Part shown: piece after piece, positions 1-39,767 of the stretch | How the letters are laid out: the number at the start of each line of letters is the position of its first letter | Position numbering within the stretch: position 1 is the stretch's first letter | From: Defluviicoccus sp. | GTDB lineage: Bacteria > Pseudomonadota > Alphaproteobacteria > MPNO01 | Assembly: GCA_022823775.1 (NCBI GenBank) | Contig: JAJEHI010000069.1 | Coordinates: 1 to 39,767, forward strand | Length of the DNA stretch: 39,767 nucleotides | Direction of reading: 5' to 3' | Translations under genes and position numbers: made by a program | Notes under the pieces: model-generated | Told to the model about the DNA's origin: nothing | Database searches by the model: none | Seen by the model: only the letters and a program-made list of their open reading frames with translations

Positions 1-392
1 AAGAGCAGGCGGTGGCCCGCGCGCGGCTCGGAGGGCTCGCGCGCCGCCCGGCCCGGGTGCTCTCGGCCGGCGAGCAGCAGCGCCTCGCGGTCGCCCGCGC
101 GCTCGCCTGCGGCCCCGACCTCCTGTTCCTCGACGAGCCGACGGCGAGCCTCGACCCGGCCTCGACCCAGGCGGTGGAGCGGCTGGTCCTGGAGGCGCAG
201 GAGAGCGGCGTCGCGGTGGTCACGGTGACCCACGACGCGGGCCAGGCGCGCCGGCTCGCCGACGAGCTGGTGTTCCTCCACGCCGGCCGGGTGGCCGAGG
301 CGGGGAGCGTCGCGCGGGTGCTCGAGGCGCCGCGCTCCGAGGCCGCGCGCGCCTGGCTGGAGGGCCGGATCTGGCTCGGGGAGGCGGGATGA
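1..392 (+). CDS. tupC: Tungstate-type ABC transporter ATP-binding protein (TupC-like), 5' end outside window
   Basis: This is the C-terminal half of an ABC transporter ATPase; the reading frame is open to the left edge, so the Walker A region lies outside the window. Visible motifs are the signature LSAGEQQ (about nt 60-80), a Walker B of LLFLDEP (about nt 120-141) followed by a D-loop, and the switch histidine in TVTHD. The stop overlaps the start of the TupA-like gene by ATGA, so the two are translationally coupled. The partner makes a tungstate (or molybdate) importer the best assignment, by family knowledge and context; the ATPase alone would only say 'ABC importer'. The missing upstream gene is expected to be the permease TupB. 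Confidence 0.85.
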   Translation, partial: EQAVARARLGGLARRPARVLSAGEQQRLAVARALACGPDLLFLDEPTASLDPASTQAVERLVLEAQESGVAVVTVTHDAGQARRLADELVFLHAGRVAEAGSVARVLEAPRSEAARAWLEGRIWLGEAG

Positions 393-1213
393 TCCGGCGC
401 GCGCTGGCCCTGCTCCTCGCGCTCGGGCTCGCCGCCCCGGCCGCGGCGGAGCGGTTCATCGTCGTCCAGTCGACCACGTCGACCCGGAACTCGGGCCTGT
501 TCGACCGCATCCTGCCGATCTTCCGCGAGACGACCGGGATCGAGGCGCGCGTCGTCGCGGTCGGCACCGGCCAGGCGATCCGCAACGCCTCCCGGGGCGA
601 CGGCGACGTGCTCCTGGTGCACGACACCGGCGCCGAGGAAAGGTTCGTCGCCGAGGGCCACGGCACCGCGCGCCACGACGTGATGTACAACGACTTCGTG
701 ATCGTCGGCCCGCCCGCCGACCCGGCCCGCATCGCCGGCACCCGGGACGCCGCCGCCGCGCTCTCCGCCATCGCCCGGGCCCGGGCGGCGTTCGCGTCGC
801 GCGGCGACGACAGCGGCACCCACAAGGCCGAGCTCCGCCTGTGGCGGGCGGCCGGGATCGACCCGGCGGCGCATTCCGGCACCTGGTACCGCGAGACCGG
901 CTCCGGCATGGGGGCGACGCTCAACGTCGGCATCGGCATGGGCGCCTACGTGCTGAGCGACCGCGCGACCTGGATCGCCTTCGGCAACCGGCGGCGCCAC
1001 CGGATCGCGGTCGAGGGCGACGCCAGGCTGTTCAACCAGTACGGCGTCGTCGCCGTCAGCCCGGCGCGCCACCCCCGCGCGAAGGCGGCGCTCGCCCGGC
1101 AATTCGTCGACTGGATCCTGTCGGCCGAGGGTCAGGCCGCCATCGCGTCCCACCGGATCGGCGGGCGGCAGCTGTTCTTCCCCAACGCGAGGCGGCGAAA
1201 CGATGCCGAGTAG
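389..1213 (+). CDS. tupA: Tungstate ABC transporter substrate-binding protein (TupA)
   Basis: This 274-residue periplasmic binding protein is predicted to capture tungstate (possibly molybdate) and deliver it to the TupBC importer. Residues 1-20 form a signal peptide with an AAA cleavage motif. The mature start carries the oxyanion-binding STTSTRNSGL segment (residues about 28-37), followed by GTGQAIRNASRGDGDVLL, both typical of TupA/WtpA-type proteins. Length is normal for the family. The ATG overlaps the stop of the upstream ATPase, giving the order ATPase then binding protein. The specificity for tungstate over molybdate is inferred from family resemblance and not proven by sequence. Confidence 0.9.
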   Translation: MIRRALALLLALGLAAPAAAERFIVVQSTTSTRNSGLFDRILPIFRETTGIEARVVAVGTGQAIRNASRGDGDVLLVHDTGAEERFVAEGHGTARHDVMYNDFVIVGPPADPARIAGTRDAAAALSAIARARAAFASRGDDSGTHKAELRLWRAAGIDPAAHSGTWYRETGSGMGATLNVGIGMGAYVLSDRATWIAFGNRRRHRIAVEGDARLFNQYGVVAVSPARHPRAKAALARQFVDWILSAEGQAAIASHRIGGRQLFFPNARRRNDAE

Positions 1214-1352
1214 ACAAATTAATGATTACCAGAGAAAAACGGCATTGGAACTTATGACGCCTCGGTGCCAGATTCCACCCGTCCGGTCGGCATTCGGCCA
1301 CACCGGGCGAGTGATAACCCAGCAACGCGTAGTCATTTCAAGGAGCACAGAT

Positions 1353-1532
1353 ATGAGCATTCGGAAACAGGCAAATGTCGACAGGCGCGACCGCGCGGCG
1401 GGGAACGGGCGGGGACGCCGCATCCTGGCCGCGACGGGGCTGGCGGTGGCGGTCGCGGTCGTGGCGGCCTTCGCGCTCACCGGCAACCCGGAACCGGCGC
1501 AGGCGTGCCTGTTCCCCGGTATCCCCTGCTAG
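1353..1532 (+). CDS. 59-residue secreted or membrane peptide with C-terminal Cys-X6-Cys
   Basis: I do not recognise this gene. The ATG is preceded by a good ribosome binding site, AAGGAG at 1340-1345, with a 7-nt spacer, so the start is well supported even though the frame is open further upstream. The product has a basic N-terminus (residues 1-23, rich in Arg), a hydrophobic segment (about residues 24-43), then NPEPAQA and a terminal CLFPGIPC. The AQA just before the first cysteine looks like a signal peptidase I site; cleavage there would release an octapeptide with cysteine at both ends. The PAQAC could alternatively be a weak lipobox. A perfect terminator follows 30 nt later. It lies between a tungstate-type and a BtuF/MolA-type transporter. 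Coding status is supported by the RBS, signal-like hydrophobicity and terminator; function is unknown. Confidence 0.7.
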   Translation: MSIRKQANVDRRDRAAGNGRGRRILAATGLAVAVAVVAAFALTGNPEPAQACLFPGIPC

Positions 1533-1562
1533 CGGCGGTTTTCTCCCTTGTCGTCCGGCGGC

Positions 1563-1599
1563 GCGGCCGGCGGGTTCCCACCCGCCGGCCGCTTTTTTT
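1563..1599 (+). terminator. Rho-independent terminator after the small peptide gene
   Basis: A perfect 12-bp GC-only stem (1563-1574 with 1581-1592) and a 6-nt loop (TTCCCA) are followed by seven T residues (1593-1599). This is the clearest intrinsic terminator in the window. It ends transcription of the peptide gene and separates it from the downstream binding-protein gene. Confidence 0.92.
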
Positions 1600-1656
1600 C
1601 GCCCTTCCCCCGCCCGCCGGGGTAATGCACAAAGGGGATACGACAACGGAGCCCGG

Positions 1657-2694
1657 ATGACCGCCCGCACCCTTTTCGCCGCGCTCGCCTGCCTCGCGCT
1701 TCTCGCCGCGCGGGCGGAGGCCCTCACGGTGACCGATTCGGCCGGGCGCACGGTCGAGATCCCCGACACGGTCTCCCGCGTCTTCGCGTCCGGCCCGCCG
1801 GCGGCGATCATGCTCTATGCGGTGAGGCCCGAGGTGCTGCTCGGCTGGCCGCGGGCGCTCAGGGACTACGAGAAGCCCTATATCGCGGCGCCCTACCGCG
1901 AGCTGCCGGAGACCGGGCGGCTCACCGGGCGGGGCGGAGAGGCGAACCTGGAGCGCGTGCTGGCGCTGAAGCCCGACCTGATCGTCGATTTCGGCTCGGT
2001 GCGCGGCACCTATATCGACCTCGCCGACCGGGTGCAGGAACAGACCGGCATCCCCTACATCCTGGTGAACGGGCGTTTCGCCGAGACCGCGAAGTCGCTC
2101 CGCCTGGTCGGCCGGGCGCTCGGCGTGCCGCAACGCGGCGAGGCGCTGGCGCGCGACGTGGAAGAGACCTTCGCCGCGCTCGATCGCGCGCTCGGCGCGG
2201 TGCCGGTCTCCAGGCGCCCCCGCGTCTACCTCGCGCGCGGGCCTGACGGGCTCGAGACCGGGCTCAAGGGCTCGATCAACACCGAGATCATCGAGCGCGC
2301 CGGCGGGCGCAACGTGGCCGAGGTGCAAGGCCGTTACGGCCTCGTCCAGGCCTCGCCCGAGCAGGTGATCGTCGCCGATCCCGACACCATCGTGACCTGG
2401 GACCGCATCTTCTACGCCCGCGTCTGGCGCGACCGCTTGTGGCGGGGGATCGAGGCAGTCCGGCGGGGGCGGGTCTATCTCTCGCCGACCGCGCCTTTCG
2501 GCTGGATCGACCGGCCGCCCTCGGTCAACCGGCTGATGGGACTGAAGTGGCTCGCGGGCCTGTTCTACCCGGATCGCTGGACGGGCGATTTGCGCGCCGA
2601 TACCGCGGCGTTCTACCGGCTCTGGTACCGCGTCGACCTCGGCGACGCCGAGCTCGACCGCCTGCTCGAATGGGCCGGGGGCCGCGCGCCCTGA
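1657..2694 (+). CDS. Class II ABC transporter substrate-binding protein (BtuF/FecB/MolA family)
   Basis: This 345-residue periplasmic binding protein has a signal peptide in residues 1-22 (ending near ARAEA). It then has the typical opening VTDSAGRTVEIPDTVSRV of the helical-backbone binding proteins that serve iron-siderophore, heme, cobalamin or molybdate importers, and later LERVLALKPDLIV and a C-terminal tryptophan-rich lobe. Start ATG 1657 is chosen because the signal peptide begins there; the frame is open further upstream through the peptide gene. It heads a set with the permease and ATPase downstream (372 bp gap with an inverted repeat). The ligand is not settled. The tungstate genes upstream and the molybdate-type regulator downstream make a MolA-like role attractive; the cobalamin island further along makes BtuF possible. 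Confidence 0.85.
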   Translation: MTARTLFAALACLALLAARAEALTVTDSAGRTVEIPDTVSRVFASGPPAAIMLYAVRPEVLLGWPRALRDYEKPYIAAPYRELPETGRLTGRGGEANLERVLALKPDLIVDFGSVRGTYIDLADRVQEQTGIPYILVNGRFAETAKSLRLVGRALGVPQRGEALARDVEETFAALDRALGAVPVSRRPRVYLARGPDGLETGLKGSINTEIIERAGGRNVAEVQGRYGLVQASPEQVIVADPDTIVTWDRIFYARVWRDRLWRGIEAVRRGRVYLSPTAPFGWIDRPPSVNRLMGLKWLAGLFYPDRWTGDLRADTAAFYRLWYRVDLGDAELDRLLEWAGGRAP

Positions 2695-2831
2695 GCGCGC
2701 CGGGGCGCGAGGCTTGAGTACAGGCGGGTTTCCGACGGTTCGCGCGAGTCGGGACGCGGACTTACGAGCGCCGGCATCGCCCGTCGCCATCACCGGGGTC
2801 GCCCCGGTCTCCCCGGTCGTCACCCCCCGCT

Positions 2832-2941
2832 GTCACCCCGGCCTTGTGCCGGGGTCCAGGCCTGCCCCGGACCGTGATCCGGGGGAAGCCGGGCGAGAGC
2901 GGTCGCTGACAGTCTGGACCCCGGCACAGGGCCGGGGTGAC
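2832..2941. repeat. Long intergenic inverted repeat, type A
   Basis: Two 28-nt arms (2832-2859 and 2914-2941) are reverse complements with a single mismatch; they begin GTCACCCCGGCC and end at GGGGTCCAG, around a 54-nt centre. This composition is typical of interspersed palindromic elements common between genes in alphaproteobacteria. It occupies much of the 373-bp gap between the binding protein and permease genes (2695-3067). The rest of that gap shows no gene; a short 7-bp hairpin at 2792-2808 lacks a T-tract. Confidence 0.85.
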
Positions 2942-3067
2942 ACGCTTGGGGACAGCGGCGGCGCGGGCTCATCCTCGACGCTTGGTGAGAAATTCAGGCT
3001 GGACGGGGTAGGGTAGGGCAATGCGCGGCGGCGGCGATGGAGGGGATCGGATGAGGAGGCGGCGGCG

Positions 3068-4063
3068 TTGACGACGGGCCGGTCGCGGACGTCGCTCTGG
3101 CTCGTTGCCGCCCTGGTCGCCGGCTCGTTCGGGGCGTTGACGGTCGGGCCCTATCCGCTCGGGCTGGGCGAGGCGATTTCGATTCTCGCGGGCGGCGGGG
3201 GGGAGGGGAGGGCGGAGACCGTGCTGCTCTCGATCCGGCTTCCCCGGGTGACGGCCGCGCTGCTGGTGGGCGCGGCGCTCGCCGCGGCCGGGGCGTGCTA
3301 CCAGACGCTGTTCCGCAACCCGCTGGTCTCGCCCGACATCCTCGGCGTCTCGGCGGGCGCGGGCCTCGGCGCGGTGCTCGGGATCTTCCTGTCGCTGCCG
3401 GTCGTCGCGATCCAGCTCATGGGGTTCGCGGGCGGGCTCGGGGCGGTGGCGCTGGTGGGATTCGTCGCGGCCTCGGTGCGGGTCGGCGACCGCACGCTGA
3501 TCCTGGTGCTCGCCGGGGTGGTGGTGGGCGCGCTGACGGGCGCCGCGACCTCGCTCCTCAAGGTTCTCGCCGATCCCTACGACCAGCTGCCCGCGATCAC
3601 CTTCTGGCTGCTCGGCAGCCTGGCCGGCGTGAAGACCGAGGACATCCTGCCCGCCGCGCCGGTCGTGCTGGCCGGGCTGGTCCCGCTGGTGCTGCTGCGC
3701 TGGCGGATCAACGTGCTGGCGCTCGGCGACGAGGAGGCGCGCGCGCTCGGCGTAGAGGCGGGCAGGCTCCGCCCGGTGGTCATCGTCTGCGCCACGCTGA
3801 TCACGGCGAGCGTCGTCGCGGTCGCTGGCGTGGTCGGCTGGGTCGGGCTGGTGATCCCGCATATCGCGCGGATGATCGTGGGACCCGGCTTCGGGCGGCT
3901 TCTGCCGGCCGCGGCGCTCCTCGGCGCGGGCTACATGCTCGCCGTCGACACGCTCGCGCGCACGATCTCCGCCGTCGAGGTGCCGCTCGGGATCCTCACC
4001 GCGGTGGTCGGCGCGCCGTTCTTCCTCTGGCTGCTCGGGCGGGGGCGTCGGGTATGGGCATGA
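3068..4063 (+). CDS. Class II ABC transporter permease (BtuC/FecD/MolB family)
   Basis: This 331-residue inner-membrane permease has many hydrophobic helices. It carries family landmarks LSIRLPRVTAALLVGAALA, then RNPLVSPDILGVSAGAGLGA in the first third, and GLVIPHIARMIVGP near the C-terminus, the coupling region that contacts the ATPase. The TTG start is preferred because AGGAGG (3054-3059) sits 8 nt upstream and no in-frame ATG or GTG occurs before the upstream in-frame stop. The downstream ATPase overlaps its stop. With the binding protein upstream it forms a complete importer for a bulky chelate or for an oxyanion. The permease sequence does not by itself tell cobalamin, iron chelate or molybdate apart. 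Confidence 0.9.
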   Translation: MTTGRSRTSLWLVAALVAGSFGALTVGPYPLGLGEAISILAGGGGEGRAETVLLSIRLPRVTAALLVGAALAAAGACYQTLFRNPLVSPDILGVSAGAGLGAVLGIFLSLPVVAIQLMGFAGGLGAVALVGFVAASVRVGDRTLILVLAGVVVGALTGAATSLLKVLADPYDQLPAITFWLLGSLAGVKTEDILPAAPVVLAGLVPLVLLRWRINVLALGDEEARALGVEAGRLRPVVIVCATLITASVVAVAGVVGWVGLVIPHIARMIVGPGFGRLLPAAALLGAGYMLAVDTLARTISAVEVPLGILTAVVGAPFFLWLLGRGRRVWA

Positions 4064-4842
4064 CGGTCGAGACCCGGCGGCTCGCGATCGGCTATCCCGG
4101 GCACGAGGTGGGGAGCGGGATCGCGCTCGGCGCCGGGCCGGGAGAGGTGCTGTGCCTGTTGGGTCCCAACGGGTCCGGCAAGACGACGCTGTTCAAGACC
4201 CTGCTCGGGCTGATCCCCGCGCGCGGCGGCGAGGTGCTGCTCGGCGGCCGGCCGCTCGCGGCGCTCGCCCGGGCCGAGATCGCGACCCGCGCGGCCTACG
4301 TCCCGCAGGCGCACGCCGCACCCTTCGCCTATCCCGTGCTGGAGGTCGTGACGATGGGGCGGACGGCCAGGCTCGGCCTGTTCTCGCAGCCCGGCGAGGC
4401 GGACCGCGCGGCGGCGCTGCGGGCGCTCGCCAGGCTCCGCATCGAGGACCTCGCCGAGGACGACTACACGCGGCTCTCCGGCGGGCAACGCCAGCTGGTG
4501 CTGGTCGCCCGCGCGCTCGCCCAGGAAACCCCGGTACTGATCATGGACGAGCCCACCGCCAGCCTCGATTTCGGCAACCAGACCCTGGTGCTGCGGGAGA
4601 TCGCCGGGCTCGCCGCCGACGGGCTGACGGTGATCCTGTCGACCCACGACCCGGACCACGCCTTCGCCGTCGGCACCGGCGTCGCGCTGCTGCACGAGGG
4701 GCGGGTGCGGGCGACCGGGGCGCCCCGCGACGCGCTCACCGGGGAGGCGCTGTCGGCGGTCTATGGCGTCGACGTGCAGGTCGAGGCGCTGGCCGACGGC
4801 AGGACAGTCTGCGTCCCCTCGCTCGCGCGCGATGCCGCGTAG
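4054..4842 (+). CDS. Class II ABC transporter ATP-binding protein (BtuD/FecE/MolC family)
   Basis: This 262-residue ATPase powers the BtuC-type permease encoded just upstream. All nucleotide-binding motifs are intact: Walker A GPNGSGKT at residues 37-44, signature LSGGQRQ at 141-147, Walker B VLIMDEP at 161-167, and the switch histidine H198 in STHD. Two starts are possible: ATG 4054 and ATG 4060; the latter gives an ATGA overlap with the permease stop and would shorten the protein by two residues. The gene ends the transporter set; the next gene appears to have its own promoter. Confidence 0.92.
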   Translation: MGMTVETRRLAIGYPGHEVGSGIALGAGPGEVLCLLGPNGSGKTTLFKTLLGLIPARGGEVLLGGRPLAALARAEIATRAAYVPQAHAAPFAYPVLEVVTMGRTARLGLFSQPGEADRAAALRALARLRIEDLAEDDYTRLSGGQRQLVLVARALAQETPVLIMDEPTASLDFGNQTLVLREIAGLAADGLTVILSTHDPDHAFAVGTGVALLHEGRVRATGAPRDALTGEALSAVYGVDVQVEALADGRTVCVPSLARDAA

Positions 4843-4857
4843 CGTATGCCCGAGGGG

Positions 4858-4885
4858 TTTACAACCATAGCGTGTTCGATATAGT
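4858..4885 (+). promoter_or_regulatory. Sigma-70-like promoter for the DUF1640 gene
   Basis: A TTTACA -35 (4858-4863) and a TATAGT -10 (4880-4885) are separated by 16 bp in an AT-richer stretch that stands out against the GC-rich surroundings. The predicted transcription start, about 6-8 nt after the -10, falls at or just before the ATG at 4894. No Shine-Dalgarno sequence lies between, so the transcript would be leaderless or nearly so. Confidence 0.6.
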
Positions 4886-4893
4886 ACGGGTGC

Positions 4894-5361
4894 ATGGCCG
4901 ACGCCCATTCCGTTCTTCTGTTCGATACCCAGCAGGCAGTCGAGGAGCTGGTCGCCGCCGGGATGCCGCCGGAGCAGGCGAGAGTCATCGTGCGGCAACA
5001 GGCGCGCTGGATCGACCGCGATTTCGCGACCGGCGAGGACATCGATCGGCTTCAAGCGGAGATCGGCCGCCTGCGCCAGGAATTCGGAGGGCAGTTGGGC
5101 CAGCTGCGCGAGGAATTCGATCAAAAGCTCGAGGCCCAGGGCGCGGCCATCGCGAAGGACATGGACCACCTGCGCGAGGGGCTCGAACAGAGGATCGATG
5201 CGCGATACGAATCCCTCGATCACAAACTCAACGTCCAGCGCTCCGCGCTCGAAACGAAGATCACGCAGTCGTCGGCCGACACGATCAGGTGGGTCACCGG
5301 GTCGCAGATCGGCACCGCGGCGGTCTATCTGGCGGCCCTCCTCGCGGCCATCAAGCTCTGA
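4894..5361 (+). CDS. DUF1640 (CCDC90-like) coiled-coil membrane protein
   Basis: This 155-residue protein begins with FDTQQAVEELVAAGMPPEQA, the characteristic N-terminal region of the DUF1640 family, which also includes mitochondrial CCDC90/MCUR1-type proteins. Residues about 45-120 are a long heptad-rich coiled coil with repeated Leu/Glu/Gln and Arg/Lys, and residues about 137-155 form a single C-terminal membrane anchor. It is therefore likely tail-anchored in the inner membrane with a cytoplasmic coiled coil. A promoter-like sequence directly precedes the ATG and there is no ribosome binding site. It converges with the regulator gene, whose stop is 2 nt away. Molecular role is unknown; bacterial members are commonly annotated only as DUF1640. 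Confidence 0.8.
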   Translation: MADAHSVLLFDTQQAVEELVAAGMPPEQARVIVRQQARWIDRDFATGEDIDRLQAEIGRLRQEFGGQLGQLREEFDQKLEAQGAAIAKDMDHLREGLEQRIDARYESLDHKLNVQRSALETKITQSSADTIRWVTGSQIGTAAVYLAALLAAIKL

Positions 5362-5363
5362 CC

Positions 5364-6245
5364 TCAGGGCGAGAGCCAGCGCACCTTGCCGGTGCCGGAC
5401 AGCGTGTAGCCGCCCATCGCCTTCGCCTTTTCCCGCATCGCCCCGCCGCCGGCGAAGTCGAGCAGCGCGCGCACCGGCCGGGTGAAATAGGCGCGGCGGT
5501 CCACCACCAGGTCGAAGCGCTCCTGCACCAGCAGCCGGAACGGCAGGTCGAACTGCCGCGCCATCGCCTCGATGCCGAGCGCGGCGTCCGCCTCGCCCGC
5601 CGCGACCGCCGCCGCGGCGTCGGTCTCGGTCCAGACCGGGGTGGCGAGGCGGTCGATGTCGGTCTCCCTCATGCCCGCCTCCCGCAGGAGCTCGTCGAAC
5701 AGCGCCGCCGCCGCCGCGCCTTCCTGGCGCATCGCGACCCGCATGCCCCCGAGATCGGCCACGCCCGTCACCCGGTCATGGACCCGCTCCGACAGGATCA
5801 GCCCGCGCGCGCGCACCGCCCATTCGAGCAGCACGCAGCCCACCAGCCGCCATTTCCCGACGGTGCCGACGTTCCACTCGCCGGCCTCGTGGAAATGGAT
5901 GCCGGCGAGCGCCGCCTCCCGGTCGACGAAGCGCCGCAGCCCGTCGGCGCTGCCGTTGAGGATCGTCGCCAGCCCCGAGCCCGACTCGCGCACCGCCCAT
6001 TCGAGCAGCGGATCGTGCGAGCCGGCCAGCACCATCGGCCGCTCCGACAGCGCGCCCTCGGCCGCGAGCCCGGCCCAGTCCATCAGCTCGGCGCGCGGGA
6101 ACAACAGCTTGCCGGTGATCCTGCGGTGCGGGATCTCGCCCGCCGCCGCGAGGTCGTAGATCTTGCGCTCCTTGACCCGCAGCAGCGCCGCCACCTCCCG
6201 CGTGGTCAGGTAAAGCGGCAATTCGTCGATCGTATCCCGCGCCAT
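5364..6245 (-). CDS. HTH regulator with molybdate-binding-type sensor domain (COG1910-like)
   Basis: This 293-residue protein has an excisionase/MerR-like helix-turn-helix at residues about 11-58 (LTTREVAALLRVKERKIYDL, then IPHRRITGKLLFPRAEL). A periplasmic-binding-protein fold follows, of the type (PF12727) found in cytoplasmic molybdate/tungstate sensors: ESGSGLATILNGSADGLRRF, then LVGCVLLEWAVRARGLIL, and a late ADAALGIEAMARQF segment. No signal peptide is present, so it acts in the cytoplasm. Such regulators are usually next to tup or mod transporter genes. Its position supports a molybdenum/tungsten theme for the whole region from 1 to 6245. An alternative start at 6254 would add three residues. 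Confidence 0.85.
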   Translation of the reverse strand: MARDTIDELPLYLTTREVAALLRVKERKIYDLAAAGEIPHRRITGKLLFPRAELMDWAGLAAEGALSERPMVLAGSHDPLLEWAVRESGSGLATILNGSADGLRRFVDREAALAGIHFHEAGEWNVGTVGKWRLVGCVLLEWAVRARGLILSERVHDRVTGVADLGGMRVAMRQEGAAAAALFDELLREAGMRETDIDRLATPVWTETDAAAAVAAGEADAALGIEAMARQFDLPFRLLVQERFDLVVDRRAYFTRPVRALLDFAGGGAMREKAKAMGGYTLSGTGKVRWLSP

Positions 6246-6294
6246 GCCGGCCATCCTGCCAAAGCAGGCCGAAGCGCGCGAGGGTCGCGCACCC

Positions 6295-6408
6295 GTCATT
6301 TCGACCGAGCGGAGCGAGCGGAGAAATCCGCCACGCACGCATATGCGGTTCCGTGCGTGACGGATATCTCCGCTCCGCCTCCCTTCGGTCGGCTCCGGTC
6401 GATATGAC
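6295..6408. repeat. Long intergenic inverted repeat, type B
   Basis: The left arm starts GTCATTTCGACCGAGCGGAG (from 6295); the right arm ends in the near reverse complement GGTCGATATGAC (to 6408). Pairing continues inward through GGAGAAATCCG/CGGATATCTCC and GCACGCA/TGCGTGC, with small bulges. The whole could fold into one long imperfect hairpin. The sequence style (a 'GTCATTTCGACCGAGCG' palindrome) resembles interspersed repeats found in many proteobacterial genomes. It fills most of the 226-bp gap between the divergently transcribed regulator and multicopper oxidase genes, so it may separate or shape their promoters. Confidence 0.8.
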
Positions 6409-6471
6409 GGAGCAGGAAGGACTTTTTCCCGCCTTGGACCCCATCCCGATCCGTGCGATGTTCTCGCCGCT

Positions 6472-7773
6472 ATGAACCGAAGGCAGTTTCTCGCGATTTC
6501 CACGGCGTGCGCCCTGCTGCCGGCGACCGGCAGGGCGGGGGCGATGCGGCTGAGGGCGGAGCCGGTCGCCGTCCGCCTGCTGCCCGACGAGGAGGGGCAC
6601 GGGCCGGCCGAGATGCTGGGGTTCAACGGCCGGACGCCGGGCCCCGAAATCCGCGTGCGCGCGGGCGGGCGGGTGTCGGTGGCGTTCGAGAACGGGATCG
6701 ACCGGCCGAGCGCGATCCACTGGCACGGCATCCATATCGACAACGCGATGGACGGGGTGCCGGGACTCACCCAGGACGCGGTGGCGCCCGGCGCGACCTT
6801 CGAGTACGACTTCGCCGCGCCTCATCCCGGCACCTACTGGTACCACGCCCATCACCGCTCCTGGGAGCAGGTGGCGAAGGGGCTCTACGGCCCGCTGATC
6901 GTCGAGGAGCGCGACCCGCCGAAGGTCGACCGCGACATCGCCGTGGTGCTCGACGACTGGCGGCTCACGCCGGACGGCGGGCTCCATCCGAGCTTCGGCA
7001 ACCGGCACGATTTCTCCCATGCCGGGCGGCTCGGAAACTACGCGCGCGCCTTCTTCTCCCGCGACCGGGTGCGGGCGGGCGATCGGGTCCGGCTCCGGCT
7101 GATCAACGCGGCGACCGCGCGGACGTTCAAGGTGAGGATCGGCGGCGGCTCCGGCGCGGTGGTGGCGCAGGACGGGATGCCGCTCGCCGCGCCCGAGCCG
7201 ATGGGGGAGCCGGTCCTCGCCCCGGCCCAGCGGACCGACATCGTGCTCGACGCGGCCAACCCGGTGACCTTCCACCTGCTGCCGCGCGGCGAGCCCTATC
7301 CGCTCGGCACCCTCGCCGTCGAAGGCGCCAACCCCGCGCCGGCGCGCGGTCCCGTCGAGCCGCTGCCGCCGACCCCGGTCGCCGCGCCCGACGCGAAGGG
7401 CGCGCGGCGGCTCACGCTCGCCATGGAGGGCGGCGCGATGGGCGGGCGGCACCGGGGCGACGATTTCTGGGCCTTCAACGGCCGCTCGGGCATGCCCGAT
7501 GCGCCGTGGCAACGCTTCGCGCGCGGCGAGACGGCGCGGATAACCATGCGGAACGACACCGCCTTCCCGCACGGCATCCACATCCACGGCCACCATTTCC
7601 ACGAGCTCGGCGCCGACGGTACGCCCGGCCATTACCGCGACACCACGCTGGTCGATCCGCGCAAGAGCCGGGACGTGCTCTGCGTCTTCGACAACCCGGG
7701 CAAGTGGCTGATCCACTGCCATACGCTGGGACACCAGGCGTCGGGGATGAAGACCTGGGTCGAGGTCGCGTGA
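6472..7773 (+). CDS. Multicopper oxidase (laccase / CueO-like), Tat-exported
   Basis: This 433-residue periplasmic multicopper oxidase couples four one-electron oxidations of a substrate to reduction of oxygen to water. The N-terminus NRRQFLAIS is a twin-arginine (Tat) signal followed by a hydrophobic stretch. All four copper-ligand motifs are intact: HWHG (83-86), WYHAH (123-127), HGIHIHGHHF (367-376) and HCHTLGHQASGM (415-426). The last supplies the type 1 Cys (C416) and an axial Met (M426). It is a little shorter than CueO and lacks an obvious methionine-rich insert. Its stop overlaps the start of a c-type cytochrome, suggesting the two work together. Substrate (copper, phenolic or other) cannot be read from the sequence. 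Confidence 0.95.
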   Translation: MNRRQFLAISTACALLPATGRAGAMRLRAEPVAVRLLPDEEGHGPAEMLGFNGRTPGPEIRVRAGGRVSVAFENGIDRPSAIHWHGIHIDNAMDGVPGLTQDAVAPGATFEYDFAAPHPGTYWYHAHHRSWEQVAKGLYGPLIVEERDPPKVDRDIAVVLDDWRLTPDGGLHPSFGNRHDFSHAGRLGNYARAFFSRDRVRAGDRVRLRLINAATARTFKVRIGGGSGAVVAQDGMPLAAPEPMGEPVLAPAQRTDIVLDAANPVTFHLLPRGEPYPLGTLAVEGANPAPARGPVEPLPPTPVAAPDAKGARRLTLAMEGGAMGGRHRGDDFWAFNGRSGMPDAPWQRFARGETARITMRNDTAFPHGIHIHGHHFHELGADGTPGHYRDTTLVDPRKSRDVLCVFDNPGKWLIHCHTLGHQASGMKTWVEVA

Positions 7774-8204
7774 CGCGTCTCGCGACGGTCCTCGCGCTGC
7801 TCCTGCCGGCGACCGCGATGGCGGGGCACGAGCTGGAGAACCGCGACCTCCGCAACGGGCGGGTGCTCTACAAGGAGCACTGCGCCTCGTGCCACGGCGC
7901 CGAGCTCGAGGGCCAGCCCGACTGGCGGCGGATCGGCAAGGACGGGCTGCTCCCGGCGCCGCCGCACGACGCGACCGGCCATACCTGGCATCACGACAAC
8001 CGGCTGCTGTTCGACTACACCAAGCTCGGCGGCAAGGCGCTGATGGAGGCGCGCGGGGTAAGCGGGTTCAGGAGCGGCATGGAGGGGTTCGCGGACGTGC
8101 TCTCGGACGACGATATCTGGGACATCCTCGCCTTCATCCGCTCCACCTGGCCCGAGCGGATCAAGCGGATACAGGCGTCGAGAAACCTGCCCCACGAGCG
8201 GTAG
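7770..8204 (+). CDS. Periplasmic monoheme cytochrome c
   Basis: This 144-residue protein has a signal peptide (residues 1-18, ending ATAMA), a single CASCH heme-binding motif (C38, C41, H42) soon after the mature N-terminus, and a C-terminal DDDIWDILAFIRSTWP helix typical of class I cytochromes. The GTG start overlaps the stop of the multicopper oxidase (GTGA), so the two are coupled in translation. By context the cytochrome may pass electrons to or from the oxidase. The methionine at about residue 98 in SGFRSGMEGF is a plausible sixth heme ligand. A short inverted-repeat region follows the gene. Confidence 0.92.
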   Translation: MTRLATVLALLLPATAMAGHELENRDLRNGRVLYKEHCASCHGAELEGQPDWRRIGKDGLLPAPPHDATGHTWHHDNRLLFDYTKLGGKALMEARGVSGFRSGMEGFADVLSDDDIWDILAFIRSTWPERIKRIQASRNLPHER

Positions 8205-8220
8205 CGGAGAGCAAGCGGAA

Positions 8221-8332
8221 GCCCTCCCCCGGCCCCACCCGCAAGCGGGAGGGGGGAAGGCAAGGAGTAGGGGTCGGCGCGGCGCGAATCCCCCTCTCCC
8301 CCGGCAGGGGAAAGGGTCGGGGTGAGGGGGCG
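8221..8332. repeat. Intergenic inverted repeat, type C
   Basis: A C-rich arm (from 8221, GCCCTCCCCCGGCCCCACCC, continuing through GCGGGAGGGGGG) is complementary, with bulges, to a G-rich arm that ends GGTCGGGGTGAGGGGG (to about 8332). The pattern is like the 'CCCTCACCCCGACCC' interspersed elements of Rhizobiales and relatives. It occupies most of the gap between the cytochrome and VOC genes (8205-8392); no gene or T-rich terminator is visible there. Confidence 0.75.
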
Positions 8333-8392
8333 GCCAACCGATTCTGCCCGGTCGAAAAATGCGTTAGGCTTGCCGGGACCGCTACAGGGACG

Positions 8393-8962
8393 ATGGCCAT
8401 GACCTCCAGCGGACGCGAGATCGACGCGCTCGGTCTCCACCACTCCGCCTATCGCTGCCGCGACGCCGAGGAGACCCGCGCCTTCTGGGAGGACAGGCTC
8501 GGCTTTCCCCTCGTGATGGCGCTCAAGATCGACGAGCACCCGACCACCGGCGAGGCGGTGAGCTACATGCACATCTTCTTCGACATCGGCAGCCACGCGG
8601 ACGAGCCGGGGCAATCGAACTATGTCGCCTATTTCGACGTGCCGTTCCGCGACCGGGACGATCCCGACGAGCTCTACAAGACGCGCTGGGGCATGGACCT
8701 CCATTTCGCCATGCGGGTCGCCGATCACGACGCGCTCGCACGATGGTCCGACCGGCTCGCCGCCGCCGGCATCGCCTACGAGGGGCCGGTACGGCACGGC
8801 ATCTGCAGCTCGATCTATTTCCACGACCCCAACGGCTATCGCTTCGAGTTTACCGCCGAGGATGACGGGGAATCGCGCGAGTTCGCCGGGCACGAAGGGG
8901 CCGCGCACGACAATCTCCGCGCCTGGAACGCCTGGAAGGCGGCGCGGTCGCAATCAACCTGA
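8393..8962 (+). CDS. VOC-superfamily protein (glyoxalase/bleomycin-resistance/dioxygenase fold)
   Basis: This 189-residue cytoplasmic protein shows the paired beta-alpha-beta-beta-beta modules of the vicinal oxygen chelate superfamily. The first module begins LGLHHSAYRCRDAEETRAFWEDRLGFPL and the second ends SIYFHDPNGYRFEFT, the standard closing signature. Likely metal ligands include the His pair near residue 15-16, a central His (in MDLHFAM) and the Glu in RFEFT. Members range from glyoxalases to ring-cleavage dioxygenases and isomerases, so no reaction is assigned. Starts at 8393 and 8399 are both possible. It is probably transcribed on its own or with the small membrane protein downstream. 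Confidence 0.85.
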   Translation: MAMTSSGREIDALGLHHSAYRCRDAEETRAFWEDRLGFPLVMALKIDEHPTTGEAVSYMHIFFDIGSHADEPGQSNYVAYFDVPFRDRDDPDELYKTRWGMDLHFAMRVADHDALARWSDRLAAAGIAYEGPVRHGICSSIYFHDPNGYRFEFTAEDDGESREFAGHEGAAHDNLRAWNAWKAARSQST

Positions 8963-9017
8963 GGTAGCAGCATATCGGCGATTTTCGTATACTCCGATCG
9001 TACCCCGCAGACCGAGT

Positions 9018-9218
9018 ATGAACTTCGCGAACATCCTCGACGCCGCGCTCCCGCTGGCCGCCGTGCTGGTCCCCGCCTTCGTGCTCGGCTTCGGCGCGAT
9101 CTGGCTCGCCGTTCACAATGGGCTGACCGATATGCGCAAGGAGCTTCACATCATGGGAGAGCGCGTCGCGAGGATCGAGGGGCGCCTCGACCCGCACCGC
9201 CCGGTCGCGGGAGAGTGA
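9018..9218 (+). CDS. Small single-pass membrane protein, hypothetical
   Basis: This is a 66-residue protein I cannot assign to a family. Residues about 8-34 are a strongly hydrophobic helix (ALPLAAVLVPAFVLGFGAIW), followed by a charged amphipathic tail, MRKELHIMGERVARIEGRL, that has coiled-coil character. A TATACT hexamer at 8988-8993 may be a -10 element, though no good -35 is seen. The gene ends 7 nt before the aldo/keto reductase ATG, so the two may be co-transcribed. Coding status is inferred from the clean topology and codon use. Confidence 0.55.
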   Translation: MNFANILDAALPLAAVLVPAFVLGFGAIWLAVHNGLTDMRKELHIMGERVARIEGRLDPHRPVAGE

Positions 9219-9225
9219 GCGGCGC

Positions 9226-10125
9226 ATGGATTTGAGGTCTCTCGGAGACGGCGACGACCGGCTGACCGCCTCCGTCGTCGGGCTCGGGTGCAACAATTTC
9301 GGGCGGCGGCTGCGCGAGCGGGAGTCCCGCGCGGTGATCCATGCCGCGCTCGATGCCGGGATCGCGCTGTTCGATACCGCCGAATCCTACGGCGGCGGGA
9401 AGTCGGAAAAGTTCATCGGCAACGCGCTCGGGCCGCGCCGCCGCGACGTCGCGATCGCCACCAAGTTCGGCTGGAGCGGCGGCGCGTCGCGGCGCAAGGT
9501 GGCGAAGGCGGTCGAGGGCAGTCTGAAGCGCCTCCGCACCGATTGGATCGACCTCTACCAGATCCATCGCCCGGACCCGGCGACGCCGATCGAGGAGACG
9601 CTGGAGGCACTCGACGCGCTGGTGCGCCAGGGCAAGGTCCGCTTCGTCGGCTGCTCCAATTTCTCCGGCGAGCAGATCGAGCGGGCGCGGGCGGTCTCGC
9701 GGGAGCGCGGCCGGTGCGCCTTCGTCACCGCCCAGAACCCGTGGAGCCTGCTCGAGCGCGGAATCGAGGACGACGTGGTGCCGGCCTGCGCCGATGCCGG
9801 CATGGGGATCCTGCCCTACTACCCGCTCGCCAACGGGCTCTTGACCGGCAAGTACCGGCGCGGCGCGGAATGGCCGAAGGGGACGCGGCTTTCCGCCGGT
9901 TACGTGTCCGAGGCCCGGTGGGAGGCGGTCGAGAGGCTGGAGCGCTTCGCGCAGGCGCGCGGCCGGAGCCTGCTCGAGCTCGCGTTCTCGTGGCTCGCCC
10001 GCCAGCCCGGCATCCTGAGCGTCATCGCCGGCGCGACCTCGGCCGAACAGATCGAACGGAACGTTGCGGCGGCGGGCTGGAAGCTCACCGAGGCCGAGCT
10101 CGCGGAGATCGACAGCCTGACCTGA
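9226..10125 (+). CDS. Aldo/keto reductase
   Basis: This 299-residue NADPH-dependent oxidoreductase has a TIM-barrel fold. The catalytic tetrad is visible: D50 and Y55 in FDTAESYG, K80 in ATKFGW and H114 in YQIHRPDP. The C-terminal cofactor-binding stretch (SVIAGATSAEQIERNVAA) is also intact. It resembles the YghZ/Tas/PdxI type that acts on aldehydes and sugars. No substrate can be deduced. It follows the small membrane protein by 7 nt and is followed by the remnant of a transporter gene. Confidence 0.93.
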   Translation: MDLRSLGDGDDRLTASVVGLGCNNFGRRLRERESRAVIHAALDAGIALFDTAESYGGGKSEKFIGNALGPRRRDVAIATKFGWSGGASRRKVAKAVEGSLKRLRTDWIDLYQIHRPDPATPIEETLEALDALVRQGKVRFVGCSNFSGEQIERARAVSRERGRCAFVTAQNPWSLLERGIEDDVVPACADAGMGILPYYPLANGLLTGKYRRGAEWPKGTRLSAGYVSEARWEAVERLERFAQARGRSLLELAFSWLARQPGILSVIAGATSAEQIERNVAAAGWKLTEAELAEIDSLT

Positions 10126-10184
10126 GCATCGGGTTCCGTCGATCCCGCTAGAGCCGGATCCGGCGATCGACTAGCCTCCCGCCG

Positions 10185-10349
10185 CGCTTCTTCCGCAACC
10201 GCGCCGCGGTGGCGAGCCTTGCCGTTCTCGGGTTCGTCGCCGTCTTCGCAGCGCTCGGCGATCTCGCCACGCCCTGGACCAACGAGCAGATCGACCGGTC
10301 GATGCCGGGCAGCGTCGCGGAGGAGGGCGGGCCTCAGGACGCCATATAG
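10185..10349 (+). pseudogene. Remnant of an oligopeptide ABC permease N-terminus (OppC/DppC-like)
   Basis: In the frame starting at 10185 the translation reads RFFRNRAAVASLAVLGF, then VAVFAALGDLATPW and NEQIDRSMPG, and stops at 10347-10349. The basic RNRAAVASL followed by one hydrophobic helix and a short PW segment is the characteristic start of OppC/DppC permeases (OppC_N domain). Nothing of the transport domain follows, and no start codon is seen in frame. It therefore looks like a decayed fragment left by deletion of a peptide transporter operon. Its 3' end overlaps the end of the convergent deacetylase gene. The family assignment is by eye only. Confidence 0.5.
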
Positions 10350-11206
10350 TTCGCCCTGTACCAGTCGTTGATCTCGCCGCCTCGCGTCACCCACACTTCC
10401 TTGCGCCGCGCGATGTGGTCGAGCGCCTTGTCGAGATACTTGGCCCGGAAGGCGTGGCCGATCAGGAACGGGTGCAGGCAGATCGCCATCACGCGGCCCG
10501 AAGTCGCGCCGTCCTCGTAGAGCATGTCGAACTGGTCGACGATCATCCGGTAAAATTCTTCCGCGCCCAGCCCGCGGTCCAGGAAGGCCGGTATGTCGTT
10601 GATCTCGATCGAATAGGGCATCGAGATCAGCGAGCCCTCCCTGACGTTCATCGGATAGGGCTGCTCGTCGTTCACCCAGTCGCAGACATATTCGATGCCG
10701 TTCCCGGCGAGAATGTCGGGCGTGTTGAAGCTCTCGCTCAGCGCCGGTCCGAGCCAGCCTTTCGGCGCGGTTCCGGTGCCGTCCGCGATGGTCGAGACGA
10801 TGTCGCCGATCAGCCGGCGTTCCTCCTCTTCCGGCTGGTCGTTGAACAGCACGGAGTTGGTGCTGCCATGCCCCATCCACTCCCAGCCGAGCTCGTTGCC
10901 GGCCTCGATTATGCGCGGGTATTGCCCGCACACCTCCGAGTTGAGCGCGACGGTGCCCTTGACCCCGTGGCGCTCCATGACCTCCATCATCCGCCAGATG
11001 CCGACCCGCACGCCGAAATCGCGCCACGAGTAGTTCAGCACGTCGGGCTTGAGATGCGCGGTCACCGCGGTGACCGAGGTCGAGGGCTTGTCCCAGTGGA
11101 AGTGCTCGATATTGGGGATCACCCACACCGCGACGCGCGCGCCGTTCGGGAAGCGCAGCGGCTCCCGGTCGACGATCGGAGAGTAGTCGAAACGTCCATG
11201 CTCCAT
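10334..11206 (-). CDS. Polysaccharide deacetylase family protein (PuuE/allantoinase-like)
   Basis: This 290-residue protein has a NodB-type deacetylase fold. Recognisable segments are RVAVWVIPNIEHFHWD near the N-terminus, DFGVRVGIWRMMEVMERHGV, then NSEVCGQYP, GWEWMGHGSTNS (metal-ligand region) and a final MAICLHPFLIGHAFR. These match the subgroup that includes cofactor-independent allantoinase PuuE and related amide hydrolases more than chitin deacetylases. ATG 11206 is chosen for its GGAGG ribosome binding site and conserved start. The adjacent cysteine hydrolase on the same strand (10 nt upstream) suggests a shared pathway breaking C-N bonds, perhaps of ureides or pyrimidines; that is inference. 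Confidence 0.85.
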   Translation of the reverse strand: MEHGRFDYSPIVDREPLRFPNGARVAVWVIPNIEHFHWDKPSTSVTAVTAHLKPDVLNYSWRDFGVRVGIWRMMEVMERHGVKGTVALNSEVCGQYPRIIEAGNELGWEWMGHGSTNSVLFNDQPEEEERRLIGDIVSTIADGTGTAPKGWLGPALSESFNTPDILAGNGIEYVCDWVNDEQPYPMNVREGSLISMPYSIEINDIPAFLDRGLGAEEFYRMIVDQFDMLYEDGATSGRVMAICLHPFLIGHAFRAKYLDKALDHIARRKEVWVTRGGEINDWYRANYMAS

Positions 11207-11216
11207 CGTTGCCTCC

Positions 11217-11882
11217 CTACGCCGACGCCGGCCGGTTGTGGCCGACGGTCGAGAGATATTGCAGCGCCTCGTCGAGCGAGACCACGTCGGCGTACTTGGC
11301 GTTGAGGTCGAACAGGCTTTGTTCGTGCGCCGCCCGCGACCGGTCGCCCACCGCCTCGCGCACCACCATCGGCCGGAACCCGACCTGGCAGGCATCCACC
11401 GCGGTCGCGCGGACGCAGCCCGAGGTCGTGCAGCCGGTAACGATCAGCGTGTCGACGCCGTGCGCCATCAGCCGCGAGACGATGTCGGTGCCGTAGAAGC
11501 AGGAGGCGTATTTCTTGACCAGCAGCGTGTCGCCCGGCTGGAAATCGAGCCTCGGATCGACCTCGACGCCGTCGTCCCCTGCCTTGAGCGTCACCACGCC
11601 TTTCTGCTTGAGCGCCCAGATGCCGGCGTCCTTGAGATCGTCGTCCTCGTAGATCACGGTGGAGAAGATCACCGGGATGTCCCGCTCGCGCGCGGCGTCC
11701 AGCAGCGGTCGGATCGCCTCGATCTCCGCGTCGAGATCGGCGCCCAGCATCCGGTCCGGGTCGGTGAACGCCTTCAGCATGTCGATCACGATCAGCGCCG
11801 GGCGCTCGCCGAAGCCGATCTTGAGCCCGAACCCCCGCTCGGCGAAGAACTCCTCGTCGCTCTTCCGCGTCTGTCCCGCCAT
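11217..11882 (-). CDS. Isochorismatase-family cysteine hydrolase
   Basis: This 221-residue cytoplasmic hydrolase has the cysteine hydrolase triad: D34 in ALIVIDMLKAF, a lysine at about 124 in LVKKYASCFYGTD, and C156 in VTGCTTSGCVRATA. The family includes N-carbamoylsarcosine amidase, nicotinamidase, RutB and biuret hydrolase; overall layout is closest to the N-carbamoylsarcosine amidase/RutB group, but the substrate is not certain. It is the first gene of a two-gene minus-strand unit with the deacetylase-like gene. The remains of a peptide/opine-type transporter nearby would fit a formerly larger catabolic locus. Confidence 0.9.
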   Translation of the reverse strand: MAGQTRKSDEEFFAERGFGLKIGFGERPALIVIDMLKAFTDPDRMLGADLDAEIEAIRPLLDAARERDIPVIFSTVIYEDDDLKDAGIWALKQKGVVTLKAGDDGVEVDPRLDFQPGDTLLVKKYASCFYGTDIVSRLMAHGVDTLIVTGCTTSGCVRATAVDACQVGFRPMVVREAVGDRSRAAHEQSLFDLNAKYADVVSLDEALQYLSTVGHNRPASA

Positions 11883-11992
11883 GTCGTGCTCCCTGCTTTT
11901 CCCGATGCACAGTAGAGCCCGGCGCTACTGCCCGCGGCAAGGAAAGACTATGGTCCGCCCGGCTCGTGGACACATGAAATCAGCGAGGAACC

Positions 11993-12883
11993 ATGCCTCA
12001 CTTCACCGCCAGCGACGGCGTTCGCCTGTATTACGAGGAAACCGGGTCCGGCACGCCGATCGTCTTCGTCCACGAATTCGCCGGCGACTGCCGCGCGTGG
12101 GAACAGCAGATGCGGTATTTCGGTCGCCGCTACCGCTGCGTCGCCTTCAACGCCCGCGGCTATCCCCCGTCGGACGTCCCCGACGATTTGGCGATGTACA
12201 GCCAGGCCCGCGCGGTCGCCGACATCGTCGAGACGCTCGACCGTCTCGGCATCGACAAGGCGCATTGCGTCGGGCTGTCGATGGGCGGCTTCGCGGCGAT
12301 GCATTTCGGCCTCGATCACGCCGACCGGGCCCGTTCCGCGGTCATCGGCGGGGTCGGTTTCGGCGCGGAGCCCGACACCGCCGACCGCTTCCGCGCCGAG
12401 GTCGAGGCGGTGGCCGAACGCTGGGAAAGCGAAGGGGCGGAGGCGTTCGCTCCGGTCTACGGGTCGGGAGCGGGTCGCGAGCAGCTCGAGAACAAGGACC
12501 CGCGTGGCTTCGCCGAGTTCATCGCGCAGCTCAAGGAGCACTCCGCGCGCGGCGCGGCGCTCACGCTCAGGGGCGTTCAGATGCGCCGCCCCTCGCCGTG
12601 GGAGCTGCGCGAGCGCCTGGCGGAGATGACGGTGCCCGCCCTGATCCTGCACGGCGACGAGGACCGCCCGGCGCTCACCACCGGCGTGTTCCTCAAGCAG
12701 ACCATCCCCACCTCCGGGCTGGTGGTGTTGCCGAGGACGGGACACACGGCGAACCTCGAGGAACCGGCCGCCTTCAACGCCGCGGTGCAGGACTTCATCG
12801 CGACGGTCGATGCCGGGCGGTGGACGCGCCGGGACAAGCGAACGGAAAGCGCGGCGATCCTCCTCGAACCCGGGAAGAGCTGA
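11993..12883 (+). CDS. Alpha/beta hydrolase
   Basis: This 296-residue hydrolase has the canonical alpha/beta fold. The oxyanion strand IVFVHEF is near residues 23-29, the nucleophile elbow GLSMGG places Ser96, an aspartate lies in LILHGDEDRPAL, and the catalytic histidine is in RTGHTANLEEP. There is no signal peptide, so it is cytoplasmic. An RBS-like GAGGAA precedes the ATG. It is divergent from the cysteine hydrolase, with 110 bp between them. It could be an esterase, an enol-lactonase (PcaD-like) or a C-C hydrolase; no substrate is assigned. Confidence 0.9.
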   Translation: MPHFTASDGVRLYYEETGSGTPIVFVHEFAGDCRAWEQQMRYFGRRYRCVAFNARGYPPSDVPDDLAMYSQARAVADIVETLDRLGIDKAHCVGLSMGGFAAMHFGLDHADRARSAVIGGVGFGAEPDTADRFRAEVEAVAERWESEGAEAFAPVYGSGAGREQLENKDPRGFAEFIAQLKEHSARGAALTLRGVQMRRPSPWELRERLAEMTVPALILHGDEDRPALTTGVFLKQTIPTSGLVVLPRTGHTANLEEPAAFNAAVQDFIATVDAGRWTRRDKRTESAAILLEPGKS

Positions 12884-12893
12884 CCGCGCCGGC

Positions 12894-13358
12894 TCACTCG
12901 ACGGTTATCGTCTTTTCCGCCTTCAGCGGGCGCCCCGCGACAGTCAGCGCGCTGTGGTCGTTCGCGTTGAGCGTGACGGAGAGCGTGATCCTGCCGGGCG
13001 GCAGCGCGCCGAGATGAAACCAGGGCCCGTAGAGCCGGGCGATTTTCTTTCCGTCCAGATAGACATGGGCGTGGCCTTCTCCCGGACGGTGGGGCGCGTT
13101 CGCCCGCTCGGGCGCGAACCGGAAACCGGTCGTCAGGATGTGCAGGTTCCAGCCCGACGCGGCGTCTCTTTCCACCCGGAAATCGAGCGTCGGCGCGCCA
13201 GGGTCCGCCGGGAGGTCGATCGTCCCGCCGTGGCCGGCGCTGTCCGCCGCGGGATGACGGTGCCCGTCCAGCGCGACGTTGTTCGCCGCGGCGAGGAAGA
13301 ACCCGAGTCCGCCTCCCAGCAACAGGCCGATCGCGAATAGCGCGAGAGAGCGCGGCAT
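12894..13358 (-). CDS. His-rich periplasmic protein of the cbtBA unit, unknown function
   Basis: This 154-residue protein has an N-terminal signal or membrane anchor (residues about 4-24). A histidine-containing linker (GHRHPAADSAGHGG) follows, then a beta-rich domain with PHRPGEGHAHVYLDGKK and RLYGPWFHLGALPPG, ending in an immunoglobulin-like strand pattern. I do not recognise a named family with certainty; the HAHVYLDG layout is similar to small periplasmic metal-binding beta-sandwich proteins. It starts 6 nt after the end of cbtA on the same strand, so it belongs to that transcription unit. A role in periplasmic cobalt (or other metal) handling is inferred from the histidines and location. 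Confidence 0.75.
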   Translation of the reverse strand: MPRSLALFAIGLLLGGGLGFFLAAANNVALDGHRHPAADSAGHGGTIDLPADPGAPTLDFRVERDAASGWNLHILTTGFRFAPERANAPHRPGEGHAHVYLDGKKIARLYGPWFHLGALPPGRITLSVTLNANDHSALTVAGRPLKAEKTITVE

Positions 13359-13364
13359 CGTCGG

Positions 13365-14069
13365 TCAGGCGGTGCGGGGGGTGTCCTCCGCCCGCTCGCC
13401 CTCGCGGATCCAGAACCGGGCGGCGAACAGCCCGAGCAGGACCCAGGCGACCGCACCGACGCCGAGCGCGCGGCCCGCGAACATGCCGGCGAGCTCCGGC
13501 GGCACGGGTCCGGCGAAGGTCTCCGGATGCGGCGCGCCGATCGCATGGGGAGCGAGGATCAGGACGGCGGCGACAGCCCGGGCCGTCCATCCCTTTCCGA
13601 AGGCGATCAGGGCGATACCGGCCGCGGTAGCGCCGACGGTGCCGAACCACCAGGCCTGACGCAGGCCCATCTCTGCGGCGGCCGAGCCCGGCAATTCCGG
13701 CGGCAGGCCCACGGCGGGCGCGAACTGGACCGACGCGAATCCGGCGAGGCCCCAGAGGAGCCCCTGCCGGACGGTAATGCCGACCCCACGGTCTTCGGCC
13801 AGCGCCATCGCCGCGACGAGGACCAGGGCGTAACCGGTGTAGATCAAGGTGGTGAACAGCACGCTCAACCCGTCGCGCAGGAGGTCGATGCCGCCGCCCG
13901 CCGCCACCGCCGCGCCGGTCTCCGCCGCGCCGAAATGGGTGATCTGGCCGCTCTCATAGAGCTCGGCCTGGAGCAGGATCGGCTGGACGAAGACGAGCTG
14001 CAGCCCCGCCGCGATCAGCCCGGCCGCGAAGCCGGCGAAAAGCCCGCTGACCAGAATGCGGGAGAACAT
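13365..14069 (-). CDS. cbtA: Cobalt transporter subunit CbtA
   Basis: This 234-residue membrane protein has five to six hydrophobic helices. It opens with LVSGLFAGFAAGLIAAGLQL, then VQPILLQAELYE, with internal GITVRQGLLWGLAGFASVQFAPAVGLPPELPG, which are hallmarks of CbtA, a predicted cobalt importer component in cobalamin-producing proteobacteria. It follows cbtB by 2 nt on the same strand. Supply of cobalt to the corrin pathway encoded alongside is the expected role; direct transport activity is a genome-context prediction for this family. Confidence 0.92.
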   Translation of the reverse strand: MFSRILVSGLFAGFAAGLIAAGLQLVFVQPILLQAELYESGQITHFGAAETGAAVAAGGGIDLLRDGLSVLFTTLIYTGYALVLVAAMALAEDRGVGITVRQGLLWGLAGFASVQFAPAVGLPPELPGSAAAEMGLRQAWWFGTVGATAAGIALIAFGKGWTARAVAAVLILAPHAIGAPHPETFAGPVPPELAGMFAGRALGVGAVAWVLLGLFAARFWIREGERAEDTPRTA

Positions 14070-14071
14070 GC

Positions 14072-14242
14072 CTAGTGGCAGGGGAAGCCCGCTGCGTGGC
14101 GCGTGTCGTGCGCGGCGTCATGCAGCGCGGTAGTCTGCGCATGACCGGCAATTCCGACGATCGCCAGCCCGATGAAGGCGCAGAGGGCGATGGCGACAAG
14201 GTTCGTCGGGATCCACACCCGGCTTTGCGTTTGAGCAGTCAT
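14072..14242 (-). CDS. cbtB: Cobalt transporter subunit CbtB
   Basis: This 56-residue protein has one membrane helix (about residues 14-33) and a C-terminal tail HDAAHDTRHAAGFPCH. That tail is the conserved histidine-rich metal-binding motif of CbtB. Length and layout match the family. The gene precedes cbtA with only 2 nt between them. The 77 bp between its start and the end of cobB contains GC-rich complementary segments (for example GGGCC at 14268-14272 with GGCCC at 14285-14289) that could form a stem, but I could not match them to a cobalamin riboswitch. It may also be co-transcribed with cobA-cobB. Confidence 0.92.
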   Translation of the reverse strand: MTAQTQSRVWIPTNLVAIALCAFIGLAIVGIAGHAQTTALHDAAHDTRHAAGFPCH

Positions 14243-14319
14243 GCGTTTCTCCGTAGTGTCGCCCGAAGGGCCGTACTCCCACCGGGCCCGTAAGCAATAG
14301 CCTTTCGCTCCGAACCCGG

Positions 14320-15672
14320 TCAAGCCGCGTCGGTGCCGGAGGTCTCCCGCGCGATGGCGTGAAAGAACGTTCCGGTCGCGTTGCCGCGCCGCCCGCCGCC
14401 GTTGCCGAGTTCCCTGCCTTCGCCGTCGGAGACCGTCAGCAAGGCGTCGTCGGTCCCGTCGTCGAGCAGGGTCGCGTAGTGGAATTCGTGACCGCGAACC
14501 GCCGTGCCCGCGCGTCCCAGCGCGCAATCCCGCCCGACGACCGCGCGCCTGTAGCCGAGATGGAGCTTGCGCTCGCGGAAGCTCGTCCGGTGCCCCATGA
14601 GGCCCGCCATTTCATGGACATTGCCGTCCGCATCCTCCAGCGTCCTGCCGAGGACCATGTAGCCGCCGCACTCGCCGTGCACCGGACGGGTTTCCGCGAA
14701 CGCCGTAAGCCCCTCCAGGAACCGCCGCGCGGCCGCGAGCCTTTCGGCGTGAAGTTCCGGATAGCCGCCCGGCAGCCAGCAGCAGTCGCAATCCTCCGGC
14801 GGCGGCTCGTCGGCGAGCGGGGAGAAGCGGACGATCTCGACCCCCCGGCGGCGCCAATCCGCCGCCACATGGGCGTAGAAGAACGAGAACGCGTCGTCTT
14901 CGGCAAGCGCGATGCGCTGGCCCGGCGGATCGAGCGGGCGGGTGGCGAAGCGATCCGCCTCGTCGGAATCGTCCGGTGCCAGCGGCGGACGGGCCAGGGC
15001 TTCCACCCGGTCGAGGTCGACGGTTTCGGCGATCCGGTCGGCCAGGGTTTCGATCTCGCGCGCAAGATCCCGCCGCTCCCGCGCCTGGACGAGCCCGAGA
15101 TGACGATCCTGGAACGCGAACCGCTTTTGTCTCGGCAGCCAGCCGAGACGGGGAATTCCCGCCGCTTCGAGCCCTTCCGAAGCGGTCCGGAGGTGACGCT
15201 CGCTGGCCACGCCGTTCAGGATCGCGCCCGCTACCTCCAGACCGGGATCGAAGGCGGCGAATCCCTTGGCAACGGCGCCCGCCGATTGCGCCTGCCCCGC
15301 GATGTCGATCGCGAGGATCACGGGAATGCCGAACCGGATCGCGATGTCCGCCGCCGCGCCGGAACGCCCGCGATTGCCGGCGACGCCGTCGAAGAGGCCC
15401 ATCGCCGATTCGACGACGAGAATGCCGTCCTCGTCCGCGGCCGAACGAAGGATTGCCGCCATGTGGCCGGGCGACATCGCCCAACTGTCTATGTTCGCGC
15501 ACTCCGCGCCGCTGGCGGCGGCGTGAAATGCCGCGTCGATATAGTCCGGTCCGCATTTGAGCGCGCGCACCCGCCGCCCGCGCCGGGAAAGCGCGGCAAT
15601 AATGCCCACCGACAATGTCGTCTTTCCGGCCCCCGAGCGGGGCGCGCCGATAAGCAGCGCCCGCGCCGTCAA
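14320..15672 (-). CDS. cobB: Hydrogenobyrinic/cobyrinic acid a,c-diamide synthase
   Basis: This 450-residue enzyme uses ATP and glutamine to amidate the a and c carboxylates of the corrin ring. It has an N-terminal dethiobiotin-synthetase-like ATPase domain (LLIGAPRSGAGKTT; then KCGPDYID) and a C-terminal class I glutamine amidotransferase domain with Cys335 in HGECGGYM and a late FFHAIARE histidine. The best start is a TTG that overlaps the cobA stop by 4 nt; no ATG or GTG fits. Its position among CobG/CobN-type genes indicates that hydrogenobyrinate is the substrate before cobalt insertion, as in the aerobic route. Confidence 0.93.
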   Translation of the reverse strand: MTARALLIGAPRSGAGKTTLSVGIIAALSRRGRRVRALKCGPDYIDAAFHAAASGAECANIDSWAMSPGHMAAILRSAADEDGILVVESAMGLFDGVAGNRGRSGAAADIAIRFGIPVILAIDIAGQAQSAGAVAKGFAAFDPGLEVAGAILNGVASERHLRTASEGLEAAGIPRLGWLPRQKRFAFQDRHLGLVQARERRDLAREIETLADRIAETVDLDRVEALARPPLAPDDSDEADRFATRPLDPPGQRIALAEDDAFSFFYAHVAADWRRRGVEIVRFSPLADEPPPEDCDCCWLPGGYPELHAERLAAARRFLEGLTAFAETRPVHGECGGYMVLGRTLEDADGNVHEMAGLMGHRTSFRERKLHLGYRRAVVGRDCALGRAGTAVRGHEFHYATLLDDGTDDALLTVSDGEGRELGNGGGRRGNATGTFFHAIARETSGTDAA

Positions 15673-16478
15673 GCAAGCGCCCCCGCCAGGGCCGGCGCGG
15701 CGCGCAACAGCCGTTCGCGCATGTCGACGATCTCCCCGATGACGACGACCGCGGGCGGTTCGATCGGATGGCGTTTCCGGTCCTCCGAAATCGCGCCCAG
15801 CGTGGACACCAGTATATCTTCGTCGGACCGCGTGGCCGACGAGATCACGGCGAGCGGCGTTTCCGGTCCCATGCCGCCGTCGATGAGCTCCCTCGCGATC
15901 CGATCGAGCCTCCGCAGCGCCATGTAAAGCACCAGGGGCTGTCCCAGCCCGGCGAGCGCCGCCCAGTCGGTCTCCTCGGCATCGGTCGCGGCGTGTCCCG
16001 TGGCCAGCACCACCGCGCGGTTGACGTCGCGCTGGGTGGCCGGGATGGTCGCCACCGCCATCGCCGCGAGCCCCGCCGTGACGCCCGGAACGATCCGGAA
16101 CGGAATCCCGGCCTCGGCCAGCTTCAGGATCTCCTCCCCGCCGCGGCCGAAAATCATCGGATCGCCGCCCTTCAGCCGGAGCACCCTCTGGCCGGACCGC
16201 GCGAGGTCGACCATTTGCGCGCAGAGGGCCTCCCGGTCGATCGAATGCTCTCCCGCCCGCTTGCCGGAATAGATTTTCTCGGCCCCAGGCCGCGCGAGGT
16301 CCAGGATCCGGTCGTCGATCAGCGCATCGTGCAGGATCGTGTCCGCCTGGTGGAGCGCGCGCAGCGCGTTCACCGTGAGGTATCCCGGATCGCCCGGCCC
16401 GGCGCCCACCAGCCAGACGCTGCCCGGTTGGAATACCGGGCTGCCGTCCAGCATGCTTTCCAGTTTTTCGCCGATCAT
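15669..16478 (-). CDS. cobA: Uroporphyrinogen-III C-methyltransferase
   Basis: This 269-residue SAM-dependent enzyme methylates C2 and C7 of uroporphyrinogen III to give precorrin-2, committing it to corrin synthesis. Motifs: VGAGPGDPG at residues 24-32, LKGGDPMIFGRGGEE, and VPGVTAGLAAMA. There is no fused CysG-type dehydrogenase/ferrochelatase domain, so it is a stand-alone CobA. The stop overlaps the cobB start; cbiD diverges with 17 bp between the starts, so any promoters must be very compact or lie within the genes. Confidence 0.95.
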   Translation of the reverse strand: MIGEKLESMLDGSPVFQPGSVWLVGAGPGDPGYLTVNALRALHQADTILHDALIDDRILDLARPGAEKIYSGKRAGEHSIDREALCAQMVDLARSGQRVLRLKGGDPMIFGRGGEEILKLAEAGIPFRIVPGVTAGLAAMAVATIPATQRDVNRAVVLATGHAATDAEETDWAALAGLGQPLVLYMALRRLDRIARELIDGGMGPETPLAVISSATRSDEDILVSTLGAISEDRKRHPIEPPAVVVIGEIVDMRERLLRAAPALAGALA

Positions 16479-16495
16479 CGCGATGGCTTAGCCGG

Positions 16496-17608
16496 ATGAC
16501 AGTCGCGCCGCAAATGTCTATCTCCAATGCGATGGTACGCGAACGATCGCTGCGGCGCGGATGGACCACGGGGGCCTGTGCCACGGCCGCCGCCAAATCG
16601 GCCTTCGGCGCCCTGCTGACCGGCAGCTTCGAGGATCCGGTGACGATTACCCTGCCGCGCGGCAACCGCGTCCAGTTCGTGCTCGCGCGCCACCGGAAGG
16701 TATCCGGCGCGGCGACGGCGGCGGTGGTCAAGGATGCCGGCGACGACCCGGACGTGACCCACGGCGCGCTGGTCGAGGCGACGGTCAGGAAATCGGCGGG
16801 CGGTATCCGTTTCCGGGCCGGGCCGGGCGTCGGCACCGTCACCAAGCCCGGATTGCCGGTCGAACCGGGCGAGCCCGCGATCAACCCGGTGCCGCGGCAG
16901 ATGATCGCCGCCGCCATCGCCGAGGTCGCCGAAGCGCATGGCGTACCGGGCGATGCGGAGGTCGAGGTCTCCATCCCGGGCGGGGAGGAGCTGGCCAGGA
17001 AAACGATGAACCCGCGTCTCGGAATCGTCGGCGGTCTGTCCATCCTCGGGACGACCGGGATCGTCGTCCCCTATTCCTGCGCAGCGTGGATCCACTCGAT
17101 CTACAGCGGGATCGATGTCGCCCGCGCGACCGGGCTGACCCATGTCGCGGGAGCGACCGGGTCGACCTCCGAGGCCGCGGTGCAACGCTATTACGACCTT
17201 TCCGAATCCGCGTTGATCGACATGGGCGATTTCGTGGGCGGGATGCTCAAGTACCTGCGCAGGAACCCGGTGCCCAGGGTCACGGTGGCGGGCGGCGTGG
17301 CCAAGATGACGAAGCTCGCCCAGGGTCGGCTCGACCTCCATTCGCGGAAGGGCGCGGTCGACCTGCCGGCCCTTGCCGCCGTGGCGAGGGAGGTCGGGGC
17401 GAGCGAAGCCGCCGCCGAGGCCATCGCGGAGGCGAACACGACGGCGCTCGCCTTCCGGATCGCCGAAGGGGAGGGGCTGGCGCTCGGCGATGAAATCGCG
17501 CGCGCCGCCCGACGGACCGCCGACGCGGCGGTCGCCGGAGCGGATATCGATATCGACGTCCTGCTCTTCGACCGGGAGGGCAGGCTCGCGGGAAAGGCGC
17601 CGCGTTAG
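16496..17608 (+). CDS. cbiD: Cobalt-precorrin-5B (C1)-methyltransferase CbiD
   Basis: This 370-residue enzyme is of the CbiD family, which methylates C1 of the corrin ring in the oxygen-independent pathway. The N-terminal signature LRRGWTTGACATAAAKSA is unmistakable, followed by NPRLGIVGGLSILGTTGIV and the HVAGATGSTSEAAVQ segment. It is full length. It is transcribed opposite to its neighbours cobA and cobM. It is unusual in that the rest of the pathway is of the aerobic (CobG/CobN) type, where CobF normally does this step; no cobF is found in this window. The internal ATGs a few residues in are alternative starts. Confidence 0.93.
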   Translation: MTVAPQMSISNAMVRERSLRRGWTTGACATAAAKSAFGALLTGSFEDPVTITLPRGNRVQFVLARHRKVSGAATAAVVKDAGDDPDVTHGALVEATVRKSAGGIRFRAGPGVGTVTKPGLPVEPGEPAINPVPRQMIAAAIAEVAEAHGVPGDAEVEVSIPGGEELARKTMNPRLGIVGGLSILGTTGIVVPYSCAAWIHSIYSGIDVARATGLTHVAGATGSTSEAAVQRYYDLSESALIDMGDFVGGMLKYLRRNPVPRVTVAGGVAKMTKLAQGRLDLHSRKGAVDLPALAAVAREVGASEAAAEAIAEANTTALAFRIAEGEGLALGDEIARAARRTADAAVAGADIDIDVLLFDREGRLAGKAPR

Positions 17609-17610
17609 CT

Positions 17611-18375
17611 TCATCCGGTGGGGCTTTCCCGAAAGCGTCGGCGGTAGTCCGGATCGTAGAGCGCGCTCTCGCCGAAATCCTCGGCCGCCAGCACCGGTCC
17701 GACCAGTATCGTCGCCGTCCGCTCCATGGGCGTCGCGGCAACGGCCGCCTCGATGGTGGAGAGCGTGCCCCGGACCACTTGCTCCTCCGGCCAGCTGGCG
17801 CGGCAGACGATCGCGACCGGGCAATCCGGGCCGTAATAGGGCAGGAGGGCCGCCACGATCCGGTCCAGCGCATGAACCGAGAGATGGAGCGCGAGAGTCG
17901 CGCCCGATGCGGCGAAGGTCTCCAGCGTCTCCCGCTCCGGCATTTTCGAAGCGCGCCCGGAGGTCCGGGTGAGCACGAGGGATTGGGCGACCCCGGGCAG
18001 GGTCAGCTCGCGCCTGAGCGCCGCCGCCGAGGCGGCGAATGCCGGAACGCCCGGCGTCATCGTGTAGGGAATGCCGAGCCGGTCGAGCCGGCGGAACTGC
18101 TCGCCCGCCGCGCTCCAGACCGAGAGGTCGCCAGAATGCAGCCGGGCGACGTCCTTGCCCGACTCGTGGGCCACGCGGATCTCCCCGACGATCTCGTCGA
18201 GGGTCATCGGCGCGGTATCGACGATCCTGGCGTCGGCCGGACAGTGGGCAAGGATGTCCCGATGGACCAGCGACCCGGCGTAGAGGCATACCGGGCAGCG
18301 GCCCAGCAGGTCGCGCCCGCGCAGGGTGATCAAGTCCGGTGCGCCCGGTCCCGCGCCGATGAAATGGACGGTCAC
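17611..18375 (-). CDS. cobM: Precorrin-4 C11-methyltransferase
   Basis: This 254-residue SAM-dependent methyltransferase converts precorrin-4 to precorrin-5. The sequence starts [18 protein letters not shown], contains [32 protein letters not shown] and the closing family motif [11 protein letters not shown]. The GTG start overlaps the cobE stop by 4 nt (GTGA), in the order cobL-cobE-cobM. It converges with cbiD with 2 nt between the stops. Confidence 0.95.
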
Positions 18376-18755
18376 GCGCCTTCTCCCCGCGCCACAGCGC
18401 AGGTGACGCCGTCGCGCGCGATCCTGGGCAACACCAGAGTGGCGTTGCGGCCCGCCGCGGCGAGAGCGGCGGCCTCCGACACCGCGCCCAGCCCGGTCGC
18501 CGCGACCGCCGTTTCCGAGCGGGTGGCGCAGAGCGGCTGGACCGCGTCCAGCCGCGACCGCTCGATCGGCCGCAGCGGCAGGCCGAGCCGCGCCGCGGCC
18601 TCCACGATCCCGGCTTCGTCCGCCTTGAAATCGGCCGTCGCGAGCGCATCGACGCGATCGAGCGGTATGCCGGCATTCGCCAAGGCCTCTCCGACCGCCC
18701 CGGCGATTCGCTCCGCCGGGCTGTCGCGGCGGCACCCGATCCCGACCGCGATCAC
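18372..18755 (-). CDS. cobE: CobE / CbiG C-terminal-domain protein
   Basis: This 127-residue protein matches the stand-alone C-terminal domain of CbiG, named CobE in aerobic producers. Segments [15 protein letters not shown] at the start, [17 protein letters not shown] in the middle, and [11 protein letters not shown] with a basic-cysteine end fit the family. CobE is required for cobalamin synthesis in some bacteria but its exact reaction is not settled; CbiG itself opens the delta-lactone after ring contraction. The GTG start overlaps the cobL stop by 4 nt, and its own stop overlaps cobM, forming a coupled trio. Pairing with CbiD rather than CobF is notable. Confidence 0.88.
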
Positions 18756-20005
18756 GGTTTGATCGCCCGCAGCTGGGTAACGGTCATCGCCGGCCGAAAC
18801 CCCCGCATCTCGCCGATCCGGTCGAGCCGTTCCACCGAGAGCCGGGTCAGCGTACCGCCCGCTTTTCCTACGAACGCGCCGAGAAGGAGGTCGCTCTCGA
18901 GCGTGACGCTGTTCGCCACCAGACGACCTCCGGAAGACAGCGCCGTCCACGCGGTCTCCAGCACGCCTTCGCGAGCCAGTCCTCCGCCGACGAAAACCGC
19001 ATCCGGTTCCGGCAGGGAGTCGAGCGCGACCGGGGCCTCCCCGACAACGACCTCGAGGCGCGGCACGCCAAGCGCGATCGCGTTCTCCCTCGCCCGCGAC
19101 GCCCGATCTTCGCGCCGTTCCACGCCGATCGCGCGGTTGGCGGGATGCGCCAGCAGCCACTCGATCGCGACCGACCCCGAGCCGGTGCCGATATCCCACA
19201 GGAGGTCGCCCGCGCGCGGCGCCAGGCTGGACAGCGTCACCGCCCGGATCTCCCGCTTGGTCAGCATGCCGTCCGATTCGAACCACCCGTCGTCCAGGCC
19301 GGCGCCGACCGGGATCGTACGCGCCCCGCTCGCCGCGGAGACGGTAATCGCCATCGTGTTCAACCGCGCGATATCGGCGAGATCGAAAGCGTCGGCGCGG
19401 CAGGTCCGGATTCGCTCCGACGGCCCGCCCAGCGCTTCGAGAACGGCGATCGCGCTCGCGCCGAAGCCGCGCTCGCTCATCAGGCGCGCCACGGCGTTCG
19501 GCGTCGTCTCGTCCGCCGAGAGCACGATCAGGCGCCGCGAGGGCTGGAGATGGGGGAGCAGCGTCTCGACCGGATGTCCGCAGAGCGATACCAGGCCCGC
19601 ATCCTGAACCGCCCAGCCCATGCGGCCCGCCGCCAGGCTGAAGGACGACGGTGCCGCGAACACGGCGGTTTCCTCCGCCCGCACGACTTCCGTGAGGACC
19701 GAGCCGATCCCGTGATGGAAGGGATCGCCCGACGCCAGTACGGCGACGCGCCTTCCGCGCAGCTCCTCGATCCGAGGGAGGGCGGCGCGGATCGGGCTCG
19801 GCCATGGGACCGTCTCTCCCCGGATCAGGCTCGCCAGCAACCGCAGATGGCGCCGCCCGCCGAAGACGATTTCGGCGTCCGCGACCGCCTGTCTGGCGGC
19901 GGCCGACAGTCCCTCGACGCCGTCCTCGCCGACCCCGATAATCGACAGCCATCGCCGGGCGGTCCCGGCGGTTTCCGTCGGGGCGGGAGAGCCGGACGGT
20001 GTCAC
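18752..20005 (-). CDS. cobL: Precorrin-6Y C5,15-methyltransferase (decarboxylating)
   Basis: This 417-residue bifunctional enzyme has an N-terminal tetrapyrrole methylase domain ([30 protein letters not shown]) and a C-terminal Rossmann methyltransferase/decarboxylase domain of CbiT type ([16 protein letters not shown]). These are the fused CbiE and CbiT activities, methylating C5 and C15 and decarboxylating the C12 side chain. The GTG start at 20005 gives a 17-residue extension before the conserved [11 protein letters not shown] and overlaps the divergent cobK start region by 7 bp; the true start could be slightly internal. Confidence 0.95.
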
Positions 20006-20769
20006 GACTGAAAATCCTCTTGCTCGGCGGAACGACCGAGGCGCGCGAGCTGGCCCGGCCGATCGCCGAAGACGACCGCTTCGAGGGTACCCTGTCGCTC
20101 GCCGGCGCGACGCGGTCTCCCGGGGCCTTTCCGCTCGATGTCCGGATCGGCGGGTTCGGCGGGGCGGACGGGCTCGCGGACTATCTCCGCCGGAACGCGG
20201 TCGATGTCCTGGTGGACGCCACCCACCCGTTCGCCTCGACGATCTCCGCCAACGCCGTCGCGGCTACGGCCGCCACCGGGATTCCCTGTCTTGCCGTACT
20301 GCGCCCGCCCTGGGAGGAAGTCCCCGGCGACCGCTGGATCCGCGTGCCGGACGTGCGGGCCGCGGCGGGCGCGCTGGGGAAGGAGCCGCGGCGCGCGTTC
20401 CTCACCATCGGCCGCAAGGACCTCGCCCCGTTCCGCGATACGGCGGGACATAGTTACGTCGTCCGCAGCGTCGATCCGCCGCCGCCGGACCTGCTGCCGC
20501 CCGGCGTGACCGTCATCGCCGCTCGCGGCCCGTTTGCGCTGGAGGACGAGGAGCGCCTCTTGCGGGAGCATCGGATCGATACGATCGTCACCAAGAATTC
20601 GGGCGGCTCTGCGACGGCCGCCAAGCTGATCGCCGCCCGAAACCGCGGGATTCCCGTCGTCATGGTCGACCGCCCGCCGCCGGCGGGGCCCGCCGTACCG
20701 ACGGTCGAGGAGGTTTGGCGCCGGCTGATCGCGCATCATGCCGGGACCGGCGCCTTGCGCGGCGTGTAG
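19999..20769 (+). CDS. cobK: Precorrin-6A reductase
   Basis: This 256-residue NADPH-dependent enzyme reduces precorrin-6A to precorrin-6B. The N-terminal ILLLGGTTEARELARP is the family nucleotide-binding signature, followed by LVDATHPFASTISANA and late VTKNSGGSATAAKL. It is a single plus-strand gene inserted between minus-strand cobL and cobJ; its GTG start overlaps that of cobL, and its 3' end overlaps the 3' end of cobJ by 34 bp. The same inverted position of cobK between cobJ and cobL is known from Pseudomonas denitrificans. Confidence 0.94.
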   Translation: MSRLKILLLGGTTEARELARPIAEDDRFEGTLSLAGATRSPGAFPLDVRIGGFGGADGLADYLRRNAVDVLVDATHPFASTISANAVAATAATGIPCLAVLRPPWEEVPGDRWIRVPDVRAAAGALGKEPRRAFLTIGRKDLAPFRDTAGHSYVVRSVDPPPPDLLPPGVTVIAARGPFALEDEERLLREHRIDTIVTKNSGGSATAAKLIAARNRGIPVVMVDRPPPAGPAVPTVEEVWRRLIAHHAGTGALRGV

Positions 20770-21491
20770 ACCCAGACGCGGTCGTTGCCCCGCCGGATGC
20801 AGCGGGTCTGGCTGGACCCCACGATCACCAGCGTCCGCATGTCGGCCATCTCCGGCCGGGCGTCGGACAGCGGCAGGACGAGAATTTCCTCGTCGGGCCG
20901 GCTTACCGCCGTCGCGAATACGACCGGCGTATCCGGGGCGCGAAGCTCGCGCAACGCTTCCAGCGCCTTGCCCAACTGCCATGGACGCGCCTTCGAAATC
21001 GGGTTGTAGAGCGCTATCACGAAATCGGCCCCGGCGGCGGCGCGCACCCGTCCGAGCACGGTCTCCCAGGGCTTCAGATTGTCGGAGAGCGAGATGGCAC
21101 AGAAATCGTGGCCCAACGGTGCGCCGGTTCTCGCCGCCGCCGCGATCATCGCCGTGACACCGGGGACGACCGCGATCTCGACATCGGGTGCGCCTTCCGC
21201 CTCCAGCGCCTCGAACAGCGTCGCGGCCATCGCAAACACGCCGGCATCGCCCGAGGATACCAGCGCGACCGTCTCGCCCGTCGCGGCCAGTTGCAGAGCG
21301 TGGCGCGCGCGGTCGAACTCCTCCCGGTTGTCCGAGGCGTGGGCGGTCTGGCCGTCGCGCAACGTTACCCGCGCCAGATAGGGGCCGTAGCCCACCAGAT
21401 GGCGGGCCTCGCGCAGCGCGTCTTCCGCGGCCGCCGTGCGGTGGCTGTCGTGGCCCGGTCCGAGACCCACGACAAGGATGCGGCCGCTCAC
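20736..21491 (-). CDS. cobJ: Precorrin-3B C17-methyltransferase
   Basis: This 251-residue SAM-dependent enzyme methylates C17 and catalyses ring contraction of precorrin-3B to precorrin-4. Motifs: LVVGLGPGHDSHRT, LVGYGPYLARV, VSSGDAGVFAMA, VPGVTAMIAAAARTGAPLGH and IALYNPISKARPWQLG. The GTG start overlaps the cobI stop by 4 nt. It is the last gene of the long minus-strand run DUF1636-cobW-cobN-cobG-cobH-cobI-cobJ. Confidence 0.95.
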   Translation of the reverse strand: MSGRILVVGLGPGHDSHRTAAAEDALREARHLVGYGPYLARVTLRDGQTAHASDNREEFDRARHALQLAATGETVALVSSGDAGVFAMAATLFEALEAEGAPDVEIAVVPGVTAMIAAAARTGAPLGHDFCAISLSDNLKPWETVLGRVRAAAGADFVIALYNPISKARPWQLGKALEALRELRAPDTPVVFATAVSRPDEEILVLPLSDARPEMADMRTLVIVGSSQTRCIRRGNDRVWVYTPRKAPVPA

Positions 21492-22219
21492 GATGTCGTC
21501 CTCGCCGTCGGTACGAGAACCAGGGAAAAGTATGGCGCTTCGCCGTCCTTGCATTCCCGGAGCGGAACGATCCTTTCGTCCGGCATCGAGCCGCGCTCCA
21601 CCAGAACCGCCCGGTCGAGCAGCCCGGCCCGGTCGAGCGCGCGGCGGACCTTCGGCAGATGCCGTCCGACTTTCATGATGACGCTCGCGTCCGCTTGCCG
21701 GAGGCGGCGCAGAAGCGGATCCTCGTCCAGGGTGCCGGCAAGGACCGATACGCAATCGTCTCCGCGGGCCATCGGCGTGCCTACCCGGCTCCAGCAGGCC
21801 GCCATCGCAGACACGCCCGGCACCACCTCCACGTCGAACCGGGACGCCAGCCGGTCGTTCACGTACATGAACGAACCGTAGAAGAGCGGATCCCCCTCGC
21901 AGAGCAGCGCCACGTCGCACCCGCCGTCGAGCGCCGCCCCGATGTCGCTCGCCGCCCGGTCGTAGAACCCGGCCATTGCCTCGCGGTAGGAAGCGGAGCG
22001 TTTCGGGACTTCCGTGGTGTAGGGGTAGTCGAAGCGGAGTTCCTCCGCGTCCGGCCCCAGATATCCGTCGGCGATGCGCCGCGCGTGCCCGGTCTCGCCC
22101 GACTTGGCGAAATAGGCAGCGACGGGAGCCTCCCGCAGCACCCGCGCCGCCTTCACGGTGAGCAGCTCGGGATCGCCGGGCCCGACGCCGACGCCGAACA
22201 GCTTGCCCGCGCCGCTCAT
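21488..22219 (-). CDS. cobI: Precorrin-2 C20-methyltransferase
   Basis: This 243-residue SAM-dependent enzyme converts precorrin-2 to precorrin-3A. Recognised by FGVGVGPGDPELLTVKA at the start, CEGDPLFYGSFMYV in the middle, VPGVSAMAACWSRVGTP and KVGRHLPKVRRAL. The start overlaps the cobH stop by 4 nt (ATGA) and the stop overlaps cobJ, so it is firmly within the coupled operon. Confidence 0.95.
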   Translation of the reverse strand: MSGAGKLFGVGVGPGDPELLTVKAARVLREAPVAAYFAKSGETGHARRIADGYLGPDAEELRFDYPYTTEVPKRSASYREAMAGFYDRAASDIGAALDGGCDVALLCEGDPLFYGSFMYVNDRLASRFDVEVVPGVSAMAACWSRVGTPMARGDDCVSVLAGTLDEDPLLRRLRQADASVIMKVGRHLPKVRRALDRAGLLDRAVLVERGSMPDERIVPLRECKDGEAPYFSLVLVPTARTTS

Positions 22220-22848
22220 TCCCGATCGCTCGCAAGCGCGTTGACCGCGGCCGTCGCCATCGCGCTGCCGCCGCGCCTGCCGCGCACGGTGAGATGGGGC
22301 AGGTCATGTCTTGCCGCCAGCGCATCTTTCGATTCGGCCGCTCCGACGAAACCCACCGGCACGCCGATCGCCGCCGCCGGGGCGGGCGCTCCCTCGTCCA
22401 GCAATTCCAGCAGCCGGAAGAGGGCCGTCGGCGCGTTGCCGATCGCGACCACCGCGCCGCCCAACCGGTCCCGCCAGAGTTCCAGCGCCGCGGCGGATCG
22501 GGTGGTCCCGAGTCGTCGGGCGAGATCGGGGGTCGTGTCGTGTCCCAGCGTGCAGATCACCTCGTTGTCCGCCCGCAGGCGTGACCGGGTGATCCCGCTC
22601 GCGACCATTCTGGCATCGCACAGGATCGGCGCCCCCCCGGCCAGGGCCTCGCGCGCGGCCGCCGCGAAGCCCGGCGAGAACCGGATGTCGTCCGTCAGAT
22701 CGACCATGCCGCAGGCATGGATCATCCGGATGGCCACCCGGGCCTCGACCTCCGACAGGCCCGAAAGATCGGCCTCCGAACGGATGGTCGCGAAGGATTT
22801 CTCGTAGATCGCCGCGCCATCTCGGACATAGTCGTAACGGCCGGTCAT
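22216..22848 (-). CDS. cobH: Precorrin-8X methylmutase
   Basis: This 210-residue enzyme moves the methyl group from C11 to C12, giving hydrogenobyrinic acid. The catalytic histidine is H44 in RMIHACGMVD; other signatures are ILCDARMVASGI, GNAPTALFRLLELL and the VPVGFVGAAESK motif. Start and stop each overlap neighbours (cobG, cobI) by 4 nt. Confidence 0.96.
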   Translation of the reverse strand: MTGRYDYVRDGAAIYEKSFATIRSEADLSGLSEVEARVAIRMIHACGMVDLTDDIRFSPGFAAAAREALAGGAPILCDARMVASGITRSRLRADNEVICTLGHDTTPDLARRLGTTRSAAALELWRDRLGGAVVAIGNAPTALFRLLELLDEGAPAPAAAIGVPVGFVGAAESKDALAARHDLPHLTVRGRRGGSAMATAAVNALASDRE

Positions 22849-24140
22849 CGCCCGGATGCCGACGAGGCAAGATCGAGAGTCGGTGCGAGGGCGCGTGCCG
22901 CTTCCTCCTGCGTCATTCCGGTCCGCTCGGGCGGATCGACCGGCCGGCCGTCCCGGACGAGGTCGTACCCCGCCGCCGTGGCGACAAGCGCGACCGGCGC
23001 GGGCGAGGGGTGGGCGCACCCTTTCGTGCAGCCGGAAATGTGCAGGGGACCCTCCGGCACCGAACCGGTGGCGGCGATAAAGGCGGCATCCGACCGGGTG
23101 TCGGCCTTGGCCGACGCGCAACGGGGGCGGCCCGCGCAGACGACGATCCGGGCCCGGGGATCGTCCGGTTCGACGATGAAACCCGCTCTCGCCGCCCGGT
23201 CTCGAAGGGAAGGGGCATCCGTCGGCGAAACGCCCCACGACAGCACGGCCTTCCACGGGGTGATCCGGATCGTCCCGTCCGAGAACGTCCGCGCAAGCTT
23301 CGCCAGTTCGGCAAGCGCTTCCGATTCCAGGCCGCCGAAACGCGCCCCCGACAGGAAATAGCCGCGCGGCCCGTCCGCTATCGGCACGAAACCGGGCAGG
23401 GGGCGTTTCGCCGGCTCGCCGGGGCCCGTATCCGGTCGGGTCTCGCCATCCAGCCCCGCCGCCCGGAAAACGCCGTGGGCGCCGTTCGCGGCAACCATGG
23501 CTTTCATGCGTGGAGCCGAAGCGGCAGCCCGCCTCCCTTGTCCCTTCATCCATGACAGGAACGCCGTCAACAACCGGTACACCGAATCTTCCACCGCCGA
23601 TAAGGGCAGGGGAAGGAGACGATCTCCGCCGTCGAGGGCGATGACCGCGCCGTCGCCTCCCGATCGCACCATGATATCCGCGGTGCAACCGGCGAGCGGC
23701 AGCGCGACCCCGGCATCGACGAGAAGGCCGAACTTGCCGGGCAGGCCGTGCAGCGCGGGATCGCTCTCCAGAACGTCGCTCAGACGGCGCGCCAGACGGT
23801 GAGAATCGAAACGCGCCGCCGGATCGTCCGGTCCGAGTGGGTCGGCGAGAACGTTCCTTACCGCTTCCCCGCGGGGCGAAGTTCCGGCCAGCCCGATGTC
23901 CGCCATCGCCCGAACGAAATCTTCGATGCCCGTCTCCGCCAGGCCGCGAACCTGGAGGTGGCCGCGGTTGGTCGGCTCGACGATACCGTTGCCGTACCGG
24001 CCGGACGCCTCGGCGACGCCCGCCGCCTGTTCCGCGGTCAGGGTCGCGGCTCGCGGCTTGATGCGCACCAGCAAACCGTCGCCGGCCTCCATCGGCGTCA
24101 TCAGCGACGGACACCATCCCCTGGCGGGCGGGGCGTTCAT
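22845..24140 (-). CDS. cobG: Precorrin-3B synthase (CobG), oxygen-dependent
   Basis: This 431-residue iron-sulfur monooxygenase forms the C20-hydroxy, delta-lactone product precorrin-3B using oxygen. It belongs to the nitrite/sulfite reductase fold. Cluster ligands are visible as C335 and C341 (CAGRPRC) and C371 and C375 (CTKGC). The start at 24140 (MNAPPARGWCPSLM) is chosen because it overlaps the cobN stop and matches the family N-terminus; an upstream ATG at 24191 would add 17 unlikely residues. Its presence marks the aerobic corrin route. Confidence 0.93.
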   Translation of the reverse strand: MNAPPARGWCPSLMTPMEAGDGLLVRIKPRAATLTAEQAAGVAEASGRYGNGIVEPTNRGHLQVRGLAETGIEDFVRAMADIGLAGTSPRGEAVRNVLADPLGPDDPAARFDSHRLARRLSDVLESDPALHGLPGKFGLLVDAGVALPLAGCTADIMVRSGGDGAVIALDGGDRLLPLPLSAVEDSVYRLLTAFLSWMKGQGRRAAASAPRMKAMVAANGAHGVFRAAGLDGETRPDTGPGEPAKRPLPGFVPIADGPRGYFLSGARFGGLESEALAELAKLARTFSDGTIRITPWKAVLSWGVSPTDAPSLRDRAARAGFIVEPDDPRARIVVCAGRPRCASAKADTRSDAAFIAATGSVPEGPLHISGCTKGCAHPSPAPVALVATAAGYDLVRDGRPVDPPERTGMTQEEAARALAPTLDLASSASGR

Positions 24141-27100
24141 GCCGTTTCCCTGCGCAGGAAGGCCGCTGTCGAGTTCCGGCGCGGCCGCCACAGATCGCGG
24201 TCGAGCGCTTCGCTGAACCGGTCGATCATCGCGCCCCGGGCTGCCGGGTTATTTTCCTTCAGGAACGCGTCGACCTCGCCGTCGCCGAGCGTCGCATCGA
24301 AGATCCCGTCGAACTGGCGGTCGAGCCGGTCCGGCAGGGTCGCCGCGAAGGCGAACACCCCTTCCACCGAGCGCGCGATTTCGGCGCCGCCGCGATATCC
24401 GTGCCGCATCATGCCCGCGATCCAGGCCGGGTTGGATGCCCGGCCGCGCACGATCCGGGCGATTTCCTCCGTCAGGGTCCGCGCGCGCGGTTCGTCGGGG
24501 TCGGCGGTATCGACGTGATAGACCTTCGGCTCGTTTCCGAGCCGGTTTGCGGCGGCGACGAACCCGCCCTCATGGGCGGCGTAATCGGTCGAATCGAGCA
24601 GGTCCACCTCGCGATGGTCCTGCGGGTGGATCAGCGCGTCCGCGACTCGCACCCGATCCGAGAACCCTTCCGGATCGGGCCGTCCGTCGAGACCCTGCCC
24701 GTACGCGCTGGCCGATGAAGTCAGATAGCTGCTGCCCAGATCGTCCCGGGTCGACCATGCGCCGGTTTCGATCAGCGCGGAAACGCCCGCGCCGTAAGCG
24801 CCCGGCGCAGCGCCGTAAATCCGGGTCGTCGCCTCGCGGAACGCCTCGTCCTCGAGATTCCCCGCGAACCCTGCCAGCGGATTGACGTCGCCCGGCTCCT
24901 GCCGCCGCCCGATCGTTCGGACCACCGCGTCGAACATCGCGATCTGCGCCTCGAACGCGTCGCGGAACAGTCCCGAAATTCGCAAGGTCACATCCACCCG
25001 GGGGCGGCCCAGCCGGTCCACCGGAACGATCTCGAAGCCGGTCACGCGGCTGGAGCCCTCGCTCCACACCGGTTCCGCGCCGACCAGCACCAGCGCCAGT
25101 GCGAGGTCCTCGCCGCCGGTGCGCATGGTCGCGCTGCCCCACAGGTCGATCATCAGCGACCTCGGCCAGTCGCCGGTTTCCTGAAGGTGGCGGCGGAGGA
25201 GCTCGTCGGCGGTGCGCCTCGCAAGAACCATGGCGGAATGGGTCGGCACCGCGCGCGGATCGATGGTGAACATGTTGCGGCCGGTGGGCAGCACGTCGCT
25301 CCGTCCCCGGGTGGGCGCGCCGGCCGGCCCCGGCTCGACGAACCTCGCGTCGAGCGTATCGAGCAGCGCTTGGCGTTCCGACGCGGCGCAGGCATCCAGC
25401 CGGGCTTCCAGGTCGGCCGCGAGGGTATCCGGGGCGTTCCTCAGCAACGCATCCAGCAGCGCGGCGCGCCGTCCGGCAGACGGGATACGGCCGAAGACGT
25501 GCAGCCCGTCCCGAATCTGGAGGTCCTTGACGTCGCACAGATACGTGTCGAGCCGCGCGAGCCGGTCGTCTTCGGACATGTCCGTGCTCGCGCCGCATTC
25601 CTCCAGCAGTCCCAGCCCGTCGGCGCGGTCAAGGATATCCGTGCGCAACAAGGCGGTGCGCCGCTTGTCGAGACCGTCGGCACCGGCGTATTCGTCGATC
25701 AGCCGTTCCAGTTCGAGCGCGGCGCCGTGCGATCCGGCCGCCTTGAGCGGCGGAGTCAGGTGACCGACGGTAACCGCGCCCAGCCGCCTCTTTGCGGCCG
25801 CCGCCTCGCCGGGATTGTTGACGATGAACGGATAGGCGACGGGAATGCCGCCGAGCAGCGCCGAGGGGAAGCACGCCTCCGAAACCGCGACCGCCTTGCC
25901 GGGCAGCCACTCGAGCGTTCCGTGCGCGCCCAGGTGAATCATCGCGTCGATGTCTTCGACGCAGCGCAGCCATAGGTAGAAGGCGACGTAGGCGTGGCGC
26001 GGCGGCACGTCCGGGTCGTGATAGAGGGTCTTGCGTTCCACGACCTGTCCGCGGTCCGGCTGGATCGCCGCGACCAGCCGTCCGAAACGGCCGTATCGGA
26101 GAAAAAACGTTCCGTCCCGGACCGACGGGTCGTCTTCGGGCGGACCCCAGACCTCGGTAATCCGCGCACGGGCTTCGTCGGGCAGCGTCCGGAACAGGCG
26201 GCGATAGGTCGCGATATCGAGAACCGGGCTCGGCGGTGCATCGCAGAGGGCGGCGACCAGGTCCAGCGAAGTCGTATCGGCCGTCGCGTCGTAGCCGGTG
26301 TCCCGCAATAGCGAGACGATTTCGACCCCGCTCTCGATCGTGTCGAGGCCGATGGCGTGGGCGAGCTGGCCGGCCGCCGGGTAATCGGATAGCACCATGC
26401 CGATACGCCGTTCGCCGCGCGGCCGCCGCGCCAGCCGGATCCAGCGCGCCGCCTGCTCCGCCGCGAGCGCGATCCCCGCCGGATCGGGCGCGTGGCTCGT
26501 GCGGGCGTATTCCAGCCGGTCCTCCCGCTCGTCCTCGGACTTGAAGGAGATCGCCGTCGAGGAAAGCCGGCCGTCCAGTTCCGGCAGGACGATCTGCATG
26601 GCGAGGTCGGATTGGGAGAGCCCGCGGGCCGACTCCGCCCAGGCGTCGCGGGAGGAGCCCGCCAGCATCAGTTGCAGCACCGGCACGCGGGCCGCGTCGA
26701 GGGGCGATCCGCTATCGTCGCGCCGCGCCGAAAACGCCGTAGCGTTGAGCACGATGTCGGGACCGATCTCGCGCAGCCGGCCGGCAATGTACGCGGCGGT
26801 CTCCGGCGCCTTCAGACTGTCGACGTAGAGACCCTCCGTCCGGATACCGAGGCCGGAGAGGCGCGCCGCCAGTTCCTCGAGCGGCGCGATATCGCCGGCC
26901 AGCAGATAGGCGCGATAGAACACGATCGCCGCGGTGGCATCCGCCGATTCGGGGTTCCGAGCCAGCGTATGGTCGCCGAACCTGGGGACCGGCCGGCAAG
27001 AGTCGGTGGGCGGCGGTCCGAGACCGGCCAGGTGCGCCATGTGCTCCAGCGCGAGCCCCGCATTGTGCGGGCCGCCTTCGGAAAGACATCGATCCAGGCG

Positions 27101-27508
27101 CTCCAGCGCGTCGGGCGCCACGGTGGAGAATTCAACGAGCCGGGGGTCCGGCCGGCCGTCCCCCGGCAAGAGCGCCAGAAGGATGTCCGACTCCGCGCAA
27201 ACGCGGGCGACCTCCTCGATGCCGTAGCGCCAATACTCGAACCCGCCCAGAAGGCGTGCCACGACGATACGCGACCTGGCGATCACCTCGTCGACGTAGA
27301 CGTCGACGGAAAGGGGGTGACGGAGCCTGCCGATATTGGCGAGCCGAAGGGAAGGAAGCGCGTCGCCCCGTTCGCGGCACGCCACGGTCGCGGCGGCGAG
27401 GTCGGTGTCCGCGAAGGACAGGAACACCATGTCCGCCGGGCTCTGACCCAGATCGACGGCGGCGTCGATTTCGTCGAGGCTGTGCGCTTCCCGGAACAGA
27501 AGGTGCAT
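24137..27508 (-). CDS. cobN: Cobaltochelatase subunit CobN
   Basis: This 1123-residue protein is the large subunit of the ATP-dependent cobaltochelatase that inserts cobalt into hydrogenobyrinate a,c-diamide. It is of the CobN/BchH/ChlH family. Characteristic segments include HLGAHGTLEWLPGKAVAVSE (mid-protein), RNMFTIDPRAVPTHSA, and GAYGAGVSALIETGAW toward the C-terminus. Length is slightly below that of the typical 1250-1300-residue CobN. Its two AAA+ partners (CobS and CobT in the chelatase nomenclature) are not in the window. It lies 3 nt after cobW and overlaps cobG. Confidence 0.95.
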   Translation of the reverse strand: MHLLFREAHSLDEIDAAVDLGQSPADMVFLSFADTDLAAATVACRERGDALPSLRLANIGRLRHPLSVDVYVDEVIARSRIVVARLLGGFEYWRYGIEEVARVCAESDILLALLPGDGRPDPRLVEFSTVAPDALERLDRCLSEGGPHNAGLALEHMAHLAGLGPPPTDSCRPVPRFGDHTLARNPESADATAAIVFYRAYLLAGDIAPLEELAARLSGLGIRTEGLYVDSLKAPETAAYIAGRLREIGPDIVLNATAFSARRDDSGSPLDAARVPVLQLMLAGSSRDAWAESARGLSQSDLAMQIVLPELDGRLSSTAISFKSEDEREDRLEYARTSHAPDPAGIALAAEQAARWIRLARRPRGERRIGMVLSDYPAAGQLAHAIGLDTIESGVEIVSLLRDTGYDATADTTSLDLVAALCDAPPSPVLDIATYRRLFRTLPDEARARITEVWGPPEDDPSVRDGTFFLRYGRFGRLVAAIQPDRGQVVERKTLYHDPDVPPRHAYVAFYLWLRCVEDIDAMIHLGAHGTLEWLPGKAVAVSEACFPSALLGGIPVAYPFIVNNPGEAAAAKRRLGAVTVGHLTPPLKAAGSHGAALELERLIDEYAGADGLDKRRTALLRTDILDRADGLGLLEECGASTDMSEDDRLARLDTYLCDVKDLQIRDGLHVFGRIPSAGRRAALLDALLRNAPDTLAADLEARLDACAASERQALLDTLDARFVEPGPAGAPTRGRSDVLPTGRNMFTIDPRAVPTHSAMVLARRTADELLRRHLQETGDWPRSLMIDLWGSATMRTGGEDLALALVLVGAEPVWSEGSSRVTGFEIVPVDRLGRPRVDVTLRISGLFRDAFEAQIAMFDAVVRTIGRRQEPGDVNPLAGFAGNLEDEAFREATTRIYGAAPGAYGAGVSALIETGAWSTRDDLGSSYLTSSASAYGQGLDGRPDPEGFSDRVRVADALIHPQDHREVDLLDSTDYAAHEGGFVAAANRLGNEPKVYHVDTADPDEPRARTLTEEIARIVRGRASNPAWIAGMMRHGYRGGAEIARSVEGVFAFAATLPDRLDRQFDGIFDATLGDGEVDAFLKENNPAARGAMIDRFSEALDRDLWRPRRNSTAAFLRRETA

Positions 27509-27511
27509 GGC

Positions 27512-28549
27512 TCAGGACGCTAGCGCCTCCGCGATGGCCGCGCGGTCCAGACCCGCCTGTCCGATCACCACGAGGCGGGTTTCCCGCCGCTCGCCCGCCG
27601 CCCACGGCCGGTCGAAGTGATGATTGACCCGGCGTCCGACGCCCTGGATCGCGAGGCGCATGGGCTTTCCGGCCACGGACGCAAATCCCTTGATGCGGAG
27701 GATATCGTGCTCCGCCGCGACGCGGGCCAGGCGTTCGGCGAAGGCTTCCGGCGATGCGATCTCGCCCAGCGCGAGGTCGAAGGATTCGAAATCGTCGTGT
27801 TCGTGGTCCTCGTCCCCGTCATGGTGCGACGGGCGGGCGTCGAGATCGTCTTCCGCCGCGGCGCCCAGGCCCAGCAGGATCGCCGGATCGACCGCCCCGC
27901 CTTCGGTCGCGATCATCCGCAGCGACCGCCCCGCGGAAGCGGCGATTTCTTCGCGCAACTCGGGCAGCCGTTTGCCCTCCAGCAGGTCGGTCTTGTTGAG
28001 CACGACGATGTCCGCCGCCATCAGCTGGTCCTCGTACAATTCCTGCAAGGGATTGTCGTGGTCGATCGACGGGTCTTCCTCGCGCATCGCGTTCACCGCG
28101 TCCAGATCGTCGGCGAACCGGCCTTCCGCCACGGCCGGCCCGTCGATCACCGCGATGACTCCGTCCACCGTCATGCGGGAGCGGATCTCCGGCCACTCGA
28201 AGGCCTTGATCAAAGGCTTCGGCAGCGCGAGGCCGGAGGTCTCGATGACGATGTGGTCGGGCGGCTCGTCGCGGTCGATCAGCGTCCGCATGGTGGGGAC
28301 GAAGTCGTCCGCCACGGTGCAGCAGAGGCACCCGTTGGCGAGCTCGACGATATTATCTTCCGGGCAGTCCTCGATGCCGCAGCTTCTGAGCGTATCGCCG
28401 TCGACGCCTTCCGAGCCGAACTCGTTGACGATGACGGCGAGGCGTCTTCCGTTTGCGTTGTTCAAGAGATGCCGGACCATCGTGGTCTTTCCGGCGCCGA
28501 GGAAGCCGGTGATGATCGTCGCCGGTATCTTCTCGGCGGAAAAGCTCAT
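27512..28549 (-). CDS. cobW: CobW GTPase, putative cobalt chaperone
   Basis: This 345-residue GTPase belongs to the COG0523 metallochaperone family. It has Walker A GFLGAGKTT at residues 15-23, the metal-binding CLCC in NGCLCCTV, VLNKTDLL (G4), a histidine/acid-rich linker (HHDGDEDHEHDD) and a C-terminal CobW domain. It is thought to deliver cobalt for corrin synthesis at or near the CobN step. It directly precedes cobN (3 nt) and overlaps the DUF1636 gene by 4 nt. The cob operon context favours CobW over the Zn or Fe paralogues. Confidence 0.95.
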   Translation of the reverse strand: MSFSAEKIPATIITGFLGAGKTTMVRHLLNNANGRRLAVIVNEFGSEGVDGDTLRSCGIEDCPEDNIVELANGCLCCTVADDFVPTMRTLIDRDEPPDHIVIETSGLALPKPLIKAFEWPEIRSRMTVDGVIAVIDGPAVAEGRFADDLDAVNAMREEDPSIDHDNPLQELYEDQLMAADIVVLNKTDLLEGKRLPELREEIAASAGRSLRMIATEGGAVDPAILLGLGAAAEDDLDARPSHHDGDEDHEHDDFESFDLALGEIASPEAFAERLARVAAEHDILRIKGFASVAGKPMRLAIQGVGRRVNHHFDRPWAAGERRETRLVVIGQAGLDRAAIAEALAS

Positions 28550-29064
28550 GCGCTGTCTCGCTGTTCGGGAATGTCGTCGGGATGGGCCGGCACGCGGGCA
28601 ACGATCGCGTCGCGCAGCGAGGGCGCGCGCTTCGACGGCATGACGACGCCGGTCCGGGAGGCGGCGTAGACCAGCGCGTAATCGATCACGTCGTCGGCCA
28701 GGCCGGCGTCGAGGAACCCGGCGATATACGACCACTTGCCCGGCGCGGAGAGGGCGGCGCTGCACCCCTGCTCGCAATTGGCCATGCAGCTGATGGGATT
28801 GACCCGGACCGACGACTCCAGATCCCGGTCGCGCAGGCGGCTCAGCACCGCGTCGTGGAACCGCGATCCCGCGGCGGGATCGTTGGGCGCATCCGGTGCC
28901 GCGCCGGCCGGCCGGCAGGTGAGGCAAATGTGCAGCACCGGCCGCCGGTCGCGCGGGTCGGACTGTCCGTTTGTGCGGTTATCTGGGTCGACCAAGATCT
29001 TTCCGGCGGCGGCGAGAGCGGCCGCGACTGAGGGCCGAGGACCCTGCATTCTCATCGACGCCAT
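28546..29064 (-). CDS. DUF1636 predicted metal-binding protein
   Basis: This 172-residue protein has five cysteines in the pattern C47-X2-C50 (CLTC) and C93-X3-C97-X3-C101 (SCMANCEQGC). That suits a thioredoxin-like fold binding a metal or an iron-sulfur cluster, as in DUF1636 proteins encoded near cobW. Its stop overlaps the cobW start by 4 nt. The N-terminal 42 residues are atypical: a GTG at 28938 would give a 130-residue protein of usual family length, and ATG 29055 is a third choice. The role in cobalamin synthesis is unknown; the location suggests cobalt delivery or redox support for CobW/CobN. Confidence 0.82.
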   Translation of the reverse strand: MASMRMQGPRPSVAAALAAAGKILVDPDNRTNGQSDPRDRRPVLHICLTCRPAGAAPDAPNDPAAGSRFHDAVLSRLRDRDLESSVRVNPISCMANCEQGCSAALSAPGKWSYIAGFLDAGLADDVIDYALVYAASRTGVVMPSKRAPSLRDAIVARVPAHPDDIPEQRDSA

Positions 29065-29110
29065 GTTACAAGGCGCCGCCGCAGCGGTCTACGCATCCGC
29101 AGGGGACCGA

Positions 29111-29632
29111 ATGCCGATTGAAAACCTCTACCTGATCCTGGGAGGCGCCCGGTCGGGTAAGAGCCGCCACGCCGAATCCCTGATCGAAGCCTGTCCGCCC
29201 CCCTGGCGATACATCGCGACGGCCGAGCCCCTGGACGAGGAAATGCGCCGGCGCATCGCCGCGCACAGGTCCCGCCGGGGGAGCGGCTGGCACACCGTCG
29301 AGGCGACGCGCGAGCTAGCCTCCGCGCTCGACGACTGTCCGGACGGAACGCCCGTCCTGGTCGATTGCCTGACCTTGTGGCTGAGCAACCTGATGCTGAA
29401 CGACGGCGGGGCGGAAACGGCGGTGGAGGATTTGCTGGAGGCGCTCGAAAGGCGGCGCGGGCCGACCGTGCTGGTTTCCAACGAGGTCGGCCTGGGGATC
29501 GTTCCCGACAACAAGCTGGCGCGCGATTTCCGGGACGCCGCCGGACGCCTTCATGCGAAGGTTGCCGCGCGCGCCGAACATGTGCACTTCATGGTGGCCG
29601 GGATCCCCGTGATCGTCAAAGGATCAGGATGA
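29111..29632 (+). CDS. cobU: Adenosylcobinamide kinase / adenosylcobinamide-phosphate guanylyltransferase
   Basis: This 173-residue bifunctional enzyme (CobP in aerobic nomenclature) phosphorylates adenosylcobinamide and transfers GMP from GTP. It has the P-loop GARSGKS at residues 12-18, the [22 protein letters not shown] motif, the guanylyl-accepting histidine lying within that stretch, and [12 protein letters not shown] plus [17 protein letters not shown] lies 5 nt before the ATG. It begins the plus-strand run cobU-cobO-cobQ and overlaps cobO by ATGA. Confidence 0.95.
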
Positions 29633-30243
29633 CCGAACGGAAAGACGACAGCGCGCGCCACAAGACCAAGATGGCCCACAGAAAGGCCGTTCAGGATGCC
29701 GAGGTGGCCTCGAAGACCATCGAGAAGGGCCTCCTGATGGTCCATACCGGCACCGGCAAGGGCAAATCGACGGCCGCGTTCGGGCTCGCCCTCAGGATGA
29801 TCGGCCGCGGCCGGAAGGTCGGCGTGGTGCAGTTCATCAAGGGCGCCTGGTCCACCGGCGAGAAGATCGCACTCGAATCGATGGCGCCCGACATGGTCGA
29901 GTGGCACGCGCTCGGCGAAGGATTTACCTGGGAAACCCAGGACAAGGAACGCGACATCGCGGTCTGCGGGAGGGCGTGGGAGACCGCTGTCGCGATGATG
30001 GCGAATCCGGAATTCGGCCTCGTCGTCCTGGACGAGCTCAACATCGCGCTGCGCTACGACTACCTGTCGCTCGACGAGGTCCTTGCCGGGCTGGATGCGA
30101 GGCCGAAGGACCTGCATGTCGTGGTCACGGGCCGGAACGCCAAGGCGCCCCTGTTGGAGGCCGCCGATCTGGTTACCGAGATGACCCTTGTCAAACACCA
30201 CTTCAAGGCGGGCGTGAAGACCCAGGAGGGCATCGAATACTGA
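29629..30243 (+). CDS. cobO: Cob(I)yrinic acid a,c-diamide adenosyltransferase
   Basis: This 204-residue CobA/CobO/BtuR-type corrinoid adenosyltransferase transfers the adenosyl group of ATP to the reduced corrinoid. Motifs: [18 protein letters not shown] (nucleotide-binding), [17 protein letters not shown] and [13 protein letters not shown]. It overlaps cobU by 4 nt and cobQ by 1 nt (TGATG). Confidence 0.96.
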
Positions 30244-31721
30244 TGCCCGGAAGGGCGATCATGTTGCAGGGGACGGGCTCGAACGTCGGCAAGTCGATCC
30301 TCGCCGCCGGACTCCTGAGAGCGCTCGCCAACCGCGGCCACGCCGTTCGCCCGTTCAAGCCGCAGAACATGTCGAACAACGCCGCCGTCGCGTCCGATGG
30401 CGGCGAAATCGGCCGGGCGCAGGCCCTTCAGGCGCGCGCGGCGCGGGTCGCGCCCAGCGTGCACATGAACCCCGTTCTGCTGAAACCGAGCTCCGATACC
30501 GGCGCGCAAATCGTCGTTCAGGGCCGGGTCGAGGGTGTGGCCCGCGCGCGCGAGTTCCAGAACGCCAAGCGGGGGCTGTTGCCGCGAGTGCTGGAAAGCT
30601 TCCGCAAGGTGCGCGAATCTGCGGATTTCGTCGTCGTCGAGGGCGCCGGCAGCGCGTCGGAGACGAACCTGCGGGATGCGGACATCGCGAACATGGGCTT
30701 CGCCGCCGCTGCCGATATTCCCGTCGTGCTGATCGGGGACATCGACCGGGGCGGCGTGATCGCCTCGCTGGTCGGCACGAAATCGGTGGTCGACCCTTCC
30801 GATGCCGCGCTCGTCGTCGGCTTCGTGGTCAACAAGATGCGGGGCGACCCGACGCTGTTCGACGGCGGCATGGCGGATATCGCCGCGCGGACCGGTTGGC
30901 CGGCGCTGGGGCTGGTGCCTTTCTTCGACCGCGCGCGGCTTCTGCCCGCCGAGGACGCCTACGATCTCTCGGAAAAAGCGCCCGAAGACCCCTCCGAAGG
31001 CGGGTGCGGTGGGCACGTCCGGATCGCCGTCCCCCAGCTCCCGAGGATCGCGAATTTCGACGATCTCGACCCGCTGAACGCCGAACCCGCGGTGGAGCTC
31101 ACGATGGTCGAGCGCGGCACCCCGCTGCCGGCGGATGCGGATCTCGTCATCCTTCCCGGCAGCAAGGCGACCGTCGCGGATCTCGCCGCGCTGCGTCAGG
31201 AAGGATGGGACATCGACATTCTCGCGCACCGCCGCCGCGGCGGGCGCGTTCTCGGCCTGTGCGGCGGATTCCAGATGATGGGACGGACGATTTCGGACCC
31301 TCACGGTTTGGAGGGCCCGCCCGGAACCGTCGACGGTCTGGGACTGCTGGAGGTCGACACCGTATTGGCCGATCCGAAGACGGTGGGCCAGGTCACGGGA
31401 GAGACCGTGCCGGACGGCATCCGGTTCTCGGGCTACGAGATTCACATGGGAAGAACCGAGGGGCCCGACATCGCAAGGCCGCTCCACCGCCTTGCGGACG
31501 GACGGGCCGACGGCGCCCGATCGGCCGACGGCCGGGTTGCCGGCACTTATGTGCACGGGATCTTCGCGAGCGACCGGTACCGCGCGGAATGGTTGCGCGC
31601 TTTCGGCGCGGAGTCCGGCATCGGCGATCACGACGCGTCGGTCGACCGGACGCTCGACGCGCTGGCCGAGCATCTGGAGAAGCATCTCGATATCGACCGG
31701 CTGATCAGCCTGGCACGATAG
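30243..31721 (+). CDS. cobQ: Cobyric acid synthase
   Basis: This 492-residue enzyme amidates carboxylates b, d, e and g of adenosylcobyrinate a,c-diamide. The N-terminal ATPase domain carries [11 protein letters not shown] and [14 protein letters not shown]; the C-terminal amidotransferase has Cys340 in [10 protein letters not shown] and His438 in GTYVHGIF. The 3' end overlaps the convergent cbiB gene by 17 bp. Confidence 0.96.
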
Positions 31722-32703
31722 AGAGGAACAGGAGCGCGGCGGCCGCGATCTGGATTGCGCAGGCGAGACGATAGAGGCGGAGGGCACGCCCGATGTCTTC
31801 CGGCGTCACCTGGGCGCGCCCGTCGCCCATCCAGGCATCGTCGACGAAGCGATCCCGATATTGCCGTGGGCCGCCCAAGCGTAGATCCAGCGCGCCCGCC
31901 GTTGCGGCTTCCGGCCATCCGGCGTTGGGTGAGCGGTGGAGGGCAGCATCGCGACGCACGGTCTTTAACGCGCCGCGAGGAGAAGCGCCACGTATCGCGA
32001 CGGCCGCGAGAACGACCCACAGGACGCTGAGCCGCGATGCCGGCAGGTTGACGACGTCGTCGAGGCGCGCGGCGAACCGGCCGAAATCGCGGTAACGCGC
32101 ATTGTCGTGGCCGATCATGCTGTCCGCCGTGTTGACGGCCTTGTAGAGCGCCGCCCCGGGCAATCCGAAGACGGCGCACCAAAGGGCGGGCGCGACCACG
32201 GCATCGGAGAAATTCTCGGCAAGGCTCTCGATCGCGGCACGGCCTATGCCGGCCTGGTCGAGAGCCTCGGTGTCCCGGCCGACGATGCGGCCCAGCCGGA
32301 CCCGTCCTTCGGACAGACCGCTCTCCGCCAGACCCTCCCCGACCGCTGCCACATGTTCGTGGAGGCTCCGCTGGGCGAACAGCGACGACCCAAGAACGGC
32401 GAGCGCCAGCCCCGCGAGCCACCAGGGTACGAGCAAGAGGGCGGCAATCTGGACGACGGCGGTGGCGCCGGCCGAAAGGACCAGGAGCAGGAGAACGGAC
32501 CACGCACCGTTGAGACGGCGGCGGCGTTCGGGCAAGGTCGGCCGGTTCCAGCGGCGTTCCATCCGCTCCAGGAGGCCGCCGATCCACACCACGGGATGGC
32601 CGAGCCGGGCGAAGAGCGGCTTGGGATATCCGGAGGCCGCCTCGATCGCGAGGGCGGCGACGAGAATGAGCAGGTTGGTCTCGAACCACAGCGCGATTGT
32701 CAT
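31705..32703 (-). CDS. cobD: Adenosylcobinamide-phosphate synthase (CbiB/CobD)
   Basis: This 332-residue inner-membrane enzyme attaches aminopropanol (or its phosphate) to the f-carboxylate of cobyric acid. It has several hydrophobic helices and family motifs [47 protein letters not shown] (in two parts) and [13 protein letters not shown]. 'cobD' follows the aerobic nomenclature; CbiB is the enterobacterial name. It diverges from cobC, with 15 bp between starts. Confidence 0.94.
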
Positions 32704-32718
32704 GATTGGCGCCCGCAC

Positions 32719-33717
32719 ATGATCCGGCATGGCGGCCAGCTGTCTCTCCTCCGGCGGAGATATCCCGAAGCGCCCGAACCGCCGATCGATCTGTCGACGG
32801 GCATCAACCCGTTCCCCTACCCGGTTCCGCCGATCCCGGAGACAGCCTATACCCGCCTGCCCGAGCCGGTACACGTCCGGGCGCTCAAGGAAGCCGCGGC
32901 GGCGGCGTACGGTGCGCGCGATCCGGATCTGATCGCCGTCGCCCCCGGCACGCAAATCCTGATTTCAACGTTGCCGCGTATTCTTCCCGCCGAACGGGTC
33001 GTCATCCGTTCCCCCACCTACGGAGAGTTCGCGGCTGTCTGGTCCGCCGCCGGCGCGGCTGTCGTCGAAAGCGCCGGAATCGAGTCGCTGGAAGAAGGCG
33101 ATGTCGCGATCCTGTGCAATCCCAACAACCCTGATGGCCGCGGACTCGCTCCCGAGAGGCTGCGGCAATTGCAGGATCGAAGGGCGCGGGCGGGGGGCCG
33201 GCTGATCGTCGACGAGGCTTTCGCCGAGTTTTCCGAGGCCGAACTCAGCATCGTACCCGCGGCTCCCCGGCCCGGAACGATCGTGCTGCGGTCGTTCGGG
33301 AAGGCCTACGGGCTTGCTGGGATGCGGCTCGGTTTCCTCATCGCGGAACCGGATATTGCAAGACAGGTGGAAGAGGCGCTCGGGCCCTGGCCTGTCTCGG
33401 GAATGGCAATTCACGTGGCCGTCGCGGCGCTCGGCGATGAGGGCTGGCGGGAAGGGATGACGGAACGTCTGGCACGGACGTGCAGGCGCCTCGACACGCT
33501 CCTTTCGTCGCAAGGGCTAGAAGCCGTCGGGGGAACGTCGCTGTTCCGACTGGTGAGGCATGACAAGGCGCCCGAAATCGCGGCGGCACTGGGACGTGCC
33601 GGGATTCTGGTGCGCGATTTTCCCGAGCGGCCCGATTGGCTGAGATTCGGTATGCCGCCGGACGGGGTCGCGTGGAAGCGGCTGGAAGCCGCCCTCGCCG
33701 CCGCGCTTTCTCGTTAG
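32719..33717 (+). CDS. cobC: Threonine-phosphate decarboxylase-like aminotransferase (CobC)
   Basis: This 332-residue PLP enzyme of the class I/II aminotransferase fold makes (R)-1-amino-2-propanol phosphate from threonine phosphate, the substrate for CobD/CbiB. PLP-site motifs: DLSTGINPFPYP near the N-terminus, CNPNNPDGR (about 133-141), VDEAFAEF (164-171) and SFGKAYGLAGMRLG with the Schiff-base lysine K195. It is the only plus-strand gene between minus-strand cobD and cobS. Its stop overlaps the cobS stop by 4 nt. Confidence 0.92.
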   Translation: MIRHGGQLSLLRRRYPEAPEPPIDLSTGINPFPYPVPPIPETAYTRLPEPVHVRALKEAAAAAYGARDPDLIAVAPGTQILISTLPRILPAERVVIRSPTYGEFAAVWSAAGAAVVESAGIESLEEGDVAILCNPNNPDGRGLAPERLRQLQDRRARAGGRLIVDEAFAEFSEAELSIVPAAPRPGTIVLRSFGKAYGLAGMRLGFLIAEPDIARQVEEALGPWPVSGMAIHVAVAALGDEGWREGMTERLARTCRRLDTLLSSQGLEAVGGTSLFRLVRHDKAPEIAAALGRAGILVRDFPERPDWLRFGMPPDGVAWKRLEAALAAALSR

Positions 33718-34484
33718 AGGCAGGCCAACAGACCCAGATAGGCGCCGAGTTGGCTCACCTGCTGCGTCGCCCCGAGGCAATCGCCCGTATAGCCCTTCAG
33801 CTTCGGCTGAAATGCGACGCGGATTGCGACATGTCCGCAGGCGAGCCCAACGAGGATGCCCGCCGCCGCCTGAGGGGAAGCGGCGTATCCCGCCAGCGCC
33901 AGACAGGCGACAGCGGTTCCCCCCGCGATCAGGTGCGACAGGGGAGAAACCGTGCCGGCGACAGGGCTCGCCGTACCCGACGCGCGGACGTAGCGAGCGG
34001 TCGCGATGACCAGCACGACGCTCCACCGGCTGAGCCCGTGCGCGGCCACGAGAACCGCGAGGCCCAGCCAGGGCGAGAGCGTCGCCAGGGCGAACAGCTT
34101 GGCGGCGGTGACGAGGATGAGAGCGAGCATGCCGTACACGCCGATCCGGCTGTCGCGCATGATTTCGAGCGCGCGCTCCGCCGACGCCCCGCCTCCGATC
34201 CCGTCGGCCGTGTCCGCGAGACCGTCTTCGTGCATTGCCCCGGTGAGGAGAGCGGAGGCCGCGATCGCCAGAACCGCGGCCGGCAGGGGACCGAACGGAT
34301 CGTGGGCCGCGGCGAACGCCGCTCCGCTGGCCAGCCCCACAATGATCCCGACAGCGGGATAGTACCGAACCGCCGAAGCGTCGAGCGCTGGGGTGTAATC
34401 GGTCCCGCGCGCCGCCGGCAGCCGGGTCAGCATCTGACATGCCAGGCGGAGCAACAGCCACTCGCGGTCGATGACCGGTCTCAT
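33714..34484 (-). CDS. cobS: Adenosylcobinamide-GDP ribazoletransferase (cobalamin synthase)
   Basis: This 256-residue inner-membrane enzyme (CobV in aerobic nomenclature) joins adenosylcobinamide-GDP to alpha-ribazole phosphate. It is strongly hydrophobic and carries the diagnostic HEDGLADTADGIGGG motif near residues 85-99, then ALEIMRDSRIGVYGMLAL. It lies 15 nt downstream of cobT on the same strand. Confidence 0.95.
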   Translation of the reverse strand: MRPVIDREWLLLRLACQMLTRLPAARGTDYTPALDASAVRYYPAVGIIVGLASGAAFAAAHDPFGPLPAAVLAIAASALLTGAMHEDGLADTADGIGGGASAERALEIMRDSRIGVYGMLALILVTAAKLFALATLSPWLGLAVLVAAHGLSRWSVVLVIATARYVRASGTASPVAGTVSPLSHLIAGGTAVACLALAGYAASPQAAAGILVGLACGHVAIRVAFQPKLKGYTGDCLGATQQVSQLGAYLGLLACL

Positions 34485-34499
34485 CCCGCGAACCCGCCG

Positions 34500-35513
34500 T
34501 CAGGCCGGCCCGCTCACGCCGGCGTTCTCGAAACTCGCCATGTCCGTCAGCATGGCGGACGCCGCCCGGACCACCGGCCAGGCTAGCAGCGCGCCCGTCC
34601 CTTCGCCAAGACGCATGCCCAGATCGAGGATCGGCCGGGCGTTCAACGCCTTAAGCATTTCCGAATGTCCCGGTTCAGCCGATCGGTGTGCGAAGATCAG
34701 GTTTCGCTCGATCGCCGGTTCCAACCCCAGTGCCAGCAAGGCCGCCGCGGTGGAAATGAAGCCGTCGACAAGAACCGGACGGTCGGAGCGCGCACCGCCG
34801 AGCATGGCGCCCGTCATCATCGCGATCTCGAAACCGCCATACTCGGCAAGCGCCGCCGCGGGGTCCAGTGCCGGACCGGTCCGCGTCGCGGCCTGATCCA
34901 GAACGGTGCGCTTGCGGTCCAGACCCGCATCGTCCAGGCCCGTACCGCGCCCGGTCAAACCGGCGAGGGGCAGGCCGAGGACCTTGTGCGCGATGAGCGT
35001 AGCCGCCGAGGTGTTGCCGATACCCATTTCGCCGAAACACAGGACGTCCGCCTGGCAATCCTCCGCTAAATTTCGGCCTGCCCGAATGGCGTCATCCCGC
35101 TGCGTCTCCGTCATCGCGGGTTCGACGCGGCAGTTTCGCGTTCCCGGCGCGATGCGGCGCGGCAGGAGATCGGGATGTTCGACAGGGGCTCCCGCCACGC
35201 CCGCGTCGACGACCCGGACCGAAGCGCCGACCGCTTCCGCGAATACGTTGGCCGCGGCGCCGCCATTCAGGAAGTTCAGGACCATTTGCCGGGTGACGGC
35301 CTGCGGGTATGCCGAAACGCCATCGACCGCGATCCCGTGGTCGGCGGCGAATATGGTCAGCTCGCACGAGTTCAGACGCGGCGCCGTCTTGCCGGTGGCG
35401 CGCGCGAGTTGCAGCGCGATGGATTCCACCTGCCCCAAGGCTCCCAGCGGCTTGGTCTTGCCGTCGATCAGCTCCCGGACGGTGGCGTCGAGATCGTTCG
35501 TTCGTTCCGTCAT
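34500..35513 (-). CDS. cobT: Nicotinate-nucleotide:DMB phosphoribosyltransferase
   Basis: This 337-residue enzyme (CobU in aerobic nomenclature) transfers phosphoribose from NaMN to 5,6-dimethylbenzimidazole, activating the lower ligand. Recognised by KTKPLGALGQVESIALQLA, FAADHGIAVDGVSAYP, GEMGIGNTSAA and the catalytic Glu304 in LGEGTGA, equivalent to Glu317 of the Salmonella enzyme. ATG 35513 is chosen because it begins the conserved region. It follows the deoxyribosyltransferase-like gene by 5 nt. Confidence 0.96.
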   Translation of the reverse strand: MTERTNDLDATVRELIDGKTKPLGALGQVESIALQLARATGKTAPRLNSCELTIFAADHGIAVDGVSAYPQAVTRQMVLNFLNGGAAANVFAEAVGASVRVVDAGVAGAPVEHPDLLPRRIAPGTRNCRVEPAMTETQRDDAIRAGRNLAEDCQADVLCFGEMGIGNTSAATLIAHKVLGLPLAGLTGRGTGLDDAGLDRKRTVLDQAATRTGPALDPAAALAEYGGFEIAMMTGAMLGGARSDRPVLVDGFISTAAALLALGLEPAIERNLIFAHRSAEPGHSEMLKALNARPILDLGMRLGEGTGALLAWPVVRAASAMLTDMASFENAGVSGPA

Positions 35514-35518
35514 GACGC

Positions 35519-35998
35519 TCAGCGGGGCGCGTCGCCCTTCAGCCACCGCGCGAGGGCCTTGTCTGGATCGGCGATCTCCTCCACCGAGCGGTACCACCAG
35601 GCTTCCCAACCGGTTTCCGGCAAGCCCGTGAACAGCATCAGGTTGAGTGGATAGACCTCGCTGTCGGTGCAGCGGCGGAAATCGTCGCGGAACAGGAACA
35701 CGGGCTTCTCCCAGGCGATCGCCATCCCGAGCTCCACCATGACGCCTTCGTCCGGCGGACAGCCGTTGACCACGGCGAACAGCCCGTCGGCGTCGCGCAC
35801 GTCCCGCACATCGGCCTGGCCGATCCGGTAGGCCCAGCCGGCGCTCGCGCGGTCGATCTGGTTGTTGCGCTCGAACGGCTCCCAGATCTCGGCGCCCAGG
35901 TCTTCCAGGGCCGCCTTGAGCTCCCGCAACGGCCCCCGGTTCTGCTGTGCCGAGAAACCGTAAGGGTTCGCGAGATAGAGGGTCTTGTTCGATGCCAT
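35519..35998 (-). CDS. Nucleoside 2-deoxyribosyltransferase-family protein
   Basis: This 159-residue cytoplasmic protein resembles nucleoside 2-deoxyribosyltransferases and the wider group of nucleotide N-glycosidases/deoxyribohydrolases. It starts with LYLANPYGFSAQQN, contains RDADGLFAVVNGCPPDEG and VELGMAIAWEKPVFLFRDD. D71, D83 and E89 are the likely active-site acids, E89 being the candidate nucleophile. It lies 5 nt upstream of cobT, and thus heads a cobT-cobS unit. Such proteins cleave or exchange base-sugar bonds; a link to lower-ligand base handling is inferred from location only. ATG 35998 is preferred over one at 36028. Confidence 0.82.
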   Translation of the reverse strand: MASNKTLYLANPYGFSAQQNRGPLRELKAALEDLGAEIWEPFERNNQIDRASAGWAYRIGQADVRDVRDADGLFAVVNGCPPDEGVMVELGMAIAWEKPVFLFRDDFRRCTDSEVYPLNLMLFTGLPETGWEAWWYRSVEEIADPDKALARWLKGDAPR

Positions 35999-36130
35999 GC
36001 GCGCCCGCCTCTCCGGTCGGTGGCGCACAGCGTCGGGCGGCGCCCGGCGCGAGTCAACTTTACCGCTTGGCGGTGCGCGGCTCAGGCAAACCGGTAAACA
36101 TGTCGCACGTGCGTTCGGGCGGCGTTCGCC

Positions 36131-37570
36131 CTACTCCAGCGCCTGTCCCGGAACCGGTGTTGCTCCGGGCGTGCCGGTCCGGAAGGCGGCCTCCGGACCG
36201 CCATAGCGGTCGGTCAGCGCGTTCTGGTCGTCCTTGGCCGTGCGGTCGATGCGCTCGGGATCGCAAATGCCGCGGAGGATCGCTTCGTATTCCGACACAC
36301 AGGCGGGGTCCGAGGCGGCGCGGTCGACCGTCTCTTCGGGATCGTCCGCGAGATCGAAAAGCTCCGGCTCGTAGCCGACATAGTAGATGAGCTTTCGGCT
36401 CCCCCGTCGCACCATGAAGGCGGCGCTGGGCGAGGCGACGGCGTGGTATTCGCCGAACGCGACGCGCCCGGGATCGTATGGCGAGGCCGCGGTCTCAAGC
36501 CAGGATCGCCCGGGCAGTGCCGCCTCCTCTTCGTTCGGGGCGAGCCCAGCACCGCGAATAATCGTGGGATAGGCGTCGAGCAGCGAGACGGGCGTGTCGC
36601 ACACCGCGCCCGCCGGGGTGTCTGGTCCGGCGAGGATCAGCGGAATTCCCGCCGATTCCTCGTACATGTTGGATTTTCCCCAGAGCCCGCGCGCGCCCAC
36701 ATTGTCGCCGTGGTCGCTGGTGTAGACGACGCGGGTCGTGTCGCCGAGCCCGACCGTCTCCAGCGTTTCCAGCACCTCGCCGATCAGCGTGTCGACATAG
36801 GTGCAGAGCCCGAAATAGGCGGCCACCGCCTTCAGACGCTCCTCCGCCGACAGATTGCGGTCGACCTGCTGAAAATCGTCCATGCGCTGGAGCCAGGGAT
36901 GGCGGACATAGCCCTCCGCCGGGTCCAGCTTCCGTTCCGGCAGCCGGTCCAGCGGGTAGAGGCCGTAATAATTCTCCGGCACCACCAGCGGGAAGTGGGG
37001 GGCGACGAAGCCGACAAAGAGCACCCAGGGTTTTTCGTTCCGCTTCGCCGCCTCGGCGAGCCATACCTTCGCCCGGTCGGCGATCAGGCGGTCGTATCGG
37101 TTGTAATTCGATTCCCCCGGCCCGATCCGGTTCAGCATTTTCGCCGGACGCGAGGGCGGCAGTGGATCGCGGACCGAGCCCCACACCTGGCCGATGCCGT
37201 CCATGACGTGCATCGCCTCTATTTCGCGGTCGAAACCGGAATCGATATCCGCGCCGCGATAATGGAGCTTGCCGATGGCTTCGACCCGGTGCCCCTCGTG
37301 CTGCAAGCGATGACCCCAGCTTGGGATCGCGCCGTCATACGGATGGGCGTTGTCCCAGTACCGCGTCTCGTGAACATGGCGTCCGGTGGCGAAGGCGGCG
37401 CGCGCCGGGATGCAGATCGGCGAGTTGGTATAGGCGGCGGTGAATCGTGTGCCGCGCTCGGCCAGCCGGTCGAGGTTGGGCGTCCGCACCGTGTCGTGGC
37501 CGTAGCAGCCGAGCATCTTGGGGTTGTGCTCGTCCGACATGATGAAGAGGAGGTTCCGGCCTTCATTCAT
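36131..37570 (-). CDS. Type I sulfatase (arylsulfatase/choline-sulfatase family), cytoplasmic
   Basis: This 479-residue enzyme is of the alkaline phosphatase-like sulfatase family, hydrolysing sulfate esters (or phosphonate monoesters). The metal-binding pair is D13-E14 (MSDEH). The formylglycine site is C53 in CIPAR, matching the C-X-P-X-R consensus modified by the formylglycine-generating enzyme. Later KLHYRG and SDHGDNVGARGLWGKSNMYE supply further metal and sulfate ligands. There is no signal peptide, so it should act in the cytoplasm. The start overlaps the tctA stop (ATGA), tying it to the transporter. Confidence 0.92.
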   Translation of the reverse strand: MNEGRNLLFIMSDEHNPKMLGCYGHDTVRTPNLDRLAERGTRFTAAYTNSPICIPARAAFATGRHVHETRYWDNAHPYDGAIPSWGHRLQHEGHRVEAIGKLHYRGADIDSGFDREIEAMHVMDGIGQVWGSVRDPLPPSRPAKMLNRIGPGESNYNRYDRLIADRAKVWLAEAAKRNEKPWVLFVGFVAPHFPLVVPENYYGLYPLDRLPERKLDPAEGYVRHPWLQRMDDFQQVDRNLSAEERLKAVAAYFGLCTYVDTLIGEVLETLETVGLGDTTRVVYTSDHGDNVGARGLWGKSNMYEESAGIPLILAGPDTPAGAVCDTPVSLLDAYPTIIRGAGLAPNEEEAALPGRSWLETAASPYDPGRVAFGEYHAVASPSAAFMVRRGSRKLIYYVGYEPELFDLADDPEETVDRAASDPACVSEYEAILRGICDPERIDRTAKDDQNALTDRYGGPEAAFRTGTPGATPVPGQALE

Positions 37571-39162
37571 CTCGCTGGGTTTCCTTTGCTTGCCTGTCCG
37601 CCGCGCCCCCCGGCGAAGAAGACGACGACGAGGACCGCCAGCGCCATGAAGGCGATGGAGATCGGGCTGGAGAACAGGAACCACGGATCGGCTCCCGTCG
37701 CGGAAAACGCCTGGCGCATCGCTTCCTCCAGATTGTTGGCCAGGATGAAGGCGATCACGAAGGGCAGCACCGAGAAGTGCAGCTTGCGCAGGACGTAGCC
37801 GACGAACCCGAAGAACAGCGTGGTGTATATCGACAGCATCTCGGGGCGCTGCGCATAGATCGCGGTAAGCGTCAGAAGCAGCACGATCGGCAGCAGGCGC
37901 TGCTTCGGAATACGCACCATGATTCCCATCGAGCGCATGAAGACGCCGCCGACGGTCCAGTTGAGGAGGTTGGCGAAGACCATCGCGGTGAACAGGCCGA
38001 AAGCGATCACCATCTCGCTGTTGATCTGGTCCGGGGTCAGGCGGAACACCGCCGGGCCGGGGTTGAAGCCGCTGATCGTCTCGGTCGCGAGGATAATGAA
38101 GACCGCCGCAACGTTGCCCGGGATGCCCAGCGACAGCACCGGGATCAGGTTGGCGCCCGACACCGCGCTGTTGGCCGCCTCGGTGGCCGCGACGCCTTCC
38201 GGCGCGCCCTCTCCGAACCGCACCGCGCCCTTGTGCAGCCTTCGTCCCGTCGCGTAACCGAGCGTCGCCGCGAGGGTCGATCCGATCCCCGGAAGGGCTC
38301 CGATCATGGTGCCGATACAGGCCGACATACCCACGAATGGCGCGATGCGCCTTATGTCGCGCAGCCGGAGGCGGTTGTCGCCCGATGCGGTCGGCGCCGC
38401 GATCGCGTCGGTCGCGCGCTTTTCGCGCCACATCTCCTCCAGCGCCCGGAACACCTCGCCGACGATGAGCACGCCGAGCACCACGCTGATCAGGGGCAGC
38501 CCGCCGGCCAGCGCGTCCGAACCGAGCGAAAGTCGCGGATGGTGGTCCTCGCCGGTGCCGATGAAGGCGAAGAACATGCCGAACAGCGCCGCGAGCACCC
38601 CCTTCCAGACCGAATCGCCGACCACCGCCGAGATGAAGGCGAGCGACAGGATGATCAACGCCGCCTTCTCCGGGAAGTCGAGATAGGCCTCGACCGCGAT
38701 GGCGAGGAAGGGCGCGCAGGTGAAGAGGACGAGGTCCGAAATCGTGTCGCCGGAAGCGGAGGAAAAGTGTGCGATGCGGAGCGCCTTGCCGGCCTCGCCC
38801 TTGCGGGTCATGGGAAACCCGTCGAGCGTGGTCATCAGGGAATCGGGCGTTCCCGGAGTATTGAACAGGATCGCCGGCACCGCTCCGCCGACCGTCGCCC
38901 CCTTCATGATGCCGATCAGGAACCCGAGCACCGGCAGCAAGGCGTCGGGGTTGAAGCCGAAGATGGTGATCAGGATCGGCAGCGAGATCGCCATGGCGAA
39001 TGGTCCGCCAAGGCCGGGCGTCGCGCCGACCACGATGCCGCCGAGGAAGCCGAGGACCACCATGACGACGGTGATCGAGATCGGCAGGCCGAAAACGGTG
39101 GCGACCGGGGCTTCGGCGAACACCGCCGCCACACCGAGCCAGACGTGGTCGAGAACGCCCAT
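37567..39162 (-). CDS. tctA: Tripartite tricarboxylate transporter, large membrane subunit TctA
   Basis: This 531-residue inner-membrane protein has about 12 hydrophobic helices and is the main transport subunit of a TctABC system. Family features are GIVVGATPGLGGPFAMAI near residue 43 on, AVPAILFNTPGTPDS around 97-111, and a second, related GTMIGALPGIGSTLAATLG half-repeat. ATG 39162 gives a 1-nt TGATG overlap with tctB; a GTG at 39165 (GTGA) is equally possible. The imported compound is unknown; the coupled sulfatase suggests a carboxylated organosulfate. Confidence 0.94.
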   Translation of the reverse strand: MGVLDHVWLGVAAVFAEAPVATVFGLPISITVVMVVLGFLGGIVVGATPGLGGPFAMAISLPILITIFGFNPDALLPVLGFLIGIMKGATVGGAVPAILFNTPGTPDSLMTTLDGFPMTRKGEAGKALRIAHFSSASGDTISDLVLFTCAPFLAIAVEAYLDFPEKAALIILSLAFISAVVGDSVWKGVLAALFGMFFAFIGTGEDHHPRLSLGSDALAGGLPLISVVLGVLIVGEVFRALEEMWREKRATDAIAAPTASGDNRLRLRDIRRIAPFVGMSACIGTMIGALPGIGSTLAATLGYATGRRLHKGAVRFGEGAPEGVAATEAANSAVSGANLIPVLSLGIPGNVAAVFIILATETISGFNPGPAVFRLTPDQINSEMVIAFGLFTAMVFANLLNWTVGGVFMRSMGIMVRIPKQRLLPIVLLLTLTAIYAQRPEMLSIYTTLFFGFVGYVLRKLHFSVLPFVIAFILANNLEEAMRQAFSATGADPWFLFSSPISIAFMALAVLVVVFFAGGRGGQASKGNPAR

Positions 39163-39731
39163 CACTGGTCGCCGTTCGGCGGCAAGAGAAGATCGTCGAA
39201 AGGCAGGTCGTAGAGCGCGGCGAGCACGACCGCGGCGACGACGCCGGCGATCGCGGCACCCCGCGTCAACCGCTGCTCGATGACGGCGATCGAGCCCCCC
39301 ACCAGCACCGTGCCGCCGATGAAGTAGCCGAGATACTTGTACGGCACCGTGTCGCGCAGCTCGCGATAGCTGCCGATCGCGCCGCCGAGCCCGTTGATTG
39401 CATCGACGACCAACGGCCCCGTATAGGTCATCAGAATCAGGCCAGCGGCGATCACCGCCGCGAGCCGGACGACGAACAGAGCGCTATGGCGGTCCGGCGC
39501 GGCCTCCTCGCGCCGGCGCCCGAGAACCGTCGATACGGCGAGCAGGACCGACGTTACGATCATGCCGATGGCGACCACGGTCGGCGCCATGGCATCGCCG
39601 ATGACGATACGCCGCCTGAACGTCTCGACGACGCCGCTCTCGACGTCGGCGGGAATCCACACCCCCAGGGTCAGGAGAGCGAACGCGGCGAAGACCGCCG
39701 CGGCGCCCAGCGACCAGGGGTCGCTCCGCAT
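39162..39731 (-). CDS. tctB: Tripartite tricarboxylate transporter, small membrane subunit TctB
   Basis: This 189-residue protein has four to five hydrophobic helices (about 8-24, 50-68, 86-107, 133-150, 158-175) in the arrangement of TctB, the small membrane subunit of the tripartite tricarboxylate transporter. It precedes tctA in the same operon. The binding protein TctC is expected upstream, outside the window; only 36 bp remain at the right edge and no gene can be recognised in them. Confidence 0.85.
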   Translation of the reverse strand: MRSDPWSLGAAAVFAAFALLTLGVWIPADVESGVVETFRRRIVIGDAMAPTVVAIGMIVTSVLLAVSTVLGRRREEAAPDRHSALFVVRLAAVIAAGLILMTYTGPLVVDAINGLGGAIGSYRELRDTVPYKYLGYFIGGTVLVGGSIAVIEQRLTRGAAIAGVVAAVVLAALYDLPFDDLLLPPNGDQ

Positions 39732-39767
39732 TTCGATCCCGGCGGCCCGGTTCGGCCCCGGGAAGCC

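Follow-up and report, generated by a model that had tools for sequence, protein, structure and literature searches.

An undescribed family of very small alphaproteobacterial genes encoding a short, probably exported two-cysteine peptide

The gene at positions 1353–1532

The DNA analysed here, hereafter the window, is a stretch of 39,767 nucleotides from Defluviicoccus sp. (contig JAJEHI010000069.1). It carries a real gene of 59 codons at positions 1353–1532 of the forward strand, the product of which is MSIRKQANVDRRDRAAGNGRGRRILAATGLAVAVAVVAAFALTGNPEPAQACLFPGIPC, followed by the stop. The gene and its surroundings comprise the following features.

1220–1250, forward strand: upstream box TAATG-N18-CATTGGAA (family consensus TTATG-N18-TATTGGA), conserved and read as a putative activator site plus −35 element
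1269–1274, forward strand: −10-like CAGATT, 18 nt past TTGGAA; position kept in much of the family, promoter role putative
1280–1308, forward strand: predicted hairpin near the predicted mRNA 5′ end, beginning at the conserved GTCCGGT, with GTCCGG at a fixed distance
1340–1345, forward strand: AAGGAG ribosome binding site, 7 nt 5′ of the ATG, with comparable sites in relatives
1353–1505, forward strand: leader with basic N-region, hydrophobic segment (residues 24–42) and NPEPAQA c-region; dN/dS of the type I leader about 1
1506–1529, forward strand: C-terminal octapeptide CLFPGIPC after a predicted A-Q-A cleavage site; tail kept, with dN/dS about 0.1 in type I
1563–1599, forward strand: hairpin followed by T7, the predicted intrinsic terminator of the peptide unit; a hairpin lies 3′ of the stop in all copies

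The initial annotation had described a 59-residue gene with a strong ribosome binding site, and this was confirmed by the AAGGAG element and by relatives with conserved ends; the basic N-terminus, the single hydrophobic segment and the AQA followed by CLFPGIPC are likewise as it described them. The N-region ahead of the hydrophobic segment comprises 23 residues with a net charge of +6, and the hydropathy maximum falls on residues 24–42 (19 residues, mean 2.57). A chance ORF is unlikely, since the relatives keep their C-terminal ends and the tail codons of the type I set change mostly synonymously. A longer in-frame ORF opening at 1203 was rejected as the gene because it contains the conserved, promoter-like box (at about 1220), and the ATG served by the ribosome binding site is the one at 1353. 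The terminator hairpin is G+C-rich, with 13 bp (1563–1592), and is followed by seven T. The terminator with its T run stands for the window copy only; in most other copies the hairpin is as strong but has no long T tract.

A Pfam search gave no confident family match for the peptide, and DUF2946 was absent even among the weak matches; a literature search found no paper carrying these peptide sequences. No Rfam family reached the gathering score in the window. The sub-threshold Rfam matches lie mostly on the terminator hairpin, and the weak antisense-RNA-like ones at 1559–1646 overlap it.

Family members

Besides the window's genome, at least seven alphaproteobacterial genomes have relatives of the gene, one of them being that of the sister species Defluviicoccus sp. 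bin129 (G001). Among 97 related genomes, a protein search gave one clear relative, L112, in bin129 (MPNO01000034.1), which also holds a second copy at a contig edge, ending ACFLGIPCW. A scan of 84,980 species genomes for the pattern PA-x-A-C-x3-GIPC returned 85 stretches, five of which (L077, L081, L098, L112 and L129) have a plausible leader by translation; L081, L098 and L129 were obtained through this pattern, which fixes part of the tail. The protein of L077 (JAJEEA010000486.1) is identical to the window peptide; its 3.4-kb contig, 98% identical to window 393–3767, sits in a Vicinamibacteria MAG and is probably mis-binned. A profile search around L129, in which the pattern was not used, added L176, L177, L178 and L180, the last being a second copy within the genome of L129. 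The family extends to further genera and probably to a second order, since L129's genome would belong to an order other than that of the window's. Each genome holds one to three copies, some of them decayed. Conserved C-terminal residues behind variable leaders, which the initial annotation had named as the support to look for, are thus found among the relatives. Together, these loci constitute a family of tiny bacterial genes that has not been described before and whose product, a short two-cysteine peptide, is probably exported.

Searches of plasmid and viral contigs gave no relatives. Pattern matches in three genomes (G081, G319 and G384), together with two more in bin129, have no signal-like leader and were not accepted as members. 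The ACALFGVPC matches in genome G004 also have no such leader and were read as a mobile repeat: an exact repeat lies at 13 sites (L040 and others), many of them about 150 nt or less from contig ends, and ends in a chance ACALFGVPC frame, so that it is probably a mobile-element end that breaks the assembly.

Peptide anatomy and selection

Full-length members have 58–63 residues, with an N-region of 23–28 residues (net charge +3 to +7) and a hydrophobic segment of mean hydropathy 2.5–2.8 across 19 residues. A helix-breaking c-region comes 3–6 residues past the hydrophobic segment, and A-x-A precedes the first cysteine in every full-length copy. The copies end in PA-x-A, then C-x(5-6)-C, sometimes with one extra aromatic residue; the tail variants are CLFPGIPC, CLLPGIPC, CFLGIPCW, CFFGIPCF and CLIFDYIC, with cysteine first and either last or next to last. 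The basic N-region, the hydrophobic core and the small residues at −3 and −1 agree with a substrate of Sec and signal peptidase I, for which cleavage is predicted. The initial annotation had also suggested a lipopeptide; however, the lipobox [LVI][ASTVI][GAS]C (PS51257) was matched by none of 12 members, and a lipoprotein processed by signal peptidase II was rejected.

The initial annotation had further proposed a dN/dS comparison. In the type I set, where L081, L098 and L129 had been selected on part of the tail, dN/dS was 0.09 for the tail and 1.26 for the leader, and none of 20,000 codon-column permutations reached the observed tail conservation. Formal significance applies to this set only: the sets obtained without the pattern point in the same direction (significance values of 0.09 for the window and L112, 0.18 for type II) and are not significant alone. 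These codon comparisons indicate that the type I tail is under purifying selection and the leader is not. The leader of L178 is near that of L129, yet its tail is CLIFDYIC instead of CLLPGIPC, i.e., the loop has been swapped with both cysteines retained.

In three copies, L081b (ending PAQARCPGIPCR), L186 and L187 (ending PAQACLLDIPCR), the box, the hairpins and most of the tail are kept and the hydrophobic segment is gone, meaning either that these copies are dying or that export is not essential. We read them as probable decaying duplicates because L186 shows, in our reading of its sequence, a hydrophobic-looking stretch in another frame; alternatively, the three may be functional cytoplasmic peptides.

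Promoter box and box-linked loci

All complete copies carry TTATG (or TAATG, CTATG, TTATA), N18 and TATTGGA (or CATTGGA, TATTTGA, TATTAG) at about 85–130 nt from the start codon. Many also have a CAnATT-like element 18 nt past TTGGAA, with GTCCGG shortly after; the assignment of these elements to a −35/−10 pair is putative. Past the stop codon, every copy has a strong hairpin, the long T run being found in the window copy only. Across eight genomes, the box pattern gave 17 matches versus none for a reversed control pattern. Twelve of the 17 precede members of the peptide family, decayed ones counted, and the other five lie ahead of L188 (a hydrophobic peptide), L198 (a LysR-like gene) and three loci devoid of an ORF (L192, L199 and L203).

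At L188 (1597–1701, forward strand), the box lies ahead of a different peptide of 34 residues, MILKSKQSLMSVAWLALLVAVIVVAGIEPALAAR, which is hydrophobic and has no cysteines. The three ORF-less loci (from about 1501 onward, minus strand) come from three genomes, are mutually similar and share the same promoter box. They have a GCATAAG-like inverted repeat across the box, end in a GGGACGGCTGCCT hairpin, have no Rfam match and have type I secretion or RTX-like genes close by, and they are regarded as candidate small RNAs.

Genomic neighbourhood

The initial annotation had placed the gene between a TupA gene and a class II binding protein gene, and both do flank it; however, the TupA-like protein (389–1213) reaches 198 bits where the curated cut-off is 400, and its tungstate specificity is therefore not assured. 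On the other side, the class II (Peripla_BP_2) binding protein is accompanied by FecCD and an ATPase, and beyond this importer come cobalamin biosynthesis genes in a cluster (CobN, CbiD, CobQ, CobT, CbtA and others).

Within the 1.4 Mb of bin129 that was examined, contig C54 carries tupA, btuF, btuC, btuD and a multicopper oxidase in the window order, the tupA–btuF–btuC–btuD block having about 82% DNA identity to the window. The alignment blocks cover window 3–1195 and 1602–2713 and beyond, and 1196–1601 is absent, a gap that coincides almost exactly with the peptide unit. The tupA–btuF interval of bin129 has other genes and no such peptide, and bin129's own peptide copies lie elsewhere. In that interval (L268, 7594–8124), there are a gene for an HTH-regulator-like protein and, on the opposite strand, a small membrane-protein-like ORF.

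Relatives had been expected near tupA or btuF/molA genes, but copies elsewhere adjoin gcvT and other unrelated genes. In three genomes, the gcvT neighbour has a tandem glycine riboswitch, which is separate from and downstream of the peptide gene; among 12 related loci, no Rfam family other than glycine riboswitches reached the gathering score. Further neighbours are a molybdopterin oxidoreductase, diacylglycerol kinase, hydantoinase B, an AMP-binding (acyl-CoA) ligase and a Gp49-like gene, and another copy adjoins an ABC exporter next to methylmalonyl-CoA mutase. The downstream gene is convergent in L112, L029 and L186, and no receptor, exporter or immunity gene was found linked to the peptide gene. 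Attenuation of a downstream gene by a leader peptide was rejected because the downstream genes differ or converge. Judged by these arrangements, the gene brings its own conserved promoter to varied genome sites and, since it moves about the genome in this way, is not specially tied to adjacent metal importers. The coupling to a neighbouring Mo/W or metal-chelate importer that had been suggested fails on the bin129 synteny, the unrelated neighbours elsewhere and the cobalamin cluster.

Interpretation

We consider it an even bet that the window gene is free-standing and separately regulated, encoding a small propeptide that would be exported, cleaved and closed into a disulfide loop acting in trans. 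The basic N-region and hydrophobic segment would direct the peptide to SecYEG, and signal peptidase I would cut after A-x-A. The freed peptide would then form a periplasmic disulfide loop, a 26-membered ring in the case of C-x6-C, which may act in trans, either as a small signal or on the envelope, with its specificity between the cysteines. Export and cleavage are favoured by the invariant A-x-A and by the selection on the tail in type I, and the disulfide loop is favoured because both cysteines bracket a variable loop.

The main rival, a real but smaller possibility, is a mini-protein that stays uncleaved, spans the membrane once (N inside, C outside) and has its cysteines in a short periplasmic tail; it may be a stress peptide or resemble a type I toxin. 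Its size, basic N-terminus and hydrophobicity would suit this, as would the several copies at unrelated intergenic sites and the use of the same box for the cysteine-free L188 peptide; however, it is the tail that is constrained in type I, the hydrophobic segment having no detectable amino-acid constraint, the A-x-A motif does not vary, and sequence analysis found no antisense partner. That the locus works primarily as a regulatory RNA, with the ORF secondary (a dual-function RNA), seems improbable: the box ahead of ORF-less, transcript-like loci in three genomes and the predicted folds at the 5′ and 3′ ends are consistent with it, but a pure RNA function leaves the synonymous variation of the tail codons unexplained.

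A nascent peptide of the CutF/CruR type, which would sense metal or redox state and control the downstream gene via ribosome stalling and the stem-loop, is quite improbable. CutF likewise has a signal-like leader, a pair of cysteines, prolines close to its end and a stem-loop past the stop, but such a sensor is disfavoured because the conserved downstream target that it needs is absent, the next gene even being convergent at three loci; moreover, the gcvT copies carry a riboswitch of their own downstream, and there is no DUF2946 match. The initial annotation's own proposal, a secreted metallophore taken back by the adjacent TupABC or BtuFCD importer, is very improbable indeed. It draws on the two thiols of the octapeptide, the importer adjacent in the window and the molybdopterin oxidoreductase adjoining the bin129 copy, against which stand the bin129 importers without a peptide at that place, the copies beside gcvT and further unrelated genes, and the place of the window importer in a cobalamin cluster.

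Returning to the exported, looped propeptide, a wider reading is tentative and rather doubtful: the undescribed alphaproteobacterial family may consist of exported disulfide-looped mini-peptides that signal between cells or at the envelope, their specificity set by the loop variants, and may belong to a dedicated regulon together with small RNAs and other tiny membrane peptides. If the product is a signal peptide of this sort, it would be one of the rare peptide signals that Gram-negative bacteria make on ribosomes. Genes so small are usually missed by annotation; this family is defined by its selection signature, shared promoter box and changing position, so that mass spectrometry can be used to look for its product and promoter pull-down to look for its regulator.

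Comparison with known systems

CutF of Rhodobacter capsulatus (DUF2946) is a small exported protein with a cysteine pair, C-terminal prolines and a stem-loop 3′ of its gene (PMC9973294). The present peptide is likewise small, alphaproteobacterial and predicted to be exported, and it shares the cysteine pair, the prolines towards the C-terminus and the stem-loop. However, it has neither DUF2946 nor a conserved downstream metal-homeostasis gene, and its gene occurs at several unrelated sites with its own promoter box and post-stop hairpin.

Hok is a type I toxin with one membrane span, an N-in/C-out topology, a cysteine in the outer tail and structured mRNA ends. The family resembles it in size, in expected topology, in the outer-tail cysteine, in the structured ends of the mRNA and in the presence of several copies, but differs in that the constraint lies on the tail and the invariant A-x-A rather than on the span, and no antisense RNA was found. 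In the agr AIP and the signal-sequence-derived pheromones of Gram-positive bacteria, the part that is conserved is a short stretch at the C-terminus of a small precursor, and its loop varies from species to species. The present family shares such a conserved segment, with loop variation between conserved cysteines; in contrast to those systems, its genes have no adjacent processing, receptor or exporter genes and are found in Gram-negative hosts, and the loop would be closed by a disulfide rather than a thiolactone.
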